Shown piece after piece: positions 1 through 64,000 of a stretch of 64,000 nucleotides of DNA. The notes under the pieces were generated by a model, which worked only from the letters and a program-made list of their open reading frames with translations, did no database searches and had not been told where the DNA came from. Source of the stretch: a virus; the IMG/VR virus record IMGVR_UViG_3300021088_000005, positions 1-64,000 of that record; one strand, 5' to 3'. Numbering within the stretch: the first letter of the stretch is position 1; the number at the start of each line of letters is the position of its first letter. Made by a program: the position numbers and the translations under genes.

Positions 1-2
1 TG

Positions 3-541
3 GCGGATATCGTTGACTTGGTGAAGTAACGACAACTTATAACAATCAAGTTAAGAAGTTTCCGGCAGTCCGATTTGTCTGGATTCTCAACGTGAACGGT
101 AAAGATGGAAAGCCTCTTCAGGTGCAACAGCGCTTCAATGTCACCAGCTTGCATGAGAAGAGTAATGTGTACAAGGTGTTAAAGCAGATTCTAGGTGCTC
201 CCCCGGCCCAGAACCTGGACATCGAAACCCTGATCGGTCAGACCAGGTTGCTCTGGATTAACCGAGAGAAGAGTGCTGACGGAACCAAGGACTTCGCAAA
301 CATTATGGGTATTTTGCCAGCTATTCATAATGGCCAGCCTATGTCACTTCCAATCCCGGCTGATTACATCCGGGTTAAGAATCGCCCGGTAACCACGGCA
401 GGCCCTAATGGACAGCCTGTGCAGACCTACGCGACCCCTCAGGCCGCGCAAGCTTCGGCACAGTACAATCCTCCGGTGTCTATGCCAACACAGCAGTCTA
501 ACGTCCCGCCTGCATTCCAGGGAGCAGACATTAAGTTCTAA
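3..541 (+). CDS. phage OB-fold ssDNA-binding protein (5' partial, apparent frameshift)
   Basis: Pattern resembles the OB-fold single-stranded DNA-binding proteins that phages often place before the primase. The reading frame is open from base 17 and gives GEVTTTYNN, then VRFVWIL, TSLHEKSN and a Pro/Gln-rich tail ending at 541, but it has no start codon before GTG 92, which lies inside the fold. The other frame just upstream (from base 3) reads ADIVDL and would join smoothly if one G were added in the GG near base 20. I therefore read it as one gene, cut by the window edge and shifted by one base. The likely role is coating ssDNA at the fork. Alternative: a genuine short protein from GTG 92. 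Confidence 0.6.
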
Positions 542-604
542 CACTTCGGAAAGCCGCGACTAGGCTTGGCGGCGGGAGAGACCGCACACTAAAATGGAGC
601 GACC

Positions 605-2647
605 GTGGGATTATTCAAACAAATAGCAGAACCTTTGATCGAACGCGGCGTTCCTGTTATTCCGCTTCGACCCAAGACAAAGATCGCCTTCCTAAATAAC
701 TGGCCGGACTCCGCCACGACTGATCCTGTTAAGATAGAACAATGGGATCGGGAGTACTCCGATGCTAACGCAGCCTGCGTTGCATTCGCGAAGCCCGACG
801 GGGTTTGGTTTTTCGAAATAGACCGACCAGGATTCCTAGATATCATCGAAAAAGAAACCGGGCACAAGATGCCCATGACGTTCATGGTGCGCAGTCGCCC
901 TGGCCGGGGACACTTCTATTTTAAGCACACCGATAAGAGCATTGCTATGGGCAACGCTCAAGCGAAGGATAGCCAGGGTGAGCTATGGTCAGCGAGAGCG
1001 GACAACCGCTATGTCGTGGCACCGGGCAGCTTCCATCCAGATACAGGGCGTCAGTACGAAATCATACGCAATATTCCGATAGCGGATGCACCGGACTGGC
1101 TTGTTCAGTGGTGCTTATCTCACAAGACCGAAGACAAGAAGGCTCCTACAACTGCGTCTGTTGACGGAGCGAAGATTCCACGTGGTGCCCACGACACAAC
1201 CTTAACCAGCATTGCGGGAAAGCTGCGTCAAGACGGATTGGAAGAAGAGTCCATATACAATGCCATAGTCGAAGTGTGCGAGAAACGCTGCGAGAACTAT
1301 GGTCCGGACTATCGGGACATGTGCCGTAAGATCGCTAAGAGTGTTAGCCGCTATAAGATCGCGGAGTCAGCACCGCCTGTTATTATGGGCGGGGTTCCGC
1401 TAGGCCAGCCACAACCGCAGACGATTGTCGAAGTCCCGGCGCTGCCAACTTTGGAGTATCCTGAGTTTCCTTCATGGATATTCAAGGGATGCCATGTCTA
1501 TGACAACTACATCAAACAGGTCTGCGAGCAAAATTCTCGCTACCCTGAAATGATGTTCATTCCGGCGCTAGCGATTAATCTCAACTATCTAGGCACTAAG
1601 TGTCATCTAGCCGGGATAGGTAAGATAAACGGAGCAATGATAAACATTATCGGTAAAGCTGGCAGGGTGATGAAGTCTACGTCCGTCCAGGACATGTTTG
1701 AGTATTACAGGTTCATGGGCGTGCTAGATATTCACGGCGGCGCGATAAGAATGGCTGAGGGTAAGTCAACAGTCTGGACAGCAGGCTCGACTGAGGGAGT
1801 CGGAGTCAGCGCGATGAAATCAAGGTGCAACAACATTATTTTGTACTATGATGAATTGAAGACCTTATCTGACAAAGCTGGAATCGAAGGCAGTAGCATG
1901 GGCGGACACATAATGACCATTCTACAGTCCGGGTTATTTGCCAACGAAACTAAATCAGCCAAGGGTAACTTTAGTTTCGACCCAGGCAGCTATACTGCGT
2001 CGATAATCACATGCTGCACTAATCAGATGTTTGCCCGTTACTGGTCTAAGCTGATCGCATTCTCAAACGGTTTGGAAGATCGTGCGACTCTGATTTTGCA
2101 GCCGAAGGTGTTGAAGGATATTACTCCGCGTGTCTATGTTCCGCCGACACCGGAAGCTATCGCTGAGGAAAAGCGCTTGCTTAATAAGGCTGTCGAGCAG
2201 AAGTCATTCCCGGTTGAGGACGATGGCCAGATAGATTTATTCACGTTCAAATACGGCAACCGACCCGAGGCAAGAGTTAGAGAGTGGGCGCTAGCGTTTG
2301 CTGTTCAAATGGGTAAGAGTGTTGTGGACTCCGGATGTATCGAACGTGGCATAGCTCTAGAGACCTACAACATTCAGGTTAAGAAGTTTCTAAATGTGCG
2401 TGAGGCTGAGACCCGCGAAGCGGTTATTCAGAACCACATCATACAACTGCTGATGCAGAACGAAGGGGTTATCCCTATGCGTGATTTGAATAGGCGCATG
2501 CATCCGGATAGGTACGGCACCGCGCTGTGGTATAGCTGCTATGCCGGACTCATCAAGAGCGGCTGGACCGCAGAAGTCGGTACAGGTGTTCCTGGCGACC
2601 CGAAGCGATTGGTACTACTACAAGTTCCAGAGAGTGAGGACGAATAA
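605..2647 (+). CDS. bifunctional primase-polymerase with C-terminal ATPase-like domain
   Basis: 680 residues from GTG 605, chosen because GGAG lies five bases upstream and no in-frame ATG fits. The N-terminal ~170 residues match the Prim-Pol (archaeo-eukaryotic primase, PF09250) pattern: acidic EID at 71-73, SRPGRGHFYF at 97-106 and RYVVAPGS near 135-142. A primase C-terminal helical segment follows (about 195-250). The last half (about 290-560) looks like a DUF3987-type helicase-like ATPase: an off-consensus P-loop with GRVMKST near 353-359 and Walker B ILYYDEL near 412. It probably makes primers and loads or unwinds at the fork for the family A polymerase at 4601. Whether the degenerate P-loop hydrolyses ATP is unclear. 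Confidence 0.8.
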   Translation: MGLFKQIAEPLIERGVPVIPLRPKTKIAFLNNWPDSATTDPVKIEQWDREYSDANAACVAFAKPDGVWFFEIDRPGFLDIIEKETGHKMPMTFMVRSRPGRGHFYFKHTDKSIAMGNAQAKDSQGELWSARADNRYVVAPGSFHPDTGRQYEIIRNIPIADAPDWLVQWCLSHKTEDKKAPTTASVDGAKIPRGAHDTTLTSIAGKLRQDGLEEESIYNAIVEVCEKRCENYGPDYRDMCRKIAKSVSRYKIAESAPPVIMGGVPLGQPQPQTIVEVPALPTLEYPEFPSWIFKGCHVYDNYIKQVCEQNSRYPEMMFIPALAINLNYLGTKCHLAGIGKINGAMINIIGKAGRVMKSTSVQDMFEYYRFMGVLDIHGGAIRMAEGKSTVWTAGSTEGVGVSAMKSRCNNIILYYDELKTLSDKAGIEGSSMGGHIMTILQSGLFANETKSAKGNFSFDPGSYTASIITCCTNQMFARYWSKLIAFSNGLEDRATLILQPKVLKDITPRVYVPPTPEAIAEEKRLLNKAVEQKSFPVEDDGQIDLFTFKYGNRPEARVREWALAFAVQMGKSVVDSGCIERGIALETYNIQVKKFLNVREAETREAVIQNHIIQLLMQNEGVIPMRDLNRRMHPDRYGTALWYSCYAGLIKSGWTAEVGTGVPGDPKRLVLLQVPESEDE

Positions 2648-2826
2648 TGTGCGGAGATATTAAGAAAGAAGAGGGTAAAGAGTACTCACCGTGCGGATGC
2701 GAGATCATACGCGGCGTGAAGTTCGTTGGAGGGGAATTAGACGGACTATATTGCACCGTATTGGTCTATCCAAAAGAACTACCAGCTAATTTGAAAGAGG
2801 GCGAGAATGAAGATCATAGAGCCTAG
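2647..2826 (+). CDS. small hypothetical protein, 59 aa
   Basis: Starts in a TAATG overlap with the primase stop and ends 20 bases inside thyX. It has CG-x-x and PCGC cysteine pairs near the N-terminus but no recognisable fold. The coupled start and tight packing are the main evidence that it is real. Confidence 0.5.
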   Translation: MCGDIKKEEGKEYSPCGCEIIRGVKFVGGELDGLYCTVLVYPKELPANLKEGENEDHRA

Positions 2827-3466
2827 AGCGGAAATAGTTCACCCAGGGCCAGAAGACGGAATCGGTCAGCTTCAGTTTATTGAGACCATGGCTAGGATAA
2901 GCCACAGATCAGAGGACAAGCAGACCTCAGATAGCTGGAAGACGTTCATTCCGGCAGTCGTGATGCAGCACGGAGACTGGTCCGTAGTCGAGCACGAATC
3001 AGCGACAGTGTTATTTCGGGTTGACCGTGGAGTGACCCATGAGCTAGTCCGGCACCGCTTGTTCAGCTTCACCCAGGAGTCAACCCGTTTTGTTCGCTAT
3101 GGAGCCAGGCATCAGTTTGAGTTTATACAGCCTGATGGAATCGAGACTGATTTTCAATCCTTAGAGTTGTTTAAGGTACACTGCAATAATAGTGAAAGTA
3201 TTTATAACACTTTGTTAGCTCGTGGGGGTCGCCCGCAAGAGGCACGTGCGGTTCTGCCAAATGCTTTAGCAGCGACAATCGCAGTTACGGGAAATTTGAG
3301 GAATTGGCGTCACTTTTTGTTAATGCGAACGTCTAAAGAGACTCACCCAGATTTCAAACGAGTGACAATTCCGTTGCTAGCAGAGTTTAAGAAGAGGATT
3401 CCGATTTTGTATGATGATATCGAGCCGGAACAACGGCAGATAGAAAACCTGAGGAAGCCAAGATGA
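2807..3466 (+). CDS. thyX: flavin-dependent thymidylate synthase ThyX
   Basis: 219 residues. Converts dUMP to dTMP using methylene-tetrahydrofolate, NADPH and FAD. The ThyX signature RHRxxSFxxxSTR lies near residues 82-94, and the family C-terminal pattern NWRHFLLMRTS is present near 165. Start ATG 2807 follows AGAGGGCGAGA. It fits with the MazG and deoxyribosyltransferase-like genes downstream as a dNTP-supply block for replication. The length is typical for the family. Confidence 0.9.
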   Translation: MKIIEPRAEIVHPGPEDGIGQLQFIETMARISHRSEDKQTSDSWKTFIPAVVMQHGDWSVVEHESATVLFRVDRGVTHELVRHRLFSFTQESTRFVRYGARHQFEFIQPDGIETDFQSLELFKVHCNNSESIYNTLLARGGRPQEARAVLPNALAATIAVTGNLRNWRHFLLMRTSKETHPDFKRVTIPLLAEFKKRIPILYDDIEPEQRQIENLRKPR

Positions 3467-3609
3467 TTAAAAAGATTATTTGTTTCTTTTTAGGGCACAA
3501 GGACAATGTGTGGGATGCTCACTACTACCCGCAAGATAACCCCACATTCGTAGTTGTGTATTCTTATCAGTGTGAACGGTGCAGCCGAAGAAGAGAGTAC
3601 GAAAGATGA
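3463..3609 (+). CDS. small zinc-ribbon-like protein, 48 aa
   Basis: ATGA overlap with the thyX stop and ATGA overlap with the next gene. Begins MIKKIICFFLGHKD and ends with CERC plus a basic tail, resembling the short phage proteins that start with a C-x-x-x-GH pattern and finish with a CxxC knuckle (DUF1660-like). Function unknown. Confidence 0.55.
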   Translation: MIKKIICFFLGHKDNVWDAHYYPQDNPTFVVVYSYQCERCSRRREYER

Positions 3610-4049
3610 TTAAATCAATCTACATTATAGGCTCACTGCGCAATCCAGAGATTCCGAAGTTTGCGAACGAGCTACAATCTCAAGGTTTCGAAGCATTCGC
3701 GGACTGGTATCAGCCTGGGCCGGAAGCGGATGATTTCTGGCGTAACTATTCGAAGGAACGTGGACTTACCTACAAGCAAGCCTTGGACAGTTACGGGGCT
3801 AAGCAGATATTCGACTTCGATAAGTACCATCTGGATCGATGCGATGCGGCAGTCATGTTGATGCCAGCGGGGAAGTCCGGGCACCTAGAGCTAGGATATA
3901 CAATCGGTAAAGGAAAACCGGGCTATATCCTGTTCGACCAGGAGCCTGAACGGTACGACGTGATGGTTCAGTTTGCAACCAGGGTATTCTTTAACAAGGA
4001 AGACCTATTCTACGAATTGAAAGAGGTTCAAAACAATGGCAAAGTATAA
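3606..4049 (+). CDS. nucleoside 2-deoxyribosyltransferase-like protein
   Basis: 147 residues from ATG 3606, preferred over an upstream in-frame start because it sits in an ATGA overlap with the preceding stop. Rossmann-like beginning IYIIGSLRNPE, then CDAAVMLMPAGKSGHLELGYTIG, where the Glu of HLELG is in the position of the family nucleophile (PF05014 fold). Likely exchanges bases on deoxynucleosides or cleaves deoxynucleotides in the dNTP pool, consistent with neighbouring thyX and MazG. It could instead be a related hydrolase. Confidence 0.7.
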   Translation: MIKSIYIIGSLRNPEIPKFANELQSQGFEAFADWYQPGPEADDFWRNYSKERGLTYKQALDSYGAKQIFDFDKYHLDRCDAAVMLMPAGKSGHLELGYTIGKGKPGYILFDQEPERYDVMVQFATRVFFNKEDLFYELKEVQNNGKV

Positions 4050-4419
4050 AATTAAGATCGACCGAGCAGCGGTATTGAACGAGCTAGCTAAGGAAGTCCA
4101 TACAGCAAACAAGAAGTGGTGGATTAACCCGGCTACAGGCGACCCCATCGAACGCAACCGGGCAGAGATGCTGATGCTTATTGTGTCAGAGATAGCCGAG
4201 GCTATGGAAGGCGAGCGCAAGAACCTGATGGACGATAAGCTTCCTCACCGTCCTATGGCGGAAGTTGAGCTAGCGGACGCAGTAATCCGCATATTCGACT
4301 ATGCTAGCGGATTAGGGTACGACTTGGGTGGAGCGTATGTTGAGAAAATGGCGTACAACGCGGTGCGCAAAGACCATACAGCAGCCGAGAGACTTAAGCC
4401 TAACGGGAAGAAATTCTAA
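4036..4419 (+). CDS. MazG-like nucleotide pyrophosphohydrolase
   Basis: 127 residues, all-helical. The EXXE...EXXD metal-binding pattern of all-alpha NTP pyrophosphatases is visible as SEIAEAMEGER followed by EVELADAVIRIFD. Probably hydrolyses non-canonical or excess (d)NTPs to NMP plus PPi, or ppGpp-like alarmones. Overlaps the previous gene by 14 bases and the next by one (TAATG). Confidence 0.75.
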   Translation: MAKYKIKIDRAAVLNELAKEVHTANKKWWINPATGDPIERNRAEMLMLIVSEIAEAMEGERKNLMDDKLPHRPMAEVELADAVIRIFDYASGLGYDLGGAYVEKMAYNAVRKDHTAAERLKPNGKKF

Positions 4420-4604
4420 TGAACATCAATCACGTAATCATACCTATGGGTCCTAGTGTTGCCGACCCTTCGGGTGTAATTAAGTTGGTTCTAATAGAAA
4501 CAGACGGAACATGTCATACCATCGGTAGCTTCGGGTGGCGGTGTTGGTGGAGATCATTCTTAGTTTGGGCGATACGTCGCCACGTGAGGAAAATTACCAG
4601 ATGA
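4419..4604 (+). CDS. small hypothetical protein, 61 aa
   Basis: TAATG start after the MazG gene and ATGA overlap with the polymerase gene. Short, with a Trp-rich basic C-terminal half (WRCWWRSF). Not recognised. It may serve mainly to couple translation into the polymerase. Confidence 0.5.
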   Translation: MNINHVIIPMGPSVADPSGVIKLVLIETDGTCHTIGSFGWRCWWRSFLVWAIRRHVRKITR

Positions 4605-6790
4605 TTCTAGTACTCGACTTCGAAACCAGGTCAGAGACAGAGATTAGAGATGTTGGGCTGTACAACTACGCCACACATCCTAGCACTCGTGCGCTTTTTC
4701 TCGCTTGGCGGATAGTCGATAACCTAGGAGATAAGACCCCGTTCGAAGTGTGGGATTTACGTCCAGGAGTTAACTACTCCCATGCAGAACAAATGCCCAA
4801 CAAACTTTGGGAAGCTATTCATGACCCGACAGTAGATATTATCGCATTCAACTCCGCATTCGAGCGATATATATTCAAATACATCCTAGGAATTGACATC
4901 CCTGCCGAGCGATTCCAGGACCCGCAAGCTAGTGGCAGGTATTTGTCTTTGCCTGCGAACCTGGAAGATGTCGGTATGGTACTCGGTCTGCCGTACGAGA
5001 TGCGCAAGGATAAGCGTGGTAAGGAATTGATGGAGCTATTCTCATTCCCGAAGACTCGCAAGAAAAAGGACGGCGGCGGAATCTATTTTAACGACTGGAA
5101 TTCACACCCTAAAGAGTGGGAAGAGTACAAAGAGTACTGTAAGCAGGATTGTGTCGCAGAGCAGGAAATAGCTCGCCGGGAAGCTCTCCTAGGTGCGTTC
5201 CCGTTGCCGGAGCGGGAGCGCAGGATATGGCTTTTCGACCAAAAAGTCAACGACCGAGGTATGCCTACAGACCGACGCTTCGTGCAAAATCTATTCGGAA
5301 TCGCAGATCGCAGCAAGCAAGAGAAGCTGGAGTGGCAGAACCTCAAAACCGGGCTAGACAACGCTAACTCTACTAAACAGCTAATGCCGTGGGTTCAGGA
5401 GCGCGGATACACCCTGAATAACATGCGTAAGCAGAATATTGAGTTAGTCTTGAAAGACCCGGAAGTCAAGTTGACCGAGGAATGCCGCGATGTTCTTACA
5501 GCGCGTTTGGAAGCTAGTTCTACTAGCTATAAGAAGCTTGAGTCAATCCTACAAAACATTGGCGATGATAATCGCTTGCACAATCAGTTCATTTTCATGG
5601 GTAGCTCTAGGTGTGGGCGCTGGTCCGGAAATGCTGTACAGCTTCATAACATGGCCCGCCCGGATGGTACATTCGAGGATTTGGAAAATGTAACCAAGGC
5701 GCGTGATTTTGTCTATCGAAATGATTATGATGGATTGAAGATCGCGTTCAAGACCAAGACCGGATATTATTCCCCGTTAATCATTGCGAAGAACCTAATC
5801 CGCACTGTGTTCGTCGCGCCACCAGGAAAGCGCTTCAACGTATGCGACCTGAACGCCATAGAAACCAGAGTAGGCGCATGGTTCGCAGGCTGCGAGCCAT
5901 TGCTGAGCGTATTCAGGCTGAACAGAGACCCGTACCTGGACTTTGCTTCAAAGATGTACGGCATCCCTTACGATAAGCTATGGGCCGACTACAAGGGTAA
6001 GAACGGCAAAGAAGCGCAAATCGCCGCTAAGAGAATGCGCCAGGTCGCGAAGCCTGGTGTGCTAGGCGCTATCTATCGTCTAAGTGGCGGCGGATGGGGC
6101 CGAGACAAGAATGGCGATCTAATCAAGACCGGGTTGTGGGGCTACTCCGAAGCAATGGGAGTGGACATGACCATGGAACAGGCTCACGAAGTTGTGAAGA
6201 TTTTCCGTGAAGCCTATAAGGAAATTCCCGAGACCTGGGTTGCTCTCGAAAACGCAATCATGGAAGTTCTACAAGGCGAGCGTACAATCCGTAAGATTGG
6301 ACCGGAAGGCTGCATCAAGATTGACAAGCTGACCATAGAGGAACGCAAACCGATTCTGAGGATTCAGCTTCCTAGTGGGCGCTACCTTCACTATATGGAC
6401 GCGGCAGTTGAGACTGTCAAGATGCCGTGGAAGCGCACGAATCCTGAAACAGGTGAGCAGGAAGATGTCTACCGTCCAGGATTCACGTATTACGGGCTGA
6501 ACCAAGACACTAAACAGTGGGAACTCGTAGTAAGCCATGGCGGAAAGATATTCGAGAATATCGTTCAGGCGATTGCTCGCGACGTTTTGGCTGAGAAATT
6601 GCTAGAGTTCGAAGACATGGGCTTAGAAACCGTCGGACATGTCCACGACGAGGGTATCTGTTTGTCCATAGACGATCCGTTCGCTCCTGGGGTTATAGAG
6701 ATGGTCGCTTGCATGTCTCGCCCGGTGTATTGGGCGCAGACCCTGCCTTTAGGGGCAGACGGCTTCGAGGACTACGTATATCATAAGTAA
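4601..6790 (+). CDS. family A DNA polymerase with 3'-5' exonuclease
   Basis: 729 residues from ATG 4601 (ATGA overlap, GAGGA upstream; a longer in-frame start at 4535 would bury the exonuclease motif). Exonuclease motifs: LDFET at 5-9, NSAFERY near 92, and YCKQD near 183. Polymerase motif A is DLNAIETR near 415 (Asn where Pol I usually has Ser), motif B KPGVLGAIYRLSGG near 484-498, and motif C HVHDE near 680-684. There is no 5' nuclease domain. This is the replicative polymerase, acting with the primase at 605, the SSB-like protein and the ligase at 21.7 kb. Confidence 0.92.
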   Translation: MILVLDFETRSETEIRDVGLYNYATHPSTRALFLAWRIVDNLGDKTPFEVWDLRPGVNYSHAEQMPNKLWEAIHDPTVDIIAFNSAFERYIFKYILGIDIPAERFQDPQASGRYLSLPANLEDVGMVLGLPYEMRKDKRGKELMELFSFPKTRKKKDGGGIYFNDWNSHPKEWEEYKEYCKQDCVAEQEIARREALLGAFPLPERERRIWLFDQKVNDRGMPTDRRFVQNLFGIADRSKQEKLEWQNLKTGLDNANSTKQLMPWVQERGYTLNNMRKQNIELVLKDPEVKLTEECRDVLTARLEASSTSYKKLESILQNIGDDNRLHNQFIFMGSSRCGRWSGNAVQLHNMARPDGTFEDLENVTKARDFVYRNDYDGLKIAFKTKTGYYSPLIIAKNLIRTVFVAPPGKRFNVCDLNAIETRVGAWFAGCEPLLSVFRLNRDPYLDFASKMYGIPYDKLWADYKGKNGKEAQIAAKRMRQVAKPGVLGAIYRLSGGGWGRDKNGDLIKTGLWGYSEAMGVDMTMEQAHEVVKIFREAYKEIPETWVALENAIMEVLQGERTIRKIGPEGCIKIDKLTIEERKPILRIQLPSGRYLHYMDAAVETVKMPWKRTNPETGEQEDVYRPGFTYYGLNQDTKQWELVVSHGGKIFENIVQAIARDVLAEKLLEFEDMGLETVGHVHDEGICLSIDDPFAPGVIEMVACMSRPVYWAQTLPLGADGFEDYVYHK

Positions 6791-6815
6791 GGACTTAAAA
6801 TCTTGAAAATAGGGC

Positions 6816-6844
6816 TTGACAAAAATCGAAAGTAATGGTATTAT
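6816..6844 (+). promoter_or_regulatory. sigma-70-type promoter P1
   Basis: TTGACA at 6816-6821, 17-base spacer, TATTAT at 6839-6844. The predicted start near 6851 gives a 12-base leader with GGGAG before ATG 6863. Confidence 0.85.
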
Positions 6845-6862
6845 TGTACTAGGGAGAAACTA

Positions 6863-8017
6863 ATGTCAGAAAACTTTTTACCGATGTATGACCTTGAGTC
6901 GTTGACCGAGCCTCAGCGCCAGGAATACCTCAGGGCAGTTTGCAAGCACTTGGGCGTGCCGGACAACCTGAATCTAATCGCATTGACCTATGTTGACGAG
7001 ACCGACGGTCCGGCTAGGCTTGTGGCGTACGCTAAGCGTGGCGCTACTGAAGCGGTCCGCAATAATCTACAGATCGACGTGACCTCGCTGACAAACCAAA
7101 TGATCGGCGGGAGTATCGTATTCACCGCGACCGCGAAGTCTAAGGTTACCGGACGCCAAGAGGTCGCCACAGGATCGAAGTGGATTGACGGTTTACAGGG
7201 GGCGCAACTCGATGATGCCATTATGACCGCAAGCACCCGGTCACTACGTCGCGTCACCTTGCAGTTTATGGGCGCTGGCGTGCTGGATGAATCCGAAGTG
7301 AGCCAACGCAAGACTATCCATGTCCAGTCGGCACCGCAGGTAGTTCCGCCGCAGCCGACTGTTCAGCCGAGCAGCGCACCGGGCAAGGATGTCACCGAAA
7401 CAATTAAACTTCCGATTGCTGTAGAATTTGAAAGCGGAAAAGTCTGGAACAACCAGGAAGAGTTTGAGGCAGCAAAGGCTAAGATTCGCGCCGATGCTAT
7501 CGCGCAGTTGAACGCAAAAGCGAAAGCAGAATCAGGACCTGTTGAAGATACAGCGGTCAAAGAAGTCGTAAAGAAGCCGCGTAAACCACGCGGACCTAAC
7601 AAGGCGAAGGTTGACCTAGGTCCTTCAGTGCCGCCGCAACCGGACATTCCGGCAGCGGTTGTAGCTACAACACCAGCGCCTGCACCAGTTGTCGAGCAAC
7701 CGAAACCAGACATTTCAGCGGCACCGCCAGCCCAGGCTCAGCCGAAGCTGACCAAACAACAACTTCAACCTTTCCGCCAACGCAATTTTGCGATGATGGA
7801 AATCTTGGAGAAGGAAGGCAAGTTCCTTCAAAGCGAAGGTCGGGGTAGGTCAGATAAGATGCGTATGCTGGCGCAGCTTATGTTCCCGGAGATCGACAAC
7901 ATGAATCAGCTTGATGAAGTGCAGTGGGAAAGATTCCTATCTACCATCGAGAACAAGATCAAGACAGACGGACCGATAGCAGCAGTACAATACATCGAAG
8001 AATCAATCAACTTGTAG
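6863..8017 (+). CDS. putative ssDNA-annealing/recombination-associated protein
   Basis: 384 residues, first gene after P1. The N-terminal ~150 residues have the order seen in phage annealing-type proteins: a beta-rich core, then STRSLRRVTLQFMGAG at about 125-140, which resembles the AETKALRRALR-x-x-G helix of RecT/Rad52-like families. A long Pro/Ala and basic linker follows (KKPRKPRGPNK near 240), then a helical C-terminal domain (about 290-384). It may cooperate with the helicase and nuclease downstream in recombination-dependent repair. The family assignment is an inference from pattern only. Confidence 0.45.
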   Translation: MSENFLPMYDLESLTEPQRQEYLRAVCKHLGVPDNLNLIALTYVDETDGPARLVAYAKRGATEAVRNNLQIDVTSLTNQMIGGSIVFTATAKSKVTGRQEVATGSKWIDGLQGAQLDDAIMTASTRSLRRVTLQFMGAGVLDESEVSQRKTIHVQSAPQVVPPQPTVQPSSAPGKDVTETIKLPIAVEFESGKVWNNQEEFEAAKAKIRADAIAQLNAKAKAESGPVEDTAVKEVVKKPRKPRGPNKAKVDLGPSVPPQPDIPAAVVATTPAPAPVVEQPKPDISAAPPAQAQPKLTKQQLQPFRQRNFAMMEILEKEGKFLQSEGRGRSDKMRMLAQLMFPEIDNMNQLDEVQWERFLSTIENKIKTDGPIAAVQYIEESINL

Positions 8018-8025
8018 GAGGCACG

Positions 8026-8118
8026 ATGGCGGCATTCACAGTAATAGGGGTCGTAGTAGTTATTCTTCTAGCTGCATTAGGGCTAGGCACGATTATAGAC
8101 AAGTGCTTTTTCACATAG
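8026..8118 (+). CDS. 30-aa single-pass membrane peptide
   Basis: ATG 8026 preceded by TAGGAGG. Almost the whole peptide is one hydrophobic helix (GVVVVILLAALGLG). Directly precedes the exported protein at 8127, also with a TAGGAGG-type site. Function unknown; a small holin or regulator is possible. Confidence 0.55.
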   Translation: MAAFTVIGVVVVILLAALGLGTIIDKCFFT

Positions 8119-8126
8119 GAGGAACC

Positions 8127-8828
8127 ATGAAGAAATTAATTTTTGCGGTAGCATTAGCAGTAGCAATGATGTTCCCGGTACACGTTCACGCGCAAATGAG
8201 AGAGTTTGTCGGAGCGTCCGGAGTAGCAGCGTTCGATAACTACAGCGCCGGGATAACAGCCGGGGTTGAGTATCCTTTCCTAAAGCACTTCGAATTGGAC
8301 TTGAAAGATACCTTCAGTCCGATCACAGAGCACGTAGCTCTAGGTACCGGGCGTGCGAATAGCACAGCCGCAGGTGGGTTTGTTTGGCTAAGCAAATCTC
8401 TAGGCATTCACGGCGAAGCAACTGACTCGATGTATGACGTGACCAAGGTGTCGAAAGATGCTAACTACGCGTACGGTGGGTTAGGCTATCGCGTCACCCT
8501 AGGTGGGTTGCAGTCCAGGTTCACATTCGACTACATCCAACAGTTCAACAACGGTATCGCGCCTAACGGGGTCGAGACTTCGCATTTGAAGGGCGGAGAC
8601 GCCGGGGTAACAGTCGTACTAGGGTGTCCTAAGAGCATGTGTGTTCGCTTGACAGAAGATTTGGTATTCGGTCGTGTACTGACCCAAGGCAACCCGCAAT
8701 GCGACGGAACATTCGGAGTCACAGGTGGCAATGGTCCTAACGGATCATGCCCACGCGGTTCAGCGTTAAGCGGCGGAACCGAAGGGTCAATCCAGTTCGT
8801 ATTCGGCAAGGGCCGAGCAGGGTTTTAA
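8127..8828 (+). CDS. exported beta-barrel-like protein
   Basis: 233 residues from ATG 8127 with AGGAGG upstream. A clear Sec signal peptide (KK, then a hydrophobic stretch, then VHAQ, cleavage near residue 22-23). The mature part alternates polar and aromatic residues in beta-strand fashion and ends in Phe (GKGRAGF), as outer-membrane barrels often do. Contains one Cys pair region (CPKSMC) and one more (C...C) near 200. No phage structural role is expected for such a protein. It may modify the host surface, for example to block superinfection. Confidence 0.6.
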   Translation: MKKLIFAVALAVAMMFPVHVHAQMREFVGASGVAAFDNYSAGITAGVEYPFLKHFELDLKDTFSPITEHVALGTGRANSTAAGGFVWLSKSLGIHGEATDSMYDVTKVSKDANYAYGGLGYRVTLGGLQSRFTFDYIQQFNNGIAPNGVETSHLKGGDAGVTVVLGCPKSMCVRLTEDLVFGRVLTQGNPQCDGTFGVTGGNGPNGSCPRGSALSGGTEGSIQFVFGKGRAGF

Positions 8829-9355
8829 TGAAATGTGCTCGCTGTAAGAAGCCGAAGCCGCCTGTTGCGTTCTGCATAGATCGTGGCAGGCGGAACGGCA
8901 GAAATTGTTGGTGCAAGAAGTGTTGTAGGAAATACGCTCAAGATCACAGAGAAAAGTATCTTCCGGGAAAAAGGAAATCAGGTCGTGAGCGCCACAGAAA
9001 ACTTAGATTTGAAGTGCTTAGTCACTATAGTAGAGGAAAGCCAAGATGCGCGTGTTGTGGAATTGGCATCCTTGAATTTCTAGGCATAGATCACATCAAT
9101 GGCGGCGGTGTTCAGCATAAACGACTCGTTCGTCATGTCTATATGTGGCTACGAAAGAATAATTTTCCAAAGGGTTTTAGGGTTTTGTGCCACAACTGTA
9201 ATCAATCACTAGGAGCATACGGGTATTGTCCACATGATGCTAAACGGAGAACAGAGAGCGGTCGTAGAGGCTATCGACGGAGTGTGGGTCGTAATCAGCG
9301 GTCCGGGAAGCGGAAAAACAACATGCATGGTAGAACGATTCCTAGGGATGATTAG
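8828..9355 (+). CDS. HNH-like zinc protein
   Basis: 175 residues, TAATG start. N-terminal zinc knuckles CARC and CKKC, then CACC, IDHINGGG near 90, a basic segment and LCHNCNQSLGAYGYCPH near 125-141, the usual end of this phage HNH-like family. About 36 more residues follow, read from the start of the helicase gene in another frame. Likely a homing-type or recombination nuclease inserted upstream of the helicase. Confidence 0.65.
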   Translation: MKCARCKKPKPPVAFCIDRGRRNGRNCWCKKCCRKYAQDHREKYLPGKRKSGRERHRKLRFEVLSHYSRGKPRCACCGIGILEFLGIDHINGGGVQHKRLVRHVYMWLRKNNFPKGFRVLCHNCNQSLGAYGYCPHDAKRRTESGRRGYRRSVGRNQRSGKRKNNMHGRTIPRDD

Positions 9356-10841
9356 CAAAGGCATCCAGACCAGGGACATACTCAACCTTACCTTCACCAA
9401 TAGCGCCGCAACCGAAGCGGCAAAGCGTGTAGGACTCTTAAACGCCGAGCAAGTCTTCCGAACATTCCACTCGTTCGCGTTGGAGCTAATCAAGCGGGAG
9501 CGAGATCATGTCCCGTTCAAACTAACCGACACAGTTATCCCGGTTCGCGGAGAAGACTACCAATTGCTGTTCGATCTGGTTAAGCAGTTCCCGGCTATCT
9601 CAAGCTTTAGGACTCTGCAAGGCAAGCTATCCGAGTGGAAGCGTGCTAACATAGAGCCTCAGCAGGCGATGCAGGAGTCAATCGGCACAGAGTATTACTA
9701 CGCTCTAGCGTATGAAGAGTATGAGAAGCGGTGTCGAGAGCAGGGCTGGCTAGACTTCGACTCTTTGATGCGCGAGACCGTAAAGTTATTGGAGACCAAC
9801 GATGGAGTTAGGCAGCGTAATAAGAAACGCTATCTTTCAGTGGATGAGTGCCAAGACACAGATATTACCCAATTCCGTTTCCTACAATTATTATTCGACG
9901 GAAATATCCTTGTTGTCGGAGACGAAAATCAACTTATCTATGAGTGGCGTTCAGCACAGCCTGGTAATCTCTCAAACTTTTCTCAGAAGTTTGCCGGAGC
10001 CAGAACGCTTTATCTCGGAAGAAATTATAGAAGCACTAAACGACTTGTACAATTTTTCAAAGAAATCCTACCTGTCAACAACGGACTCGCTTCGCATATG
10101 TTAACCGACAACGAAGAAGGTGTAGAGCCGAAGCTTATTCGGTACCCGCTAGACCCGGAGTTAGAGATCGAGTCAGTTCTAGACGAAGCTAGAAAAGACC
10201 CGGAGAACTCGGTTATCATTGCCAGGACAAACAGGCAGCTATTCAATGTCCAGCGTATCGCGTCGAGCAAAGGCATTAAGTACAAGAACCTAGGCAAGAA
10301 AGATTTCTGGGAGTTGAACGAAGTCAAGGCGCTACTGAATTTAGCCAAGGATGTTAACCCTGGTCAGGACGCCGGGGAAGCGCTAAGGGATATCATTCGA
10401 GACCACAACCTATACAACCGCTACCGGGGCTCCGGGGACGCTATGAACTCTGACCCGATTGAGAACCTAAACAACGTGGTCAAGATCGCGGCTAACAAGC
10501 GGGAAACAGTTAGCGCATTCCTAGGTCGGGTTCGCAAAATGACCTATGGCAGGAAAAGTAAGAAGGAAAAGGATTTGATGCTCGCGACAGTCCATCAAGC
10601 CAAAGGCCGGGAATGGAACAATGTTTTTATTGTCGCAGCAGATCACGGCATGATGCCCCACAAAGACGGTGAGCTAACAGAGGAACGCCGGATATTCTTT
10701 GTCGCATGCAGCCGAGCAGCGAAGAACTTACAGATAAGCTGGTCAGGCAATCGCAGCATGTTTTTGAACGGTTATGAGTATGACGAGTATCAACCCGAGG
10801 AATCGGGAGAGGGGAGCGATGGCTCATCTTTACATCAATAG
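9234..10841 (+). CDS. UvrD/Rep-like SF1 DNA helicase
   Basis: 535 residues. Walker A GPGSGKTT at 23-30, motif II VDECQDTD near 203, motif III GDENQLIYEWR near 225, motif IV-like GRNYRST near 262, motif V TVHQAKGREW near 450 and motif VI RRIFFVACSRA near 484. Shorter than UvrD (about 720). Start is ATG 9234 or 9237, both inside the HNH ORF. Paired with a RecB-type nuclease immediately downstream, so the two probably process DNA ends in recombination. Confidence 0.88.
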   Translation: MMLNGEQRAVVEAIDGVWVVISGPGSGKTTCMVERFLGMISKGIQTRDILNLTFTNSAATEAAKRVGLLNAEQVFRTFHSFALELIKRERDHVPFKLTDTVIPVRGEDYQLLFDLVKQFPAISSFRTLQGKLSEWKRANIEPQQAMQESIGTEYYYALAYEEYEKRCREQGWLDFDSLMRETVKLLETNDGVRQRNKKRYLSVDECQDTDITQFRFLQLLFDGNILVVGDENQLIYEWRSAQPGNLSNFSQKFAGARTLYLGRNYRSTKRLVQFFKEILPVNNGLASHMLTDNEEGVEPKLIRYPLDPELEIESVLDEARKDPENSVIIARTNRQLFNVQRIASSKGIKYKNLGKKDFWELNEVKALLNLAKDVNPGQDAGEALRDIIRDHNLYNRYRGSGDAMNSDPIENLNNVVKIAANKRETVSAFLGRVRKMTYGRKSKKEKDLMLATVHQAKGREWNNVFIVAADHGMMPHKDGELTEERRIFFVACSRAAKNLQISWSGNRSMFLNGYEYDEYQPEESGEGSDGSSLHQ

Positions 10842-12009
10842 TCGTGGAAACCCATGGCGCAAGCATTCGTATTCTGCGGGAAACACTTTCGATCAGTGCC
10901 CGTACAAGTATTATCTACAGAAGGTCCTGGGTTGGAAAGAACGAGATAACAAGGGAAGCTTTATGTTTGGGCGGGCTCTCGAAGAGTCTATCCAATACCA
11001 CCACGACCATGCCGGAGTAGGTGCTGCGGACGATTTTCTGAGACGATGGGCTGTACACAAGGAAAACGGCAATATAACGTACACCGACAAAGAGAAAGAT
11101 TGGCACACCTGCAATAAGATGGGGCATGACATGATTCGACTGTACGTGGCTGTGCAACCGAAGCTACCGATCCCGCTAGGCGGTAGGTCGGTATTCCAGC
11201 GAGAGTATGCTAAGGAAGTATTTCCAGGAGACCCTAATTATGGAGGAATTGAAGACGCAGGTAAACTCGATATTGTATCGTATGTCGAACCTAATCACCC
11301 GATGCTTCCGAAAGTCGAGTGGGATTTGCGATGGGGACATGTTCGGCCTGTCATCGTGGACATTAAGACATCAGCGGTCGATTTTCCTGAACAGCCTGGG
11401 ATGGCAGGGTTTGACACTCAGTTACGTCGCTATTCGTGGTTGTCGGGGATTCGAGACGTATCGCTTCTATGGTTCAAGAAATCCGGTTTGGGATACAAGA
11501 AGGGGTATTCCGTCACTTTCATTGAGCCCGCAGGACATTATTTGGCTGGAGACGAAGCTGTAGTTGCTAAGGTAGACGGTGACAACCTGTGGCTTGTCCA
11601 TAACGATTTTATGGTAGAAGAAATGGACAAGGCGCAAGGTAAGAAGGGAGACAAACTGGATACTACAGACGAAGCTAAACAGCGGCAGGAGAATTGGCTC
11701 AATCAGTTTGGACTACGTGTACCAGCCAATTTCATGACCCGTCAGCGCATGCAGTTTAACGCCGGACGAGTGTCAGATCAATCCGCAGAAGATGCTGGGA
11801 GAATTGCTGCGCGGCAGATCATCGGGATTGTCAATGCGTGGAAGAGCCAAGAGTGGCCGAATACATTCGGCATTCGCTATCCTAGGGACGACCGCAATGA
11901 TTCGTTTTTCCGAGCGTTCGTGCTAGGAGACGAGAACTACAAGAAACAGAACTTCACTAAGTCAGATGAGGAATCGTTTGACGACTTATTCACGGAGGAT
12001 TCGCAGTGA
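10819..12009 (+). CDS. PD-(D/E)XK (RecB/Cas4-like) nuclease
   Basis: 396 residues from ATG 10819 (GGGGAG upstream), overlapping the helicase end. SYSAGNTFDQCPYKYY at 18-32 is the typical N-terminal helix, GRALEE at 51-56 follows, and the catalytic core is D151, then VDIKTS with D181 and K183, then Q201-xxx-Y205. The family cuts DNA with divalent metal. It forms a helicase-nuclease pair with the upstream gene, recalling AddAB split into small parts. Confidence 0.8.
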   Translation: MAHLYINSRGNPWRKHSYSAGNTFDQCPYKYYLQKVLGWKERDNKGSFMFGRALEESIQYHHDHAGVGAADDFLRRWAVHKENGNITYTDKEKDWHTCNKMGHDMIRLYVAVQPKLPIPLGGRSVFQREYAKEVFPGDPNYGGIEDAGKLDIVSYVEPNHPMLPKVEWDLRWGHVRPVIVDIKTSAVDFPEQPGMAGFDTQLRRYSWLSGIRDVSLLWFKKSGLGYKKGYSVTFIEPAGHYLAGDEAVVAKVDGDNLWLVHNDFMVEEMDKAQGKKGDKLDTTDEAKQRQENWLNQFGLRVPANFMTRQRMQFNAGRVSDQSAEDAGRIAARQIIGIVNAWKSQEWPNTFGIRYPRDDRNDSFFRAFVLGDENYKKQNFTKSDEESFDDLFTEDSQ

Positions 12010-12176
12010 ACACAATAAAATGTAATCATGAAGGGTGTGTAGCGATTCTTGAAAGTGACATTCCATTAACAGCGGACGCAAAGTACACATGCAGACTGCA
12101 CACTCCGAAGTCACCAGAAATTCATTTCCAGGAGTATCAGTTCGACCAGAACATACCACGTACTAAGAAGGCATAG
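12006..12176 (+). CDS. small hypothetical protein, 56 aa
   Basis: GTG start in a GTGA overlap with the nuclease stop, and its TAG shares a base with the next GTG. Contains C-x4-C and C-x2-H residues that could form one zinc site. Not recognised. Confidence 0.5.
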   Translation: MNTIKCNHEGCVAILESDIPLTADAKYTCRLHTPKSPEIHFQEYQFDQNIPRTKKA

Positions 12177-12580
12177 TGACCAGGGAGCTAGACCAGCTTC
12201 GACGTATTCTAGACAGCAACGATCCGTTCATGACCGGGGGCCATCAGATTATCAAATCTGCTGGGGCTACACGTCACGCGGAGCGTATGCTACGGGTGCC
12301 TTCATGGGCCATGGATGATAATAAGATACGCGAACTAGTTAAGCGGTGTTTTCCTAACCCGGCGCAACGTGATCGAGCCGCTAGAATGGTACGCATTATT
12401 TATTTGTACTATCGAACAGGTTTGCCCGCCACACACATAGCGGAAGACCTGCACTTGAGTTTGAAAGCCGTTAAGCACATAATTAGTCGTGCCAACAAGA
12501 CAATGGTGCGTCCAGCCAAGCCGAGAGGAAGGCCGAGAAAGGAAACAAATGGAGAAAATAACAATTCAGTTTCCCTTTAG
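12176..12580 (+). CDS. helix-turn-helix protein with AT-hook tail
   Basis: 134 residues from GTG 12176 (TAGTG overlap). The middle (about 43-110) has a sigma-region-4-like HTH: LYYRTGLPATHIAEDLHLS then a recognition-type helix. It ends with RPAKPRGRPRK, a typical AT-hook. The region from P-S-W-A-M-D to the AT-hook is clearly related to the C-terminal half of the next gene. Probably a sequence-specific DNA-binding protein, either a regulator or a remnant of a homing endonuclease DNA-binding domain. Confidence 0.6.
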   Translation: MTRELDQLRRILDSNDPFMTGGHQIIKSAGATRHAERMLRVPSWAMDDNKIRELVKRCFPNPAQRDRAARMVRIIYLYYRTGLPATHIAEDLHLSLKAVKHIISRANKTMVRPAKPRGRPRKETNGENNNSVSL

Positions 12581-13118
12581 TCCGATAGTTTATGTTTATT
12601 GGGGAGACGCAGACTACGAATGTCTCTATGTTGGACAGAGCGGTTTTGGCTTAGCACGCCCGTTTGATAAAAATCACAAAATGTACAGCCACAGGAAAGA
12701 AGTATCTTCTATTGATATCTATCAGCTAGAATCAGGAGAAGAGGCCAGGATTGTAGAAGATGCGTTAACTCAATTACTCAACCCGAAATACGATGAGAGC
12801 AACTTAGCAGGAAACGGACGAAAGCTCCATATTAAGCGCATATCAAATCCCCCGGCATGGGCTTTAGATAGGGACAAAGTGTTAAGTTATCTAAGGTCTA
12901 GGTTTCCTAATTGGGAAACAAATAAGAGTCAAAGAAAAACCGCTAATCGTCTGCTTCAGATTATTCGCCTCTACTACGGGTTAGGCTTCACTAGGGGTAT
13001 AGTAGCTAGAAGGCTGAACACGACGCAAGGCGCGATAGGGCAGGTACTACGTAGGCTGAACAAGGCAGTGGATAGGCCAGCAAAACGACCTGGTAGGCCG
13101 AGAAAAACGACCTGGTAG
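12549..13118 (+). CDS. GIY-YIG nuclease fused to HTH/AT-hook domain
   Basis: 189 residues from ATG 12549, inside the end of the previous gene. N-terminal GIY-YIG pattern: VYVYWGD at ~11-17 and LYVGQS at ~24-29, then an Arg and an Asn (LNPKYDE) near 80. From about residue 100 a domain parallels the previous protein: PPAWALDRDK, RFPN, IIRLYYGLG, RLNTT, RPAKRPGRPRK. A homing-endonuclease-like protein. The final Thr-Thr-Trp-stop arises from a 22-base tandem duplication. Confidence 0.65.
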   Translation: MEKITIQFPFSPIVYVYWGDADYECLYVGQSGFGLARPFDKNHKMYSHRKEVSSIDIYQLESGEEARIVEDALTQLLNPKYDESNLAGNGRKLHIKRISNPPAWALDRDKVLSYLRSRFPNWETNKSQRKTANRLLQIIRLYYGLGFTRGIVARRLNTTQGAIGQVLRRLNKAVDRPAKRPGRPRKTTW

Positions 13119-13129
13119 GCCGAGAAAAA
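13086..13129 (+). repeat. perfect 22-bp tandem duplication
   Basis: Bases 13086-13107 and 13108-13129 are identical. Because 22 is not a multiple of three, the second copy is read in another frame and supplies the TAG that ends the GIY-YIG gene. The 96 bases after it up to 13225 hold nothing I recognise except the ribosome site of the next gene. Confidence 0.9.
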
Positions 13130-13225
13130 TTACCGGGGCCATAGGGACACCTAGTGGGACACAGGGCGACGATAGCCATACTTCCCTATGATAATCTAGG
13201 CCAATTTACTGAATCCAAGGGAGAT

Positions 13226-13765
13226 ATGGAGATAAAGAAGATCAAGGTACACACCTGCAATCAGAAGATCGAAGGCTATGTAGTAGACAAATGCAAATGC
13301 CGCAGGTACGTGACCAACGAAAAGGCGGAAGAGTTAATCGGGGACGGCTTCGCAGCCTATGTAATCAAGTCGCTCAGCACTATAACAATCGAAGAAGCGT
13401 GCCCTATCTGCGCTGGTACAGACATTAAGAAGTCGTGCAGGTTATGCGGCAAGTCCGGGAAAGTTGAACGGGAAAAGGTCCACATTGAATTGGGTGAGGA
13501 TATTTACATGCGCCCGTTCCTCAAAACCCCCAGGACAGCAACTATCGAGGAAGAGCACATCGAGTACGCATATGTCAAAGGCGATAAAGACGCCATCAAG
13601 CGTATCGAGCTATACAACCAAATGTGCCAAGCTAGCCTAGCCAGATTAGGCGCTGAACTTCACGATTCGCGCACCAAAGAGATTATGGTAGAAGGAAAGC
13701 CGGAGCCCGAGAATAATGCTAAGAAGTGGGAAGGCCGCGACTTTGATTGGGGCAAGAGCATATGA
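13226..13765 (+). CDS. hypothetical protein with DnaJ-type zinc knuckles
   Basis: 179 residues from ATG 13226, with AAGGGAGA upstream. CKC near 22, then CPIC and CRLCGKSGK at about 59-78, resembling half of a DnaJ cysteine-rich domain. The rest is helical and charged. No function assigned. Followed in overlap by a MazG-like gene. Confidence 0.6.
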   Translation: MEIKKIKVHTCNQKIEGYVVDKCKCRRYVTNEKAEELIGDGFAAYVIKSLSTITIEEACPICAGTDIKKSCRLCGKSGKVEREKVHIELGEDIYMRPFLKTPRTATIEEEHIEYAYVKGDKDAIKRIELYNQMCQASLARLGAELHDSRTKEIMVEGKPEPENNAKKWEGRDFDWGKSI

Positions 13766-14070
13766 ACAAGAACCAATTCCTACTACTCAAGCTTGCTGAA
13801 GAGTGCGCCGAAGTAGCTCATGTCGCTATGAAACAGATTCAATTTGGCAAGAACAACATCCGCAAAGACAAGACAGACACTAACACCGAGCGCTTGAAAG
13901 ACGAAGTCATGGACCTATTCGCCATGGTCACTCTACTAATAAAGGCCGAAGAGATTCCGTTCATTTGGGACGACGAGATGGCCGAAGCTAGAGCGCGTAA
14001 GGTAGAGAAGATGCAGAAGTATCTCGACCAGTCATTCAAATTAGGACAACTACCGGAGATAAAACTGTGA
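13762..14070 (+). CDS. MazG-like pyrophosphohydrolase (second)
   Basis: 102 residues from ATG 13762. LAEECAEVAHVAMK at 10-23 and LKDEVMDLFAMV near 50-61 give the EXXE...EXXD pattern of all-alpha NTP pyrophosphatases. More compact than the copy at 4036 and not a close duplicate. Likely acts on the nucleotide pool or on an alarmone signal. Confidence 0.7.
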   Translation: MNKNQFLLLKLAEECAEVAHVAMKQIQFGKNNIRKDKTDTNTERLKDEVMDLFAMVTLLIKAEEIPFIWDDEMAEARARKVEKMQKYLDQSFKLGQLPEIKL

Positions 14071-14471
14071 CCGAAGAAAACGATTTCATAGTAGATCAGA
14101 ACCCGGAAGCGACTAAGGAAGGTATCGAAGCCGCTGCCGCCGCGTTGGAAGAAATCAGAAATCGATCCTTCTCCGGGCGAAATCCACATTTAGGTCGCAT
14201 GATAAATTGTGCATTTTGTGGCTTACGACACAGGGAGAATCATTTTCCTGAGTGCAAGCAGACTTTCGCTACTAAGACTCGCGAAGGCGACCCGATCCAG
14301 GGCGAACTACAGCCGCCAGAAGGATTGACCAATCTAACCGCAAGACAAACCTACGGTGCTGCTATGTTTAATAAACGTAGGCAGAAACCGCGTACCCGCC
14401 CTACCAAACCACTGACGAAGTGGCAAAGAATAATAGTCGAAGCGCATAAGAGGAAGCATGCTAAAGCTTAA
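14067..14471 (+). CDS. hypothetical zinc-finger protein
   Basis: 134 residues, GTG start in a GTGA overlap. CAFCGLRHRENHFPEC near 48-63 forms a CCHC-type knuckle. The C-terminus is Arg/Lys/Pro-rich (RRQKPRTRPTKP), suggesting nucleic-acid binding. Not recognised further. Confidence 0.55.
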   Translation: MTEENDFIVDQNPEATKEGIEAAAAALEEIRNRSFSGRNPHLGRMINCAFCGLRHRENHFPECKQTFATKTREGDPIQGELQPPEGLTNLTARQTYGAAMFNKRRQKPRTRPTKPLTKWQRIIVEAHKRKHAKA

Positions 14472-14865
14472 AATCTGGCTGTATAAACATCTTAGAGCAC
14501 GTTTTGCTAGGCTCGAACGAGAAGTTATACAAGCCTACGAATATGAGAAGGCCGAACTAGCGCAAAAGAAGTTTCGTAGAAATATGACCGCATCGCGCTA
14601 CAGAACACTTACGTCTCGCCCTGACCAGGAAGAATGCGGTCATCTAAAAGGTCATAGTAAATGGTACGGGTCTAGCAAGTTTCCGCGAAATGACTACGCT
14701 ATCTCATGGCACATTCATGCGGACGCGCACCACGAAGTAAAATGTATGATATGCGGAAAGCAGTTCGATCCGAAAGACCCGGAAACTCGTAGGATGATGG
14801 ATAGTTCTACAAATTCGATTACGGCTAGCGAAGTAGGGCTATTCATCCCAAGGAAGGCGCAATGA
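14458..14865 (+). CDS. hypothetical protein, 135 aa
   Basis: Overlaps the previous gene by 14 bases and ends in the ATGA of the next. Basic helical N-terminus, then C-x-H and CMIC cysteines with a W-H-I-H-A-D-A-H-H histidine cluster near 80-90, compatible with a zinc fold. Function unknown. Confidence 0.5.
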   Translation: MLKLKIWLYKHLRARFARLEREVIQAYEYEKAELAQKKFRRNMTASRYRTLTSRPDQEECGHLKGHSKWYGSSKFPRNDYAISWHIHADAHHEVKCMICGKQFDPKDPETRRMMDSSTNSITASEVGLFIPRKAQ

Positions 14866-15794
14866 GCTACGCCCCGCATATCATAATGTACCATAACAAC
14901 TGTCCTGACGGATTTACCGCAGCGTATGTCGCAAAATTACGGTATCCGTTCGCGCAGCTAGTAGGTCTAGATCACGGCTTGTCCGAAGAATACATCACTT
15001 CGTTAATCTCGGGGTGCGCCGAAACGGACGTGTTGATGGTTGACTTCAGCTTCCGGACTCGCGAGCAGAACGACATGCTAGCTAAATCTGCTCTGTCATT
15101 ACGAATTCTAGACCACCACAAGACCGCCCAGAAAGTCCTGGAAGGCGCACCGTACGCTACGTTTGATTTAGAGCGATCCGGCGCAGGACTAGCATGGGAC
15201 TTTCTATTCGGAAAAGATAGCCGCGAAGCATGCTACGATGGAGACTTCGAAGACAGACCATGGTATGTTGACTACGTAGAAGATCGCGACCTATGGCGTT
15301 TCAAGCTGCCCATGTCCCGAGAAGTCAACGCATATATCATGACCTTCCCGTACGATATCACCGGATGGGATAAGATGGTTAACTCCGGCTTCATGTACGC
15401 GGCAACCGCAGGCGAAGCGGTTATTCTACAGATCGAGAAATATGTCCGTGAGGCAGTCAAGCAGGCCCAGGCGGGTACTCTGAACATCGGAGACAAGCAC
15501 TACACAGTCGGGATTGTGAACATTCCGTACCTCAATACTTCGGAAGTCGGGCACGCATTGGCGGCTAGGTACGACATCGGGCTCGGATGGTTTGAACGGG
15601 CTGACGGCATAATCCAGTTTTCGGCTCGGTCAATAGGAGATATAGACGTATCAGTGATCGCCCAGGCATTCGGCGGAGGCGGGCATAAGAACGCGGCGGG
15701 CTGGCAGGTCCCGGTAGGCAAAGGACGCGAAATAATCGATACAATTCTAGGAAGAGTTCACCCGGAGCCAGAGCAGGCATTTGGAGCGTACTAA
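14862..15794 (+). CDS. DHH-superfamily phosphoesterase
   Basis: 310 residues. H11 and D16 in YHNNCPDGFTAAYVA, D61 in VDFSF, the DHH triad D84-H85-H86, and a C-terminal DHHA1-type GGGGHKNAAGW near 268-278. These are the metal and substrate residues of DHH/DHHA1 enzymes (NrnA, RecJ, GdpP relatives). Possible substrates are oligoribonucleotides, cyclic dinucleotide products or pAp. Destroying signalling nucleotides would be a plausible anti-defence role, but that is inference. Confidence 0.8.
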   Translation: MSYAPHIIMYHNNCPDGFTAAYVAKLRYPFAQLVGLDHGLSEEYITSLISGCAETDVLMVDFSFRTREQNDMLAKSALSLRILDHHKTAQKVLEGAPYATFDLERSGAGLAWDFLFGKDSREACYDGDFEDRPWYVDYVEDRDLWRFKLPMSREVNAYIMTFPYDITGWDKMVNSGFMYAATAGEAVILQIEKYVREAVKQAQAGTLNIGDKHYTVGIVNIPYLNTSEVGHALAARYDIGLGWFERADGIIQFSARSIGDIDVSVIAQAFGGGGHKNAAGWQVPVGKGREIIDTILGRVHPEPEQAFGAY

Positions 15795-15803
15795 GAATAA
15801 AGC

Positions 15804-15832
15804 TTGACATCGAAACCAGGTTGTGGTATTAT
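15804..15832 (+). promoter_or_regulatory. sigma-70-type promoter P2
   Basis: TTGACA 15804-15809, 17-base spacer, TATTAT 15827-15832, in the 55-base gap after the DHH gene. Short leader with GGGAG before ATG 15850. Confidence 0.85.
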
Positions 15833-15849
15833 CTTAATCGGGAGAAATC

Positions 15850-16449
15850 ATGAGCGCTTATATCAAGAATTTCAAATCAAACGCGGACATCATAGAGCAG
15901 TACGCGGCTGCTGCTGACGCCCTAGCCAACGCGGTGGTGCATTTGGCTTGGTACGGTTACGGGAGCTATTGTGGTAGCTCTCTCGTTGTGTTCGAGAAAG
16001 ATGGCAAGCTGTATGAAGTCAATGGCTCACACTGTTCGTGTAATGGTCTTGAGGGCCAATGGACTCCGGAAGAAACAACCTGGGAAGCTCTAAAAATGCG
16101 CGATTTAAGCGGTGCCGGATGTGATGGTAGCAGGGAGGCGCAAGACTTGCTGGCGGTGCTTGTTAACCAGCACTTAAATGGTCCTGTTAAGATTTGGATA
16201 GTCGAAGGTACAACCGGGGAGTATTCGGACGCTAGCTATTGGGCTGTCTGCGCCTACAAGACCAAAGAGCAGGCGGAAGAACACGCACGTAACGCTATGC
16301 TTCGCGGCAAGGAAATACAGAAGCAGCACCCTGGGCACACCTACCACAATTGGGACGAAAACCGTGTCAAGAACGAGTTCGATCCGAACATGAGATCGGA
16401 CTACACCGGAACCGAGTACTACACAGTCGAAACCGAACTGAAAGACTAA
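15850..16449 (+). CDS. conserved-looking hypothetical protein, 199 aa
   Basis: First gene after P2. Contains a Gly/Ser/Cys-rich segment with CSCNGLEGQW near 60-70, and a C-terminal half that reads like a small alpha/beta domain (KIWIVEGTTGEYSD, YKTKEQAEEHA). No signal peptide. I do not recognise a function. Confidence 0.6.
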   Translation: MSAYIKNFKSNADIIEQYAAAADALANAVVHLAWYGYGSYCGSSLVVFEKDGKLYEVNGSHCSCNGLEGQWTPEETTWEALKMRDLSGAGCDGSREAQDLLAVLVNQHLNGPVKIWIVEGTTGEYSDASYWAVCAYKTKEQAEEHARNAMLRGKEIQKQHPGHTYHNWDENRVKNEFDPNMRSDYTGTEYYTVETELKD

Positions 16450-16450
16450 A

Positions 16451-17125
16451 ATGTCAATTACGGTCATAGGCGACATCCATGGACGAACCAAAACGTACCA
16501 GAAGTGGCTTCGAGATAATCTCGACCCGGACCACCGAAGTATCCAAATCGGAGACATGGGACTCGGGTTCGCCGGAGTTGGATTGCCAGCCCCAGGACAG
16601 CCGATTCTGGGCATGTCACATAGATTTTTCCGGGGAAATCATGACTCCCCAGAAAAGTGCCGAGCGCACAAGAATTATCTCGGAGATTACGGCTATCTTA
16701 AGGAAGACTCTTTGTTCTGGTGCGCCGGAGCGTTCTCAATCGACCGAGATTTCCGGATCGAAGGGGTCAGTTGGTGGAGAGACGAAGAGCTAAGCTACCA
16801 GGAACTAGGCGCAGCTAGCTACAAGTATGTCACATCGAAGCCGCGTTTCATGCTGTCACACGAAGCGCCAGCAAAAGCGGCGGAAGTTTTGTTGTACAAC
16901 CTGGAAGGCCCGTACTTCGCAGCTAAGGGCGGGTGTGTAAATAGCCGTACCGCGCAAGCTTTGATGCACATGTTAGACCAGCACCAGCCGGAGAAATGGG
17001 TTTTCGGGCACTACCACGTCAATAGAAGTTTCTACGTACCGGGTTTCAAGACCGAGTTTATTTGTGTCGGAGGAATCATGGACGATTACGGACAGCCACA
17101 CACGTACGAATTGGAGACCAAATGA
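16451..17125 (+). CDS. calcineurin-like metallophosphoesterase
   Basis: 224 residues. Metal-binding motifs in order: GDIHG at 7-11, GDMG near 36-39, GNHD near 60-63, SHEAP near 137 and GHYH near 180-183. Hydrolyses phosphodiester or phosphomonoester bonds. Candidate substrates include nucleotides and RNA/DNA ends. Starts two bases after the previous stop. One of two such enzymes within 2 kb. Confidence 0.8.
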   Translation: MSITVIGDIHGRTKTYQKWLRDNLDPDHRSIQIGDMGLGFAGVGLPAPGQPILGMSHRFFRGNHDSPEKCRAHKNYLGDYGYLKEDSLFWCAGAFSIDRDFRIEGVSWWRDEELSYQELGAASYKYVTSKPRFMLSHEAPAKAAEVLLYNLEGPYFAAKGGCVNSRTAQALMHMLDQHQPEKWVFGHYHVNRSFYVPGFKTEFICVGGIMDDYGQPHTYELETK

Positions 17126-17286
17126 CAGTAGAAGTTCATTTGTATACGCAGTCAAATGCAGTCAAGATCGCTGATGTCCGCAACACATATACAGAGGATG
17201 GTTTGTACTGCGCAATGCTTAACGATCAGGTGACAGTGTACAAGTTTCCGTATCAACATATTTTCAGAATTAAGGAAACTAGCTGA
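17122..17286 (+). CDS. small hypothetical protein, 54 aa
   Basis: ATG 17122 in an ATGA overlap with the previous stop, and TGATG-type overlap with the next gene. Beta-rich and without recognisable motif. Confidence 0.5.
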   Translation: MTVEVHLYTQSNAVKIADVRNTYTEDGLYCAMLNDQVTVYKFPYQHIFRIKETS

Positions 17287-17657
17287 TGCAGCACCTACTC
17301 GGTCATTACGAACTAGGGTTCAGGAACGTCCGGCTGTATGTGGACACCGATCATGGCAACGGATCGGTTGTTATAGTCCCGAAAGACAACGGTAGCTCCA
17401 AGATCATTGTTGGGATCGATTCCCCGTTGTACGAAGCGGTGTCGGTTCTGCTACATGAGCTATATGAGGCAGCACTGATCGACTTAAACACTCGGTACAA
17501 GAAACAACCAAGCTTTTCCGGGGAGTCATCTGACTTTGTATTCATGATGACTCACAATGAGCTAGGCGAAGCGCACGAAAGAGTAGGCACGATGCTAGTC
17601 AAGGCGATGCCAGTATTTGTGAAAGCGTATGCTAAATATTCAAACTATGAGGATTGA
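17286..17657 (+). CDS. hypothetical protein with HELYE motif
   Basis: 123 residues. LLHELYEAALIDL near 57-70 resembles the zinc helix of some small peptidase-like proteins, but the second His of HExxH is replaced by Glu. Other His residues (THNE, AHER) follow near 95-105. Could be a metal-binding protein of unknown activity. No signal peptide. Confidence 0.5.
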   Translation: MQHLLGHYELGFRNVRLYVDTDHGNGSVVIVPKDNGSSKIIVGIDSPLYEAVSVLLHELYEAALIDLNTRYKKQPSFSGESSDFVFMMTHNELGEAHERVGTMLVKAMPVFVKAYAKYSNYED

Positions 17658-17658
17658 A

Positions 17659-18405
17659 ATGCCGAAGACTTATCTGATATCCGACACTCACCTAAAGCAT
17701 GCTAAGGTTGCGACCTATTGCAAGCGTCCGGAGAATTTTACCGAATTGCTGAATCGCAACATAAAGCAGGTTATGCGCCCTGAGGATATACTGATACATC
17801 TCGGGGATGTCGGCATAGACAAGGCAGAGGGCACCGAAGGATTCATGAAGCATGTCCGGGAGTGGCCTGGACGTAAGATACTTGTGCGTGGCAATCACGA
17901 CAATAAGTCAGTGATGTACTACATGGAGCATGGATTTGATTTCGCGTGCGATGCGATGGTGTTTCGCGGAGCATGGCTGACTCACAAGCCATGGCTTGGC
18001 GAGTTGCCAGAAGGCACTCATGTCAACGTACATGGACATCTCCATAATGTTTGGGATGGATTTCTGCCGGAAGACCCGGAGAAGGAACAAGAAGACTTCG
18101 TATTCGCGGCACGCAACGGACGGTTGCAGCGACCGTGGCACCGTTTATTTGCAGTAGAGTATACAGACTACCGTCCGGTTGATTTTGACAAGTTCATAGC
18201 GAAGCCGGACAAGTACCAAGCACGACACCCGAAGAACCCGATAGTTGTGGAGTCAGCGGAGCACTTCAAGCAACTAACTGGCAAAGAATATTCAGCTAAG
18301 GATACAGTCAAGTTTGAATATGACACGTGCCCACGCTGCGCAATTCGTGGGTGTGAGGGCGACTGTTACACCGGACCCGGAACGCTCGGGATAGGACCGA
18401 TCTAA
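17659..18405 (+). CDS. calcineurin-like metallophosphoesterase (second)
   Basis: 248 residues from ATG 17659, chosen for the GAGGA just upstream. Motifs SDTHL near 7-11, GDVG near 49-52, GNHDN near 80-84 and HGHLH near 126-130. The C-terminal part adds ~80 residues ending in a Cys-rich CPRCAIRGCEGDC. Sequence order differs enough from the gene at 16451 that the two are not recent copies. Likely a nucleic-acid or nucleotide phosphatase. Confidence 0.8.
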   Translation: MPKTYLISDTHLKHAKVATYCKRPENFTELLNRNIKQVMRPEDILIHLGDVGIDKAEGTEGFMKHVREWPGRKILVRGNHDNKSVMYYMEHGFDFACDAMVFRGAWLTHKPWLGELPEGTHVNVHGHLHNVWDGFLPEDPEKEQEDFVFAARNGRLQRPWHRLFAVEYTDYRPVDFDKFIAKPDKYQARHPKNPIVVESAEHFKQLTGKEYSAKDTVKFEYDTCPRCAIRGCEGDCYTGPGTLGIGPI

Positions 18406-18956
18406 TGGCTAACTTCGAACCAATTATTCAATGGCTAATTTATCAAGAGGATTCGCATAAAGAACCCGGCAAGGTCGAAGACCTCCAAGATGGCGCTGGG
18501 CTGACTCGTTTCGGGTTGACTCAGCGTTGGCATCAGAAAGATTTGCCGATGGAGTTCTGGTCTACTATGGAGTTTGACGAAGCGGTGAAGTACGCTAAGA
18601 TAGCGTACAAGAAAAATTACTGGAATCTAATCGACGGAGACCTGATTAACTCAGATCAGGTCGCGGCTCCGGTGCTAAGCTTTGCGGTCAACGATACTGT
18701 CCACATAGCAGTCAAGACCCTTCAGGCTGTGCTACAAATTCCCGAAGACGGACTAATCGGACCGAAGACTTTGGAGGAATTAAATTCGAAAGACCCGGAT
18801 ATTGTAGCAAAATTGTTCCGAGCAGAATGGATCAGCTTCTACCAGCTTGATGTCAGGCTTAACCCGAGCAAGCAAAAGTTCCTGGAAGGCTGGATCAATC
18901 GTGCCAACTTCCCGTACCCTTCAAATCTAGTACCGGAGATATATGGGGATAAATGA
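18405..18956 (+). CDS. endolysin, glycosyl hydrolase 108 / ZliS-like
   Basis: 183 residues, TAATG start. N-terminal catalytic Glu E15 in a YQEDS context followed by GLTRFGLTQRW, as in N-acetylmuramidase GH108 proteins. The middle and C-terminal region (about 90-125, VKTLQAVLQIPEDGLIGP) matches the peptidoglycan-binding part of this family. No signal peptide, so a holin should release it. It lies in the early arm, far from the virion genes. Confidence 0.75.
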   Translation: MANFEPIIQWLIYQEDSHKEPGKVEDLQDGAGLTRFGLTQRWHQKDLPMEFWSTMEFDEAVKYAKIAYKKNYWNLIDGDLINSDQVAAPVLSFAVNDTVHIAVKTLQAVLQIPEDGLIGPKTLEELNSKDPDIVAKLFRAEWISFYQLDVRLNPSKQKFLEGWINRANFPYPSNLVPEIYGDK

Positions 18957-19323
18957 TTATCTGAATCCGACTAGTAAAGGTCCCGCCGACCCGCAACATC
19001 GATGGTCGTGCCCACGATGTAGGAAATATATTGTAGCGTTCACCGCTGGCGGCTTAGCAGTGCTGTCGGATGAACACATGGATCAGCACCGCCGCGAAGA
19101 CAAGGAACGCGGCAATATGACCATGGCGATGGCTGTGTTCCGCCCGAAGAATTATGACGTGTTGTCATTAACCCCGGAAGATTATGGTTTTTTAAAGACA
19201 CGTGGCATTAAGTTAGATGATAAAATCGAAGTAGATTTAACGTCAGAGAGAAGCCCGTCGGATGGCGAACTAGACCAGGCACGATGGGCTGACATATTGA
19301 GGCGAGCATGGAGAATCAAGTAA
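18943..19323 (+). CDS. hypothetical zinc-finger protein, 126 aa
   Basis: CPRC near 23-26 and H-x3-H near 45-50 form a C2H2-like site at the N-terminus. Acidic and helical afterwards. Overlaps both neighbours by about 15 bases. Confidence 0.5.
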   Translation: MGINDYLNPTSKGPADPQHRWSCPRCRKYIVAFTAGGLAVLSDEHMDQHRREDKERGNMTMAMAVFRPKNYDVLSLTPEDYGFLKTRGIKLDDKIEVDLTSERSPSDGELDQARWADILRRAWRIK

Positions 19324-19619
19324 ACGATAAAGAGATGGATATAGCTTACGCTGGATCATTCTTGCAGGAGTGGGCTCGCGGCGAGAAAGAGACTGTCAAG
19401 TTACAGTTAGCGGATAATGTTGAAACCTTGGTCAACGGGGTTACCTACTACCGAGAAAAGTATTTCACGGCTAAGGAAGACTACCAGACTCTTCTAGACA
19501 AGTACAACCAATTGACCGCGCTAAGCGCCGGGTACTTGAACCTAATGAACCAACAGAAGCAGCAGATCGATCAATTCTTAATTGAAGGGCAGAGAGACCT
19601 ACACCATGGCGAAGAGTAA
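19308..19619 (+). CDS. hypothetical coiled-coil protein, 103 aa
   Basis: Mostly helical, with a heptad-like central segment (YREKYFTAKEDYQTLLDKYN) and Gln-rich end. No domain recognised. Confidence 0.5.
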   Translation: MENQVNDKEMDIAYAGSFLQEWARGEKETVKLQLADNVETLVNGVTYYREKYFTAKEDYQTLLDKYNQLTALSAGYLNLMNQQKQQIDQFLIEGQRDLHHGEE

Positions 19620-19818
19620 GCGGAATGAAAAGCGTACGCGATTCACACTAGTGTCCGACAATAGCGGCCACTATTACAGCCTTCCGGTAGACGAGGAAAC
19701 AGACTTTTACGAATGGCTTGACGATGAAGAGCGATCAACATATACCGAGTCTAGCAAGTACGATCACTATCGAATAGAAGTATCAAGGTTGACTTTCACC
19801 GATCCTAAATGCGAATAG
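19606..19818 (+). CDS. small hypothetical protein, 70 aa
   Basis: ATG 19606 within the previous gene's end. Basic N-terminus (KSKRNEKRTR) and acidic middle (DEETDFYEWLDDEE). Unknown. Confidence 0.5.
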   Translation: MAKSKRNEKRTRFTLVSDNSGHYYSLPVDEETDFYEWLDDEERSTYTESSKYDHYRIEVSRLTFTDPKCE

Positions 19819-20297
19819 TATGGAACGACCAAGAATCGTGGTTTCAAGCCGAGCTAGGACTGAATGAGTTCTGGCGAGACGATATGGAACTAGTACGTTC
19901 GCTTGGCTTCAAGACAACTGGTCCGCCTACGTGGCAGTGGCACACCTCAAAGATTAGTCTCCTAGATAAGCTACGCAGTCAGCAGCCGAAGTCCGGGCTG
20001 TCGATTACTGAATTAGCCCTGCAAAAGTATCAATTCCTGAAACAACAATCCGATCAGAAGAAACAGCTTAAAAAGCAGTTTACCAAGGCTGCGGAAGAAC
20101 TGCGTCCGTCCAACTGGAAAGAGTACATCGATCCGGAAACAGGCATTGTGTGCAAGGAAGTTCCGCCTGCGGACGAGCCTTTCACATGGAAGTACATTCC
20201 GCCTGAGCCTCCTTCCGCCTGGTGTTTCATTTGCGGAGACGCCGTTTATGACTATGAGGGAACAGATTGTTGTTTGTGGTGCTCGAAAGTTTCTTAA
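19809..20297 (+). CDS. hypothetical protein with C-terminal zinc ribbon
   Basis: 162 residues. The first ~55 residues resemble the short module found before some phage helicases (GLNEFWRDDMELVRSLGF, then W-x-W). C-terminal CFIC and CCLWC make a zinc ribbon. Last gene before promoter P3. Confidence 0.5.
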   Translation: MRIVWNDQESWFQAELGLNEFWRDDMELVRSLGFKTTGPPTWQWHTSKISLLDKLRSQQPKSGLSITELALQKYQFLKQQSDQKKQLKKQFTKAAEELRPSNWKEYIDPETGIVCKEVPPADEPFTWKYIPPEPPSAWCFICGDAVYDYEGTDCCLWCSKVS

Positions 20298-20305
20298 AAT
20301 AATGC

Positions 20306-20334
20306 TTGACAAATAAACCGAAGTATGAGATACT
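20306..20334 (+). promoter_or_regulatory. sigma-70-type promoter P3
   Basis: TTGACA 20306-20311, 17-base spacer, GATACT 20329-20334. It drives about 245 noncoding bases made of three stem-closed RNA domains before the gene at 20587. Confidence 0.8.
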
Positions 20335-20341
20335 ATGTTCA

Positions 20342-20407
20342 CGGTGAGAGGAAGGGAAACGGCACTGAGACATGCCGTCGGCGTGCATACGCCGGGAGCC
20401 CTCACCG
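20342..20407 (+). ncRNA. structured RNA domain 1 (three-way junction)
   Basis: Closing stem CGGTGAG (20342-20348) with CTCACCG (20401-20407), seven pairs. Inside are hairpin ACGGCA/TGCCGT (20359-20364 with 20373-20378, eight-base loop) and hairpin CGGCGT/ACGCCG (20379-20384 with 20389-20394, loop GCAT). A seven-pair closing stem is tRNA-like, but there is no T-arm sequence. Confidence 0.6.
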
Positions 20408-20418
20408 AAAATCTTAAG

Positions 20419-20478
20419 CACTCGGCTCGCTTGTAACCGAGCACAGACAAGTCTGATAGACTTTAGTCATGTCGAGTG
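20419..20478 (+). ncRNA. structured RNA domain 2, tRNA-Thr-like anticodon arm
   Basis: Closing stem CACTCG (20419-20424) with CGAGTG (20473-20478). Hairpin GCTCG/CGAGC (20425-20429 with 20438-20442) carries CTTGTAAC, close to a Thr (TGT) anticodon loop but one base too long. A second hairpin AAGTCT/AGACTT spans 20449-20463. No TTCGA T-loop. Not a canonical tRNA. Confidence 0.5.
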
Positions 20479-20480
20479 AG

Positions 20481-20569
20481 GCCCGTCAGCTAAGCTAACG
20501 GTCGCTCCGTTAGGGGACAAGCACTCAGCCTTGAACTGAGGAATGTGGGTTCGAATCCCACCGGGCACA
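20481..20569 (+). tRNA. tRNA-like RNA with hairpin insertion in the D-loop
   Basis: Canonical T-arm GTGGG-TTCGAAT-CCCAC (20545-20561); anticodon arm CTCAG-CCTTGAA-CTGAG (20524-20540), reading TTG (Gln) if the loop is seven bases, but with C instead of U at position 33; acceptor GCCCG (20481-20485) with CGGGC (20562-20566), only five pairs. The short D-stem GCT/AGC encloses an extra hairpin CTAACGG/CCGTTAG (20495-20513). No encoded CCA. May be a functional variant or a decaying tRNA. Confidence 0.55.
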
Positions 20570-20586
20570 ATTTTATAGGAGATAAA

Positions 20587-20739
20587 ATGGCTGCTAAGCT
20601 GAACACAAAGGACCACCGACAGAGAAAGAACCCGAAGTCTGCTGAGGCGTATCAGAAGGAACGCCGGGAGCGGAACGAATCACGACCGAAGCAAGTATGG
20701 GATGGTGATAAATGGGTCCGCACAACTGTCGAGAACTAG
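20587..20739 (+). CDS. small basic hypothetical protein, 50 aa
   Basis: ATG 20587 with TAGGAGA upstream, 18 bases after the tRNA-like element. Very basic and charged. Unknown. Confidence 0.5.
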   Translation: MAAKLNTKDHRQRKNPKSAEAYQKERRERNESRPKQVWDGDKWVRTTVEN

Positions 20740-20906
20740 GGGCTCGCGGAGAGTTCATCTATTTGTGCTCCAGGTGCGGTGGGTGCTACCGATGCCAGCA
20801 CAAGCTGATCTGGCTAGACGAAGCTGAGAAATATATGTGGAAGTGCAAAGATCGAAAATTACGTCCGGTAATTAACGACGGAAAGTTGAAACATGAGTCA
20901 CAGTAA
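20712..20906 (+). CDS. small zinc-ribbon protein, 64 aa
   Basis: CSRCGGCYRCQH near 19-30 gives three close Cys pairs and a later C. Overlaps the previous gene by 28 bases. Unknown. Confidence 0.45.
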   Translation: MGPHNCRELGARGEFIYLCSRCGGCYRCQHKLIWLDEAEKYMWKCKDRKLRPVINDGKLKHESQ

Positions 20907-21096
20907 GTTAGTGCCGAATCCACATATTCCGCCTACCCGACGGGTTGAGGATTGTATTTGTGGCGGGATGACCTCTAGCACCGGGTGGCGACGTATGATT
21001 GTGTGCCCTGCATGTGACGGAGTTGTATCGTTCCACACCGAACCATGTGACTGCGGGGACGTATTTTGGGATGGACCAATAGGAGAGCACCAATGA
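20893..21096 (+). CDS. small zinc-ribbon protein, 67 aa
   Basis: CICGG, CPACDG and CDCGD cysteine motifs suggest two zinc knuckles. Ends in an ATGA overlap with the next gene. Confidence 0.5.
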   Translation: MSHSKLVPNPHIPPTRRVEDCICGGMTSSTGWRRMIVCPACDGVVSFHTEPCDCGDVFWDGPIGEHQ

Positions 21097-21221
21097 GGAT
21101 TCCTGTGTGGATGAAAGTTATCGGAATGTATTTCGCGCTAATGGCTGGCGTAGCAGTTACATTTTTCTTCTTTGAAATTCTGTTTATTTACGCGGATAAA
21201 TTCGACCACTGGTTGAGGTGA
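21093..21221 (+). CDS. 42-aa single-pass membrane protein
   Basis: ATG 21093, preceded by AGGAG. One hydrophobic helix from about residue 9 to 32 with a Phe run. A holin-like or membrane-regulatory role is possible but not shown. Confidence 0.5.
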   Translation: MRIPVWMKVIGMYFALMAGVAVTFFFFEILFIYADKFDHWLR

Positions 21222-21223
21222 GC

Positions 21224-21451
21224 ATGAAAAATTTCACAGTTAAACTTATAGCAGAAGGAAATCCGGGCTCCGGTAAGACTACTGTACTGGAGATAGCACG
21301 CGAAGCGCTTCGCAAAGCAGGTTACGGAGTCACAGAGATTAAAAGATTCGGAGACGAATGGGTCATAGAAGTCATGGAAGTAACTACCGCGATTGAGAAA
21401 ACGGAGGTCATATGGCTGAACAACCAAAAACAGAAGTCAAAAAAGAACTAA
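21224..21451 (+). CDS. minimal P-loop protein, 75 aa
   Basis: ATG 21224, with an alternative GTG at 21218. Residues 1-50 contain one strand, Walker A GNPGSGKTT at about 13-21, a helix and a second strand, then the chain ends without a Walker B or sensor. It could bind a nucleotide as part of an oligomer or be a remnant of a P-loop kinase. Confidence 0.5.
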   Translation: MKNFTVKLIAEGNPGSGKTTVLEIAREALRKAGYGVTEIKRFGDEWVIEVMEVTTAIEKTEVIWLNNQKQKSKKN

Positions 21452-21630
21452 CCCCAGATCAGTTGGCGTATCGGCAGGCTCATAAGATGTCGAATCGCCA
21501 GATGTCCCGCCGATTGAAGCGGATCGCACGCACAACTCCGCACAACATGGACGCGGTCTGGGCGATTGTGCTGTCCCAGGTCGTGGACAATACCAAGCCT
21601 CTCGGCAGAATGGAGCCGTTTCTAAGATGA
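21412..21630 (+). CDS. hypothetical protein, 72 aa
   Basis: Basic helical protein (MSNRQMSRRLKRIAR). Overlaps the P-loop gene by 40 bases and the next by ATGA. Unknown. Confidence 0.45.
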   Translation: MAEQPKTEVKKELTPDQLAYRQAHKMSNRQMSRRLKRIARTTPHNMDAVWAIVLSQVVDNTKPLGRMEPFLR

Positions 21631-21737
21631 CGTTCGATCAGGCGCAAGAAATAATCTTGACACTCCACCGGATTGGTGGTATAATAGCTGCGTTGCTGGT
21701 TTTTAAGTTTCTTCGCTGGCTTTTGGAGGGCAAATGA
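21627..21737 (+). CDS. 36-aa membrane peptide
   Basis: ATG 21627 in an ATGA overlap, ending in ATGA with the ligase. Hydrophobic IGGIIAALLVFKFL segment. Promoter P4 lies inside it, so the ORF might be partly fortuitous. Confidence 0.4.
   Translation: MTFDQAQEIILTLHRIGGIIAALLVFKFLRWLLEGK
21657..21685 (+). promoter_or_regulatory. full-consensus promoter P4 with dyad in spacer
   Basis: TTGACA 21657-21662, 17-base spacer, TATAAT 21680-21685, both boxes perfect. The spacer carries the inverted repeat CCACC-GGATT-GGTGG (21665-21679), a possible operator. Would transcribe the ligase gene. Confidence 0.7.
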
Positions 21738-22624
21738 CATTCAAACCGATGCTCGCGGCTGGAATCACCGATATGTCGAAGCTGAAGTACCCTCTGTACG
21801 CTTCGATCAAGTACGACGGAATCCGTGCGACTATGCAGGGCGGCAAGCTGCTGAGCCGTACTCTGAAGCCGATTCCCAACGAGAACGTGCAGAAGATGTT
21901 CGCGCACCTGCCTGAAGGCTTCGACGGAGAGTTGATGTTCGGAGACCCGGCTGCGAAAGATGTGTTCCAATTGACCACTTCGGTGGTAATGTCCCACACG
22001 AAGCAGGCTGCGGGGATTAAGTTTTATGCGTTCGATCAATACGACACAGGACTATTCAAAGAGCGTACCGGAAATACGTACACTCAAGTTTTCGATATGG
22101 ATGACGAAAATGTCGAATATGTTGACCACCATTTGATTCGTGACGAAAAAGAGCTACTCCAGTATGAAGAGACAGTACTAAGCGCAGGGTACGAGGGTCT
22201 GATTCTTCGTTCAGTGGACGGACCGTACAAAGAGGGCCGCTCAACCGAGAAGCAGGGCTGGCTATTAAAGCTTAAGCGATTCGAGGATGCTGAGGCTAAG
22301 ATTGTAGACTTCGTGGAAGAGCAGGAGAATACGAACGAAGCCAAGACAAACCTGCTAGGGCGCACCGAGCGCAGCACCAAGAAAGAAGGCATGGTCGGCA
22401 AGGGAACCTTGGGCAAGTTCGAGGTGATCGGCATCAACGGCAAGTACAAAGATGTCGAGTTCTCTGTCGGTGGCGGGCTGACTGCTGAGCAGCGGGATTC
22501 GTTCTGGAAGAAACGCAAATCACTCGTAGGCAAGATCATCAAGTACAAGTTCTTCCCGGTCGGCTGCGTAGACAAACCACGGTTCCCGGTGTTCCTGGGG
22601 TTCCGAGACAAGAAGGATATGTGA
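21734..22624 (+). CDS. ATP-dependent DNA ligase
   Basis: 296 residues. Nucleotidyltransferase motifs: KYDGIR at 26-31 with Lys26 as the adenylated residue, DGELM (motif III) near 64-68, YEGLILR (IV) near 154-160, and WLLKLKR (V) near 176-182. A C-terminal OB-fold-like part follows (about 220-296). Similar in size and layout to T7-type phage ligases. Seals nicks during replication and recombination. ATGA overlap with the upstream peptide and a consensus promoter just before it. Confidence 0.9.
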   Translation: MTFKPMLAAGITDMSKLKYPLYASIKYDGIRATMQGGKLLSRTLKPIPNENVQKMFAHLPEGFDGELMFGDPAAKDVFQLTTSVVMSHTKQAAGIKFYAFDQYDTGLFKERTGNTYTQVFDMDDENVEYVDHHLIRDEKELLQYEETVLSAGYEGLILRSVDGPYKEGRSTEKQGWLLKLKRFEDAEAKIVDFVEEQENTNEAKTNLLGRTERSTKKEGMVGKGTLGKFEVIGINGKYKDVEFSVGGGLTAEQRDSFWKKRKSLVGKIIKYKFFPVGCVDKPRFPVFLGFRDKKDM

Positions 22625-22725
22625 AATTCTTAAAGAAACTATTCGGATGCAAATGCGGTGACCACGTTGCGGCTCCAGCGGAGTCGAATACATACTGTCC
22701 GCTTCCGCGCTACGGTGCAAAATGA
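22621..22725 (+). CDS. 34-aa hypothetical peptide
   Basis: GTG in a GTGA overlap with the ligase stop, ATGA with the next gene. Contains CKC and a later Cys. Unknown. Confidence 0.4.
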   Translation: MKFLKKLFGCKCGDHVAAPAESNTYCPLPRYGAK

Positions 22726-22967
22726 CCAAACTTTATCAGAAGGTCTACCAATTGAAAACAGGCGCGGAGCACGCCATGGACGTGGCGCTAAACGCCGGAC
22801 AGCGGGACGCTGCGGAGAAGTGGGACATACAGGCTAACGCCTACACCAAGGTGCTGTCGTTGCTCGGAGACCCGGAGATCACACCGACAAAGTGGCAGCG
22901 ATTGCTTTGCCGGATATTCCATCAACGCCATAGCCTGAACTGTCCGAACTGCGGCGGAACATACTGA
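22722..22967 (+). CDS. hypothetical protein, 81 aa
   Basis: Helical N-terminal two thirds, C-terminal CPNCGG knuckle. Unknown. Followed by promoter P5. Confidence 0.5.
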   Translation: MTKLYQKVYQLKTGAEHAMDVALNAGQRDAAEKWDIQANAYTKVLSLLGDPEITPTKWQRLLCRIFHQRHSLNCPNCGGTY

Positions 22968-22976
22968 AAATAGTGC

Positions 22977-23005
22977 TTGACAAATAAACAGTTTTCTGGT
23001 AGAAT
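22977..23005 (+). promoter_or_regulatory. sigma-70-type promoter P5
   Basis: TTGACA 22977-22982, 17-base spacer, TAGAAT 23000-23005. The sequence around its -35 is almost the same as in P3 (TGCTTGACAAATAAAC). Drives a structured leader. Confidence 0.85.
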
Positions 23006-23021
23006 CTATTTCTACAATGCA

Positions 23022-23073
23022 GACGAAGGCGGACGGACCGGATCAAACCTAGCCTGTCCAACCCGCCTTCGTC
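23022..23073 (+). ncRNA. structured leader RNA with 11-bp closing stem
   Basis: GACGAAGGCGG (23022-23032) pairs perfectly with CCGCCTTCGTC (23063-23073). An inner GGAC/GTCC pair (23035-23038, 23056-23059) extends it. Begins about 10 bases after the predicted start of P5 and ends 16 bases before ATG 23090. There is no T-run after it, so not an obvious terminator. May be a leader element or an independent small RNA. Confidence 0.55.
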
Positions 23074-23089
23074 AGAAAGAGAGGATAAA

Positions 23090-23290
23090 ATGGATAAGCT
23101 ACTTAAAGCATTCGGAGTTTTCTTTGTGGCAATTATTCTCGGATTTTTGCTTAATTATCCGACTATGTTGATTGTCAACTACTTGTTCGCTCCGACGTTC
23201 CTGCTGCATGTGTTCGGGGTTGCGAAATTGACGTTCTGGCGCACATACCTGCTTAGCGTTCTGGCAGTCTGGAAGTTTGGGGCCAAGTAA
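23090..23290 (+). CDS. small membrane protein, two TM segments, 66 aa
   Basis: Preceded by AGAGAGGA. Hydrophobic stretches at about 7-22 and 26-42, plus a partial third. Could be a holin, a membrane-depolarising protein or another early membrane factor; nothing distinguishes these. Confidence 0.55.
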   Translation: MDKLLKAFGVFFVAIILGFLLNYPTMLIVNYLFAPTFLLHVFGVAKLTFWRTYLLSVLAVWKFGAK

Positions 23291-23676
23291 TGCTATTTTG
23301 TGAAGATTGTCGGATTAACAAAGGCTGGCCGGACTCCTTAGTCTGGCCTAGAACCAAGTGTGAAGTTTGCGGAGCAACCGGGGAGTGCTATGATGTTCCT
23401 GCGGTCATGCTGATACCGGAAGATAAGCTTAGTCTAGAGCAAAAGGGGATTCGCAGGATGTTGCTCGCGGGGTTTCAGGATAAGGCGGAACAAATGGTTA
23501 TCACCTACCTGGACGGTAGGGTTGACAATCGAATGACAGACTTATTGAAACAGGTATTCATCAAGAGAAACAACGAAATAGACTGGTACGCGACGTTCGC
23601 GGCTCGACTGAAGGTGCAGGACGGCCATCGGGAGTCACAACGCGCTCGAAGAGATAGGAGAAAACATGAATTATAA
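23290..23676 (+). CDS. hypothetical protein with zinc ribbon, 128 aa
   Basis: CEDC near 4-7 and CEVCGATGEC near 24-33. Helical remainder with a basic end. TAATG coupling to the membrane-protein gene. Confidence 0.5.
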   Translation: MLFCEDCRINKGWPDSLVWPRTKCEVCGATGECYDVPAVMLIPEDKLSLEQKGIRRMLLAGFQDKAEQMVITYLDGRVDNRMTDLLKQVFIKRNNEIDWYATFAARLKVQDGHRESQRARRDRRKHEL

Positions 23677-24274
23677 AATCGGAGACAAGGTTGAAGTCAA
23701 GTACGGCTATTCGTGGAACGGCACCGGAGAGATCGTTCGGGTTCGTCCGGAAGGTTTCTTAGGCGCAACTTACATTGTCCGTTACGATAATTCGGAGAGA
23801 GAAGGCGGATTCCTTGCTAAACATTCGGCTCTGGTTGCTCCAACTCTCGGCGGATTCAAAGTCGGGGACAAGGCGTTCGCGCCGGGTCGTCGCTTCTATG
23901 AGAATCCATGCACAGTCACAAAGATCAACAAGGAATTTGTTTACTTGACAACTGACGCTGCCCCAATCGTAACTGGCGGGTTCTATCCGTACAATGTCAA
24001 GCTGATCGCTCCGGCGAAAACAGTCACTACAAAGTCGAGAGCGTACACAGTCGCCAAGACTATGGCTATCAATCTCGCGAAGCGCAACGGGACAGTCAAC
24101 GCTGACCAGGTTCAGCAAGAGATCGCAGCACTCGGCTACAAGTCTACCGATTTGGGCAACGCAGCCGGGGTGTTGTTCCGTGGCAAGAATTGGGAGAAAG
24201 TCGGCACCGTGAAGAGTGCTCGCAAGGGTAACCACTTCCGGACGATTGTCAACTGGAAGTACATCGGAGCGTAA
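23666..24274 (+). CDS. hypothetical protein with two SH3/KOW-like repeats
   Basis: 202 residues. Two beta-barrel-like repeats: KIGDKVEVKYGY at 4-15 with VRYDN, and KVGDKAFAPGRR near 66-77. A helical C-terminal part (about 115-200) looks like a winged-helix. Suggests RNA, DNA or ribosome/RNAP binding. Overlaps the previous gene by 11 bases. Confidence 0.55.
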   Translation: MNYKIGDKVEVKYGYSWNGTGEIVRVRPEGFLGATYIVRYDNSEREGGFLAKHSALVAPTLGGFKVGDKAFAPGRRFYENPCTVTKINKEFVYLTTDAAPIVTGGFYPYNVKLIAPAKTVTTKSRAYTVAKTMAINLAKRNGTVNADQVQQEIAALGYKSTDLGNAAGVLFRGKNWEKVGTVKSARKGNHFRTIVNWKYIGA

Positions 24275-24541
24275 ATGAAAACCTTAACATGGGCATCTGC
24301 GATTTTGCTAGCGGGTGCCCTTATCTACGGGTGCGCATCGGACGGAGTACAAACCGTTCAAACAAATAATCATGATATTCATGTGACATTTCTGTTTGAG
24401 CATGACGGTTGCAAGGTGTATCGCTTCATGGACGCTGGAAACTATATCTATTACGCCAACTGCGGGCTGTCTTCGGACACCGCATGGAACCACATGGTGG
24501 GAAGGGTTAATCGGCATGAGCAAGTCCCAACAAACCAGTGA
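24275..24541 (+). CDS. phage lipoprotein, DUF4884-like
   Basis: 88 residues. N-terminal KTLTWASAILLAGALIYGC gives a hydrophobic stretch with lipobox IYGC (Cys20). The mature part has LFEHDGCKVYRFMDAGNYIY, characteristic of DUF4884. Would be lipid-anchored in a host membrane. Phage lipoproteins of this size sometimes block receptors or DNA entry by other phages; that role here is inference. Confidence 0.7.
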   Translation: MKTLTWASAILLAGALIYGCASDGVQTVQTNNHDIHVTFLFEHDGCKVYRFMDAGNYIYYANCGLSSDTAWNHMVGRVNRHEQVPTNQ

Positions 24542-24956
24542 AGAAACACGAATCTATGTTGCGGTCGCAGCAACCATTCAGGTCCCGGTGGTCGCCAACA
24601 GCCACAAGCCACCACTGCGTACGGTTGTCCAGCCCGCAGGTCGGCAGATCGCCCAGGCATGCCATGTGGTAAGCAAGCTTCGTCATGACCAGAAGCTTCC
24701 TAACGAAGGTATGTTTGTTCTAGCGTCCGACAACAAATTTCAAGCAGTTACGACAATCATTCTACAGGCTCGGGATTCCGCAGAGTTAAGCCACATCTGG
24801 TCTCTTGCGTTTCACAGGCGGCTGAATCCTATCATATTTTCGGACGACAATCCCGAATATGGTCCTGGTAGTTGGCCTACTGCGGTAGCGATGTTCGCGA
24901 CCCCTAAACAGACCAAAAGAATTTTAGACTATCTACCGTTGTGGAGCGGAAAATGA
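24516..24956 (+). CDS. possible peptidyl-tRNA hydrolase II-like protein
   Basis: 146 residues from ATG 24516 (GAAGGG upstream; an in-frame start 120 bases earlier would lie inside the lipoprotein gene). IAQACHVVSKLR near 52-63 resembles the Q-x-x-HA helix of PTH2 enzymes. Then TIILQARDSAELSHIW and the C-terminal TAVAMFATP segment follow PTH2 order. If correct it recycles or binds tRNA. The family call is tentative. Confidence 0.45.
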   Translation: MSKSQQTSEETRIYVAVAATIQVPVVANSHKPPLRTVVQPAGRQIAQACHVVSKLRHDQKLPNEGMFVLASDNKFQAVTTIILQARDSAELSHIWSLAFHRRLNPIIFSDDNPEYGPGSWPTAVAMFATPKQTKRILDYLPLWSGK

Positions 24957-25099
24957 AACGCAAACCAAGCACTTGGGGAGTTATCAATTTGTGCTGCTCT
25001 ATATTCAATTTCGGGGAGTACATCATAGAGCAGAGAACACTTCCATTAGTTCTCGCGGTAATATGTTTGACTCTCGCGGTTGTTTATTGGAACGATTGA
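24953..25099 (+). CDS. 48-aa membrane protein
   Basis: ATGA overlap with the previous gene. Basic start and a hydrophobic C-terminal helix (LPLVLAVICLTLAVVYW). Its TGA overlaps the next ATG. Unknown. Confidence 0.5.
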   Translation: MKRKPSTWGVINLCCSIFNFGEYIIEQRTLPLVLAVICLTLAVVYWND

Positions 25100-25497
25100 T
25101 GAAGATTTTACTACTGATCGCCGCGCTAGTCCTGCTCGCTCCCGGCATTAGCTCGGGAACTCCGGACCCACTGGACGCGTGGTACCGTGGGTATAACGAA
25201 GTTTATTTTAATAACGAACTGCCGAATGTCCTTATCGACCACAGTTTGACCGATGATAGGTTCATGGCACTGACAAGTTTTTCGAACGGATTTTATCATA
25301 TTCAGTTTAACCCGAAGTTCGGATACCATCCGAATCCTAAGGGAACTAGTATCACCGAGCTAAGGAATCTACTTCACGAATCGTGTCATGTAGAAATCTT
25401 TATTCAGAACGCGGAGCAGTTTGACGATCACGGTTCGCACTGGCAATCATGCATGTATCGGTTAGCGAAACTGAAAGCATTTGAAAACTTGTGGTAG
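25099..25497 (+). CDS. exported SprT-like zinc metalloprotease
   Basis: 132 residues from ATG 25099 (TGATG overlap). Signal peptide: ILLLIAALVLLAPGISSG. SprT-like core: YFNNELPN near 37-44, zinc helix LLHESCHVE (HESCH) near 90-98, and third ligand region DDHGSHWQSCM near 107-117. SprT-family proteins are normally cytoplasmic; a secreted copy in a phage suggests action in the periplasm or on exported proteins. Confidence 0.65.
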   Translation: MKILLLIAALVLLAPGISSGTPDPLDAWYRGYNEVYFNNELPNVLIDHSLTDDRFMALTSFSNGFYHIQFNPKFGYHPNPKGTSITELRNLLHESCHVEIFIQNAEQFDDHGSHWQSCMYRLAKLKAFENLW

Positions 25498-25505
25498 GAG
25501 GCGAC

Positions 25506-26120
25506 ATGGAATTGACGAAGGAACAAATTAAGAATATGCAGGAAGGGTTGAGTAATCCCGTTCCCTGGGACTCCTATGTTTACGCAACTGCGGTTTCAAA
25601 TCTTCTCGACACCATCGCCGCAAGGGACGCCGAGATAGCCGCCCTGCGCGGGAGGATGGAGGCGCTGGTCAATCGCTTGCAACATGACTATGAGAAAGTT
25701 CCGGTCAACGGCGTGTGGACGGTGAAATGCAAACTCGATTGCCGAAAATGTGCGTTTCTCGCCGCCCTGGACGCTCCACTCGAAACGGGCAAGCCAACTG
25801 ATGAAGAATTGTCAAAAGGGACCTTTTCTTGCCCAGTTTGCGGAGTGGGTACTCCTCACTCCGTCGATGCCCACCCAAGTTATAATATGTTGCCTGAAGT
25901 GGTCTATGGGGTTCCTTCGTACGACAAAACATTTCTCGTATGGACTGGCACCGAAAAACACAAAGCAATATCATTGGCCGACTTTAGTCGGAATGTAATT
26001 GAATACCGGAGAGTGAACCCCGTTAGGGAGAGTATAGAACGCATCGCTAGGCAGGCAGAAGAACTAGGTGAATATGACAAGTTCGTTCCGCCAGCCGGGA
26101 AAGGAGATTCAAATGGATAG
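25506..26120 (+). CDS. hypothetical coiled-coil/zinc protein, 204 aa
   Basis: ATG 25506 with TAGGAGG upstream. Coiled coil at about 35-65 (ARDAEIAALRGRMEALVNRL), then CKLDCRKC and CPVCG. Ends with PPAGKGDSNG, a tail shared with the next two genes because the repeated ribosome-site cassette is read as protein. Confidence 0.5.
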   Translation: MELTKEQIKNMQEGLSNPVPWDSYVYATAVSNLLDTIAARDAEIAALRGRMEALVNRLQHDYEKVPVNGVWTVKCKLDCRKCAFLAALDAPLETGKPTDEELSKGTFSCPVCGVGTPHSVDAHPSYNMLPEVVYGVPSYDKTFLVWTGTEKHKAISLADFSRNVIEYRRVNPVRESIERIARQAEELGEYDKFVPPAGKGDSNG

Positions 26121-26382
26121 CGCGAAGGAGTCGGCCAAGATTCGATTGGAAGAGGCGGAATGGTGGGCAGATAGAATTGGAACGGTGACTACGGCTGAAC
26201 AAAAACGTCTCGCTGCCTGTCGTGCGGCAGCCGAAGCGGGCAAGCCTGCCGGGAGCGAGAAACCAAAACATGATCCTAACTGTAGACGTTGCTTCGGCAC
26301 AGGCTTTCGAGGAGCTTCAATAGACATGGGGATGTTAGAGTGTGACTGTCAACCGCCAGCCGGGAAAGGAGATTCAAAGTGA
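26113..26382 (+). CDS. hypothetical protein, 89 aa
   Basis: ATG 26113 after AAAGGAGATTCAA. Helical first half, then CRRCFGTGF and CDC, reminiscent of a DnaJ-type zinc repeat. Starts MDSAKESA, matching an internal start MDSAREFA in the gene at 26581. Confidence 0.5.
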   Translation: MDSAKESAKIRLEEAEWWADRIGTVTTAEQKRLAACRAAAEAGKPAGSEKPKHDPNCRRCFGTGFRGASIDMGMLECDCQPPAGKGDSK

Positions 26383-26594
26383 GTCAACTCACAAAGGTTT
26401 TTGTTGTTCTAAATCAACACGACTCCTTGCTAGGAGTTTATTCTACTGAATCAGAAGCAAGAATGAAGGCGGAGGTTTTCACAAACGCTAACCGTGAACA
26501 TGGTGATATTAATTCTGCCCATCGGGTTGTGGAATACATAAGTGCAAGTCAGAACAAGGTGGCCGGGAAAGGAGATTCAAATGGGGATAGGTGA
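26379..26594 (+). CDS. small hypothetical protein, 71 aa
   Basis: GTG 26379 directly after the second copy of the AAAGGAGATTC cassette. Small alpha/beta protein (VFVVLNQHDSLLGVYSTESEA), ending AGKGDSNGDR. Confidence 0.5.
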   Translation: MSQLTKVFVVLNQHDSLLGVYSTESEARMKAEVFTNANREHGDINSAHRVVEYISASQNKVAGKGDSNGDR

Positions 26595-26937
26595 TTGCTA
26601 TTCTGAAAAGGATGAGCGTGAAGCTCGTAATCTAGCGCGTGACCGAGGGCAGACTCCACGAGGCGAGATTCAAATGGATAGCGCGAGGGAGTTTGCGGGT
26701 AAATTGCTTGCTGAGGTTTCTGTTGACAAGACGGGAATGAGGGGATTTAGAACCGCTGGAATTGATATGATCCTTGCTCGTGACGCCGAACTCTGGCGCA
26801 CGGCACAGGAGCAGGCGCTAGAGAAGGCAAAAGAGGCCTACACCGCAGGTTATGCAGACGGCGAAGAAGGTTACGCTTTCGATCTCAGCCGCGCACTCCC
26901 GCTTGATCCTCTGCCTAACGGAGACAATCATGAGTAA
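26581..26937 (+). CDS. hypothetical protein, 118 aa
   Basis: ATG 26581 follows the third copy of the cassette. A fourth, degenerate copy at about 26664 precedes in-frame ATG 26674 (MDSAREFAGKL), which may be the original start. Helical, no domain recognised. Confidence 0.5.
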   Translation: MGIGDCYSEKDEREARNLARDRGQTPRGEIQMDSAREFAGKLLAEVSVDKTGMRGFRTAGIDMILARDAELWRTAQEQALEKAKEAYTAGYADGEEGYAFDLSRALPLDPLPNGDNHE

Positions 26938-27118
26938 CCACAAACTAATCAGTTGGATTAAGAGCGCAGTCCGAATACTAGGCTGCGGAATCGGCATGAT
27001 TCATTACGCGGCATACGCGCCGAATGTCCGAGTGTGGGTTCCCGGCACAGTCCGTGTGGCATTCCTGGTGCTGCTGATAGCCGAGATTGTAGGAATCATT
27101 GAAGAGGTGTTCGAATGA
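26930..27118 (+). CDS. 62-aa membrane protein
   Basis: ATG 26930 in overlap. Hydrophobic helix at about 14-28 and a stronger one at about 40-58 (VRVAFLVLLIAEIVGII). ATGA overlap with the next gene. Confidence 0.5.
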   Translation: MSNHKLISWIKSAVRILGCGIGMIHYAAYAPNVRVWVPGTVRVAFLVLLIAEIVGIIEEVFE

Positions 27119-27363
27119 TGTTCGATCCCGAATCGTTGATGTTCTCGCTTCCGTGGGACGAGATCGAAGCTGCGTTTGTTCATGCAGCAAATCAAGCCGG
27201 ATACTACGGTGCGGACGTATACAAGTTTTCGTGGGACTTAGGTACGTACAAACCTTCTCCGGAAATGCAGATGATATTTGACACAGCAAATGAACTAGCA
27301 TATAATGCCGGACGAAGTATAGCGAAACTATACGAGGAAGCCAATGAAGAAAACCTTAATTAG
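27115..27363 (+). CDS. hypothetical protein, 82 aa
   Basis: Aromatic and acidic, mostly helical. No motif. Overlaps the following cREC-like gene by 20 bases. Confidence 0.45.
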   Translation: MMFDPESLMFSLPWDEIEAAFVHAANQAGYYGADVYKFSWDLGTYKPSPEMQMIFDTANELAYNAGRSIAKLYEEANEENLN

Positions 27364-27754
27364 AATCCCTACAAATGAGCGTTGCCTGATAGTTGAAGAC
27401 TCCGAAGCCCGCAACGACTGGTTCAGGGAGAAGTTGCCCGAATCTATTATTTGCACGAATCCGCATGAGGCTACGGTCGAGCTAGTAGCTGCGGACCAAT
27501 ACGGCTATAGGTTTGGTATTGTGTTCCTAGACCATGACTGTGTACCGCGTTTTGTTGAGCACGAAGAGCCTGAATACCGGAAACTTACCTTTTGGGCGGT
27601 TGCCGAGTATTTGGCGGTCAAAAAGTTCGCCGGGATAGTTGTTATTCACAGTGGCAACCCGGTCGGAGCAAAGCGGATGGCGGACTTGCTCGAATCAGCG
27701 GGGGTCCTGGTTAGTATTATTCCGTTCGGAATGTTTGATATAGCGGAGGCATAA
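27344..27754 (+). CDS. cyclic-phosphate-processing receiver (cREC-like) protein
   Basis: 136 residues. Receiver-like fold with IVEDSEARNDWF at 16-27, VFLDHD near 61-66 and VVIHSGNPVGAKRMADLL near 98-115. The DHD and HS-x-NP pattern is that of the cREC family, which comparative genomics has linked to processing 2',3'-cyclic-phosphate RNA ends. No phosphoacceptor partner kinase is nearby. In this genome it could repair cleaved tRNA. Function inferred from the family only. Confidence 0.6.
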   Translation: MKKTLIRIPTNERCLIVEDSEARNDWFREKLPESIICTNPHEATVELVAADQYGYRFGIVFLDHDCVPRFVEHEEPEYRKLTFWAVAEYLAVKKFAGIVVIHSGNPVGAKRMADLLESAGVLVSIIPFGMFDIAEA

Positions 27755-27819
27755 TGAAGACAATCATCGATTTCTTGCTCGGGCTGTGGAGTCTAATCAA
27801 GATGCGGTACAGCAAGTGA
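27754..27819 (+). CDS. 21-aa peptide
   Basis: TAATG start after the cREC-like gene, and GTGA overlap with the next. Hydrophobic (TIIDFLLGLWSLI). May be only a coupling ORF. Confidence 0.3.
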   Translation: MKTIIDFLLGLWSLIKMRYSK

Positions 27820-27980
27820 AGGATTGCCGTAAGCCGCCGATTTACTGCGGGCCACACGGTCATCGCGTCATTATATTTCTAAACGAGATAGGATTTTGCC
27901 GGAAGTGCGCGGACGAGTTAACAGAGTATCTCAAAAGGAAGCAAAATATTCGGAGCATTCAGAGGAGCGAAAATGACTAA
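27816..27980 (+). CDS. small zinc-binding hypothetical protein, 54 aa
   Basis: GTG 27816 preferred over GTG 27786 because of the GTGA overlap. Cys and His residues (C...CGPHGH...CRKC) form a likely zinc site. Confidence 0.45.
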   Translation: MKDCRKPPIYCGPHGHRVIIFLNEIGFCRKCADELTEYLKRKQNIRSIQRSEND

Positions 27981-28092
27981 ATTACAGCTTAGAATTTTGT
28001 CGTTAGTGATACTTGTTTCAATGGGTTGGACGATTCCGTCGGCCTGGGAAAAGTACGGGCAGATAGTAGATTTTGTTAGCTCACAAAAATAG
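27973..28092 (+). CDS. 39-aa membrane-anchored peptide
   Basis: ATG 27973, preceded by GAGGAG. One hydrophobic helix near residues 7-22, then a short polar tail. Promoter P6 begins four bases after its stop. Confidence 0.45.
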   Translation: MTKLQLRILSLVILVSMGWTIPSAWEKYGQIVDFVSSQK

Positions 28093-28095
28093 TGC

Positions 28096-28124
28096 TTGAC
28101 AAATTTGTGTGTTTATGTGATACT
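28096..28124 (+). promoter_or_regulatory. sigma-70-type promoter P6
   Basis: TTGACA 28096-28101, 17-base spacer, GATACT 28119-28124. The expected transcription start, about seven bases on, falls on the ATG at 28131. Confidence 0.8.
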
Positions 28125-28130
28125 TATACT

Positions 28131-29144
28131 ATGTTAGACAAAAACGGAAACGAGATTCGACGCGGCGACACAATTCGGAAAGCATACGAGACTGGTGTGG
28201 CTTCCGGACGCGGAGCCACGAAAATCAAAGCTAAGACAGTGACCTTCGCGGATCAGGCCGAGAAGTTCCTAGCCGATGGCGCAACCAGGAAGCGCAACCC
28301 GCTTCGTCCGGCGTCTCTTCGGACCTATCGGACGGTACTCAACACTTTGTTACCTCTAATAGGTAAACTTTCTCTGGAAACTGTTGGTAACAAAGTAGTT
28401 AAGGATGTTGTAACAAAACTATCCGACGAAGGGTACTCAGCGCGGTCAATCGCCCTTAATGTCGTTCTTATCAAGAAGATACGACGATCTGCCATCTCTG
28501 AAGACGGTGATCCGCTGTTCCCGTACGAGTGGAATACCGATGTTATCGATGCGCCGTCTACGGATGGTGATAAACAGCCCACGGTTAGCGCACAGCAGGT
28601 CCAGGACGCGATATCTAAGGCAGATACGTCCCGGAAGGCTCTGTACGCTCTATTGGCGTCCACGGGGCTCAGGATCGCGGAAGCGCTGGCAATTAAAGCA
28701 GGTCCGGACGACGGAGTAAGCACTATTTGGCTTCCGTTCGAGTCTAAGATCATAGTCCGGCAGCAGATGACCCGTACCGGGCTTGGGCCTACCAAGACCA
28801 AGGCGGGAGTCCGGGAAGTTGACTTGGCTCCGGAATTGAACGAATATCTATCCAAGATTGTAAACTCGGATACCGCGCTGTACCCGGTGTTCATGGAATC
28901 GGAAAGCAACTATCGTGGTTTGCTTAAGAAGGACGGCATCGCCGGAGGCTTTCATGCGTTCCGGCGCTTCCGGATCACCCATCTTCGGCTTAGCGGGGTT
29001 CCGGATGCGTTAATAAAGTTCTGGGTCGGGCACGCGGCTGGCAATGTCACCGAGCACTATACACAGGTGGCCGGGGAGATCGAGTCCCGGAAGTCATGGG
29101 CGGCTAAGGCAGGAATCGGATTCAAGCTACCGGAGGCCGAATGA
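28131..29144 (+). CDS. tyrosine recombinase/integrase
   Basis: 337 residues from ATG 28131. N-terminal SAM-like core-binding region (about 45-130, FADQAEKFL onward). Catalytic residues: Arg in TGLRIAEAL (~180), Lys in TKTKAGVRE (~225), HxxR in FHAFRRFR (~273-276), His in WVGHAAGN (~301) and Tyr in TEHYTQ (~312). All key residues are present. Could serve integration, dimer resolution or circularisation. No repressor or excisionase gene is recognisable nearby, so a temperate lifestyle is not established. Confidence 0.88.
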   Translation: MLDKNGNEIRRGDTIRKAYETGVASGRGATKIKAKTVTFADQAEKFLADGATRKRNPLRPASLRTYRTVLNTLLPLIGKLSLETVGNKVVKDVVTKLSDEGYSARSIALNVVLIKKIRRSAISEDGDPLFPYEWNTDVIDAPSTDGDKQPTVSAQQVQDAISKADTSRKALYALLASTGLRIAEALAIKAGPDDGVSTIWLPFESKIIVRQQMTRTGLGPTKTKAGVREVDLAPELNEYLSKIVNSDTALYPVFMESESNYRGLLKKDGIAGGFHAFRRFRITHLRLSGVPDALIKFWVGHAAGNVTEHYTQVAGEIESRKSWAAKAGIGFKLPEAE

Positions 29145-30343
29145 TTAAGGAACTGCAAGACCTAGCGCATGTAGCTATCAACACTTTTCTCCACAACCCG
29201 AACCAGTTTGCTTCGGGCGGTATTCTATTAATGGCAATCGGCGCAGTCGGTGCTATGCTCCGCAAGATTCCTTACCAAATTTGGGGATGGATTGTCCATC
29301 AGACTACTGTCACCATGAGCATCACAGACGATCAGCACGCGTACTATTGGATGAAGTCATGGATGGAAAACCAGCGCATCATGAAGCGCACCCGGCACAT
29401 GGATGTTTATAGCCGGGGAGTCTATAGTTACACAATGGTTCCCGCGCCGGGTCACCACTGGATGCTGTACAAGGGACGTATTCTGAGCGTACAGATAACC
29501 AGGACCGAAGAGAAAGTTTTGCAGAAGACACAACGCTCCGAGACCATCTCGTTCACAACTTTCGGTCGGAAGCAGAAGATATTCCGAGACATGATGGAAG
29601 AAATTCGCGAAGCGTCCGGGGAGAAGCAGGAGAAGGTTCCCGAGCTACACGCTTGGGGGTCATATTCGGAGTGGCAGCAGATTCACGGCTATGTGCCACG
29701 TCCATTAGAGTCAGTCATCCTGCCGCAGGCGGACAAGGATAAGCTGATTAAGGATATCGAGCACTTCCACGCGAGCCGCAAGTGGTATGGCGATATGGGA
29801 ATCCCTTATCACAAGGGATATCTGTTCTACGGACCGCCAGGGACCGGGAAGACAAGCTTGGTGACAGGTTTGTCGAGCTACTTCAAGTCGAATGTTTACG
29901 TGCTTAAGCTAGCCGATATGTCAGACAGCACACTGCGGGAAGCGGTCAGCGGAGTCGAGCCGAATTCGTTCCTGGTGATGGAAGATATCGACACAGTTAA
30001 CGCATCCAATACCAGAGAAGGCGAAGTCGAGAAGGATAAGGAACCGAAGCGCGGGGTTACTCTATCCGGGTTGCTTAATGTGATCGATGGTATCTTTTCT
30101 CCGTCTGGCGCTGTGTTTGTCATGACCACGAACCACAAAGAGAAGCTAGACCCGGCACTGATTCGTCCCGGTAGGGTTGACATGGAGTTGCACATTACTT
30201 TCGCAACCCCGGAGCAGAAGCAGGCATTGTACAATAGATTCTTTCCAGGCGACTGCCCGGAGAAGTATATCAGCCAGGTTATGACCATGGCGGAATTGCA
30301 GCAATCGCTTATGGAAGACAAGCAGATCGCGGAGGCTCGATAA
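29141..30343 (+). CDS. BCS1-like AAA+ ATPase with N-terminal membrane helix
   Basis: 400 residues, ATGA overlap with the integrase. Membrane helix at about 27-45 (GILLMAIGAVGAML), a BCS1-N-like beta-rich region (about 60-185), then the AAA+ module: Walker A GPPGTGKTS near 231-239, Walker B FLVMEDID near 276-283, sensor TTNHKEKLD near 328, and Arg residues in RPGRVD near 341-346. BCS1 translocates folded proteins in mitochondria; bacterial and phage relatives have poorly known roles, possibly in conflict. Confidence 0.8.
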   Translation: MIKELQDLAHVAINTFLHNPNQFASGGILLMAIGAVGAMLRKIPYQIWGWIVHQTTVTMSITDDQHAYYWMKSWMENQRIMKRTRHMDVYSRGVYSYTMVPAPGHHWMLYKGRILSVQITRTEEKVLQKTQRSETISFTTFGRKQKIFRDMMEEIREASGEKQEKVPELHAWGSYSEWQQIHGYVPRPLESVILPQADKDKLIKDIEHFHASRKWYGDMGIPYHKGYLFYGPPGTGKTSLVTGLSSYFKSNVYVLKLADMSDSTLREAVSGVEPNSFLVMEDIDTVNASNTREGEVEKDKEPKRGVTLSGLLNVIDGIFSPSGAVFVMTTNHKEKLDPALIRPGRVDMELHITFATPEQKQALYNRFFPGDCPEKYISQVMTMAELQQSLMEDKQIAEAR

Positions 30344-30432
30344 TGTGCATACTAGGCGGAGTACTAGGTGGTCTATTTGTTTTGGCCGTGATTTGGGTTG
30401 CGATGTTTATCATCGGGATAACGGCAGACTAA
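30343..30432 (+). CDS. 29-aa membrane peptide
   Basis: TAATG start after the AAA+ gene and TAATG overlap with the next. Nearly all hydrophobic. May act with the BCS1-like membrane ATPase. Confidence 0.45.
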   Translation: MCILGGVLGGLFVLAVIWVAMFIIGITAD

Positions 30433-30722
30433 TGTGCGAACACAGAGAATGCAAGCATAGCCTGGGTCCTGGCAGTCATTGCACGGAGTGCGACCGCCTA
30501 GCTCGTCTGGTAGCAGAACAGATGAAGAAGCAGTACAGGCCGTTATACGTTCAACGAACTACAACGACGATCCAGAATCCGTTTCGATTCCGGCCAGGTC
30601 AAATCGGCGGAATAGCCGATACACACGATACTACACCGCACGATGCGTTTAAGTTTATAACAGTGCGTGCTGTCCCGGACCCGGCGCATCAATCGAGTCT
30701 GGACTACTTGAAGGGCGTATGA
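30432..30722 (+). CDS. hypothetical zinc-finger protein, 96 aa
   Basis: ATG 30432. CEHRECKH and HCTEC at residues 2-24 form a compact zinc site. The rest is polar with little predicted structure. Confidence 0.5.
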   Translation: MCEHRECKHSLGPGSHCTECDRLARLVAEQMKKQYRPLYVQRTTTTIQNPFRFRPGQIGGIADTHDTTPHDAFKFITVRAVPDPAHQSSLDYLKGV

Positions 30723-30976
30723 AGCGCTATGTATATCGATGGGGATTTGTTTTCCGGGAGCCTGTTAATCAGGACTACACATACGTGTACCGATGGGGGT
30801 TTGTTTTCCGGAAACCGAGGCCGTGTTCGCCTGATTCGACAATCCCTGGATGGACTAGCACAGGAATTAATCGACAATTCTTTCAGTGCCGCCCAGGGCA
30901 GGTTATAGATTGTAACATGATTTCAGATTTAGTTTCTTTAGGCACACAAGGGATGTTCTTGAGGAAACGAGCATGA
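30719..30976 (+). CDS. hypothetical protein with repeated YVYRWGFVFR motif
   Basis: 85 residues, ATGA-coupled. YVYRWGFVFREP (4-15) and YVYRWGFVFRKP (22-33) are an imperfect direct repeat of 18 residues. Function unknown. Confidence 0.5.
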   Translation: MKRYVYRWGFVFREPVNQDYTYVYRWGFVFRKPRPCSPDSTIPGWTSTGINRQFFQCRPGQVIDCNMISDLVSLGTQGMFLRKRA

Positions 30977-31377
30977 ACGTATTCTGCTACTACTGCGGAT
31001 GCTTGACCACGACCGCCAGACACAACAATAAGAAGGGCGGAACCCTGCCCGACAATTTCCGAACGACTGACCACATGCTGCCGAGGTCCAAGGGCGGGCA
31101 CAGTTGGAGTTCGAACACAGTCTTCTGCTGCGATAAGTGCAACCGGGACAAGGGCTGCTTGACATTTGACGAGTACCGGGCTGTCATGGCGCACCGGAAA
31201 CAGCTATTGACCATCCCGGCTGCTAGGGTGTTCGCCGGGGAACGGTTCCCGAAGGCTATTTTCGCTGTAGTCCCAAATAAAGCGCAAAAGTTGGAGATTT
31301 TGCTTGACAACATCGTGGTGGTTGTGATACTATACATCATCGGGACTTTGATCCCTGCTGTTACGAGGCACACATGA
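30973..31377 (+). CDS. HNH endonuclease-like protein
   Basis: 134 residues. CYYCG near 5-9, TTDHMLPRSKGG near 31-42 (catalytic His region), NTVFCCDKCNRDKG near 48-61. A full HNH with zinc Cys pairs. The last ~25 residues are hydrophobic (IVVVVILYIIGTLI) and coincide with promoter P7, so the natural end or the promoter may have been overprinted. Homing or host-DNA cleavage are the usual roles. Confidence 0.7.
   Translation: MNVFCYYCGCLTTTARHNNKKGGTLPDNFRTTDHMLPRSKGGHSWSSNTVFCCDKCNRDKGCLTFDEYRAVMAHRKQLLTIPAARVFAGERFPKAIFAVVPNKAQKLEILLDNIVVVVILYIIGTLIPAVTRHT
31304..31332 (+). promoter_or_regulatory. sigma-70-type promoter P7
   Basis: TTGACA 31304-31309 within the HNH gene, then GATACT at 31326-31331 (spacer 16) or ATACTA with spacer 17. 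Drives genes from 31374, which lead to the NAD-related pair. Confidence 0.65.
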
Positions 31378-31643
31378 GGAATCCGTATATCGCCGCAGTT
31401 GAACGAAGGCTAACCGGGTCGTTTACTGTCCCTTGCGGGGGCGGCGTAATGCGTTCCTTGAACGAGGGCGAACTTAAGCTGTTAACTGATCTACTGAAGG
31501 AGCTTCAGAGGATGGACAAAAAATATAGCCTTCCGGTAGTCAGTAAACTTAGGCATGTCGCGGACGCGTGCGAGGCAGGTGGGCATAAGAGTCGCGCTAA
31601 GATGTTCCGTGCCTTAGCGAAAGAGTTTGAGGTGAACCTGTGA
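31374..31643 (+). CDS. hypothetical protein, 89 aa
   Basis: First gene after P7. Helical, with LLTDLLKELQRM. GTGA overlap with the next. Unknown. Confidence 0.5.
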   Translation: MRNPYIAAVERRLTGSFTVPCGGGVMRSLNEGELKLLTDLLKELQRMDKKYSLPVVSKLRHVADACEAGGHKSRAKMFRALAKEFEVNL

Positions 31644-31903
31644 CCAGACAGTACCACACAGAGATAGACGCGGACTTGAAGTGCGGCACCAGGGTTTACT
31701 TGATTCAGCGTGAGCCTGGGATGATATTCGAGTTCGAAGTCACCCCGCCGCCCGGAATCACAATTGAGGATTCCGCGAACGTCAAAGATGGCAAGCTGTA
31801 TGTCCGCATGACCAGGGAATCGATGGTCGGGCTGTTCCAGTTGTTTTACATGGTGCTGTTTCCGGGATACAAGCGCAGGAAGAAATTCTTAGGAATATTT
31901 TAA
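31640..31903 (+). CDS. hypothetical protein, 87 aa
   Basis: GTG 31640 in a GTGA overlap. Beta-rich first part, then a hydrophobic patch (VGLFQLFYMVLFPG) and basic tail. Unknown. Confidence 0.5.
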   Translation: MTRQYHTEIDADLKCGTRVYLIQREPGMIFEFEVTPPPGITIEDSANVKDGKLYVRMTRESMVGLFQLFYMVLFPGYKRRKKFLGIF

Positions 31904-31911
31904 GGAGACAT

Positions 31912-32508
31912 ATGAAGATCAGAAAAGCGAAGTCCAAACTATTTACAAATGCGGACATTTATTACGTTCCGTCGAAGTCTGGCGGGGACGAGCACATTGT
32001 AGTCCAGGTTGATGGAAGGCTGTTCTGCGACTGCAAGGATTTCATGACCCGCAGGTTGCCGTTGCTAACGTCGCCGGGATTCTCGATGTGTACTCACGGC
32101 AAACAGGTAGCGGCGCAGTTCGGGGTAATCCGCCCGGTTACTAAGCCCGCGAAGGTATTTAATATCTTCCGCAAGAGCCCGACTGCCGGATGGGTTGAAT
32201 CCCAACTAGGATCGAAGAATCAGTATTCGACTCACGAAGAAGCCCAAGCAGAACTGGACCGCCATCTTCGTCAATGCGAAGTCGGGCAGCACAAGTGCCC
32301 GCACACCAGAAAGGTATTCGAAGTCCAGGATGGTAAGCCGATCATCGAAGACAAAAAGTACGGAGTGTTCTTTACGCTCGGTGGACGACCGATGCGCTCA
32401 GAAGAATTGCCCAAAGTATATCCGACTCACGAAGCGGCGCAGAATGCAATCAAACGCTGCGGGCACAACGGAACGCTTGTTGATTTCTACGTCCAAGAGA
32501 TTAGCTAG
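31912..32508 (+). CDS. SWIM-type zinc-finger protein
   Basis: 198 residues, AGGAG upstream. FCDCKDF near 37-43 and CTHGKQVAAQ near 59-68 give the CxC-xn-CxH pattern of SWIM domains. The rest has two short repeats (STHEEAQAEL, PTHEAAQNAI). SWIM proteins bind DNA or partner proteins, often with recombination factors. Target unknown. Confidence 0.6.
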   Translation: MKIRKAKSKLFTNADIYYVPSKSGGDEHIVVQVDGRLFCDCKDFMTRRLPLLTSPGFSMCTHGKQVAAQFGVIRPVTKPAKVFNIFRKSPTAGWVESQLGSKNQYSTHEEAQAELDRHLRQCEVGQHKCPHTRKVFEVQDGKPIIEDKKYGVFFTLGGRPMRSEELPKVYPTHEAAQNAIKRCGHNGTLVDFYVQEIS

Positions 32509-32516
32509 GAGGAATC

Positions 32517-32726
32517 ATGGATTCCAAGTATTGGTTTGTTGTTGAAGGATTGTTCGAGGTCCGGTCAGACGGCACAATTAACTATCTGCCCGGATACACC
32601 CCGGAGAAGGCTAGTCAGGCGTTCGACACTTGGTATAACTCTAGGACTACGATGTTCGACTCTCACGGTCCGGCCATCGAGGGACATGAAATTGCGGTCA
32701 TAAAGAAGATTGAGGAAACCAAATGA
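32517..32726 (+). CDS. small hypothetical protein, 69 aa
   Basis: ATG 32517 after TAGGAGG. Compact alpha/beta protein. ATGA overlap into the NAMPT-like gene suggests co-translation with the NAD module. Unknown. Confidence 0.5.
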   Translation: MDSKYWFVVEGLFEVRSDGTINYLPGYTPEKASQAFDTWYNSRTTMFDSHGPAIEGHEIAVIKKIEETK

Positions 32727-34195
32727 ATCCGATTTTCTACATAGACTTCTACAAGGTTGGACACGTAGTCCAGTACGCCAAAGGGACTCAACAGGTCTGG
32801 TCTAACTGGACTGCCAGGTCGAGTCGCACAAACCGCAACTCGGTGGTGTTCGTCGGGCTCCAATACTTTATTAAGAAGTATTTGATTGAAGAGTTCAATA
32901 AGAATTTCTTCGGACGCTCGCTGCAAGGGCTATTGAACGAATACCGGGAAGTTATCAAGGCAACCCTAGGCGTAGAATACCCGAAGACCGATCATATCGA
33001 GTATCTTCACAATCTAGGCTATTTGCCACTGGACTTCTACGCTCTGCCAGAAGGGGTTAGTGTACCAACTAAGGTACCATCGGTGGTTGTCACGAACACT
33101 GACGACAATTGCTACTGGCTACCGAACTATATTGAATCCGTGATGTCCGCTATTTTGTGGAAGCCAAGCACATCGGCTACGACCGCGCAGGACTATCGTG
33201 ATCTGTTCATTCACCATGCCAAGCGTTCCGGGGAGACCGATCTTTCGTTTGTTAACTGGCAAGGGCACGACTTCTCGTTCCGTGGCATGTCCGGGCTAGA
33301 GGATGCTATTTTGTCCGGTATGGGTCATTTGACTTCGTTCAACGGCACCGATACTCTGCCTGCTATCCTGGCAGCTAGACAATACTACGGTGCTGATTTG
33401 TCAGTCGGCGGGTCGGTTCCTGCGACAGAGCATTCGGTTATGTGCTCCGGCGGACAGGACGGAGAGTTCGACACATTCAAGCGGCTAATCACCGAGACTT
33501 ACCCTACCGGAATTGTTTCGGTCGTATCGGACACATGGGATTTGTGGAAGGTACTGACCGACTATGTTCCCAGGCTCAAGGAAACCATCTTAGCTCGGGA
33601 TGGCAAGCTGGTTATCCGTCCGGACTCGGGAGACCCGGTTGAGATCATTTGCGGAGCCAAAACTGCTACCTGGCATTCCGCGCCTATGGCAACCCCGGCT
33701 GACAAGGGTACGTTGCGTCTGTTAGCTGAGACGCTAGGAACGAATCTCCCCGATGGGTGCCGTTTGCCGTTAATCAATAAAGCAGGTGCTATCTACGGAG
33801 ATTCGATTACTCTGAAGCGTGCCGATCAGATTCTGACCCGGACGATTGACGAGCTAAAGCTGAGCCCGTACAACATGGTGTTTGGAATCGGCAGCTACAC
33901 CTATGAATATGTCACCAGGGACACCTACGGGCACGCGATGAAGGCTACCGCAGTCCGAAACAACAATCAGATTATCCCGATCTTCAAGAAGCCTGTCACA
34001 GACGACGGATTGAAGACAAGTCTTAAGGGCATACCGTGCGTATACCAGAAGGAATGGAGCACTAGCTATTATGTGATCGATGGCTGCAAGCCTGAGTCAC
34101 TTGACAACTGTGCGTTCCGCAAGGTATTCTCGGACGGCAGATTATTAATTGACGAAAAATTCGATACAATCAGAAAGCGAGCGAGACATGAGTGA
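32723..34195 (+). CDS. nicotinamide phosphoribosyltransferase-family enzyme (NAMPT/Namat-like)
   Basis: 490 residues, full NAMPT length. DFYKVGH near 8-14, WTARSSR near 32-38, HDFSFRGMSG near 185-194, GTDTLPAI near 211, ATEHSVM near 233, SVVSDTWDLW near 262-271 and IRPDSGDP near 293-300, all in NAMPT order. Canonical enzymes make NMN from nicotinamide and PRPP. In the phage NARP1 pathway a homologue instead joins nicotinamide to ADP-ribose-pyrophosphate. The PRPP-synthetase-like partner two genes on favours one of these NAD+-restoring roles. Confidence 0.85.
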   Translation: MNPIFYIDFYKVGHVVQYAKGTQQVWSNWTARSSRTNRNSVVFVGLQYFIKKYLIEEFNKNFFGRSLQGLLNEYREVIKATLGVEYPKTDHIEYLHNLGYLPLDFYALPEGVSVPTKVPSVVVTNTDDNCYWLPNYIESVMSAILWKPSTSATTAQDYRDLFIHHAKRSGETDLSFVNWQGHDFSFRGMSGLEDAILSGMGHLTSFNGTDTLPAILAARQYYGADLSVGGSVPATEHSVMCSGGQDGEFDTFKRLITETYPTGIVSVVSDTWDLWKVLTDYVPRLKETILARDGKLVIRPDSGDPVEIICGAKTATWHSAPMATPADKGTLRLLAETLGTNLPDGCRLPLINKAGAIYGDSITLKRADQILTRTIDELKLSPYNMVFGIGSYTYEYVTRDTYGHAMKATAVRNNNQIIPIFKKPVTDDGLKTSLKGIPCVYQKEWSTSYYVIDGCKPESLDNCAFRKVFSDGRLLIDEKFDTIRKRARHE

Positions 34196-34439
34196 TATAT
34201 TCGAGCAAGATCATAGCCTAAAAGGATTTCCAGAGCGTATCTATGTTGCCGATCAGGTTGCTTACGGCAGCTACAGTCACGATAGGTTTTCCGCTGCGTT
34301 TGAAGATGTGGACCTTGCAGTTGGTGTCGGGGAGCCTGTAGAAGTAGGAATCTACCAGCTTGTCCGGGTCGCGAAGTTCCAGAAGACTGCGGTCGAGGTC
34401 AAAACCCTAAAGGAAATCAAAAATGATACTAACATTTAA
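34188..34439 (+). CDS. small hypothetical protein between NAD-module genes, 83 aa
   Basis: ATG 34188 within the end of the NAMPT-like gene; overlaps the synthetase gene by 17 bases. Acidic with a beta-rich C-terminal half. The tight overlaps make it part of the same unit. Unknown. Confidence 0.5.
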   Translation: MSDIFEQDHSLKGFPERIYVADQVAYGSYSHDRFSAAFEDVDLAVGVGEPVEVGIYQLVRVAKFQKTAVEVKTLKEIKNDTNI

Positions 34440-35280
34440 CTTCCCTGAAAACACAGGGCTAGACCAATTCAACATGTTCCGGTACCCAGGCGGAGAAGTC
34501 CAGGTTCGACTGACCGAGCTAGCGGTGCGGTATTTGACCAGACTGAATCCCGAGACCGATAATGTCATTGTCATAGCTCGAATCCAAGACGGCGAGATTG
34601 TCTCGATAGCTCAACTACTGGACGCCATCAGATCGGTTACCGCAGCCAACGTGCAGTTGATTCTTCCTTATCTTCCGTATGGCAGAGCGGATCGCAGGTT
34701 TGTTGAAGGTGACTCGGACGGTCTCGCGGTCTTCGGCAGGCTACTTGGCATGATGGCTTACGATATTGTCACCCTGGACGCGCATTCACCGAAGGCTGTC
34801 CGCAACATCCGGCACCTTCTGGACGTGAGCCCGAAACCGATCATTGAGCAAGTTCTACAGATGATTCCAGGTTCAACCAACATCTTGCTTCCGGATAACG
34901 GCGCTAGACGTTACGGATTCGGGGATTTGTCGGCAGAAAAGCAGCGCGACCCGGCAACCGGGAAGCTGTCCGGTTTCAAAGTCCCTGATAAGGCGGCATT
35001 CGGCGCGGACAACATCTTGATTATCGATGACATCTGCGACGGTGGTAGGACATTCATCGGAATCGCGGATGCATTGCGGGAAGCCGGGGTTTACAAGCCG
35101 TTGTATCTGTATGTCACTCATGGCATTTTCTCGCAAGGAATCGGAGAATTATTGCACAGGTTCGAGCACATCTACACTACTGACAGCTTCAATAACGAAC
35201 CGTGGAATTCAAACAGGCTGACAAGAATACCGTGCGCGTTGACTATTGTCAGCGCCATCAAGAATAGGAACGCAAAATGA
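34423..35280 (+). CDS. PRPP synthetase-like enzyme (possible ADP-ribose pyrophosphate synthetase)
   Basis: 285 residues. LPYLPYGRADRRF near 84-96 is the ATP-binding flexible-loop region, LDAHSP near 118, and the pyrophosphate-binding loop IIDDICDGGRTF near 203-214 (canonical enzymes have DDxxDTGGT). Shorter than bacterial Prs (about 315). Could supply PRPP to the NAMPT-like enzyme or, as in NARP1, pyrophosphorylate ADP-ribose. Substrate is not determinable by eye. Confidence 0.8.
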   Translation: MILTFNFPENTGLDQFNMFRYPGGEVQVRLTELAVRYLTRLNPETDNVIVIARIQDGEIVSIAQLLDAIRSVTAANVQLILPYLPYGRADRRFVEGDSDGLAVFGRLLGMMAYDIVTLDAHSPKAVRNIRHLLDVSPKPIIEQVLQMIPGSTNILLPDNGARRYGFGDLSAEKQRDPATGKLSGFKVPDKAAFGADNILIIDDICDGGRTFIGIADALREAGVYKPLYLYVTHGIFSQGIGELLHRFEHIYTTDSFNNEPWNSNRLTRIPCALTIVSAIKNRNAK

Positions 35281-35345
35281 GATTCTTATTCTGGCTAGTA
35301 ACCCCCACCGTTAATCTCGACCCCGGTGTTGTGGCTCGTAGATAA
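35277..35345 (+). CDS. 22-aa peptide
   Basis: ATGA overlap with the synthetase stop. Hydrophobic beginning RFLFWLVTP. May be a fortuitous or coupling ORF. Confidence 0.3.
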   Translation: MRFLFWLVTPTVNLDPGVVARR

Positions 35346-35354
35346 GATTATAGA

Positions 35355-35588
35355 ATGGAGGAACAAATGAAGAAAGCTTTGTTGAAGATTTTCTTTAAGA
35401 AGTGGCTTATGGTTGCCGGATACTTAGCGGGGACGGTAGTCGCTGTCGGAATCCCTATGACAATAGGTATCCTGCTTAAGCACCATCTGATTGCCGAAGC
35501 AGTCTACGTATTTTTGCTATTCACAGGGTTGTTTGCTTTGCTAGAAACCGCCTGTGAGGGAGAGAATAACGGAGGCGACCCGCGATGA
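35355..35588 (+). CDS. membrane protein with two TM segments, 77 aa
   Basis: ATG 35355, or 35367 after GGAGG. Two hydrophobic helices at about 19-40 and 46-66. A holin candidate, but no lysis gene is adjacent. Confidence 0.5.
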   Translation: MEEQMKKALLKIFFKKWLMVAGYLAGTVVAVGIPMTIGILLKHHLIAEAVYVFLLFTGLFALLETACEGENNGGDPR

Positions 35589-35788
35589 CAAAACAATTGA
35601 CATTCGATCTGGAATTTAAGAAAGACGGGATAGTCGCGCTGACAGACGCAGGGGTAACATTCCTGAGTCTATACCGGGACAACCAAGACTTGTCCCATGC
35701 GTATCGAACAGCAACCGGATACGGACTACACGTCCGGTTCGAGACCGCTGATATCCGTGACCGAATCGCTCGGGTTCCGATCAGCTAG
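35585..35788 (+). CDS. hypothetical protein, 67 aa
   Basis: Last rightward gene, ATGA-coupled. Alpha/beta, unknown. Its 3' end overlaps a small leftward gene. Confidence 0.5.
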   Translation: MTKQLTFDLEFKKDGIVALTDAGVTFLSLYRDNQDLSHAYRTATGYGLHVRFETADIRDRIARVPIS

Positions 35789-35869
35789 CTCTTCCGGAGC
35801 TATCACCTTATCGTAGAACTTCGCCCGGATGTCTGCGATCTCTTGGAATAGTTCGTTTAGCTCGGTCAT
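35726..35869 (-). CDS. small hypothetical protein at the end of the virion arm, 47 aa
   Basis: ATG at 35869 overlaps the TGA of the giant ejection gene (ATGA) and GGGAAG precedes it. Acidic helical peptide (MTELNELFQEIADIR). It overlaps the convergent rightward gene by 63 bases. Unknown. Confidence 0.45.
   Translation of the reverse strand: MTELNELFQEIADIRAKFYDKVIAPEELADRNPSDSVTDISGLEPDV
35786..35802. terminator. hairpin at the convergence of the two arms
   Basis: TAGCTC (35786-35791), loop TTCCG, GAGCTA (35797-35802). Six pairs, starts at the stop codon of the last rightward gene. No T-run on either strand, so only a possible terminator. Confidence 0.3.
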
Positions 35870-38800
35870 TTCTTCCCAAATAATGAATTAAGAGTCTTTT
35901 GTCCGTCTTCAACGAACCAACTTGACAGATCACTTCTCATGTGAGTTACGCTCAATATGTAGTCTATAGCCTGAAGTTTGTCTTCGGCAGTCTTAGCCAT
36001 CATCAAGTCCGCCGCGCCGCGTTCCAGTTTGTCCATTCCGTAATCTGTGATTCTCCAGCCACCTTTTCCGTCATCAAAGAAGTTTTCATTTTTCTCGAAG
36101 TGCCCTTCCGGAACCTTGTCGCCAGTTATGTCTTCTGCGTACTCTTCTGGACTGTACGGAGAGTGTCCGGTCAAAATATTGTTAGCGTGAAGTTTGTGTA
36201 TGTTCTCCAGGACAGTATCCGCGATCCTATCTATGCCAGCTTCGTCCCTGACAAACCCGTTCTTAGCATAGTCATTCCAAATCTTCTTCAATCTTCCCGC
36301 AGGAACTACGCTCCACTTCTGACGTTGATCCGGCTTCCCTAGGGAGTCTTTATACTCCGACATGACATTATCGGCAACTTGATTTCGTCTATCGATATAA
36401 TTTTCCACAACTTCGTAGGGAACTTCTCGATTCGGGCTCAGCTTCGGGTTCTCCGGGGTCTTCAGTGCCTCAATTCCGGCTGCGAACTTTGCGCGGCTGT
36501 CCGCAAGTCTCTGCCTGATTGCTTCCGCAGTTATCGGCTCTGTAGCCTTAATGTTTAGGGTTGATCCGGTCTTAGGGTCGTGGAACGATTTTAGCTCATA
36601 CGGCTCCCCAGGGAACATTCGTCCCGCAGGGATAGCGCCAGCGTCACGGATAGCCTCATCAGCTTTTGGGTCTCCGGTGGTAGTCTCGCGTAGTCCTAGC
36701 TTTGGGTTTTCTGGGGTTTCAACTGCTCGTCCAGGTGCTTCCGGACTTCCGCCTTCTGTTCCGGGGACATTTTCTGGATGTCCTGAGCCGCCTTCTCCGC
36801 CATTTGCTGTATTGTTAGCTCCATTTTGTGCTCTCCGTTGAATTTCGTTATGCATTGCTCGAAGTCTATCTTCGCTATAGTGGAACTGACGAGATAGACC
36901 CGGCTCTCTAAACCCTGCATTCTCCTTAATGATATCAGAAACTTCCGGTTTTGTCAAGTGAGATTTTGCAGAGTCTACTGCCTGATGTAGTTTTTCTTGA
37001 ATCTCACCCTCAGTATACCCCGCACGCAACATCATCCTACGCGCCATACCAGCGTCTGATCCTGGGCGCGTCGAGTCGAAATTGACATTATTGTCTCTTG
37101 GCTGCTCGTTAAAAACCTCATCCGCAGCTATTCCACCCATCAAACTACGTACAAGACTAGGAACACTCTCTGGCTTTATAGCGCCACTAGGGTCGGATAT
37201 ATTATCGTACTCGAATCTTACAGCGCCCCTCTTCGCTCCTATGGCCTGCAAATCTGGATGAAGATGGCTAAGCATGCCGCGAACATCTAACCCGCTAGCA
37301 AGCCCCACAAGAGCATGGCCTAGCTCATGTCGCTCTACATTTATATCCGGTTTTGTGAATTCCTGGTTAACTCCGGGGTTCCCAAAACGGTGCGACTTGC
37401 CAGTTGGAACCTTATACTCCCCCGCAGGAATCGGCTCGGGTCCGGTCGTGGTGCCCCAAGTAGACTCGCCTGGGAACTTCTTCTGCGCAACTCTGATAGC
37501 ATCCTTACTACTGAACGCAGGAACTTTCTCAATGCGGGAGTTTCCCTGGGAGTCTATGACTTCAATAGGCCAGTTTTGTTTTCTGGCTGATTGAAGCTCA
37601 TGCATCAGGTCTTCGGATTCTTCCGCGCCTAGCTTTGGGTTTTCCGGCTTTAAATTTTCAATTGGCACGTATGCCTTTATAGTTTTATCCCCTCGCATAT
37701 CTGCCGCAGCTATTCTATGATTGCCATCTACAACTTCACCGTCTCGGTCAAGAACAATAGCTGGAAGAGGAGATTTCAACTTCGCGTATTTTTCAGCTAA
37801 CGCTGGATTGTAATTATCTCCAGCATATACATATCCTTTTCTAGGAACAAAATTATCCAAATCTTCTTGGGTGTCGGGAACACGCTGTATAGGAACATCT
37901 TTTAAAGCGTATTTTCCTGCACCGTATTGTTTAGTGAGATATCTCGCGTCCTCTTCAGATATCTTAGATGTCTTCATCAAGTGGTTAACTACATCGCTGC
38001 CGTCTACTATTTTTGTCCCTAGCTTTGGGTTTGCTGGTCTGGGCTGGGGCTCTGTTGCGGCTGATTCATTTCTTCGTACGCCTTCGCCTTTTCCTTTAGC
38101 AGGTCCCTTCCCCTTCGGTCGAAGCTTTGCTGGATTCCCTTCCTCAGTTGCTGTTTCTGATCCGGCTCCATTCCCTGTAGCTGGTCCCTTAGCTCCTGGG
38201 CCATTTGCTGGAGGCTTCCCTGTTGGCTGTTCATTTGATGCTCCCTTAGTGTCCTGTATAATTTGTTGTAGCCTGCCAGGAGACACATGATGCTGATTGT
38301 CTAGTCCTGCTTCTCTAAACGACGCGTGATCTTCGATTACTTTCTGAACTCCGGGCTTAGACAGCACTGTCGCAGCATCTTCCTGTGCCTGACGTATCAT
38401 CTTGTTAGCTTCTACTTCTGTGAACCCGGCGTCCTTAAATATGCCTTTCAACGCTTTCATATCCGCGCCTAGGTGATGGTTCTCTCCTGCTGGAATATCG
38501 TGGTAAAGGTCATTGGCGACCCCACCAGCCACGTATGTAGCCGCGATGTCCGCCATGCGTGATTTAATCTTGTTCCAGTCAATCTGTTTATCTTCACCTA
38601 CGAAGTCGGTCCAGTCAATCGGAGTGCTCATTAAGCTACCCAAAGATACGTTCTCCGGGTGAATGTGACTTCTGATTCCGTCAGACACCTTAAGCCCGCG
38701 TGCATCTGCGACAACCGCATGAGCTATGTCATGAACTATTCCCATTTGGGTGTCCATTCCCTTAGCTAACCCGGAACGCGGAGCCTGTAGTAGTGGCTCG

Positions 38801-40983
38801 ACCTTCTCCGGAAGAGTAGCGGTTGGCAACTGCTTACCGGACTCTATGTTCTGCTGCATTTGCTTCTGCGCAGCTATTGTGTCTGCGGCATTCGCCTTGT
38901 TAATCTCGGTAACTATCTTCTTCTCATCCGGCTCTAGCGGCAATCCATGGCTCTGTTTATCTGCGACATCGTCCAGGAATCTCTTCTCTAGATCGACATA
39001 GCTAGACTTCCCTAAAATCTCACCGTAGTGGCTAGCGATAGCAACATGCAGTGGGGTGTTCTCGCGTTGCGGAACGAACATCTGCATAACCGGGCTAACG
39101 GGTTCCGGTGGGCCATATTGTCCCGCAGCTTTGCCTTCGTAGCCAAGGTTTGTTAACGCTACTCCCTTGTCCTTGACAGTGTGAATTCGGTCAGCTAGCT
39201 GATCTCGGGTCAGGTCTCCAGGAGCTATTCGCTTACCTAGTCGGTCTCCAAATGCTTTACCCATTCCATACCCGAGTGTTCCGCCGACTTCCGCACCTAC
39301 TACTCCACCTACATTGTATCCAATAGTTCCGCCTATTCCCGCTCCGCCTGCGGCTCCTAGGGTCGAAGCACCCTTCGCCAAGTTCTTAACAAACCATCCG
39401 GACTCTCCTGAACCTCGAACCGGCTGATCGCCCTTGCTGGCTACCTTCTCTAGAGCAGTCTTAACACGTATAATAGACGCTTGGTCTCTGCGCAGTCCTC
39501 TTACTCCGCTAACTCCACGTTCTTGCAGCGCACCGTCTATGCCAGTTCGGAGGCTATCCGCAGCCCAATACCTAGCTGCAAATTCCGGATCGGCGCGTAG
39601 TGCGGTAGCGACATCCCAGAAATTTCTCTTAAGAGTAGCTCTATTCAGTGCGTTTATGTCTGTGAGTATCTTTTGTGCTTCTTCTACCGTAGGATCGGTT
39701 AGGTTGAACTTTTGTGACAGATGGTTCATTCCGTCTTCTACAAAATCCTGCTGCGGACTGTCAGCTAGTTTATCGCGAACGTCTTGATTAACATTTGTAG
39801 TGATCGCGTCCTTTCCATACTTGTCTACGTGTCTTCCTACTTCGGTGTCGATATCATCTGATAGCTGCTGAGCAGCGTTCACATGATCTTCTACCGTATG
39901 GATAGGATTAGTTTCATGCAGCTTCTCCGAAGCGCCTAAGAATATCTGTGCATCTTTATCCGAATATGCGCCTTGTGTTGTATTAGTCGGAGGAGCCATC
40001 TTCTTAAAGTTATCAACAGCTTGGCGAACTGCTCTATCCTGCTTCTCACTAGTCTTCGGTATGTTTTGAACCTTACGGTTTAGCCTATCCAGTTCTGCCC
40101 CGGCCTCTATTCTTGCAGTGTGGGCGTCCTGTAGCGCAGTGCTTGCCTTACGTGAGTTTGCAGCCGCAGCGGACGCTCGGTTGTTCGCGTCGTCTACGTG
40201 CTGCTGAGTTACATTCGGATCGCCGCTATCGTGGGCCTGGGTTATTCTCTCGGCTTCCTCGCGTGCTTTGACAGCCTGGTCGGTAGCGATCTGCTGTTCT
40301 CTCAAACGCTGATCGAACATAGCGGTCGCAGAATCATGCGTAGCGCTAGCGACCTGATGCGCACGGATATCTGACCGGAAGGTCTTAGCGATTCTCTCAT
40401 GCTCGCCGCCGATTAACGTAGCTGCGATAGCAGGTACAGATTCTCCTACTATTCCTGCGATGTCTCCCTTGGCTGCTCTTTCGCGTATTCCTTCTGGGTC
40501 GAGACCAGCAACTCCGCCGATACCGCTAGCGACTGAAGATATAACAGGCTGGCCTTCATCGCGAGCCCTAGTATATCCTTCGTATACGCCTTTCGCGCCT
40601 TCGTACGCGCTATAAACTCCGCCTGTCACAAGATTAGCAGCGACAGACTTTGCGGTTTCGGTTGCAGAACTAGGCAACATAGCCTTTGTTCCCGCAGCTA
40701 CTCCGGAACCAAATCTAGACACCGCTCCCGGTTGCGCCTGCGGTTGATTATCGAACCCGAAATCGTATCCGGCCTGCGGAGTGGGCGCAGAAGCTGGTGC
40801 CGCAGCAACTGACTGAGGCTTCCCGAATCCGAAATCGAATCCGGACGATTGTGGCTGAGCCTGCGGGTCAACTGGCCCTAGTGGTTTGCCCGAAATGTCG
40901 TATGCAACACCGTTTTCTACCCTGGTCGCGTTAGGATATTGCGCAGGGGTTTGAATCTGCTCTGGTTCTGGAGTATCAACCAT
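35866..40983 (-). CDS. giant internal virion/ejection protein, 1705 aa
   Basis: Position after the tail genes and huge length match podovirus internal proteins that enter the host with DNA. N-terminus has two G-[FY]-DFGF repeats; coiled coil about 205-320; Gly-zipper about 540-580 (GGTIGYNVGGVVGAEVGG). An M41-like peptidase domain appears twice: near 750 with HDIAH (Glu to Asp) and near 1219 with intact HELGH followed by GGIAADE. Between them is a ParB/Srx-like segment with DGNHRIAAA near 1087. The motif NPKL[GS] occurs four times (about 985, 1117, 1425, 1513). Possible roles are cell-wall or host-protein cleavage during entry. Confidence 0.75.
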   Translation of the reverse strand: MVDTPEPEQIQTPAQYPNATRVENGVAYDISGKPLGPVDPQAQPQSSGFDFGFGKPQSVAAAPASAPTPQAGYDFGFDNQPQAQPGAVSRFGSGVAAGTKAMLPSSATETAKSVAANLVTGGVYSAYEGAKGVYEGYTRARDEGQPVISSVASGIGGVAGLDPEGIRERAAKGDIAGIVGESVPAIAATLIGGEHERIAKTFRSDIRAHQVASATHDSATAMFDQRLREQQIATDQAVKAREEAERITQAHDSGDPNVTQQHVDDANNRASAAAANSRKASTALQDAHTARIEAGAELDRLNRKVQNIPKTSEKQDRAVRQAVDNFKKMAPPTNTTQGAYSDKDAQIFLGASEKLHETNPIHTVEDHVNAAQQLSDDIDTEVGRHVDKYGKDAITTNVNQDVRDKLADSPQQDFVEDGMNHLSQKFNLTDPTVEEAQKILTDINALNRATLKRNFWDVATALRADPEFAARYWAADSLRTGIDGALQERGVSGVRGLRRDQASIIRVKTALEKVASKGDQPVRGSGESGWFVKNLAKGASTLGAAGGAGIGGTIGYNVGGVVGAEVGGTLGYGMGKAFGDRLGKRIAPGDLTRDQLADRIHTVKDKGVALTNLGYEGKAAGQYGPPEPVSPVMQMFVPQRENTPLHVAIASHYGEILGKSSYVDLEKRFLDDVADKQSHGLPLEPDEKKIVTEINKANAADTIAAQKQMQQNIESGKQLPTATLPEKVEPLLQAPRSGLAKGMDTQMGIVHDIAHAVVADARGLKVSDGIRSHIHPENVSLGSLMSTPIDWTDFVGEDKQIDWNKIKSRMADIAATYVAGGVANDLYHDIPAGENHHLGADMKALKGIFKDAGFTEVEANKMIRQAQEDAATVLSKPGVQKVIEDHASFREAGLDNQHHVSPGRLQQIIQDTKGASNEQPTGKPPANGPGAKGPATGNGAGSETATEEGNPAKLRPKGKGPAKGKGEGVRRNESAATEPQPRPANPKLGTKIVDGSDVVNHLMKTSKISEEDARYLTKQYGAGKYALKDVPIQRVPDTQEDLDNFVPRKGYVYAGDNYNPALAEKYAKLKSPLPAIVLDRDGEVVDGNHRIAAADMRGDKTIKAYVPIENLKPENPKLGAEESEDLMHELQSARKQNWPIEVIDSQGNSRIEKVPAFSSKDAIRVAQKKFPGESTWGTTTGPEPIPAGEYKVPTGKSHRFGNPGVNQEFTKPDINVERHELGHALVGLASGLDVRGMLSHLHPDLQAIGAKRGAVRFEYDNISDPSGAIKPESVPSLVRSLMGGIAADEVFNEQPRDNNVNFDSTRPGSDAGMARRMMLRAGYTEGEIQEKLHQAVDSAKSHLTKPEVSDIIKENAGFREPGLSRQFHYSEDRLRAMHNEIQRRAQNGANNTANGGEGGSGHPENVPGTEGGSPEAPGRAVETPENPKLGLRETTTGDPKADEAIRDAGAIPAGRMFPGEPYELKSFHDPKTGSTLNIKATEPITAEAIRQRLADSRAKFAAGIEALKTPENPKLSPNREVPYEVVENYIDRRNQVADNVMSEYKDSLGKPDQRQKWSVVPAGRLKKIWNDYAKNGFVRDEAGIDRIADTVLENIHKLHANNILTGHSPYSPEEYAEDITGDKVPEGHFEKNENFFDDGKGGWRITDYGMDKLERGAADLMMAKTAEDKLQAIDYILSVTHMRSDLSSWFVEDGQKTLNSLFGKK
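36696..36824 (-). CDS. nested ORF B inside the ejection gene, 42 aa
   Basis: Different frame from the host gene. ATG at 36824 with GGAGAG about eight bases upstream. Encodes a charged helix with QQMAEKAAQDIQKMSPEQKA. Resembles nested ORF A (38019-38234). The main frame here is low-complexity Gly/Asn/Pro. Ends in TQS-stop where the main frame reads NPKLG. Confidence 0.45.
   Translation of the reverse strand: MELTIQQMAEKAAQDIQKMSPEQKAEVRKHLDEQLKPQKTQS
38019..38234 (-). CDS. nested ORF A inside the ejection gene, 71 aa
   Basis: Different frame from the host gene. ATG at 38234 with AAGGGAG six bases upstream. Helical Gln/Lys/Arg-rich protein with LQQMAQELRDQLQGMEPDQK, similar to nested ORF B. 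The main frame here is a Gly/Pro/Ala/Lys linker. Ends in TQS-stop over the main-frame NPKLG. Confidence 0.5.
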   Translation of the reverse strand: MNSQQGSLQQMAQELRDQLQGMEPDQKQQLRKGIQQSFDRRGRDLLKEKAKAYEEMNQPQQSPSPDQQTQS

Positions 40984-40992
40984 CTTATATCC

Positions 40993-43185
40993 TTACAGCG
41001 GCTGTCCCGTCTGTTGACTATACTTCTTTCCTGTTGCGTCCTGAATCGAACCGTCAGACATCTTCCATACCGGAGTTCCGTTTGCAGCCTTTCCTGGGTT
41101 CGGGTTGACTGCGCCCTTAGGTGCTGCCGGAGTCTGATCTACTGGCTGACCTGCCATCTTAGCGAGAATATTACGCTGAGCATTCATAGTTGCCAGGTCC
41201 CCAGGCATGCGAGCCGCGTATTCCTTGCTTGGAGCACTCTCGTCCCATGTGTCCTTTAGGGTTCCAAACTTGTCCATCATAGACTGTGCCTGGGTTGTGA
41301 TTGCTGCTTCGCGGCCTCCAGGAAGATTAGCTGCCAACGTAGATTTGATGTTGGCAATAGCCGGAACTGTACTATCTCCGTAGAATGCCGCCAATTCTGT
41401 TGACAAAGTGTCAATCTTGTTCATGTAGGCATTGTACGCAGGGGTTCCCGGAACGTGACTTGTGTTGGTGTTGAGTGCCATTGCTTCCTGCAAATGCTTC
41501 AACGCAGTGACTCCGCTCTTAAGCTGATCTCCGGTCTTCCCAGAAGTGTACTTTGTGTAATTTTCCATATAACTCTTGATCTTGTCTGGTTCGAAATCCG
41601 GATATGCTCTTGTAACCGCGTTGATTACTTCTGGCTTACGCGATAGCAAGTAGCTCAAGTTATTAATAGGAGCCTTTCCTTGCCCGATCAAGTCCACTGT
41701 TGAGCGAGCCGCAGATGGCAAGCTAGCTCTAAATGCCTCTGGGGTTGTTGCGTTCTCGTCGCCCGCGAAGTCGCCGTTCTTAAGCTTGTCTGCCGCAGCC
41801 TTAGCATTTATCTCCAAGACTTTGTTCTCTTCCTCTTGCTTATTGTGCCTCTCAACTTCGGTCTGCTTGCGATCTTCCTCTACCTTCTTCTCGTAGTTTT
41901 CCTTTGCAGCCGGGGTCAGTGCAGACATAGCTAAGTCAATCTTACGTGATGCGTCTTCCATCTGCTGTTTCTTCTGCTGCAATGCCTGGGTCACCGGATT
42001 CGGTTGTCCAGGTTGACTCGGGTTCTTCTTTTCTACAGCATCGATCATCTGATCTACCGCTGCTAGATGAGCGTCAGCGTTCTTACGTGCTTCGGTCAAC
42101 CCGCCGACTGGATCGATGGCGATGTAGTGCTGAATCTGAGGATCGGTCAAAGCATCGTTAACTCTGCGAGACTGTTCCGCAGACATGTCTTCTTGGTTTG
42201 CTTTCTCCATCCTAGTCTGAGCCGCCCGTACACCGTCGGCTTGTGATGATAGCGCGTCTAGCTCTGAGAAACTCAATGATGTGTTTGCTGGTATCTTCTT
42301 GCCTGTCCATCTTGATAGATACTCGGCCTCGGCACTTGATATTGGCTGTCTCTTCTCGGTCATGTCAGTCTTAGAAATAGAATATGTCGGAGACATTACC
42401 GGATTTCCGTTCTTATCCACTGCTGGCTTGCCATCTTTGTAAACAGGCTGTTCTCCGGTAGGACGACCTGTGTGGGTCTTCCAGAAGTTTGGGTCTTTAG
42501 ACAGCATGTCGTTTAACTGATCTTGGGTGACATCATCCTGATTGTTAGAAGTGTCGTACCTAGATCGCAGGTTCTTCATGAACGATGTGCCCTGGTCGTA
42601 CTCGGTCTTTCTATCCTGCATGTCCTGACGGTACATGTTGCGGGTGTTCATTGCGATACGCTGAGTGGTTTCAGCACGTAGCAATTCCTGATTCTTCTCT
42701 TTCGAGATAGCTTCCTTCTCTTGAGCCTGACGCTGACCGCGTGCTTGTAGTGTTCTGGCAACTCCGGTCAGTGCTCCGCCGCCGTTCGGGGCGGGTTCTC
42801 CCGCAGCCGCAGCATCACTGATGCTGCCCATCATACCAGTCACTCCGGCTAGAACAGCCTTAGCCCATCCACCGGGCGCAGCAACCGCAGCCGGATTAGA
42901 CTTAGCCGCAGCATCCATTCCCTGCGCCATCCTTGTAACAGCCGGAGACTTTACAGGTCGTAGGATGTTCTGTAGAGCCTGAACCCCAGGCAGGTCGCCT
43001 AAAGTAGCGCGGGTCTGGTCTTCGTCCTGGTTATCTTGGTCAGGTTGTTCCGCGTTCTGTGGTGCAGCTTGTAGCGCGGCGACCCCAGGGGCCATGGTCT
43101 GTCCGACCATGCCTGCGGGAGTAGTATTTCCTAGAACGTCCGTGCTAGGAGAGCTAGGAAGTTGTCCTGGTACTATCTCTGTCAT
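40993..43185 (-). CDS. internal virion/ejection protein, 730 aa
   Basis: Second of the three internal-protein genes. Gln/Asn/Ala-rich, extended helical segments (about 130-190 and 300-460), a Gly/Ala hydrophobic patch near 110-125 (AVLAGVTGMMGSI). No enzyme motif seen. Gene order and composition fit podovirus ejection proteins. Starts ten bases after the next-upstream gene's stop. Confidence 0.6.
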   Translation of the reverse strand: MTEIVPGQLPSSPSTDVLGNTTPAGMVGQTMAPGVAALQAAPQNAEQPDQDNQDEDQTRATLGDLPGVQALQNILRPVKSPAVTRMAQGMDAAAKSNPAAVAAPGGWAKAVLAGVTGMMGSISDAAAAGEPAPNGGGALTGVARTLQARGQRQAQEKEAISKEKNQELLRAETTQRIAMNTRNMYRQDMQDRKTEYDQGTSFMKNLRSRYDTSNNQDDVTQDQLNDMLSKDPNFWKTHTGRPTGEQPVYKDGKPAVDKNGNPVMSPTYSISKTDMTEKRQPISSAEAEYLSRWTGKKIPANTSLSFSELDALSSQADGVRAAQTRMEKANQEDMSAEQSRRVNDALTDPQIQHYIAIDPVGGLTEARKNADAHLAAVDQMIDAVEKKNPSQPGQPNPVTQALQQKKQQMEDASRKIDLAMSALTPAAKENYEKKVEEDRKQTEVERHNKQEEENKVLEINAKAAADKLKNGDFAGDENATTPEAFRASLPSAARSTVDLIGQGKAPINNLSYLLSRKPEVINAVTRAYPDFEPDKIKSYMENYTKYTSGKTGDQLKSGVTALKHLQEAMALNTNTSHVPGTPAYNAYMNKIDTLSTELAAFYGDSTVPAIANIKSTLAANLPGGREAAITTQAQSMMDKFGTLKDTWDESAPSKEYAARMPGDLATMNAQRNILAKMAGQPVDQTPAAPKGAVNPNPGKAANGTPVWKMSDGSIQDATGKKYSQQTGQPL

Positions 43186-43194
43186 GTTATCCTC

Positions 43195-43833
43195 TTATCC
43201 CTTAAGTCCGCCAGCGAACCCGCTAAAGAAGTTACCTACCTGTTCGCCACCTGTCGAGGTTCCCGCTGTGTCTAGGTTACCTAAACCGCCACTAATACCG
43301 CCCATCAAGCCGCCAGCTAATGAAGTAATACCACCTGCGATAGCCATCTGCTCTTGATTCTTCTGTTCTTGGACTGTCTTAGCTTCACCGAACGCGCTTT
43401 GGTTTGACGCACTAGTCTCGCCAGCTAGTTGACCCGGAGCGTAATCTGCTTGTAGAGCCTGCAACCCACCTGCGGCGGTCTGCCAGTTCTGTCTTCCCTG
43501 ATTATAGTTCGCATTCGTGATGGCAAGGCTTTCTTGAGACGATTGGTTTGCCGCTGCGTTAGCTGCGGTTTGCCTTAAAGTGTCTTCTCCGCCAGTCGGA
43601 AGATACTCGTTTCCGCCGCCGCGTGCAGCCAAGGTATTGTTCAAACTTGTCTGAGCTTTCGCGTAGTTAGCAGCGACCCCTTCTCCCGCTTCGGTGTTCA
43701 GCGCAGCTAGTTGCTGTGGTTCGAACCCCTGCTGATCCGGACCTGCCTGGAATATAGGAGTGTAAACATTGTTCATGTTTTGCAACACCCCGGCCTGGTC
43801 AGCGAAGTTTGTTGCATACTGACCTTGCAGCAA
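43195..43833 (-). CDS. internal virion protein, start uncertain
   Basis: At least 212 residues from TTG 43833. The frame stays open upstream, giving a plausible conserved-type N-terminus (KQLASQESAFSRLL) back to the previous stop at 43860, but no ATG or GTG is in frame. Helical and Gln/Asn-rich with a C-terminal Gly-rich hydrophobic stretch (GGITSLAGGLMGGISGG), as in T7-type internal core proteins. Actual start could be a rare codon. Confidence 0.55.
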   Translation of the reverse strand: MLQGQYATNFADQAGVLQNMNNVYTPIFQAGPDQQGFEPQQLAALNTEAGEGVAANYAKAQTSLNNTLAARGGGNEYLPTGGEDTLRQTAANAAANQSSQESLAITNANYNQGRQNWQTAAGGLQALQADYAPGQLAGETSASNQSAFGEAKTVQEQKNQEQMAIAGGITSLAGGLMGGISGGLGNLDTAGTSTGGEQVGNFFSGFAGGLKG

Positions 43834-43859
43834 CCGACTGAACGCCGATTCCTGGGAAG

Positions 43860-44315
43860 CTAACTGTTTTTCTGAATCACTTGGTCCGCAAATATGGCTA
43901 CCCTCACCTGGTAATCGCTACCGCCTGCTGGTTCGAATCCGAATTTTCGTTTCATAAAATCAATAAGCAATTTACTAGTCGATTGGAATACGACCAGATT
44001 GGCTTGCTGCTGTTTACTGTAGTCAAGAACAATCGGAACACACTTAATCATTGCCTTAACCAATCGAAGCTTCTGCACATCTCCGCGAGGCGCGAACTGG
44101 GTGTGCAATCTGATCGCTCCGAATAAGTCTTTCGGGTCGAGTCTGACATAACAGATCGATCCGGTGTCATCGTCCAGTCTGAATGACAACAGACTTCCTG
44201 GAACGCCTGTCAGCCACCAGATCGGATCGAGGCAATCCTTATGGTAAGGATCGTTCTGAATCCATCTGGTAAGCTGATCGATGTCTTCCTGTGTTGATGG
44301 GATTAGTTTAATCAT
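43860..44315 (-). CDS. GNAT-like acetyltransferase
   Basis: 151 residues. Beta-rich core with SLLSFRLDDDTGSICYVRLD near 41-60, then a helix and VVFQSTSKLLIDFMKRKFGFEP near 110-130, the typical GNAT ending in which a segment before the last strand reads FxxxxGF. Such genes are common among podovirus tail/internal genes. Substrate unknown. ATGA-type overlap with the upstream gene. Confidence 0.55.
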   Translation of the reverse strand: MIKLIPSTQEDIDQLTRWIQNDPYHKDCLDPIWWLTGVPGSLLSFRLDDDTGSICYVRLDPKDLFGAIRLHTQFAPRGDVQKLRLVKAMIKCVPIVLDYSKQQQANLVVFQSTSKLLIDFMKRKFGFEPAGGSDYQVRVAIFADQVIQKNS

Positions 44316-46057
44316 TAGGTTATCGTTGTGTCTACAATTGTGTACTGGATAGACAAAGTTACAGTGCCGTCTCCGACGGTAGGATCGGCCACGTCCGTAA
44401 ATGCGAACAACGCTGTGTTAACCTGATCGGCTGTTGGTATATTGCGGTCAAAAGACCCACCGTTGTTGTAGGCATCCGTAGCTTGATCTATAAATCCAGC
44501 GTTAGACGCTAAAAACCACACGGATGAGGCTTGATTATTGTTAAAGCACAATCCGATTTGAGACGAACCGTTCAGTGTAAACGCCGTCGTGTTGTGACGG
44601 TAGTGTGCTAACGTAGACACAATTAGATAGGTCTTGTTAGCTCCCGGTGCCGGAAGTACTTGTGTCGGCACTGAATGCAGGGTCTTTATCTGTGCTGCTG
44701 TCAGTGTAAATGTCTTCGACTGGATGTACGCAGCGCTCCCGCTTGTAGAATTCTGGAACTGCAACGCACCCGATACAGATACTCCGCCCCAAGTGAACGC
44801 ACCGGAGTTGCTGATATTAGTTGTCGTAGTAGCGTTGGTTCCCGCGCCGACCGTATCGTTTATAGATGTAGACGACAAAATGCCCGCAGAACCGTTCCAC
44901 CATGAGCTATCTACGATGAAACTTGTCGAATTGACATTTCCAATTGCAGTCGCTAACGCGGAAGTCAAAGTAACATTTCCACCGACAAACTGAGACTGAG
45001 TTGACAACTGACCTGTAGACACTGAAACAGGCATACTTATTAATGAGTTAGCAAGACTCTGCTTATTTTTAATGGTCAGAGTCTGACCACCGATTCCTGC
45101 ATTCCCCACGCCGACAGAAACCTGCATCGTGAACGAATCATCTTCGGTTGCCGATCCGGTCCATACCTGTCCGCCGATCTCGAATATCGGAGAGTTCTGG
45201 TTAGCAAGGCTTGTGGCTGCTGTGCGATTAAATATCTGCGTAGTTGTTGTGGCGGTTCCGCCAAAGAAGTTATTCGCGCTAGCGGAATAGAATCCGAAAC
45301 CACTTCCTGTCTGAGGGTCCGCATGGAACGCCGCGCTTAAAGTATCGCCCGCCAATCCCTGGTCGTCAGAATGAAAACCGAAGTTATTGTGCATTGTTCC
45401 GGAGTTAGAAGCAGACACTGCCCAAAATGCCATATTGGTAGTAGTCGTACCTCCTTGGCAATTAGTTTCTCCAAGAACGCTGAACATCTTAGTAACTGTA
45501 CCAGGGCCATTATTTGCGGCGAAAGTTACAATTGCGCCGTTAAAAGATTGAACTGCTCCTATGCTAGGAGCGCTAAAAGTATCCGCTTCTACCGCGAACA
45601 TACTAGAATCAGCAGTTCCTTCTGCTAATGTAGTAGAATAAACTCCTGACGAAGTAGTGTTATTTGTAGACTGCCCAACGGCCATTACAGCATACTGATT
45701 TCCAACCGACCCGCTTATCAGCGCAGAAAATCTTGATGTTGTAGGCTGCGGTGTTATAGAAGAAAACAAAGGGTCGAGTCCACTGATAGACCCGACTTCT
45801 AGTTCTTGCGCAACCGTATTCCATGTGAAGTTAGGGTCGCCTATCAAGGTGTCCGTTCCGGAACCGAAACCTACTTGTCCCGCAGGTAAAGTAGCACCAG
45901 TACCAAATAGCAGACTACCCTGAAGATGTCCATCAGAATCGATCCACCCGAACACCTGTCCGCCCTGGCTATTTGCAAGCTGAAGGAAATCGAACGTGGC
46001 GCGGCGCGGATTTACGAACTGACCTATAACTGTCTGTGTTGTTGGAGTAAGTCCCAT
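44315..46057 (-). CDS. tail fiber/spike protein, 580 aa
   Basis: Beta-rich, Gly/Ser/Thr/Asn-rich throughout, without long helices, typical of trimeric fibers or spikes. C-terminal ~130 residues look like a compact jelly-roll (YLIVSTLAHYRHNTTAF, LFAFTDVADP). Likely receptor recognition. N-terminus (NPRRATFDFLQLANSQGG) may attach to the tail. Confidence 0.6.
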   Translation of the reverse strand: MGLTPTTQTVIGQFVNPRRATFDFLQLANSQGGQVFGWIDSDGHLQGSLLFGTGATLPAGQVGFGSGTDTLIGDPNFTWNTVAQELEVGSISGLDPLFSSITPQPTTSRFSALISGSVGNQYAVMAVGQSTNNTTSSGVYSTTLAEGTADSSMFAVEADTFSAPSIGAVQSFNGAIVTFAANNGPGTVTKMFSVLGETNCQGGTTTTNMAFWAVSASNSGTMHNNFGFHSDDQGLAGDTLSAAFHADPQTGSGFGFYSASANNFFGGTATTTTQIFNRTAATSLANQNSPIFEIGGQVWTGSATEDDSFTMQVSVGVGNAGIGGQTLTIKNKQSLANSLISMPVSVSTGQLSTQSQFVGGNVTLTSALATAIGNVNSTSFIVDSSWWNGSAGILSSTSINDTVGAGTNATTTTNISNSGAFTWGGVSVSGALQFQNSTSGSAAYIQSKTFTLTAAQIKTLHSVPTQVLPAPGANKTYLIVSTLAHYRHNTTAFTLNGSSQIGLCFNNNQASSVWFLASNAGFIDQATDAYNNGGSFDRNIPTADQVNTALFAFTDVADPTVGDGTVTLSIQYTIVDTTIT

Positions 46058-46065
46058 GTGTCCTC

Positions 46066-46317
46066 TTATGTCTTGCTAATACCTGTGAATCCTGGTCGTG
46101 TCCAGTCTTCTGGGTGCGCCGGAGCAGGCTCTGCCTTCCAGCCCGGTCCCGCCTTCGGGCTCGGAGAAATCTTGTCGTCCGCGTCTCCCGGCTTCGGAAG
46201 CGACTGATCGGTGTATGTTTTCGGCTTGGTCTGGTCTATGACACCTTCGATCTCCATAGACGATTCGCCCTTACGGGCGTTGCGAGCCGATTTATATGAT
46301 GGTTTGTTGTCTGCCAT
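46066..46317 (-). CDS. hypothetical protein, 83 aa
   Basis: Charged, Pro/Lys-rich, probably disordered. Sits between two fiber genes. Unknown; possibly a fiber adaptor. Confidence 0.45.
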   Translation of the reverse strand: MADNKPSYKSARNARKGESSMEIEGVIDQTKPKTYTDQSLPKPGDADDKISPSPKAGPGWKAEPAPAHPEDWTRPGFTGISKT

Positions 46318-46326
46318 AATATCTCT

Positions 46327-47187
46327 TTATAGATCAGAAACTATAAAAACTTGTTCGAGTGTAAGAGCGCTGGACCCGCTGGTAAAGCATTCACTTGACG
46401 CGCAATACCGCAAATTAGTACTAGCAGATGGGAGGTGTGTTGTAATAGTAGCAACAAGAGCGCCATTTATATAAAATGTAACATTAGGAATAGTATCATT
46501 AAAAATTATTCCGAATTCAACCGGACCGTTGATAATCGGGGCAATTCCAGAACTTACGATAGTCTGGGTCGTTCCATCTTTTGTAATACACTGCCACGAT
46601 GTGTCGGGTACTGTAGTATCATACCTAAATGCAGCGTAATTTCCGGCGGGATTAGCGCTTGCACCCTGCGTTGCAAGAGTTTGATCTGTTAACCCAAACC
46701 ACCATCTTTCGTCTGTAATCCTTCCTCCGGGACCTGCTATCATCAAAAAAGCTATATTTCTTCCGGTTCTGTAGTTAGCGTTTCCGGATGCACCGCTTAC
46801 AACATTATTGCTGTTTACGAAAATACCGATTGCCGGGCCTAGTGTTGCATTTACTATGTCTGCAACTGAACTTCCTGAAGTAGTGTTGACATCCCCTATT
46901 GTAGAAAATGTCGTAGTAGAACCGTCTGCGCTGCCTATGGTCTGTCGTCTATGGCCCAACACACCCGCTGTGGACCCGCTACCAGCGTTGGCCTGAACGA
47001 ATGCGGTAGTCGCTATCTGATTTGTATTAGTGCCAAGTGTCGCTGTAGGAGCAGTTGGAATACTGGTCAGAGCAGGGGACACAGACAGAACAACTGTTCC
47101 CGACCCTGTAGTACCATCCGATAGGTCTGCCGCAGCGGGCTGCTGAAGACCTACCGGAGTCAGATACTTGTTAGTTGCATTGCTCAT
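46327..47187 (-). CDS. tail fiber protein, 286 aa
   Basis: PTAPTATLGTNTNQIATTAF near 46-65 is a recurring phage-fiber segment. C-terminal part (about 100-286) is beta-sandwich-like with WWFGLTDQT and YINGALVATI, resembling lectin-type receptor-binding domains. Its start overlaps the stop of the next-upstream gene. Confidence 0.65.
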   Translation of the reverse strand: MSNATNKYLTPVGLQQPAAADLSDGTTGSGTVVLSVSPALTSIPTAPTATLGTNTNQIATTAFVQANAGSGSTAGVLGHRRQTIGSADGSTTTFSTIGDVNTTSGSSVADIVNATLGPAIGIFVNSNNVVSGASGNANYRTGRNIAFLMIAGPGGRITDERWWFGLTDQTLATQGASANPAGNYAAFRYDTTVPDTSWQCITKDGTTQTIVSSGIAPIINGPVEFGIIFNDTIPNVTFYINGALVATITTHLPSASTNLRYCASSECFTSGSSALTLEQVFIVSDL

Positions 47188-48341
47188 TAGATTCCTATTG
47201 CTCTAGCTCTATAGGCAAACTGCATCGGAGTAGCTCCGCTAGACGCATATGCGGTTACCTGCCCGACATCAAACTGGATATTTGTAGACGCCTTTGCGTT
47301 TACGACAAATGTTCCCTGAACAAATGTCGATAAGGTGTTTGTCGTAAGCCCGGATGTCAACGGAACAGTAATCGTTGCTCCGCTATCTTGGTCCGTCCAC
47401 TTGATTCTAGAATCCGGTAAGGTAGATGAAACAGTAGCGGCTTGACTTACTATCATGAATACTTCTATCAAATACAACCCCGCACTAACTACAGCAAACA
47501 GGGTTGTCGCTGCTATGTTAGCAGACTGTGCTGTTAAATTTGCGGAACCTGATACAGAAATTCCGCCGCCTGTGCCATTTGACACCGCTGTAATAATGCC
47601 CTGAGCATCTACAGTTAGGTTTGTATTTGTGTACGATCCGGCTACAACTCCTGCCTGAGCCTTGACCGCTATTGTGTTATTCGGCCACGAACCTGTAATC
47701 GTTATATCCGCGCCCTGTACTAAACCAGGGGTCGCTGTTCCTGTACCACCAGATGCTATGCCAAGTATTCCGGATATGTCTGTGAACGCAAGCTGTCCCA
47801 CAGTAAACGATCCGCCAACTGTGCTTTGCTGGACAACTTGGTGCGCTCCACCAGTAGCCGATAGGATAGACCCCGTTCCACCAGATGCCACGCCTAGCGG
47901 ATTGCTAATAGTCAAACTTCCTATAATTGATAGAGTGCTGGTACCGTTGTTCCACTCAAACTGCGCCGCTCCTGCAAGCGCTCCGCCGTTATTAAACTGA
48001 ACAGCGCTGTTAGGACCTGCGGCAGCAGCGTTAACAAACTCCTGCACTGTAGATGTAACAGACGAAGCCGCTGCGGAGTTTATGCTTGGTATTCCGCTAG
48101 GCGGAAGCGGCGCGATACGGAATGAGCTAAGGCCGGGACGATTGTACTGCTTTAGAGTATCCGGCGAATACTGCAACGGCAGAGGAATCGTTGTACGTAA
48201 ATAAGGTGAAGATTGAGTCTCTGCTGTCGGTGACTGGCTCGGTCCTGTCGGAGTAAGGTTCGGAATTTGCGGCTGCGGAACATCTGGTGGTGGCGCAGGC
48301 GTCCAGCCTTTCATTTCCGGGAAGAAATCGGAAAGAGCCAT
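47187..48341 (-). CDS. tail fiber protein, 384 aa
   Basis: Pro-rich N-terminus, then fiber repeats with GVASGGTG and GIASGGTG, and YTNTNLTVDAQGIITAVSNG, typical of trimeric phage fibers. C-terminal ~120 residues form a beta domain similar in style to those of the other two fibers. Likely host recognition. Confidence 0.7.
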   Translation of the reverse strand: MALSDFFPEMKGWTPAPPPDVPQPQIPNLTPTGPSQSPTAETQSSPYLRTTIPLPLQYSPDTLKQYNRPGLSSFRIAPLPPSGIPSINSAAASSVTSTVQEFVNAAAAGPNSAVQFNNGGALAGAAQFEWNNGTSTLSIIGSLTISNPLGVASGGTGSILSATGGAHQVVQQSTVGGSFTVGQLAFTDISGILGIASGGTGTATPGLVQGADITITGSWPNNTIAVKAQAGVVAGSYTNTNLTVDAQGIITAVSNGTGGGISVSGSANLTAQSANIAATTLFAVVSAGLYLIEVFMIVSQAATVSSTLPDSRIKWTDQDSGATITVPLTSGLTTNTLSTFVQGTFVVNAKASTNIQFDVGQVTAYASSGATPMQFAYRARAIGI

Positions 48342-48344
48342 CCT

Positions 48345-51300
48345 TTATTCCTCTGGAGGCTGCTCTACCGTACCGAAAACGGTTAGGGACAATACCTCGT
48401 TCGCAAAATTTTCCGCAGGGAAGCTTACCTTGACCTGCATGTGTTCCGCTAGAGCAGGAACTCCTGCCGCACGGAAGTAATACGCATTTGAATACAAACT
48501 TGTCGGCTGTTTAGTAGCCCCGTATATCTGCCACGGATACGCCTGAGACTGCGGGAATGTCGTGAATGTTCCGGATATTTCGTTCAACAAGAATCCGACA
48601 GTTGGGGTTGTTCCTACGCGAGTTGCTCGCAGGTTAACGAATGTCAATCCGGCGATCTGCCCTGGGTTTACCAGGTTGATGTTGCCCATCGTGAAACTGC
48701 AAGTATATGGGGTTCCGTCGTCCTCGTAAGTTGAGAAGTCTCTTTGCAAAATATGCTTGTTTGAGCCGATTCCGCCTACAAGTAGTCTGTGAACGCCATT
48801 AGAAACTTCGATGCTCAACACTGCTCCCGCACCACCTGTAATTGTCGCAAACGGACTCCATACTGCAAGGTTGTTCGGGAATTGGCTCGGATTCAGTCGG
48901 TACCAGCCTGTTACTCCGTCTGATATATAGACAGCATTGTCATTGCCGCTTTCGTGAACGGTGACGAATACTTTGGTTGAATCGAACAATGCGAGCTTGT
49001 CCTGGATAGGACCGCCCATACGCTGCGCACCACCGCTAGGGTCTAAACTGATAAACTGGTTGTCGGAAGTGTACATGTAAATAACGCCGCCATGAATATC
49101 CAGAGCGTTGTAGTGCAGCAATCCGACTCCTGGAATCATCGGGGTTGGGAAGAACGTAGTGAATACAGGTCCGCCCAATATAGCGTAAACATCTGATGTT
49201 AAGAATACCAAAATGCCTGTTGCTGTCGGCACAATCCTAGTTACCGGACTCGGGAACTCAAAGAAGTCCAACGGGTCGAACGCTTCGTTCGGATTTCCGG
49301 TCAATACATCCGGTCCGCCAGAAGCAAACACGAAGTTTCCTACCGCACCCCAAATTCTCTCGAAGTGATACGCCATAGGCAAGAATCCCGCAGGCGGAGG
49401 GTTGTTTTGGTTGTTGATCGGCGCTTCGATGAACTGGTTTATAACAGAATCCGGCTGCACGTCCTTGACAGTTTGGAACTGTTGAATTCCGCCAATCGGA
49501 GGAGTATTTGGAACTTCGGTCAAGAAGAACAAAGTGCTTCCGCCGTCTAGAGTTCTCCAGATTACGATAGTATCTACCTGAGGGTCAGGTGATCCCGGAA
49601 TTGTCAACGTGACCACAGATGTAGGGAACGCAGACGAGAACGTAAACAACGGTGACGCAGTTGACACATGCCCGGTTCCCGACCCTGTCGGAGGTCCTAG
49701 AGCACTCGGCCAGTCTGGGGGAGCAGTCGTATTATAGATATCGTTTGCAGTACGACTCTTGTAGCTATACGCATACGACACACTCTTTGTGATCGAAAAT
49801 CCTTGAGTCTGCGCTACTCCAAGATTGAACCAAACTAATCCGTGGGTTGCTATGCCAGAGTGGGTTTCGTTAACTTGGGTTGTGGTTGTGACAACCAATG
49901 TTGTTGCGGTTGAAGCTGTCACCTTTGCTATTACGTTATTTCCGAAGTTCGTGAACCCAGAGAACAAAAATGAGCTACCAGCATAAGCGTTTCCCGCACC
50001 GCCAGTTATTGTTCCGGTATACGTAGTTGACGGTCCGGCAACAGTTACTTGGGTCAGAGCAAAAATACTATCGCTGTCTGCTGTAAGATTTCCAGACGCA
50101 GCCCACGTAGGATGCGCACCTGTCTTACTTTGGCCTGACCTGACCGCAGCTTCGATATTGTTGTTGCTATCGATAATCAGCGCTCCGCCATATGGAACTG
50201 CTCCGCTAGGAGGGAACCATCCGGTAGTCGGCAAATACCATGTCTGATTAGCAGCCCAAGTTAACACTTGTCCTACGCAGGTCCATACTACAGTACCGTC
50301 TACAGTGGTCTGCCCGTATCCTTCTGCCCACGAAATACTTGATGTAGCCGTAGCAGACGAGACTCCGCTAGTGGTGCAAACCTGGAAGTTAGCGTTAGCA
50401 TCAATGATTACAGAGAATACCGTGCCTTGAGCGGTAAACGCCACATACGCAGTGTTTGTCAACCTTGTAGAAGACCCAAGGTTCAACCACGCAAGTTGGT
50501 TATCCCCGGTCACTGTTCCTGTGGTGATCGACCACGGTGGTGAAGTTCCACCTGCTCCGGTTGTCTGTGTTGACCCTGTGAAGTTTACCTGATAGAAAAC
50601 CGTCTGATTACTTGGCAATCCACCAGCTAGACCAACAGGCTCGACTACTGTGTTGGTTCGCGAACCGTCTAGTGTGGGAACAACCATTCCTGGCTTCCAC
50701 GGCTGCGGAGTCTTCTGCACGCCAAAGTTAAACCAGATCAGGTTGTTATCTGGGACTGATCCGCCGACTGCTGCGGAGAAGTTCGGACGTGTTGTTCCGC
50801 TTGTTCCGGCGGGGTTAGCCTGCACCTGACAGCAATTTGTGATCGGATCAAATATGATGCAAGGGCTTAATAAAGTTCCACCTGTGGCACTGTTATTGTA
50901 CGAATGCCCCGGTTGCCAGAACGTAATCGGGCCGAAGTTCGTCCAGTCCCACCCGTTATCTAGAGTGAATCCGCCGGGAGTCTGATTCCAGTTTGGCTCT
51001 CCGTTTCCGCCCAATCCGAAACGAGTAGAGTTAGGGTTTGTTGCTGGCTGCGCGTTAACTGAAATTAACTGCTCGATGTTTCCGTTAGAATCTAAGATCA
51101 GCCCCATCGTAGAGAATACGGTATCCTGCTGCCACTGCACTGTCGCAGATGCGCTCGGAGTGATTGTAACGACCGGAGCCGTAGGTCCGGCCACTATTCC
51201 CCAATTCGATACCTTACCGTTAGCCGGGTTGCAGTCCGCTCCGAGAATGAACTTCTGTAAATCAACTCCGTCTCCGTAATACAGGGTATCTGCTACGCCC

Positions 51301-51701
51301 TGGTACTGCCCCTGGTGCGCTCCCGCAGACTTCGTGAAGATCAGGTTCTGGGTTGTCGCACTCTGAATATAAGTAGACGTAGTTGTATCTACAACCACCT
51401 TAGGACCGCAAGACAAAGTTCTCCAATCGTAGAACCAGTTTATCTGATCTGGGACTGTGACTGAAGACCATTCGGACAATCCTGGGCGACGTATAAGAGT
51501 AAGCGCGTTGCTTATCTCCATGTTGCTGCCGTCGATCAATGCATCCGGATAGCCGCCATACTTTGAAATGTACCAAGACGCAGGATCGTGAAGTGGAGAC
51601 CTATTGGTGAACAACCCGGTCTCCATTCTCGCGATATGTATTGGCTTGCCACGCGAAGGATTTCTTACCTGCGCTCCGACAGCTTCCAGCATTCCTGTCA
51701 T
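48345..51701 (-). CDS. large tail-tube/nozzle-like protein, 1118 aa
   Basis: N-terminus (GKPIHIARMETGLFTNRSP, SNALTLIRRPGL) and C-terminal half resemble podovirus tail nozzle (T7 gp12-type) proteins. Middle (about 190-700) is expanded by repeated beta modules with P-x-[WF] ... T-x-D-x-x-x-W-x-x-[LF]-G (for example DNNLIWFNFG, DGTVVWTCVG, ATHGLVWFNLG). C-terminal propeller-like region from about 730. Builds the tail tip or carries surface modules. Confidence 0.65.
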   Translation of the reverse strand: MTGMLEAVGAQVRNPSRGKPIHIARMETGLFTNRSPLHDPASWYISKYGGYPDALIDGSNMEISNALTLIRRPGLSEWSSVTVPDQINWFYDWRTLSCGPKVVVDTTTSTYIQSATTQNLIFTKSAGAHQGQYQGVADTLYYGDGVDLQKFILGADCNPANGKVSNWGIVAGPTAPVVTITPSASATVQWQQDTVFSTMGLILDSNGNIEQLISVNAQPATNPNSTRFGLGGNGEPNWNQTPGGFTLDNGWDWTNFGPITFWQPGHSYNNSATGGTLLSPCIIFDPITNCCQVQANPAGTSGTTRPNFSAAVGGSVPDNNLIWFNFGVQKTPQPWKPGMVVPTLDGSRTNTVVEPVGLAGGLPSNQTVFYQVNFTGSTQTTGAGGTSPPWSITTGTVTGDNQLAWLNLGSSTRLTNTAYVAFTAQGTVFSVIIDANANFQVCTTSGVSSATATSSISWAEGYGQTTVDGTVVWTCVGQVLTWAANQTWYLPTTGWFPPSGAVPYGGALIIDSNNNIEAAVRSGQSKTGAHPTWAASGNLTADSDSIFALTQVTVAGPSTTYTGTITGGAGNAYAGSSFLFSGFTNFGNNVIAKVTASTATTLVVTTTTQVNETHSGIATHGLVWFNLGVAQTQGFSITKSVSYAYSYKSRTANDIYNTTAPPDWPSALGPPTGSGTGHVSTASPLFTFSSAFPTSVVTLTIPGSPDPQVDTIVIWRTLDGGSTLFFLTEVPNTPPIGGIQQFQTVKDVQPDSVINQFIEAPINNQNNPPPAGFLPMAYHFERIWGAVGNFVFASGGPDVLTGNPNEAFDPLDFFEFPSPVTRIVPTATGILVFLTSDVYAILGGPVFTTFFPTPMIPGVGLLHYNALDIHGGVIYMYTSDNQFISLDPSGGAQRMGGPIQDKLALFDSTKVFVTVHESGNDNAVYISDGVTGWYRLNPSQFPNNLAVWSPFATITGGAGAVLSIEVSNGVHRLLVGGIGSNKHILQRDFSTYEDDGTPYTCSFTMGNINLVNPGQIAGLTFVNLRATRVGTTPTVGFLLNEISGTFTTFPQSQAYPWQIYGATKQPTSLYSNAYYFRAAGVPALAEHMQVKVSFPAENFANEVLSLTVFGTVEQPPEE

Positions 51702-53758
51702 TATCCGCGTCCTCTAGCTGCTTCGCCCTGTTGGGTTTGAATCTGGTTTATCAACTGCTGTGCGTTGACGTTCATGTAGCTCGCCATGAATGCTACACGA
51801 TCCATCTGTGTTAATCCTTCTGTCTTGCCTAGAAGTCCTGCTACTCCACGAGCGATATACTGTGGTGCGCGTGGGTCTTGGCATGAGTCCATGTAATACC
51901 CTAAGCATAGATTGTTGTATATATCCGAGAACGAATCCGGAATTGGGGACCAGGAGTCAGTAACCGCTGTGAACTGAACAGGTTTCTTCTGGTATATCAA
52001 GTTAACTGGAAATATCTTATTTGGTACGGCTGAAAATCTAAATATAGGAGAGACATTTCCTAGGCCGGGAAGTGTCGGATATCCGACAAGTACTGCCTGC
52101 CACTCCGCTGAGGACGCCTGCGTCCAACTTGATGAGTATGTACCCGCTGTAGAAGCCAGCAGCGCAGCAGTACTTAGTTGAACATTGACAAGAGCCGAAT
52201 CCGCAATGGTCCCTGATTGTAGAAGGCTAAACGGCGCTGTAGCCGTAGCTGGCGGAGCGTACCCGGTTGTGAAGGATATTAAAACTTCATTATCCAGTGG
52301 GGTAACTATAGAAGTGGAAGACCAAGATGATCCGGTGCCCTGGCTGTTAACCGGAAATGTAAGCTGTATTGGACCGACTCCTGTTAGAAGCGCCCCCTGA
52401 ACGAGGAAGTTTCTAGGTCCCGGTCCGGTGATAGTGATAACGCTGGTTCCGGAAGCCGTCACAGGCATATTGTATACAACAAATTGGTGATCGTCAACAA
52501 CTGATGGAACTGTCGCAACTGTGAGTGTAACCGCAGTTGCGATGGTAACAGCCCCGGAACTAGTTACTATGCCAGCTAGGGCTCGACCATTAAAAGTTCC
52601 GCCGCCAAGAGTAATACTCGTATTAGCCAGAATGTTGCCGTTAAATACTCCTATGGTTCCTACAGTGGTAGCAGAACTACCTACAAGCCAAACCACATTT
52701 TCAGCACGAGCACCGTTAACCAAAAGAATGGATGCCCCGCTCTCCAAAGTAAGCGTGCTTCCAGCCTTAAAAACGAACATGGCATTTGAATTTCCTTGCG
52801 CGTCCAATGTAATGCTGGTCGGAATGTCCATACTTGTACCAGCGGAATAATTGCCAGGAATATAGGTGCTAGCGTTAGAACCGTTTCCTAGAACAGATAG
52901 ATTAGCAGAAGAACCGCTCAATGACGTAAAACTTAATGCGCTGTAAAAGTTATACGCAGTAAGCGCATCGGTTAACGCCGCAGAAGCACCAGTATTGTTG
53001 ATTGCCGCAGGAGGGGTGAAATTTGCCCCGGTAAAGCCTGTCTCGGTAGCAGTCGGGAACGATCCGATATTACCGCCAGTAATTAGGGTTGCGCCGGAGT
53101 TCGTAATTCCCGCTGCGGCAAGGATAGCGTACGCAGCAGCCGTGCCTAGTTTCGTTGCTACCGGGTCCGATCCCGGAAATGACGCGTTCTGTGATGAAAC
53201 TAGGGTTATCACATTGCCCAAATTATCCGAAACACTTGTGGGATTCCCTACACCGTCACTCATATCAAGCCCGAATACGAGAGTATCTCCGGCTAAAATT
53301 GTTTGAGGTACGGTAAAGCTAAAAGTTGTCTGTCCCGTAAAATTTGAAGAAGAGAAGCTAGTCTTGATTACGGAGTTCAGATTCGGCGTTAGCGGCGTTA
53401 CTCCGAAACGCTGAACTGATATAACTTCAGGACGAGCCTGTGTTGAAGACTTTGCAAGAGACACGGTATTCTGAATGTCCTTCAACTCATAAAGTTTACC
53501 ATCGGTATCCTGCACTGTAGTCTGTTCTAGGAACCCGAAATCCAGGATACTTGTCGGGTAATCTTGTTGAGATATAACTGTTGTGATACTGTCGTCAAAG
53601 TTACGATTGAACGGCCAGGTGAACGGTGCAGATAGGATTAAGTTACGAACAATGTTCGCAATTCCTATGAATGGCATGCCGTTAGTGCCTATATTGGCTG
53701 GCATATACCGACAGTACGGTACGACATAGTTGATGGTGTCTTGTAGAGTATTAGTCAT
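51701..53758 (-). CDS. neck/tail-tube protein with nested ice-binding-type (DUF3494) domain
   Basis: 685 residues. Residues 1-130 (LSAPFTWPFNRN) and about 575-685 look like one head-tail connector (T7 gp11-type) protein. Between them lies a beta-sandwich (from about 135) that is itself interrupted by residues ~203-415. That insert matches the DUF3494 ice-binding family: LGTAAAYAILAAAGITNSG, IPGNYSAG, ITLDAQGN, MFVFKAGSTLTLESG, NVVWLVGSSAT, GNILANTSITLGGG, GRALAGIVTSSGAVT. An antifreeze-type beta-solenoid would decorate the virion neck. Function on the virion is inference. Confidence 0.75.
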   Translation of the reverse strand: MTNTLQDTINYVVPYCRYMPANIGTNGMPFIGIANIVRNLILSAPFTWPFNRNFDDSITTVISQQDYPTSILDFGFLEQTTVQDTDGKLYELKDIQNTVSLAKSSTQARPEVISVQRFGVTPLTPNLNSVIKTSFSSSNFTGQTTFSFTVPQTILAGDTLVFGLDMSDGVGNPTSVSDNLGNVITLVSSQNASFPGSDPVATKLGTAAAYAILAAAGITNSGATLITGGNIGSFPTATETGFTGANFTPPAAINNTGASAALTDALTAYNFYSALSFTSLSGSSANLSVLGNGSNASTYIPGNYSAGTSMDIPTSITLDAQGNSNAMFVFKAGSTLTLESGASILLVNGARAENVVWLVGSSATTVGTIGVFNGNILANTSITLGGGTFNGRALAGIVTSSGAVTIATAVTLTVATVPSVVDDHQFVVYNMPVTASGTSVITITGPGPRNFLVQGALLTGVGPIQLTFPVNSQGTGSSWSSTSIVTPLDNEVLISFTTGYAPPATATAPFSLLQSGTIADSALVNVQLSTAALLASTAGTYSSSWTQASSAEWQAVLVGYPTLPGLGNVSPIFRFSAVPNKIFPVNLIYQKKPVQFTAVTDSWSPIPDSFSDIYNNLCLGYYMDSCQDPRAPQYIARGVAGLLGKTEGLTQMDRVAFMASYMNVNAQQLINQIQTQQGEAARGRG

Positions 53759-53761
53759 AAA

Positions 53762-54847
53762 TTATCTCGGGTACTGGAACGGCCACGCCGCCCCCTGATA
53801 TCGACCGTTTCTTCCGCCTCCGCCCCTGCTGGTGACTCCCTGCTCCGGGACGAATCGGTTCTCTTCAAGTTCACGGTCTTCGTTCGCACGTAGGTCGTTC
53901 AAACTCTTTAGCCAAATCTGGTAGTTCTTCTCGAACTTCGCCTGGACAGATGCAACTGAACTGTAGCGATAGCACTGCGCGATAACTCCCTGGCGGAAGT
54001 ACGGCTCGTATCTATCCGGCATCGGAGCTAGGGTGTTATCCAAACTTGTAAATCGAACAGGAGGCATCTGTGCGACTAGCTTAAACTGGAACACTGGCCC
54101 GGTCTTTGACGGCACTGGAAGAATACGGATGCCTACTCCGTCAGGGTCTACTACTGTCCAAACTGTGCCGCCGTCTACTGTGTTTGTTCCTGGTGCTGCG
54201 CCAGCGTTCGGCCAATTAGGTGCGGTTGCTCCGCAGGTGCCGTATGTTGTGACAACCTGAAGGTTGCCGTTCGGATCAATTATCTGTGTGATGGGGTTTG
54301 AAGGCTGGTCGTTCGCAGTTGCGTTCAATGGGTTTGTGTACACTGCGTTCGGGCCTGGGTTGTTTCCGATTGTAGGATTACCTGTGTCGGTAGCTCCCCA
54401 TGTTCCGTAGTACAACATGCTGTTCGGAAACCAACTTGCCAAGAATGTCGGGTAAGACCATCCTGCAACCTGCTGGAAGGTTCCTGTGGCTTGCGCCAAC
54501 TGGCGACCACACTCTACGTACCCAAATGGCTTCGGTATCGCATTATTGGTTGACATCAGAATAGCAACCCCGCGCTCAAGCCATTCAACATTGTAGACGC
54601 TAGTGCCGTTCGGATTCAATAGAGCATAGTCCTGTTGGTAGCTGTTTGTGTAGAAATCGGGCAGCTTGACTTCGTTCCACTTGTGAGGGAACGGAACCCC
54701 GCAGATTTCAGTCATAACATCGGTGCAGATAGTAATGAACGGCTCCAACTGGAAGCCGCCGACATTAGCTAAAACCGGGTTCACGTCTCCGAGAGGCTGA
54801 ACCTTATCGAGAATGTTTTGTAGTGTGTATCTAGGTAGAGGAGCCAT
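53762..54847 (-). CDS. neck/tail tubular protein
   Basis: 361 residues from ATG 54847 (start MAPLPRYTL; an earlier in-frame start at 54883 lacks support). Ends resemble a podovirus tail tubular A-type protein (ITICTDVMTEICG, then RYEPYFRQGVIAQCYRYS and a helical C-terminus). Residues ~175-250 hold an inserted module with ITQIIDPNGNLQ, P-N-W and GGTVWTVVDPDG, like those in the 1118-aa tail protein. Probably joins portal to tail. Confidence 0.6.
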   Translation of the reverse strand: MAPLPRYTLQNILDKVQPLGDVNPVLANVGGFQLEPFITICTDVMTEICGVPFPHKWNEVKLPDFYTNSYQQDYALLNPNGTSVYNVEWLERGVAILMSTNNAIPKPFGYVECGRQLAQATGTFQQVAGWSYPTFLASWFPNSMLYYGTWGATDTGNPTIGNNPGPNAVYTNPLNATANDQPSNPITQIIDPNGNLQVVTTYGTCGATAPNWPNAGAAPGTNTVDGGTVWTVVDPDGVGIRILPVPSKTGPVFQFKLVAQMPPVRFTSLDNTLAPMPDRYEPYFRQGVIAQCYRYSSVASVQAKFEKNYQIWLKSLNDLRANEDRELEENRFVPEQGVTSRGGGGRNGRYQGAAWPFQYPR

Positions 54848-54942
54848 GGTGTTCGACCAGGCTACGGAAAGGCGGGTCTCCAAGACCCATTGTGCCGTAG
54901 TCTTAGAGTGATTCGGAATGGTATATCAGGGTCGATCTCCTA

Positions 54943-54968
54943 TAAAAGTTGGGGCTCGTGTGAGCCCC
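54943..54968 (-). terminator. intrinsic terminator candidate
   Basis: Reading leftward: GGGGCTC-ACAC-GAGCCCC then AACTTTTA. Seven G/C-rich pairs, tetraloop, short T-run, 11 bases after the stop of the 176-aa gene. Ends or attenuates the capsid-block transcript before the neck genes. The 95-base gap contains nothing else I recognise. Confidence 0.65.
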
Positions 54969-54978
54969 TAGACTGCGC

Positions 54979-55509
54979 TTAGGCTAAATCTGCGGTATTG
55001 GTTTGGATCGGCTGCGTATTCAACTGAACTTCTGATGCTGCTGCCGTGTTTGTAGACTCCTGGACCATCGCATACGCTTGCTTCCAGCCTATTCCCGTAT
55101 GGTTCGGAACCTTCTGTCCCTTTCGGACTAGGGTTTCCGCTGTGTCCAAGCTACGCCACTTCATTCCGCAAATCTGGCAACGGATATAGCTTGAGGCATC
55201 GGTAAACGTAAAGAAATACACCGCGTAATCGGTCTTCGGTGACTTCAATCCTCTGCCGCCCTTCTTGTGAGTACACATTTGCTGAATCTTATTCTTTTCG
55301 GCAACTGAGTACTCGGCGTTGATGCGGCGCTGCTCGTTCTTAGCCGCTAACGCTCGTGCTTTCTCTTGTCTATCTTGCAGTGCTTCCTGGCGCTCTGCCA
55401 ATAGAAGCTGGACCAACATTTGTAAGGTCGCTGCATCGGTTGCTGCTGGTGTTGCTGGCGCTGGAGCAGGAGTGCCCTGTCCAGACGCAGGCTTCGTCTG
55501 ATCTGTCAT
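54979..55509 (-). CDS. hypothetical head/neck-region protein with zinc ribbon, 176 aa
   Basis: Pro/Ala-rich N-terminus, a coiled-coil (LLLAERQEALQDRQEKARA), then CTHKK and CQICGMKW, a zinc ribbon near 82-120. Not recognised as a known virion protein. Confidence 0.5.
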   Translation of the reverse strand: MTDQTKPASGQGTPAPAPATPAATDAATLQMLVQLLLAERQEALQDRQEKARALAAKNEQRRINAEYSVAEKNKIQQMCTHKKGGRGLKSPKTDYAVYFFTFTDASSYIRCQICGMKWRSLDTAETLVRKGQKVPNHTGIGWKQAYAMVQESTNTAAASEVQLNTQPIQTNTADLA

Positions 55510-55521
55510 GATGACTCACTT

Positions 55522-55536
55522 CAGGGCACTGCCCTG
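55522..55536. promoter_or_regulatory. 15-bp perfect dyad in the intergenic gap
   Basis: CAGGGCA-C-TGCCCTG, about 13 bases upstream of the ATG at 55509. Could be a protein-binding site or an RNA hairpin near the ribosome site. A second hairpin CGGCT-ACA-AGCCG lies further into the gap. Confidence 0.35.
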
Positions 55537-55587
55537 GTTTCCGGTTAACCCCGGTAAGGTTGTTTTCGGCTACAAGCCGTCGGAATT

Positions 55588-56238
55588 CTACTCCTGGTCC
55601 GCCCAGGTTGCATTGCTTGTTAGCTCTCGTCTATTACGGAGCCAGTACAAGCTTTTGCGGAATCGCCTGCTGACAGGTCCGTCAGTAGGGTGACCGAATA
55701 TCTCATGGGCTCTTGCCTCTGAGACGATTCCTTTTTCGATCAACTGGACTTCGACTGTGCGCCATCCGCGAAATGCCTCTCCATTTGGCATGCCACGTTT
55801 GTCCAGTCGCAAGACAGACCATTCGTACATAGCGGGCACTTGGAGGTAGCACACTGGTACGACGTGATCTGTTCCTGGTTTGAAAGCCCATAATGCCACG
55901 GTAGCGGGCGGGAACCCGTTATCGATGGTGTAGCACTTAACGCCTTCGTTACGAAGTTTCTCTATGAAGTCCCGAGTACGGATGGGATTGACCTTCCTTG
56001 CTAATTCATTGATTAGCAATTCCTGATCTTCCATCTTGTACCGATACGCCATTTTATCTGACACTTCTTTGTCAGCGAGAATCGCTTCTTGGGCGAATGC
56101 TTTATAGTCTTTCGGCCACTTGAACCAATTTGGGGTTCCACCAGCGAGAAGTTTCTTGATTGTCTCTCGCGTAGTCTTCAAATCCCGATTAACCTCCCAC
56201 GGTTTATCGAGGTTTTGCAGCGGCGGCTTATTAGCCAT
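55588..56238 (-). CDS. hypothetical protein downstream of the capsid gene, 216 aa
   Basis: Helical N-terminal half and an alpha/beta C-terminal part (GEAFRGWRTVEVQLIEKG, HEIFGHPTDGPVSRRFR). Proteins with this ending commonly follow N4-gp56-type capsid genes in phages, to my recollection. Possible head-completion role; unproven. Confidence 0.5.
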   Translation of the reverse strand: MANKPPLQNLDKPWEVNRDLKTTRETIKKLLAGGTPNWFKWPKDYKAFAQEAILADKEVSDKMAYRYKMEDQELLINELARKVNPIRTRDFIEKLRNEGVKCYTIDNGFPPATVALWAFKPGTDHVVPVCYLQVPAMYEWSVLRLDKRGMPNGEAFRGWRTVEVQLIEKGIVSEARAHEIFGHPTDGPVSRRFRKSLYWLRNRRELTSNATWADQE

Positions 56239-56240
56239 GT

Positions 56241-56768
56241 TCAGTCCTTTATTGCTCTTCGGCGCTGCTGCGCCAAAGACAAATTGTGTTTATGCTCTTC
56301 CGTAAAAACACGACCTTTTGCCTTTTCAGACATCAGTCTTTTTGTTTCTTCGGAGTGCTTCATGCCGAGGCGAGCTTTATTGCCCATCTTAGCGACGGAA
56401 ATCTTTTTGCAATGCTCATCAGACTTCACGTGCTCTGACATACGACGTTTGGTGTCTTCGGACAAACGGAAGCCTAACATCCCTCCGCCGCCGTCAGTTA
56501 GATTATACCCCTTTTCGGGGTTCCTCAAGTCTAAAAACTTAATTAATTCGCGTTCGTAGAAATCCATATCTTCTTTTGTTTTAACAAAAGCCAAGGTTTC
56601 TATCTCAAAATTATCTATGCCGTACTTCTGAATGGCATTATATAAATACGATGGTCTGCGGTGAGTGAATGGCTTTTGATGCCTCTTCCACCGTTTGTCT
56701 AGGCTTTGAGATGTTTGCCCAACATACTGCTTACCGTTAATTTTGTTTGTAACAATATAAATCTGCAT
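56241..56768 (-). CDS. GIY-YIG homing endonuclease with NUMOD3 motifs
   Basis: 175 residues from ATG 56768 (GAGGAG upstream; a start at 56822 would lie in the hairpin leader). GIY-YIG core: IYIVTNKINGKQYVGQT at 3-19, catalytic Arg in DKRWKRH, Glu in FYERELIKF, Asn in GYNLTDGG. C-terminal NUMOD3-type DNA-binding motifs LSEDTKRRMSE and HSEETKRLMSE. Lies directly after the intron-containing capsid gene, outside the intron, so it may promote homing of the intron or of itself. Confidence 0.85.
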   Translation of the reverse strand: MQIYIVTNKINGKQYVGQTSQSLDKRWKRHQKPFTHRRPSYLYNAIQKYGIDNFEIETLAFVKTKEDMDFYERELIKFLDLRNPEKGYNLTDGGGGMLGFRLSEDTKRRMSEHVKSDEHCKKISVAKMGNKARLGMKHSEETKRLMSEKAKGRVFTEEHKHNLSLAQQRRRAIKD

Positions 56769-56793
56769 TTTGTTCTCCTCAAAAGAACGGGTC

Positions 56794-56820
56794 GGGAGAT
56801 ATGTTTGAGGCATATCTCCC
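56794..56820 (-). promoter_or_regulatory. 10-bp hairpin in the endonuclease leader
   Basis: GGGAGATATG and CATATCTCCC are perfectly complementary around a seven-base loop. Lies between the predicted promoter and the ribosome site of the GIY-YIG gene. Could attenuate read-through from the capsid gene or control translation. Confidence 0.6.
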
Positions 56821-56826
56821 ACCCTA

Positions 56827-56856
56827 ATCCTAACACGGATGGCCGTCCGTTGTCAA
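56827..56856 (-). promoter_or_regulatory. possible promoter for the GIY-YIG gene
   Basis: Leftward TTGACA (56856-56851) and TAGGAT (56832-56827), spacer 18. The spacer holds the inverted repeat ACGGA...TCCGT. The only good promoter I see on the virion strand. Confidence 0.45.
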
Positions 56857-56863
56857 GAGTTAT

Positions 56864-56943
56864 TTACTGAATGGCCGGAACGCTGTCGATCCAACGCATT
56901 CTCTGCGTATTGGCCCCGCGTGCCGGAGGAAGTGATACTGTTT
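56864..56943 (-). CDS. major capsid protein, 3' exon
   Basis: Reading leftward, one frame gives TVSLPPARGANTQRMRW, then IDSVPAIQ and TAA (56866-56864). This looks like a capsid C-terminus and has no start codon of its own. It directly follows the group I intron. The exact 5' boundary is uncertain: candidate 3' splice sites follow a G near 56945 or near 56934. Confidence 0.65.
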
Positions 56944-57152
56944 GGTGGCAGTTTTGTTACCTCAATCTCTTGAGGGGTTAGTCATTTCTGCTAACCTCAC
57001 ACGGTTGTTATTCCCGTGTAGCTCAGACTATTGCATCACCCTGTCGGGTGTTCTCTCGCTTAGTCGTTCAGGCTACCTTTCGGCTTGCCCCTCGTTGGCA
57101 TTTCAGCGTTCGAGTCAATCAGAGAGAATTTTCTAACGATAGATTACGCTAT
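56944..57152 (-). other. group I intron in the major capsid gene
   Basis: Reading leftward: P1-like hairpin CGATAG/CTATCG (57154-57149 with 57142-57137); P3 CGCT/AGCG (57108-57105, 57060-57057); P5 GCC-GAAA-GGT (57084-57075); P7 GACTA/TAGTC (57065-57061, 57030-57026) in AACGACTAAG and AATAGTCTG contexts, the R and S elements; P8 CACCC/GGGTG; P9 CACGG/CCGTG; P9.1 GGTTAG/CTAACC; P9.2 CCTCAA-GAGA-TTGAGG. About 200 bases, no internal ORF. Boundaries are approximate. Confidence 0.8.
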
Positions 57153-58145
57153 CGCGAGTCCATTGTTAACGGATGTATCAAGTCCATTAACGTCAAACTT
57201 ATATGAGCACCAGCCCCCGATTGTTGCTGTCGGGTCGAAGCTGGACGGTGGTGCATTGTCCACAACCTTACAGTCAATCGTGCGCCAGTCGCCTTCACCT
57301 AGGTCCACGTCGCCCGGAACTTCCAACCATACGCCGATCAAAGCGTAGTTACCGAACACATAGGTTCGATAGCCGATCTTACTAGTTGACTGGTAGTTCG
57401 CGGTTGTGGTAACGAACGGAGTCTGACGTAGCACTATGTTCGTACCCGGAAGCTCGATGTCCATCTTCTGGTCTGCACCAGCGATCTTGTCGAACTTCTC
57501 GATGTTGCCAAGCTTCCACAAGTCAACGATTGAGTTGTTCACTGTCGTTGCGTTGAAGATGTCGCCTAGCACGTTCGGGGAAACTGCGCCCATGAACTTC
57601 CCGGCCTTGCAAGGAAGCACGTTCTTTGAAACTAGCTGCTGCTTCAACTCACGGATTGTGCCCAAATCGAGCGTGTACGGAGATGATAGCAAGCTGCTTT
57701 GGTTAACCTGGGTGTCTACAGAAGATGCGCCTGCTGCGTCAGCTACTGCGCTGTACAACTCAGAGATGCTCTGTCCTGCCTGGTAGCCTAGCTCGACTGC
57801 GCTGTTTCCAACTACGTCGTCTAGTGCGCTGGCAATAACAAAGGAACTGAAGTTGCTGTAATTGTTCCACTCACCCACCTGAGCAGGAGAACTGATCTGC
57901 CCGATGAATTCAGGTGAACCTACAACACCGTCTCCAACCTGGGTTGTGTCCCCGGTTAGGGTGTTGTACTGGAAGAACTGACGGTTGATACCAGCGTTCA
58001 ACGGCTGGACACGTCGTTCTGCCGCCGCCAAGAATGCATCTGTTTCTCCCTTTAGGTTCGGGATAAGTTCCTTATCGAACAAGATGCTCTGTGCGGTCAA
58101 TATATTTCCTACGTTTGCTGCTGATGGGGTTGGTGATCCAGCCAT
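57144..58145 (-). CDS. major capsid protein, 5' exon plus intron read-in (N4-gp56-like)
   Basis: 333 codons as an ORF. Position after portal and scaffold, and segments such as WNNYSNFSSFVIASALDD, AVELGYQAGQSI and MDIELPGTNIVLRQTPF, fit the N4-gp56-type capsid family. The stop at 57146-57144 falls inside the intron's P1 region, so the spliced protein should continue into the exon at 56864-56943. 43-base gap to the scaffold gene, with a small CCGC-GCAA-GCGG hairpin. Confidence 0.8.
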   Translation of the reverse strand: MAGSPTPSAANVGNILTAQSILFDKELIPNLKGETDAFLAAAERRVQPLNAGINRQFFQYNTLTGDTTQVGDGVVGSPEFIGQISSPAQVGEWNNYSNFSSFVIASALDDVVGNSAVELGYQAGQSISELYSAVADAAGASSVDTQVNQSSLLSSPYTLDLGTIRELKQQLVSKNVLPCKAGKFMGAVSPNVLGDIFNATTVNNSIVDLWKLGNIEKFDKIAGADQKMDIELPGTNIVLRQTPFVTTTANYQSTSKIGYRTYVFGNYALIGVWLEVPGDVDLGEGDWRTIDCKVVDNAPPSSFDPTATIGGWCSYKFDVNGLDTSVNNGLAIA

Positions 58146-58188
58146 GGCTGAACCTCGTGTGCGTTAACTCCGCTTGCGCGGGATGCGG

Positions 58189-59343
58189 TTATTTCTTAGC
58201 CTGCGAACGGGATGCGGCGAAAGCTTCTATTTGTGCTCTGATTGCGGGATTACGCATCTTCAGACGCATCGTCGCTCCGTCCCATGACTTAATTTCTTCC
58301 GCTGTGAGTCCTTTCGGGGCTGCTGCACTTGGACGAACGCCTGAGTTCTGTCCAGGTTCAATACCACCGTTGACTCCCGGCCTATGCGCGGCGACTACCG
58401 GATTTGCCGGAGACGCTGCTGGTGCCGGAGCAACTACCTGCGGCTGCACGCTCACAGGTGTTACTGGCTGTTGTACTACTGGTGCTACTACCGGAACCGG
58501 ATTAGCCGGGGGTGTAGGCACGACTGGCTTCTCAACAGGAGCCAGTTCAGATTCCAATGCATGAAAAGCTAGCTCAAGGTTATCGGATGTCCAGGCGAGT
58601 TCGTTCTCCACGAAATACGCCTCGATCATCTTGATATTGGCTTGGCAATTGTTGTAATCGTGCTTGTGATCCGCCAAGAACTTCTGACTTACCATTTGCT
58701 GGCGGTGCAATTCCTGGGCTTCGGCAACTTTCTTGTCTGCCTCTGCCTGAATCTTTCGGGTGTCAGCTTCGTTAACCTTTCGAACAGCTTCTAGCTGCTT
58801 CTGAGGGTCGTCCGACTTCAAGTCCTTCATGTACGCCAATAGCTCTTCGTCTGTCGCCTTTGGAGCGGCTGGTGCTACTGGTTCTTTGAAGGTAAGCTTC
58901 TGCTTCTTCAAGCGGTGAAATGCTCGGGTCGCCTGAACGTGCGCTTCTATGATCTTGCCGCGCATCTCTTCTTCGGTTGCTGCTTCGAGGTGAGTCGGAC
59001 GCCCAATCGGGTTTCCGTCTTCGTCCTTCACCTGATAGTCAACCACAATTTTCTTCGGTGCTACCGAGATTACGGGCTCTACCGGAACAACTTCTGCTAC
59101 AGGGACTACCGGGGTCTCGACCACGGGCTCTGCAACGGTCTCGACTACAGGCTCCGCTACCGGAGTCCTGGACTCGATCTCTGCCTGTGCTGCCTCGACT
59201 TCTGCAATAGGCTTGGCTGCAATGACCTTATAGATGGCTTCGCGCATCTCTGGACGGCGCATCTGGTCTTTCATTGTCTGTCCGTCCCACGATTTAATGT
59301 GATCGAACGTGAGAGTTTCAGGCGTTACGCTTGGTGTTGTCAT
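58189..59343 (-). CDS. capsid scaffolding protein
   Basis: 384 residues. Between portal and capsid genes, highly charged, with long helices (about 130-260) and Pro/Val/Ala-rich linkers on both sides, as expected for a scaffold. A ~30-residue motif occurs near each end: IKSWDGQTMKDQMRRPEMR (residues ~16-34) and IKSWDGATMRLKMRNPAIR (~350-368). Directs procapsid assembly and is normally absent from mature heads. Confidence 0.7.
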   Translation of the reverse strand: MTTPSVTPETLTFDHIKSWDGQTMKDQMRRPEMREAIYKVIAAKPIAEVEAAQAEIESRTPVAEPVVETVAEPVVETPVVPVAEVVPVEPVISVAPKKIVVDYQVKDEDGNPIGRPTHLEAATEEEMRGKIIEAHVQATRAFHRLKKQKLTFKEPVAPAAPKATDEELLAYMKDLKSDDPQKQLEAVRKVNEADTRKIQAEADKKVAEAQELHRQQMVSQKFLADHKHDYNNCQANIKMIEAYFVENELAWTSDNLELAFHALESELAPVEKPVVPTPPANPVPVVAPVVQQPVTPVSVQPQVVAPAPAASPANPVVAAHRPGVNGGIEPGQNSGVRPSAAAPKGLTAEEIKSWDGATMRLKMRNPAIRAQIEAFAASRSQAKK

Positions 59344-59674
59344 TATTTAATCCTTTTACTATTCGATTAGGTTCCGGCTTAAGCTCCTTCTCTTCCTGCT
59401 GGACAGTGAGTAATCGTTCTTGTAACTCAATAGTCTGTAGGATTAGAAGGGAGAATTCATTACGTTCGCGAGCCCGTGACTGGAGGGCTTTAAGCTTTCG
59501 CTCATAGCCCTCGTCAGTTGGATTCAAGCTTATAACTTCTTCGGTGGCTCTCTTGCAAGCCGCCATGAACAGCTTTTCTAGAACAGGATATCCAGGTTGA
59601 TGTTTCAGAGCCGATAGAGACACTCTCTCGGTCTGGGTTAGATCACCCGGTTCCATTAGTAGCGGTACTGGCAT
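59318..59674 (-). CDS. hypothetical virion-assembly protein, 118 aa
   Basis: Helical protein between portal and scaffold, overlapping the scaffold start by 26 bases. LILQTIELQERLLTVQQEEKE suggests a coiled coil. Unknown. Confidence 0.5.
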   Translation of the reverse strand: MPVPLLMEPGDLTQTERVSLSALKHQPGYPVLEKLFMAACKRATEEVISLNPTDEGYERKLKALQSRARERNEFSLLILQTIELQERLLTVQQEEKELKPEPNRIVKGLNNDNTKRNA

Positions 59675-59685
59675 TTATATTCCTT

Positions 59686-61806
59686 TTATAGCGAGGTCTC
59701 TGAGCCGAATGACTCAGGATTATTGCTCGGCTGTCCCTGTTCTTCCATATTCAAACTATGCTCTGTAGCTGCACGTAGGGCTTCCGCGCCAGCCTTGCCC
59801 AAGGTCTTCTGATCTTCCAAAACCTGGTCTTGCTGGAACTTCTGCTGTTGCATAGCCTGCTGACCCTTGATCTGCTGCGCTTGCATTGCGGCAGGAGAGT
59901 TAGCTTCGTATCTTTGTACTTGTTCCGGCGTCATCGGCTTCAAGAAGTCCTGACTGAACTTCCATCCTGCCGCGTCAGTAAATGCCTTGAAGATCGCCAC
60001 TGCGTCAAACATCCAGTGCGCGTCATTGACACTCTTCTGGAACGTCGGGTTGTTCAACAACTGTATGATTACTGGTAGCGCCTGGGCCATTTCCTTCTTT
60101 GCGCCCAACTTTGCGCCTGCTAGGACTTCATACTCGAACTTCGCAGTGCGAAACTCGATATGATCCCCTAGATACTTAGTTCCCATCTCTTCGCCAAGAA
60201 CTCGGCGGAGAACTGATGTTGGGAGCAACAGGTTGTTTAGCTCGTCCATCTGGTAGAGCCACGGTTCGAAAACCTGCTCTACTAAACGGCTGGTGGGTCC
60301 GTCCAATCGAGACGCATTAGCCTGTCCGACTAATGACGCTCCGGTTGCGGAACGCATTCCGGTTGTCTTAACACCCGGACTGCCTGCGCCCATCATAACT
60401 TGTTCGTTAGCGCCTGATGTCTGCTGCGCGGTAGACGCTGCCTGCTGCAAAAACTGCCACGCTTCGCCGGGAACCGGAGGCATCGTCAAGAACTTGAATG
60501 CCTTGTCCACGTCGTCGTCCACGTCGATAATGCCGCCCTGCTTCCAGCGGGTCATCTGCGTAGGAACATTGAATCCCTTCTTACGAATAGCAGTTGGCTG
60601 CAACCCGTATGCAAGTAGATCGAGAGCCAGGTTAGTGATACCCTGCTCTACAACTTGCTCAGGACCGATTAACTGACCGAGACCCTGGCCATAGAAGCTG
60701 TCAGGAAGATCGCGCCAGTTTGCGCTAAAGAATGGAAGCTTACCGTATGGGTTAGCTTCATTCCTGATTAGAATGTTTATGCCGTTGAATGTCAGAACAA
60801 CGATAACCCTATCCTTATCCCATCGCTCAAGGATTTCCATCGGGTTGTCTAGAGGGTTGGCACTGGTCTTCCTGCTTCTCGGAAGAGCCTGCTGCAAATA
60901 CCCCCACATGCCTTCCGGGATGGTCATGCTGATATTGTCTGCGCCGACTGTCGGGGCTGACAAAAAGAATGACTTCAAGTCTGCTTCGCTCGGGATGCTG
61001 TACCCCGGAACACCACGGAGAATGTTTAGATCGTCGTAGGTCGCGTAGTCTCGGTAGATAACCCACTTAGCTTCGCGAATATCACCAACTCGACAACCCA
61101 TGTCAACCAAAACCGTACGGATATCGCAGTACCTGATCCACGGTCGAGAAATCTTAACTGCTTCAACGAATACTTCGTACTCGTCGGAATCGGGCGTATC
61201 AATAGCGGGTGTTGGAGCTATCGAGTCGAGATTAAGCTGTTGAGCCTTGCGGCGAACACTCTTAACCTTATCGTCGCGCTCTAGGTAACCCCACTTGAAT
61301 ATGGTCGTTCCTAGTAGAGCCATCTGGTCTACGCCGCGCTGCATCTGGGTTCTGAACTTCATGTCCCATAGCTGTGCGGAGAACAGAGCAGTCTTGGCTC
61401 GGGTCACGTCTGGCTTCGTTCCCGGACGCGGGCGAAGCAAGAATGGTGGGTCTTCGTAAAACAAACCCTCTATGACCTTAGGGCTGATTGCGCTCAAATG
61501 ATTTGATAGAGTAAACTTCGGAACATTAGCCTGAGCCACGTTTCCGCCGTCAAAAGCTGACGAGTCACGCGGGCTCTGCAAAAGAATCAAACTTTCAGTC
61601 CAGTTAGACGCCCACTGGTTAATGTTGGCGTAGGTGTCAGCAGCCGCAGCATCGTCTATAACAAGCTTTAACGCTGCTTCGTTATCGAACATGTACGCCC
61701 CGGTTTCGGCGTCCTGGGTCATGTTCTCTGATGTTATGGTGCCCACAGGCTCAACCGCTATCCTCTCGATAGTATCGGCTGCATGCTGGTTTAAGGCTTC
61801 CGTCAT
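59686..61806 (-). CDS. portal protein
   Basis: 706 residues, directly after the terminase. Podovirus portal-like: N-terminal helices (INQWASNWTESLILLQ), wing segments, KLPFFSANWRDLPDSFYGQG near 364-383, long stem-type helix (VVEQGITNLALDLLAYG) and a C-terminal Gln-rich helical barrel region (about 630-690). Length suits podovirus portals. Forms the dodecameric DNA gate and terminase docking site. Confidence 0.8.
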   Translation of the reverse strand: MTEALNQHAADTIERIAVEPVGTITSENMTQDAETGAYMFDNEAALKLVIDDAAAADTYANINQWASNWTESLILLQSPRDSSAFDGGNVAQANVPKFTLSNHLSAISPKVIEGLFYEDPPFLLRPRPGTKPDVTRAKTALFSAQLWDMKFRTQMQRGVDQMALLGTTIFKWGYLERDDKVKSVRRKAQQLNLDSIAPTPAIDTPDSDEYEVFVEAVKISRPWIRYCDIRTVLVDMGCRVGDIREAKWVIYRDYATYDDLNILRGVPGYSIPSEADLKSFFLSAPTVGADNISMTIPEGMWGYLQQALPRSRKTSANPLDNPMEILERWDKDRVIVVLTFNGINILIRNEANPYGKLPFFSANWRDLPDSFYGQGLGQLIGPEQVVEQGITNLALDLLAYGLQPTAIRKKGFNVPTQMTRWKQGGIIDVDDDVDKAFKFLTMPPVPGEAWQFLQQAASTAQQTSGANEQVMMGAGSPGVKTTGMRSATGASLVGQANASRLDGPTSRLVEQVFEPWLYQMDELNNLLLPTSVLRRVLGEEMGTKYLGDHIEFRTAKFEYEVLAGAKLGAKKEMAQALPVIIQLLNNPTFQKSVNDAHWMFDAVAIFKAFTDAAGWKFSQDFLKPMTPEQVQRYEANSPAAMQAQQIKGQQAMQQQKFQQDQVLEDQKTLGKAGAEALRAATEHSLNMEEQGQPSNNPESFGSETSL

Positions 61807-61818
61807 CTTGATTCCCTA

Positions 61819-64000
61819 TTACCGTCCCCAATATTTCTTCTTGATATTATCGATTGGAGTTTCCGGCTTCTGTTGTTGCTCTATTTGTTCGGTTCTTCTT
61901 TGAAACACATCGTAGTCTCTTCCGAACATCATGTCATGCTGTGCCTGAAGTAATTTAGCGCCTATTTCCCTATCTTCTTGTGCTAAATCTTGTTGCTGTT
62001 GTTCAGGTGACTTCGGAGTACTGCTAGGAAGATATCGACTAATAAACGACATCGCATCCGGAATGTCATCTTTCCTCGTTCGAGTGCTCTTAGCTCCGGT
62101 GTACTGGCTCAACTGCGTAAAGGTCTCGTCATTCCACGGACCCATAGAGAAGAACAGCCTATCGGCTTTAAGAAGCACTTCGAGCCCTTTGATGCGGTTA
62201 CGTTTTGCGTCGTACCCCTGCTCAACTGGTGCCCAATAGATGTGATAGCACGGCAAACCTGTCTGCTTGAACGCCATCGGGATAGCTAGCGAGATGAAGG
62301 ACTCTAGACCGCCTGTATTCTCGATCTGAATCTTTCTCGGCAACCATTTCTGGTTCATTTTAGCCAAATGGGTTGCTATCTCGGTCTGCGTCCACTTTCC
62401 GTAGTCTACGTCCAACACTACGGTAGCCACGTCGCCGTCTTGAATCCCGGTGTCGGGATTCCTCTTTCTGAAAATCTTCATGGCAATGAAGGTTGACCAA
62501 TCGGAGTTCTTCTTGGCTTCCTTCGCCATGTCGCCCATAATGTAGACATCGCCCTTGAGCGCCGCTGCCTCTGTTGGCAGCATCTGGCGACTCTTCAATA
62601 ACTCTAGAGGGATGTTTACACCGTCGTCGCCCCAAACTGGCTCATTCAGATACTGACAACGGAACGTGTACTCGTTTCTTAGCTTGCCCTGAAGGAACTT
62701 CCAGCTTGCGTGCTCTGGAAAAGTCAGAGTGACCATGTGTTCTTCAAGTTCTTTAACCTTTCGGTTGCCTGGGTTAGCAAATTCAGGCTTAACATACCAC
62801 GCTGCTCTCTTGAACAGCTTAATGCTAAGTTCTTCTGGTTTGTCTTTGGCTGATGTTTCGAGATACCCGTAATAATCATCAGGGAAGTAGCGGGTGCCGA
62901 TGAAATCGATCCAGCCCCAGGTATCGCACACAGACATAGTAGTATCTATGTGATTCTTAAGCTTCTCTCTGGTGATAGGAGTTTGACAGTTGGTATTAGA
63001 TACCACGTCGTCAAACTTCAACACATCACAGTGCAATCCGGACAACGTGGAATCGATAGAGTCCGCCCAAAGAGTTGCGTAAGGACGTTCGATTCTGCGG
63101 GCGGGACACTCTAGCGGTTCATTAGACGTTCCCTTGACTCCACGCAATACGTATTCTGGGAATAATAGATGAAGTGGACTCGGCGTTGCGCCCGCCGCAA
63201 GAAAGAATTTCTTCTTGATCTCGTTCACGAATATCTCTGCAAGGTTGTTATCCGCGCAAAGAATAATCATGGTAATGTCAGGGCATGCAAGCATGTGCTG
63301 AATAGCATCAGCACGTCCAATGGTTGACTTAAAGAAATCGCGGGCGTCCTGAGTCAAAGAAATCCGGTCGTAATTGCACGGGTCTTCGACATCGGTTTGC
63401 GATTTCGGAATATAGTTCTTGGTTTCCGGATTCCATCTCTGCGGAACGCGGTTTTGTCGCTGAATTGCGGAAGTTAGCTCGTGGATGAGATATCCAGGTC
63501 GATAAACTCCGTCATAGTTCTTTGAGACGAACTGATCGCAGACAGTCTGATGGACCCGTTCGATCACTAGGCTGTTACCTAGGACTTCTTGGTTCAGCCA
63601 CAGCAAGTCTTTACGAGCCTGATCGCGTGCGTAAAGCCAATCCGGAAAGTCCAGATAGCCGTCGTCATGGAAGTGGGCACCGTACGTAAATCCGTTCGGT
63701 ACTGGGATTCCATTCTTATCGAACACAGAAGTGAAGCAAACACGTCGTGCTTTGATTGGCTCTATCGCCAGGTCTTCACGACCTTTCTTGGCTTTCTTTG
63801 GTTTTTCCTTTCCGCGTAGCTGATCTTCTTCGGAAAGATACTGGACGCCGATATACAAGTACCACAACTCCTCCATCGGAGTCTTGCTGCTATTGTTTCC
63901 GTCTGCCGGACTCACGTGACCTTCGCCACGAAAATACTTGCCTTCAAGACAACACTCTAGGATTTCCTTGTCCACCTTAGACAAGTCGAGACCTTCGATC
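61819..64000 (-). CDS. terminase large subunit (start beyond window)
   Basis: The frame remains open to the window edge, so the N-terminus is probably missing; TTG 63984 is the first internal start. ATPase: DFFKSTIGRADAI as the Walker A-like loop (~220), LKFDDVV as Walker B (~320). Nuclease: MGDMAKEAKKNSDWST near 487-502, then ENTGG near 560 and DDIPDAMSF near 656-664. Packages DNA with the portal. No small subunit is visible in the window. Confidence 0.88.
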   Translation of the reverse strand, partial: IEGLDLSKVDKEILECCLEGKYFRGEGHVSPADGNNSSKTPMEELWYLYIGVQYLSEEDQLRGKEKPKKAKKGREDLAIEPIKARRVCFTSVFDKNGIPVPNGFTYGAHFHDDGYLDFPDWLYARDQARKDLLWLNQEVLGNSLVIERVHQTVCDQFVSKNYDGVYRPGYLIHELTSAIQRQNRVPQRWNPETKNYIPKSQTDVEDPCNYDRISLTQDARDFFKSTIGRADAIQHMLACPDITMIILCADNNLAEIFVNEIKKKFFLAAGATPSPLHLLFPEYVLRGVKGTSNEPLECPARRIERPYATLWADSIDSTLSGLHCDVLKFDDVVSNTNCQTPITREKLKNHIDTTMSVCDTWGWIDFIGTRYFPDDYYGYLETSAKDKPEELSIKLFKRAAWYVKPEFANPGNRKVKELEEHMVTLTFPEHASWKFLQGKLRNEYTFRCQYLNEPVWGDDGVNIPLELLKSRQMLPTEAAALKGDVYIMGDMAKEAKKNSDWSTFIAMKIFRKRNPDTGIQDGDVATVVLDVDYGKWTQTEIATHLAKMNQKWLPRKIQIENTGGLESFISLAIPMAFKQTGLPCYHIYWAPVEQGYDAKRNRIKGLEVLLKADRLFFSMGPWNDETFTQLSQYTGAKSTRTRKDDIPDAMSFISRYLPSSTPKSPEQQQQDLAQEDREIGAKLLQAQHDMMFGRDYDVFQRRTEQIEQQQKPETPIDNIKKKYWGR

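What the first reader, a model, noticed from the sequence alone, without database searches (positions are those of the whole stretch)
32723..35280. Candidate phage NAD+ reconstitution module (NARP1-like)
Seen: an NAMPT-family gene and a PRPP-synthetase-family gene separated by one small overlapping gene, all translationally coupled and downstream of promoter P7. Established: phage NARP1 consists of an ADP-ribose-pyrophosphate synthetase related to Prs and a nicotinamide ADP-ribose transferase related to NAMPT, which rebuild NAD+ after NADase defence. The synthetase has a nonstandard pyrophosphate loop (DDICDGGRTF). The 83-aa gene between and the 69-aa gene before could be extra components.
Basis: partly seen in the sequence, partly recalled or inferred. 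Interest (0 to 1): 0.75.

Follow-up and report, generated by a model that had tools for sequence, protein, structure and literature searches.

The report
Phage NAD+-rebuilding gene pair (NARP1)
This phage carries the known two-enzyme kit (NARP1) with which viruses rebuild NAD+ after a bacterium destroys it to stop infection; only the reversed gene order and one small extra gene set this copy apart.

Summary
A 490-aa NAMPT-family gene (32723-34195), an 83-aa gene (34188-34439) and a 285-aa PRPP-synthetase-family gene (34423-35280) overlap on the + strand of a 100.8-kb viral contig. The NARP1 reading survives every computational test available. The NAMPT-like protein is 48% identical to the crystallised SPbetaL1 Namat. 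It keeps the published catalytic residues and the adenine "selectivity clamp" (GSYTYEYVTRD plus R35), which all seven Nampt controls lack, and it falls on the Namat side of a fully supported split. The synthetase lies outside the housekeeping-Prs clade (100/100), scores 196 versus 25 bits on Adps and Prs profiles built without its own clade, and has a confident Prs fold. Its "nonstandard" loop DDICDGGRTF is the usual Adps loop. The genome has no NMN adenylyltransferase, so direct ADP-ribose + nicotinamide to NAD+ synthesis is the most economical route. Neither enzyme's substrate was tested. Differences from characterised NARP1 are small: the order is Namat-first, a minority order seen in 20 of 125 sampled viral loci, and the 83-aa gene is a conserved but dispensable insert of unknown function. 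The 69-aa upstream gene is not a conserved component. New member of a known kind.

The parts
32723..34195 (+). Namat-like nicotinamide ADP-ribose transferase (NAMPT fold), 490 aa
   Evidence: 47.7% identity to crystallised SPbetaL1 Namat (PDB 9W5W/9W5X), 33% to Xcc Nampt; Namat clade vs Nampt clade SH-aLRT 100; Namat-profile 622 vs Nampt-profile 292 bits
33890..33922 (+). Selectivity-clamp helix motif GSYTYEYVTRD (residues 390-400), the Namat signature GSX-Phi-X-Phi-X-Phi-TRD
32825..32827 (+). R35, equivalent of clamp-loop R40 of SPbetaL1 Namat (adenine stacking)
33431..33433 (+). H237 in PATEHSVM, the conserved catalytic histidine position
   Evidence: alignment
34188..34439 (+). 83-aa gene between Namat and Adps; conserved small protein, function unknown
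   Evidence: 65% and 57% identical homologues at the same place in L009 and L008; dN 0.27-0.49 vs dS 1.06-1.41
34423..35280 (+). Adps-like ADP-ribose-pyrophosphate synthetase (Prs fold), 285 aa
   Evidence: outside housekeeping Prs clade 100/100; Adps-profile 196 vs Prs-profile 25.5 bits; AF2 pLDDT 90, Prs fold Z about 25
35026..35055 (+). Adps-type ribose/pyrophosphate loop DDICDGGRTF (residues 202-211)
   Evidence: most Adps rows read DDICDGGxTF or a close variant (SPbetaL1 group DDLSSFGGTF); all 7 housekeeping Prs have DT[AG]GT[LIM]
32517..32726 (+). 69-aa upstream gene, overlapping the Namat start (ATGA); probably not a module component
   Evidence: only the C-terminal tail GPAIEGHEIAVI is conserved in L008/L009/L016
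30732..30811 (+). 26-bp direct repeat (30732-30757, 30786-30811) upstream of the gene run that ends in the module; possible phage promoter, untested

Best explanation
This is a NARP1 counter-defence module. Inferred mechanism: when a host NADase defence (TIR, SIR2 or SEFIR effector) splits NAD+ into ADP-ribose and nicotinamide, the Adps-like protein (34423-35280) transfers pyrophosphate from ATP to C1 of ADP-ribose to give ADPR-PP, and the Namat-like protein (32723-34195) displaces the pyrophosphate with nicotinamide to give NAD+ in one step, so infection goes on. Shown here by sequence: the family membership of both enzymes, the intact catalytic and adenine-clamp residues, the absence of a phage NMN adenylyltransferase, and an overlapping gene arrangement. 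Inferred from characterised relatives: the substrates, the reaction, translational coupling and the anti-defence role. The 83-aa insert is most likely a small dispensable phage gene that hitch-hikes in the operon and is not needed for the chemistry, because close relatives lack it.
For: Namat: every NAD+-contact residue published for SPbetaL1 Namat is conserved or conservatively replaced (A362 to S, F392 to Y), including R40/F392/Y396 as R35/Y392/Y396; all seven Nampt controls read GGGLL or similar at the clamp. Namat clade separated from Nampt, SH-aLRT 100. Left-out profiles: Namat 621.7 vs Nampt 291.7 bits; Adps 196.1 vs Prs 25.5 bits. Adps tree: housekeeping Prs form a 100/100 clade on a 1.49 branch without the window; the window groups with phage Adps. 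Adps loop. Prs fold, pLDDT 90. Almost every related viral locus carries both genes, and one natural Adps-Namat fusion exists. No NMN adenylyltransferase domain in the 100.8-kb record, with 14/14 positive controls. Biochemistry of relatives SPbetaL1, DyoEdafos and P. foliorum, and genetics of ICP1 NrsAB (PMC12774641, PMC13232231, PMC11559045).
Against: No activity measured. Window Adps is only 22-32% identical to characterised Adps and their relatives (20% to Prs), and no residue rule for ADP-ribose specificity of Adps was found in the literature searched; PMC12774641 calls it obscure. Namat enzymes also use PRPP in vitro, so PRPP use cannot be excluded. Gene order is opposite to the characterised NARP1 operons examined here. 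The Namat tree is a quick tree with long branches in the outgroup.
Confidence: 0.9

Rival explanations
1. Ordinary nicotinamide salvage: a phage PRPP synthetase makes PRPP from ribose-5-phosphate and a NAMPT makes NMN, which the host adenylylates to NAD+.
For: Same folds and chemistry; Namat retains about half of human Nampt's PRPP activity in vitro (PMC12774641); database names say PRPP synthetase / nicotinate phosphoribosyltransferase.
Against: Clamp residues are those of Namat, not Nampt; both proteins are outside ordinary Prs/Nampt; no phage NMN adenylyltransferase, whereas three of the seven Nampt controls (L256, L257, L259) are preceded by one.
Confidence: 0.05
2. A NARP1 module with a working third component: the 83-aa protein feeds or regulates the pathway, as RyDEP (inserted in the DyoEdafos NARP1 operon) turns cyclic ADP-ribose signals into ADP-ribose.
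For: Precedent of RyDEP (PMC13232231); the 83-aa gene is under purifying selection and keeps the same slot in the window, L008 and L009; the slot in other loci often holds ADP-ribose or NAD genes.
Against: No RyR domain in the genome with a positive control; no meaningful similarity to RyDEP; no family match above cut-off; absent from L007, L010 and L016, where Namat and Adps abut; a weak relative in L015 lies away from the pair; AF2 uninformative (pLDDT 41).
Confidence: 0.1
3. Phage NAD+ metabolism for its own sake (e.g. feeding replication or NAD-dependent enzymes) rather than counter-defence.
For: NARP1-like pairs also occur in bacterial chromosomes, where the role is unclear (PMC12774641).
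Against: Where tested, phage NARP1 acts against NADase defences and imposes a cost without them (ICP1 NrsAB versus Nezha, PMC11559045).
Confidence: 0.1

Closest known systems
NARP1 of Bacillus phage SPbetaL1 (Adps WIT26982, Namat WIT26983)
   Same: Two enzymes, same families; Namat 48% identical with all NAD+-contact and clamp residues kept or conservatively replaced; genes overlap
   Different: SPbetaL1 is Adps then Namat with no insert; window is Namat, 83-aa gene, Adps; Adps only 22% identical and with the DGG rather than the SSFGG loop
NARP1 of Mycobacterium phage DyoEdafos (gp77 Adps, gp78 RyDEP, gp79 Namat)
   Same: Adps and Namat with a small gene inserted between; DDICDGGGTF loop; Namat 46% and Adps 30% identical
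   Different: Insert is an RyR-domain glycosidase, unrelated by sequence to the 83-aa protein; opposite gene order
ICP1 NrsAB
   Same: Adps-Namat pair in a lytic phage
   Different: Adps first; Adps 24% identical to the window's
NARP2-type phage salvage (Nampt + NMN adenylyltransferase, e.g. RcXuper, Cp1R7A-A1)
   Same: NAMPT-fold enzyme that rebuilds NAD+ from nicotinamide
   Different: Nampt lacks the adenine clamp; partner is NMN adenylyltransferase, absent here

Membership tests
[quoted passage not shown]
   GSYTYEYVTRD, residues 390-400 (Y392, Y396); Phi2 is E instead of the usual Q/N, as in L169 and relatives
NARP1: Namat | Stacking residue in the clamp loop (Arg40 of SPbetaL1 or equivalent) | tested here: met
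   R35 aligns with R40
NARP1: Namat | Nampt-type catalytic core (D13, Y15, F189, R192, D215, R306, D308, catalytic His) | tested here: met
   D8, Y10, F184, R187, D210, R299, D301, H237
NARP1: Namat | Phylogenetic placement with Namat rather than Nampt | tested here: met
   (quick tree, SH-aLRT 100)
NARP1: Namat | Makes NAD+ from ADPR-PP and nicotinamide | not testable with these tools
   needs assay
NARP1: Adps | Prs-fold enzyme outside the housekeeping Prs family | tested here: met
NARP1: Adps | Adps-type loop (DDICDGGxTF or SSxGGTF) instead of Prs DT[AG]GT[LIM] | tested here: met
   DDICDGGRTF; the loop rule is derived here from aligned Adps-like and Prs rows, not from a published mechanism
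NARP1: Adps | Phosphorylates ADP-ribose, not ribose-5-phosphate | not testable with these tools
   needs assay
NARP1 | Adps and Namat genes adjacent | tested here: met
   227 nt apart with one overlapping gene between
NARP2 (Nampt + NMN adenylyltransferase) | NMN adenylyltransferase in the genome | tested here: not met
   No PF01467 match in the 100.8-kb record; 14/14 control genomes positive. The record may be incomplete
RyDEP | RyR domain in the inserted gene or elsewhere | tested here: not met
   No PF02026 match in G000; DyoEdafos positive control 33.5 bits

The most novel reading that the evidence does not exclude
The 83-aa gene encodes a new NARP1 accessory, for example a protein that binds or degrades an ADP-ribose-type immune signal or controls the two enzymes, in a NARP1 variant in which Namat is translated before Adps.
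Probability: 0.1. Interest if true: 0.55.

Novelty: new member of a known kind. Interest (0 to 1): 0.3.

Why it matters
It adds a coherent clade of uncultivated ~100-kb phages with a Namat-first NARP1 and helps fix sequence rules (adenine-clamp motif, Adps DGGxTF loop) that separate NARP1 from ordinary Prs/NAMPT, which public annotation still calls PRPP synthetase and nicotinate phosphoribosyltransferase. If the 83-aa gene had a role it would be a further accessory of the pathway, like RyDEP.

Tried and rejected
83-aa protein as a nucleotidyltransferase: the Pfam NTP_transf_2 match (E=0.013, below cut-off) rests on a GS...DxD pattern that is not conserved in the 65% and 57% identical homologues, so rejected. 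83-aa as a RyDEP: rejected. AF2 of the 83-aa protein: uninformative (pLDDT 41). 69-aa gene as a component: only a C-terminal tail is shared by otherwise different upstream ORFs. Scans of IMG/VR with the 83-aa protein found no further locus. No Macro, NUDIX or NMN-adenylyltransferase gene was found in the record. No DNA-level relative among 50,697 phage records. No Rfam match in 30300-36000. NADAR, KptA and SIR2 were not searched for genome-wide.

Full report
Observation. They lie on a 100,810-base viral record. Profile searches place the 490-aa protein in the NAMPT/nicotinate phosphoribosyltransferase families (PRK09198, 488 bits) and the 285-aa protein in the PRPP-synthetase superfamily. The latter is below the cut-off of the true ribose-phosphate pyrophosphokinase model (83 of 113 bits), as is the characterised SPbetaL1 Adps (106 bits).

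NAMPT-like protein. Its closest solved structures are 9W5X and 9W5W, the SPbetaL1 Namat bound to nicotinamide and NAD+ (E about 1e-133), described in PMC12774641. That paper defines Namat by an adenine selectivity clamp: the helix motif GSX-Phi-X-Phi-X-Phi-TRD plus a loop Arg. The window protein has GSYTYEYVTRD and R35. It keeps the published NAD+ contacts, with the conservative changes A362S and F392Y. Six NARP2-type or stand-alone phage Nampts and Xcc Nampt have GGGLLQxVxRD-like sequences and no Arg in the loop. A tree of 69 proteins separates seven Nampts from 62 Namat-type proteins with SH-aLRT 100, the window among the latter (quick method, with long outgroup branches). Profiles built without the window's clade score it 622 (Namat) against 292 (Nampt) bits; the Nampt controls show the reverse.

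PRPP-synthetase-like protein. Housekeeping Prs of seven bacteria were fetched as controls. Each of those genomes holds one Prs (TIGR01251 348-372 bits) and one Adps-like paralogue (112-148 bits). In a 75-row tree the seven Prs form a 100/100 clade on a branch of 1.49; the window sits with phage Adps, nearest to L009. Profiles built without its clade give 196 (Adps) against 25.5 (Prs) bits. An AlphaFold2 model from 22 aligned sequences is confident (pLDDT 90, pTM 0.88) and has the Prs fold (Z about 25 over about 265 residues, 19-22% identity). A Prs fold is expected for Adps and does not by itself tell the two apart.

Pairing and gene order. Almost every viral locus fetched by similarity to either protein carries both genes nearby. 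Among non-identical viral loci 105 are Adps-first and 20 Namat-first; among bacterial loci 35 and 5; this sample is biased towards relatives of the window. One virus has a natural Adps-Namat fusion of 803 aa (L144). The characterised SPbetaL1, DyoEdafos and ICP1 operons are Adps-first, so Namat-first is a minority arrangement, shared by the window's nearest relatives L007-L011, L013, L016 and L030.

The 83-aa gene. It is a true gene: homologues of 65% and 57% identity stand at the same place in L009 and L008, with dN 0.27-0.49 against dS 1.06-1.41. L007, L010 and L016 lack it, and there the two enzyme genes abut or overlap, so it is dispensable for the pair. It matches no family above cut-off, is not an RyDEP, and its model is uninformative. 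In other loci the same slot often holds ADP-ribose or NAD genes: Macro, NADAR, KptA, a nucleoside deoxyribosyltransferase-like family, phosphoesterases, or RyDEP. An accessory role is therefore possible but unsupported. The 69-aa gene shares only its last ~20 residues with upstream ORFs of relatives.

Mechanism and verdict. The record has no NMN adenylyltransferase, Macro, NUDIX or RyR domain, so the most economical pathway is the direct one of NARP1: ADP-ribose + ATP to ADPR-PP (Adps), then ADPR-PP + nicotinamide to NAD+ (Namat). Shown: families, residues, arrangement. Inferred from characterised relatives: substrates, reaction, translational coupling, counter-defence. The same phage encodes a dNMP kinase; in the Kongming system such a phage enzyme triggers NAD+ depletion (as described in PMC12774641), so a NARP1 would be useful to this phage, but that link is speculative.

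Noticed in passing
L144:5881-8292 (IMGVR_UViG_3300049830_000142): Natural fusion of Adps and Namat in one 803-aa protein, with both the DDICDGGATF loop and the GSYTYQCNTRD clamp motif; PHROG 12872 also matches both enzymes of the window.
   Followed up: partly
L017, L032, L046, L101, L169, L189, L209, L217, L223, L249 (between Adps and Namat): The slot between the two NARP1 genes repeatedly holds ADP-ribose/NAD-handling genes: Macro, NADAR, KptA/Tpt1, Nuc_deoxyri_tr2, calcineurin-like phosphoesterase, RyDEP. A systematic survey of this slot could find further accessories.
   Followed up: partly
L024:2604-3023, L040:7454-7864, L056:5519-5956 and similar: A recurrent ~140-aa protein with a DFD(D/N)T motif (HAD-phosphatase-like, no Pfam match for L024) sits directly beside Adps/Namat in many viral loci; identity unknown.
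   Followed up: no
PDB 9KE8/9KEO: This solved 'Nicotinamide phosphoribosyltransferase' groups inside the Namat clade but has a degenerate clamp motif (GAQTYQRNTRD), so its substrate may differ.
   Followed up: no
L168:14066-14779 (G000 96566-97279): The same phage encodes a deoxynucleoside monophosphate kinase, the kind of enzyme that triggers the NAD-depleting Kongming defence.
   Followed up: no
G000 75817-82872: Cluster of 32 tRNA genes covering nearly all amino acids.
   Followed up: no
window 30732-30811: Two copies of a 26-bp sequence (TATATCGATGGGGATTTGTTTTCCGG, 3 mismatches) 54 bp apart and found nowhere else in the record at up to 8 mismatches; possible phage promoter or operator.
   Followed up: partly
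window 28092-30343: Tyrosine-recombinase-like gene followed by a BCS1-like AAA ATPase overlapping by 4 nt; the recombinase is also found upstream of the NARP1 module in L007, L008, L009, L014, L015 and L016.
   Followed up: no
window 35866-40983 (- strand): 1705-aa protein with internal repeats, no Pfam/PHROG match above threshold; homologues downstream of the module in L008, L009, L014, L015 and L016.
   Followed up: no

What the first reader, a model, noticed from the sequence alone, without database searches (positions are those of the whole stretch)
52515..53150. Ice-binding-type (DUF3494) domain nested inside a virion neck/tail protein
Seen: residues ~203-415 of the 685-aa protein follow the DUF3494 pattern almost from end to end (LGTAAAYAILA, ITNSG, IPGNYSAG, ITLDAQGN, MFVFKAGSTL, NVVWLVGSS, GRALAG). 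The insert sits inside a beta-sandwich that itself interrupts a connector-type protein, a two-level nesting. Known DUF3494 proteins are secreted bacterial and eukaryotic antifreeze/adhesion proteins. Inference: the phage acquired it as a surface decoration, perhaps for adsorption to ice, polysaccharide or cold-adapted hosts.
Basis: partly seen in the sequence, partly recalled or inferred. Interest (0 to 1): 0.85.

Follow-up and report, generated by a model that had tools for sequence, protein, structure and literature searches.

The report
Antifreeze-type domain displayed on phage virions
A soil-type phage carries a domain of the antifreeze/ice-binding (DUF3494) family spliced into a protein of its neck or tail, and the same domain recurs, one to six copies per record, in different loops of many different proteins in about 80 other uncultured viral contigs, so it looks like a widespread particle decoration that may let virions stick to, or survive, ice.

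Summary
Confirmed and extended. Residues 203-415 of the 685-aa protein at 51701-53758(-) are a complete PF11999/DUF3494 ice-binding domain (E=5.5e-36). AlphaFold models it at pLDDT 93-98, and all 31 significant Foldseek PDB matches are ice-binding proteins. The nesting is real: an ortholog in another phage has a 14-residue loop where the window protein has 456 residues, and the domain interrupts a beta-sandwich found uninterrupted elsewhere. The same virus has a second copy in a fibre-region protein. About 80 other IMG/VR contigs carry it (1-6 copies each), in 89 distinct proteins forming about 29 flank clusters. In the nozzle-like protein it sits at four or more positions. The phage domains separate from the sampled bacterial ones. 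The face that binds ice in AnpIBP is the most conserved surface tested: residues matching two AnpIBP residues needed for activity are Ser/Thr at 94%. The published reading of viral PF11999 genes is host cryoprotection (AMG). Embedding in virion-type proteins, almost always without a signal peptide, argues instead for particle decoration. Ice binding by the virion is inferred, not shown; a generic surface or polysaccharide adhesin is the main rival.

The parts
51701..53758 (-). 685-aa virion (adaptor/neck-type) protein carrying the nested domains
   Evidence: Intact ORF; weak SU10_adaptor match at 570-636; C-terminus 33% identical to Tunturi_3 gp13 'tail protein'; orthologs L024/L006 (924 aa) and L097 (243 aa)
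52511..53155 (-). DUF3494 / PF11999 ice-binding domain, residues 202-416
   Evidence: PF11999 E=5.5e-36; profile built here covers 202-416; AF2 pLDDT 93-98; Foldseek PDB 31 hits E<=0.001, all ice-binding proteins
52043..53410 (-). Whole inserted block, residues 117-572 (456 aa), replaced by a 14-residue loop (INNSGTDEPSSFLT) in the empty-site ortholog L097
   Evidence: Global alignment with L097 243-aa ortholog; residues 1-116 and 573-685 align without gaps
53159..53371 (-). First half of the interrupted beta-sandwich (strands about 130-192)
   Evidence: AF2 strands, pLDDT about 65-84; aligns to uninterrupted beta-sandwich in L011
52043..52489 (-). Second half of the beta-sandwich (strands 424-459 confident) and following poorly modelled part to residue 572
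   Evidence: AF2; alignment to L011
53411..53758 (-). N-terminal connector part, residues 1-116
   Evidence: 54% identical to L097, 40-41% to L079/L080/L026
51704..52042 (-). C-terminal connector part, residues 573-685
   Evidence: 59% identical to L097; homologous to Tunturi_3 gp13
52664..52678 (-). Residues 361-365 S-S-A-T-T, rung b4 of the predicted ice-binding B-face; S361 and T364 correspond to AnpIBP S153 and T156
   Evidence: Alignment to 7bwx; AnpIBP mutants S153Y/T156Y reduced to 17% activity (PMC7277481); S361 94% Ser and T364 94% Thr in phage domains
53762..54883 (-). Neighbouring adaptor-like protein, no DUF3494
   Evidence: SU10_adaptor E=0.0019, below cut-off; 38% identical to Tunturi_3 gp12 'structural protein'
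48345..51701 (-). Nozzle-like large virion protein; the window copy lacks DUF3494, but homologs in other phages carry it at positions matching residues 74, 931, 976-978 and 994-999
   Evidence: PHROG head decoration E=2.9e-6; insertion mapping

Best explanation
A DUF3494 ice-binding domain has become a mobile display module of a group of tailed phages, probably of soil. It is inserted in loops of proteins that are, or look like, outer neck, nozzle and fibre proteins, so that assembly of the virion would present several copies, by symmetry and by multiple genes, on the outside of the particle. The flat B-face of the solenoid, carrying a near-invariant Thr/Ser/Gly/Ala ladder, would order water and hold the particle to ice or to freezing films, anchoring virions where cold hosts live and/or protecting them in freeze-thaw. 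Shown by sequence and prediction: domain identity, fold, nesting, recurrence, several insertion sites, absence of a signal peptide in nearly all, conservation of the ice-binding face. Inferred: virion location of most host proteins, surface exposure, ice binding, biological benefit.
For: PF11999 E=5.5e-36; AF2 domain pLDDT 93-98; 31 of 31 significant PDB fold matches are DUF3494 ice-binding proteins. Second copy in the same virus. 65 and 78 loci in viral contigs, 1-6 copies per record, 89 unique host proteins in 29 flank clusters. Empty site in the L097 ortholog, and other inserts at other loops of the same protein in L026/L079/L080/Tunturi_3. Four or more insertion points in the nozzle-like protein. 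B-face: Thr in the central outward column of rungs b1, b3, b4, b5, b6 at 93, 58, 94, 91 and 87% in phages against 40, 46, 46, 40 and 60% in the bacterial sample; mean entropy of B-face outward positions 0.74 against 1.43 for other non-hydrophobic strand positions (Mann-Whitney p=0.0098) and 1.45 for the whole domain (p=9e-5 against the remaining positions); equivalents of AnpIBP S153/T156, whose mutation cut activity to 17% (PMC7277481), are 94% Ser and 94% Thr. Domain embedded without a secretion signal in all but two viral host proteins by eye.
Against: No experiment. Habitat and temperature of the source samples are unknown here. The B-face was mapped by alignment to AnpIBP, not on coordinates, and conservation could reflect solenoid packing or another ligand. 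Rung b2 has Asp rather than Thr at the central position (47% Asp). DUF3494 also occurs outside ice-associated settings (own knowledge). The adaptor assignment is weak and most other host proteins have no PHROG match. The connector and nozzle models are too poor to show surface exposure.
Confidence: 0.55

Rival explanations
1. Generic adhesive decoration: the solenoid is used like phage Ig-like domains (T4 Hoc) to hold virions weakly to polysaccharide, cell envelopes or soil particles; ice is not the natural ligand.
For: Same promiscuous-insertion behaviour as known decoration modules; T4 Hoc Ig-like domains are reported to bind bacterial surfaces and mucin glycans (PMC10385173). The domain is found alongside another shuffled module (TYTGTITGG repeats) in the same proteins.
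Against: The conserved surface is exactly the face that binds ice in relatives and is rich in Thr/Ser/Ala/Gly rather than aromatic or charged residues typical of glycan sites.
Confidence: 0.3
2. Passive structural spacer or stabiliser: the domain protects or shields the loop and has no ligand.
For: Insertions occur in loops that tolerate quite different inserts in relatives.
Against: A spacer would not be expected to conserve one exposed face far above the others, nor to be kept in up to six copies per record in different proteins.
Confidence: 0.1
3. Auxiliary gene for host cryoprotection, as proposed for PF11999 genes in Arctic surface-water viruses: the infected cell makes the protein to survive freezing.
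For: Published interpretation for three vOTUs (PMC11515562); two viral proteins here (L136, L088) have a signal-peptide-like N-terminus.
Against: In the window and in nearly all other viral copies the domain is internal to, or fused with, larger proteins without a secretion signal; the window protein lies among head and tail genes and has orthologs without the domain.
Confidence: 0.04
4. Assembly chimera or misannotation.
For: Metagenome contig.
Against: Same architecture in an independent contig (L006/L024, 87% identical domain, 68-70% identical termini), one intact frame, GC of the domain (48.8%) like the rest of the gene (47.5%) and window (49.8%).
Confidence: 0.01

Closest known systems
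DUF3494 / PF11999 ice-binding proteins (AnpIBP 7BWX, IBP from an Antarctic biological consortium 6EIO, FfIBP 4NU2, Flavobacteriaceae 5UYT)
   Same: Sequence family, predicted triangular beta-solenoid with helix, B-face composition; 34-37% identity in the structural alignments to 7BWX/6EIO
   Different: Known ones are secreted or cell-surface proteins of cells; these lie inside phage proteins, almost always without a signal peptide, have a more regular Thr ladder, and separate from the bacterial sample
Promiscuous Ig-like decoration domains of tailed phages (e.g. T4 Hoc)
   Same: Accessory domains added to different virion proteins, thought to give weak adhesion to surfaces (PMC10385173)
   Different: Unrelated fold; DUF3494 is inserted in loops of neck/nozzle-type proteins, with a candidate ligand-binding face
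PF11999 genes in Arctic surface-microlayer vOTUs (PMC11515562)
   Same: Same Pfam family in viral genomes
   Different: Read there as auxiliary metabolic genes for host cryoprotection; the cited phage S-SKS1 gave no PF11999 match here
DUF3494 proteins of Hyperionvirus (BFVD A0A3G5A745, A0A3G5AEI1)
   Same: Only significant matches in the viral structure library
   Different: Giant virus of eukaryotes (own knowledge), not a tailed phage
Ice-binding adhesin of Marinomonas primoryensis (MpAFP)
   Same: Proposed logic: a displayed ice-binding domain anchors its owner to ice (abstracts of PMC5014055 and PMC4083281)
   Different: Unrelated fold, very large bacterial surface protein
Tunturiibacter phage Tunturi_3 (PMC11924767)
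   Same: Nearest isolated phage for the terminase and the adaptor-type protein; podovirus morphology, Acidobacteriota host
   Different: No PF11999 in its genome

Membership tests
DUF3494 / PF11999 ice-binding-like family | Profile match above curated cut-off over nearly the whole model | tested here: met
   124.6 bits against 28.7; model 1-202 of 208
DUF3494 / PF11999 ice-binding-like family | Beta-solenoid with accompanying alpha-helix | tested here: met
   AF2 pLDDT 93-98, helix 258-273; Foldseek E down to 4.7e-12, TM (target) 0.79-0.83 to 6EIO/7BWX
[quoted passage not shown]
   Rungs AGITNS, STLTLE, SSATTV, TSITLG, GAVTIA and TSMDIP by alignment to AnpIBP; not checked on coordinates; rung b2 has Asp
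DUF3494 / PF11999 ice-binding-like family | Ice binding (thermal hysteresis, recrystallisation inhibition) | not testable with these tools
   Needs expression and assay
DUF3494 / PF11999 ice-binding-like family | Secreted or cell-surface protein with signal peptide (typical of known members, not defining for the fold family) | tested here: not met
   Internal to a 685-aa protein whose N-terminus is a connector part
SU10-type adaptor protein (PF24175) | Profile match above cut-off | tested here: inconclusive
   E=0.0084, 17 bits against 27; one ortholog reaches 8.7e-6
SU10-type adaptor protein (PF24175) | Gene position between capsid and nozzle/tail genes | tested here: met
   Order TerL, portal (SU10_portal E=9e-18), capsid, adaptor-like, this gene, nozzle-like
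Promiscuous virion decoration domain | Occurs at several sites in unrelated virion proteins and is absent from close homologs | tested here: met
   29 flank clusters, four or more nozzle sites, empty orthologs; virion role of many hosts is inferred
Promiscuous virion decoration domain | Presence on the outside of purified particles | not testable with these tools
   No virion proteome or cryo-EM
Auxiliary metabolic gene for host cryoprotection | Free-standing gene product acting in or secreted from the host | tested here: not met
   Domain embedded in a protein of the head/tail gene block with domain-less orthologs

The most novel reading that the evidence does not exclude
A widespread group of phages builds ice-adhesive virions: an ice-binding domain shuffled through neck, nozzle and fibre proteins gives multivalent, avidity-driven attachment of particles to ice, making ice capture or freeze-thaw survival a selected virion trait.
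Probability: 0.4. Interest if true: 0.92.

Novelty: new variant of a known kind. Interest (0 to 1): 0.78.

Why it matters
No paper in the searched open-access library joins DUF3494 with phage, no cultured phage record gave a tblastn match to the two domains tried, and the viral structure library has only a giant-virus example. If virions carry and use this domain, phage particles would be agents that bind ice, with consequences for viral persistence in freezing soils, for transport with ice and melt, and for how PF11999 hits in viromes are annotated. The question is directly testable with one small soluble domain.

Tried and rejected
N-terminal 200 residues as a query in viral contigs found no confirmed relative; relatives came instead through the nozzle protein. 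Mixed alignments A2/A3 misplaced the short adaptor orthologs onto the DUF3494 domain and were not used for structure. AF2 of the nozzle failed (mean pLDDT 44.6), so no claim is made on where the insertion loops sit. PDB sequence searches with the adaptor and nozzle gave nothing useful. Sample habitats could not be traced through IMG identifiers. S-SKS1, cited as a phage with a homolog, gave no PF11999 match. Recent transfer between genes was considered: nucleotide identity of the two domains of this virus is only 63%, and 69-74% to the nearest others, so no recent transfer is seen. Host cryoprotection gene, chimera and inert spacer were weighed and ranked low.

Full report
What is there. The 685-aa protein at 51701-53758(-) holds a full PF11999/DUF3494 domain (E=5.5e-36, residues 212-406). 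A profile built from the phage domains extends it to 202-416. The window is bases 1-64000 of a 100,810-base IMG/VR virus record. Reading along the minus strand the gene order is terminase, portal (SU10_portal 9e-18), capsid (PHROG 3e-5), an adaptor-like protein, this protein, a 1118-aa nozzle-like protein and fibre-like proteins. Tunturi_3, a podovirus of an Acidobacteriota host (PMC11924767), has the best-ranked terminase match (25% over 62%) and a homolog of the protein's C-terminus. A soil, Acidobacteriota-type host is therefore a guess from kinship, not shown.

Fold. AlphaFold2 with 44 sequences gives pLDDT 93-98 for the domain (solenoid strands, helix 258-273) and about 80 for flanking strands of a beta-sandwich at 130-192 and 424-459; the connector parts are poor because the alignment is shallow there. 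Foldseek against PDB: 31 matches at E<=0.001, all DUF3494 ice-binding proteins, best 6EIO and 7BWX; the next match is at E=0.15. Against viral models only two DUF3494 proteins of Hyperionvirus match.

Nesting. An ortholog in contig L097 is only 243 aa: its residues 1-116 and 131-243 align without gaps to window residues 1-116 and 573-685, with 14 residues in place of 456. The 456-residue block is a beta-sandwich that aligns to an uninterrupted one in the L011 protein (score 98; shuffles mean 50, max 78), with the DUF3494 domain between two of its strands. An independent contig (L006/L024) has the same architecture with extra TYTGTITGG repeats. Other orthologs carry different inserts at other loops: Tunturi_3 after QDY, L026/L079/L080 before WAPIPD.

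A recurrent module. The same virus has a second domain at contig 75126-75716 in a 591-aa protein of the fibre region, next to a collagen-like protein. Two scans of viral contigs found 65 and 78 loci, by my count about 82 different contigs. Of 50 records searched whole, 48 have the domain, 1-6 copies each; the two without it had been added as nozzle relatives. 89 distinct host proteins fall into 29 clusters by their flanks; shared repeats merge some, and diverged homologs may be split, so 20-30 kinds is the honest range. In the nozzle-like protein the domain sits at positions equivalent to 74 (L079/L080), 931 (L008, exact), 976-978 (L013, L018, and L185/L160 at or near it) and 994-999 (L182, L069, L071) of the window's domain-less copy. 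Cultured phages gave no tblastn match to the two domains tried. A motif scan of 84,980 species genomes gave only seven loci, the best 46% over part of the domain and 36% over the whole. In a quick tree 87 phage and 15 bacterial domains separate with SH-aLRT 98; the bacterial sample is small and was picked by the phage motif, so this shows a distinct phage group among what was sampled, not its origin. The two domains of this virus lie in different subclades: the adaptor copy beside L006 (adaptor) and L008 (nozzle), the other with fibre-type proteins. L022 lies far from its fibre-type counterparts, which suggests exchange of the domain.

Likely working. Most sampled Bacteroidota copies start about 27 residues from the N-terminus, after a signal peptide; among viral host proteins only L136 and L088 have such an N-terminus by eye. 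Published mutations in AnpIBP put the ice-binding site on the B-face, with S153 and T156 essential (17% activity left; PMC7277481). These map to S361 and T364, which are Ser and Thr in 94% and 94% of phage domains. The outward central column of the B-face is Thr in rungs b1 (T219), b3 (T337), b4 (T364), b5 (T383) and b6 (T405) at 93, 58, 94, 91 and 87% in phages against 40, 46, 46, 40 and 60% in the bacterial sample. Outward B-face positions have mean entropy 0.74 against 1.43 for other non-hydrophobic strand positions (p=0.0098). The domain has 10 charged residues in 215 and 32 Thr. I therefore favour virion-displayed ice binding (0.55) over generic adhesion (0.3). Display by symmetry would give avidity; this, and exposure, are inferred.

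Known or new. DUF3494 with 'phage' returns no paper in the library; subscription papers are not covered. PMC11515562 reports PF11999 in three Arctic vOTUs as auxiliary genes for host cryoprotection. The present evidence suggests that such hits should first be checked for being virion parts. Promiscuous Ig-like decoration domains are the nearest precedent. Hence: new variant of a known kind.

Noticed in passing
48345-51701 (residues about 541-630), L002, L006, L037, L079, L021: A roughly 75-aa repeat module (TYTGTITGGASNAFAG...ETHAATA) is shuffled through nozzle, adaptor, fibre and DUF3494-bearing proteins, sometimes in tandem; a second promiscuous module with no Pfam name in the scans run.
   Followed up: partly
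L004:12002-13777(-), contig 74001-75776: Second DUF3494 protein of the same virus (591 aa): domain at the N-terminus, TYTG repeats, and a C-terminal part shared with other fibre-type proteins of related phages.
   Followed up: partly
L004:11257-11922(-): Collagen-like GPQGPQGE repeat protein directly beside the second DUF3494 gene.
   Followed up: no
L004:13983-14747(-): Trypsin-like protease (PF13365, E=7.5e-12) with a signal-peptide-like N-terminus, next to the second DUF3494 gene.
   Followed up: no
L046, L051, L054, L081: 824-840-aa proteins with two DUF3494 domains each; record G029 (223 kb) holds six copies in all.
   Followed up: partly
L136:4803-6095, L088:3110-4270: The only two viral-contig DUF3494 proteins with signal-peptide-like N-termini; possible host genes or true auxiliary genes.
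   Followed up: no
56241-56822(-): GIY-YIG homing-endonuclease-like ORF, by eye from its sequence (IYIVTNKINGKQYVGQT), within the head gene block just downstream of the capsid gene.
   Followed up: no

What the first reader, a model, noticed from the sequence alone, without database searches (positions are those of the whole stretch)
56864..58145. Major capsid gene split by a compact group I intron
Seen: right after the capsid ORF stop, about 200 bases fold as P3, P4/P5, P7, P8, P9, P9.1 and P9.2 with GACTA/TAGTC and a CTAAG/AATAGTCTG context like phage td-type introns. Beyond them an ORF fragment without start codon encodes LPPARGANTQRMRWIDSVP and a stop. Inference: the annotated 333-codon capsid ORF is only exon 1, and naive annotation loses the last ~25 residues. 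The intron has no internal ORF.
Basis: partly seen in the sequence, partly recalled or inferred. Interest (0 to 1): 0.85.

Follow-up and report, generated by a model that had tools for sequence, protein, structure and literature searches.

The report
Phage capsid gene split by intron
A soil phage's main shell-protein gene is interrupted near its end by a small self-removing RNA (a group I intron) of a family that recurs at many places in phage shell genes, and many members appear to carry a built-in destruction tag for the faulty protein made when the intron has not yet been removed.

Summary
Confirmed. On the minus strand a 247-nt insert (56949-57195) interrupts the major capsid gene after 950 nt. 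44 relatives carry the same 3' end without it. Splicing restores a 344-residue protein; the last 16 residues of the 333-codon ORF are intron read-through, and exon 2 (56864-56948) adds 27. The exon ends in U and the intron in G. 34 related introns share P3-P9.1 with strong covariation (98.7% of cells paired, 36 of 43 pairs with two-sided changes) and a nearly invariant P7. It is a group I intron that Rfam misses.

Beyond the finding: (1) related introns sit at 14 sites in this gene, none in the middle 75%, with guide sequence and P10 refitted at each site. (2) Every intron-bearing locus has a homing-endonuclease-sized ORF beside the gene (35/35 versus 16/31); the window's is GIY-YIG. (3) In unrelated phages the family also interrupts capsid genes. 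(4) Unspliced read-through peptides often end -LAA/-LVA, in frame only (26/165 LAA versus 0/330 in other frames), with differences mainly at third codon positions; five loci read AND..FALVA, close to the Burkholderiales tmRNA tag ANDERFALAA. I infer intron-encoded degrons against truncated capsid protein. The window's own tail ends -LAIA, so its case is uncertain. Splicing, homing and degradation were not tested.

The parts
57196..58145 (-). Exon 1 of the major capsid gene (950 nt, 316 codons plus 2 nt)
   Evidence: Aligns with intron-less relatives up to ..GGWCSYKF; PHROG 1357 major head protein, E 3e-5
56949..57195 (-). Group I intron, 247 nt, no ORF
   Evidence: Exact excess over 44 intron-less relatives; T before, G at the end; model hit 147 bits on its core
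56864..56948 (-). Exon 2: last base of the Phe codon, 27 codons HQTVSLPPARGANTQRMRWIDSVPAIQ, stop
   Evidence: Same reading frame and near-identical peptide in intron-less relatives
57179..57184 (-). Internal guide sequence GACTTG, pairs with exon end TAAGTT (57196-57201) to form P1 with U.G at the splice site
   Evidence: own-site pairing exceeds other sites at 13 of 13 sites
57144..57195 (-). Read-through tail of the unspliced ORF: 49 nt, ..DVNGLDTSVNNGLAIA, then stop TAA (57144-57146)
   Evidence: relatives end LAA, LVA or LTA at the same place
57136..57155 (-). P2-like hairpin GCGATAGCGTAATCTATCGT that contains the in-frame stop of the unspliced reading
   Evidence: Sequence and alignment
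57122..57128 (-). P3 5' strand TTCTCTC (pairs with 57051-57057)
   Evidence: 7 of 7 pairs with two-sided changes in 34 introns
57051..57057 (-). P3 3' strand GAGAGAA
57071..57114 (-). P4-P5-P6 domain (approximate ends)
   Evidence: Helices 2-4
57061..57065 (-). P7 5' strand GACTA
   Evidence: Present in 33 of 34 introns, GACTG with a matching partner in the other
57026..57030 (-). P7 3' strand TAGTC
   Evidence: Present in 33 of 34 introns; one compensatory pair
57037..57050 (-). P8 hairpin CACCCGACAGGGTG
   Evidence: 4 of 4 pairs with two-sided changes
56996..57021 (-). P9 hairpin
   Evidence: Helix 7
56976..56996 (-). P9.1 hairpin
   Evidence: Helix 8
56960..56975 (-). P9.2 hairpin CCTCAAGAGATTGAGG
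   Evidence: Sequence; fold
56241..56768 (-). Free-standing GIY-YIG/NUMOD3 homing endonuclease, likely start ATG at 56768 after GAGGAG (longest ORF from 56822)
   Evidence: PF01541 E 2e-11, PF07460 E 4e-10; PHROG 314 E 2e-37
56827..56856 (-). Promoter-like site TTGACA-18-TAGGAT before the endonuclease
   Evidence: 10 of 12 matches; 2 sites found in the region, 0.5 expected

Best explanation
The capsid gene carries a compact ORF-less group I intron 85 nt before its 3' end. The pre-mRNA pairs the exon end (UAAGUU) with an internal guide sequence (GACUUG), folds a minimal P3-P9.2 core, and splices with guanosine as cofactor, joining AAGUU to CCACC and restoring the 344-residue capsid protein. Shown: junctions, guide pairing, core covariation. 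Inferred: that it splices. A ribosome translating before splicing would end in the intron after 16 extra codons, giving a capsid protein without its last 27 residues. In many relatives this tail ends in -LAA or -LVA, which I read as a selected ssrA-like degron that removes the truncated protein; for the window (-LAIA) this is uncertain. Spread is probably aided by an adjacent free-standing homing endonuclease (GIY-YIG here, Endonuclease VII or HNH types elsewhere) acting on intron-less co-infecting phages, and by occasional moves to new sites in the same gene with refitted guide sequences.
For: Intron-less relatives. Covariation of 34 introns. Guide plus P10 fit by site: 13/13 sites, 0 of 2000 permutations reach the observed total. 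U before and G at the end at every mapped junction. Single model hit in the 100.8-kb record, E about 2e-29. Patchy presence: at least 21 changes on the capsid tree. Endonuclease-size gap in 35/35 intron-bearing loci versus 16/31 without, p = 1e-6; independent pairs about 5:0. Cross-site kin: window intron 88% identical in the core to one at site c225 and 85% to one at c145. Degron: 26/165 read-through tails end LAA in unrelated phages versus 0/330 in other frames and 10/1705 genes; pairwise differences among LAA codons 0.07, 0.00, 0.71 at codon positions 1, 2, 3; ANDEKFALVA-type tails lie wholly in the intron and match Burkholderiales tmRNA tags ANDERFALAA.
Against: No RNA or protein data. Rfam's group I model does not recognise the intron, although it finds other group I introns in some contigs that hold family members. 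Eleven of 28 introns in the 3' region of this gene stop at once and carry no tag; 0 of 13 introns near the 5' end carry one. The window's tail ends LAIA, not LAA. In the lineage with the AND..FALVA tails the mature capsid protein itself ends RIAA or RVAA, and the Leu-Val codons overlap the guide sequence. The endonuclease association corrected for relatedness is only borderline (median p 0.06).
Confidence: 0.9

Rival explanations
1. The intron is a degenerate remnant that no longer splices; the capsid protein really ends at ..NNGLAIA and exon 2 is dead sequence.
For: No transcript data; Rfam does not recognise the intron.
Against: Exon 2 keeps an open frame and a near-identical peptide, with 44 intron-less relatives ending in the same peptide; all core helices, P7 and the guide pairing are intact in the window.
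Confidence: 0.04
2. The -LAA/-LVA read-through tails are a by-product of conserved RNA hairpins (P2, P5, P6), not a selected peptide.
For: Some AA* tails (AKAA, AQAA; stop right at the start of the P7 motif) come from the P6 strand GCAGCGUGA; in the ANDxxFALVA introns Leu-Val is encoded by the guide/P10 bases.
Against: Tails occur in frame only (26/165 LAA versus 0/330 in the other frames), at several places in the intron (5' leader, P5 loop, before and after P7), with differences nearly confined to third codon positions; the AND..FA part mimics tmRNA tags.
Confidence: 0.2
3. Ectopic spread among sites in the gene runs by reverse splicing into the abundant capsid mRNA, with endonucleases as bystanders.
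For: Closely related introns at different sites (88% core identity, n53 versus c148); several sites share short exon ends such as CCT, CAT and GTT; the family is concentrated in capsid genes of unrelated phages.
Against: Core similarity does not rise significantly with shared exon ends (permutation p = 0.10); no reverse transcriptase was looked for; the endonuclease association and two clusters of sites fit DNA-based homing.
Confidence: 0.25
4. The adjacent endonuclease has nothing to do with the intron; both simply accumulate near capsid genes.
For: 16 of 31 intron-less loci have such an ORF too; three unrelated endonuclease families share the slot.
Against: No intron-bearing locus lacks it (35/35); endonuclease type goes with intron site (c148/c139 11 of 12 Endonuclease VII; c159 5 of 7 GIY-YIG; p = 0.01, not corrected for relatedness).
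Confidence: 0.3

Closest known systems
Mycobacteriophage LittleE capsid intron (PMC3706429)
   Same: Major capsid gene split by a likely group I intron with U/G junctions; splicing shown by RT-PCR and protein sequencing
   Different: 819 nt with an HNH gene inside; a single site near the start of the mature protein; the window's intron is 247 nt, ORF-less, near the 3' end
Lactococcal phage Tuc2009 capsid intron (cited in PMC3706429)
   Same: Group I intron in a phage capsid gene
   Different: Not compared here by sequence
Collaborative homing: cyanophage psbA and T3/T7-like phages; ICP1 terL (PMC10448857, PMC3984707)
   Same: ORF-less group I intron next to a free-standing homing endonuclease
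   Different: Here cleavage of the insertion site is untested, and three endonuclease families alternate in one slot
Small ORF-less group I introns of Jug phages (PMC12363816)
   Same: About 206 nt, many per phage, mostly stand-alone endonucleases; splicing seen in metatranscriptomes
   Different: terL, nrdD and polymerase genes are the examples named; family relation not tested
ssrA/tmRNA degradation tag
   Same: C-terminal -ALAA; the tails VANDEKFALVA and CANDQSFALVA in related introns match ANDERFALAA
   Different: Encoded in cis by the intron rather than added by tmRNA; the window's own tail (LAIA) departs from it

Membership tests
[quoted passage not shown]
Group I self-splicing intron | Internal guide sequence pairing with the exon end (P1, U.G at the site) and P10 | tested here: met
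   13 of 13 sites, 0/2000 permutations; window UAAGUU/GACUUG; the window's own P10 is weak
Group I self-splicing intron | P3-P8 and P4-P6 domains with P7 pseudoknot | tested here: met
Group I self-splicing intron | Match to Rfam RF00028 (a library model, not a defining property) | tested here: not met
   RF00028 does find other introns in three contigs that hold family members, so this is a limit of one model
Group I self-splicing intron | Guanosine-dependent splicing | not testable with these tools
   Needs RNA work
Group I subgroup (IA to IE) | Subgroup-specific elements | not tested
   No subgroup models at hand; no helix was found between the P7 5' strand and P3 where IA introns carry P7.1/P7.2 (own knowledge)
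GIY-YIG homing endonuclease (56241-56768) | GIY-YIG domain with NUMOD DNA-binding motif | tested here: met
Collaborative homing pair | Free-standing endonuclease cleaves the intron-less insertion site | not testable with these tools
   Only co-occurrence shown
ssrA-like degron in the read-through tail, window intron | C-terminal [LIVM][AV]A | tested here: not met
   Window tail ends LAIA
ssrA-like degron in the read-through tail, intron family | Excess of in-frame LAA/LVA ends with protein-level constraint | tested here: met

The most novel reading that the evidence does not exclude
A family of compact phage group I introns, concentrated in major capsid genes, encodes ssrA-like degrons in its first bases or peripheral loops, so that capsid protein translated from not-yet-spliced mRNA is tagged in cis for proteolysis: an intron with its own protein quality control.
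Probability: 0.65. Interest if true: 0.9.

Novelty: new variant of a known kind. Interest (0 to 1): 0.78.

Why it matters
Gene finders give this capsid protein a false C-terminus, and Rfam does not see the intron; the same error will affect many viral contigs, because the family recurs in capsid genes of several unrelated capsid families. A gene with 14 intron sites used by one intron family is a natural experiment on how group I introns choose and change sites. If the read-through tails are degrons, they offer an answer to how phages tolerate introns in their most abundantly made protein when ribosomes reach the intron before it can splice, and this can be tested with simple reporter fusions.

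Tried and rejected
Rfam at gathering and relaxed thresholds: no group I match in the window or in two relatives. Fisher and independent-pairs tests of intron and endonuclease: strong uncorrected, borderline when corrected for relatedness. Test that introns at sites with the same exon end are closer kin: not significant, p = 0.10. First attempts at classing endonucleases by motif failed and were redone. The idea that degrons are needed only for near-full-length truncations holds in this gene (16/28 versus 0/13) but not generally: several tagged introns in unrelated phages lie early in the gene. One translate call (87) was out of frame and is not used. Structure prediction was not used: the spliced protein is not contiguous in the DNA.

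Full report
What is there. On the minus strand of the window, the capsid ORF (57144..58145, 333 codons) is followed by a peptide-coding fragment without start codon. A search of IMG/VR found 124 relatives of the ORF, 80 of which were kept; most matched only up to about residue 317. In 44 of them the gene continues without interruption as ...GGWCSYKF-HQTVTLPPATGxNTQRIRYIDSVPAIQ*. The window has 247 extra nt at that point. A spliced alignment against the intron-less profile places the junctions at AAGTT|TGACG...AAACTG|CCACC: exon 1 is 57196-58145, intron 56949-57195, exon 2 56864-56948, product 344 residues. The last 16 codons of the ORF are intron read-through.

Is it a group I intron. Thirty-four related inserts were aligned. 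RNAalifold proposed 38 pairs, 35 of which have at least one sequence with both sides changed. With P7 added, 98.7% of 1420 cells are standard pairs and 36 of 43 pairs have two-sided changes; column shuffles give 79.7% and 21.8, and sliding the partners by 1-3 columns gives 32-42% and 10-15. GACTA/TAGTC of P7 is present in 33 of 34 and replaced by a matching pair in the other, and the two bases before GACTA (AC or GA) vary together with the base after TAGTC (T or C). At the mapped sites the exon ends in U and the intron in G. The guide pairing plus P10 fits its own site better than other sites at 13 of 13 sites; none of 2000 site permutations came near the observed total (84.4 against a maximum of 59.2). 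These are the defining marks of group I introns (established knowledge). Rfam's RF00028 does not recognise the window intron or two relatives; in fifteen contigs carrying other family members it found four group I introns, none of them at a family core.

Many sites in one gene. A covariance model built from the cores hits the window once (147 bits, E 1e-29), the whole 100.8-kb record once, and the 80 relatives 53 times, always on the capsid strand. Mapped insertion points in spliced coordinates are 68, 87, 92, 869, 921, 926, 934, 940, 943, 950 (window), 954, 987, 1010 and 1020 of 1035 nt (921 was read by hand from L075). No site lies in the middle 777 nt; none of 200,000 random placements of 14 points leaves such a gap. 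Genes with two or three introns occur (L002, L005, L045, L064, L065, L067, L075, L077). Introns at one site tend to be kin, but the window intron is closest to introns at other sites (88% core identity to L065 c225, 85% to L047 c145), and L071 near the 5' end is 88% identical to L026 near the 3' end. Presence changes at least 21 times on the capsid tree. So introns of one family have settled repeatedly at new sites with refitted guides.

The endonuclease next door. About 40 nt after the capsid stop codon begins the ORF of a GIY-YIG/NUMOD3 endonuclease (56241..56822, likely start 56768), preceded by a promoter-like TTGACA-18-TAGGAT. In relatives the gap between capsid stop and next gene is either about 70-140 nt or over 400 nt with an endonuclease ORF: Endonuclease VII type (30), GIY-YIG (14) or a third HNH-like type (6) that also occurs inside large introns near the 5' end. 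All 35 intron-bearing loci have the ORF; 16 of 31 intron-less ones do (p = 1e-6; with relatedness allowed for, about 5 pairs to 0, median p 0.06). Endonuclease type goes with intron site (p = 0.01, uncorrected). This fits collaborative homing as described for other phages (PMC10448857, PMC3984707); cleavage was not tested.

The family in other phages. DNA patterns taken from the intron core, independent of exons, retrieved many other viral contigs. Of 20 flanking ORFs scanned singly, 12 had a PHROG match: 10 major head proteins of four PHROG families (1357, 283, 9953, 1328) and 2 portals. The same contigs often hold several introns.

Read-through tails. Read from exon 1 into the intron, most introns of the window's gene either stop within a few nt or continue 21-49 nt and end in LAA, LVA or LTA; the window ends in LAIA, and a few end otherwise. 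Codons differ (CTA GCA GCG, CTG GCC GCT, CTC GCG GCG, TTA GCC GCT), as does the phase of the splice site. In unrelated phages 26 of 165 in-frame tails end in LAA (39 in [LIVM][AV]A) against 10 (23) of 1705 other genes and 0 (0) of 330 tails in the other two frames; counted by 72 core clusters, 13 LAA, p = 5e-16. Pairwise differences among the distinct LAA codon sets are 0.07, 0.00 and 0.71 at codon positions 1, 2, 3, and 0, 0, 0.64 within the group whose stop lies in the P5 loop. In P22-like capsid genes the introns begin T AAC GTT GCA AAC GAT GAA AAG TTT GCA TTG GTG GCC TAA, that is NVANDEKFALVA, wholly inside the intron; variants read ANDSSFALVA and ANDQSFALVA. The tmRNA tags of Burkholderiales, found by a pattern of that kind in genomes, read ANDERFALAA or ANDETFALAA; phages of Rhodoferax, a member of that order, are among the known relatives of this capsid. 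C-terminal LAA and LVA are strong ssrA-type degrons recognised by ClpXP (own knowledge, not tested here). My inference is that these tails destroy capsid protein made from unspliced mRNA.

Limits. Some AA* tails (stop at the start of the P7 motif) follow from the P6 strand; in the ANDxxFALVA introns Leu-Val coincides with guide and P10 bases, and the mature capsid protein of that lineage itself ends RIAA or RVAA. Not all introns carry a tag: 16 of 28 in the 3' region of the window's gene family (counting LTA and the window's LAIA), 0 of 13 in the 5' region. The window's tail may be a weakened version. In-frame ORFs in unrelated phages were chosen as the longest upstream frame. No transcript or protein evidence exists here.

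Against the known. Capsid introns are known from mycobacteriophage LittleE, with splicing shown, and Tuc2009 (PMC3706429); small ORF-less introns with stand-alone endonucleases are common in Jug phages (PMC12363816). The window's intron as such is a new member of a known kind. The crowd of sites in one gene and the read-through tags are, as far as the papers searched show, not described.

Noticed in passing
57153-57188: The window intron holds two copies of AATGGACT 27 nt apart; the first contains the guide sequence, and the segment between them lengthens the read-through tail to 49 nt, longer than in any relative mapped.
   Followed up: partly
56790-56825: Perfect hairpin GGGAGATATG-CCTCAAA-CATATCTCCC between the promoter-like site and the endonuclease start; other loci with the endonuclease have a similar promoter and hairpin block (L009, L017).
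   Followed up: partly
L024:4268-4882, L049:4235-4804, L064:255-842: Introns of 758-839 nt near the 5' end of the capsid gene contain an ORF (..GRQFGRLTV..CxCG..) whose relatives stand free downstream of the capsid gene in L005, L014, L017, L018, L058 and L072: the same endonuclease family inside and outside introns.
   Followed up: partly
MW202674.1:16877-16993: A GenBank phage record (Manatee Spring) matches the window intron core just 5' of its annotated P22-type coat gene, under a feature called hypothetical protein: probably an unannotated intron of this family.
   Followed up: no
L133, L115, L135, L084, L148, L121: Other viral contigs carry three or more introns of this family, in capsid and neighbouring head genes.
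   Followed up: partly
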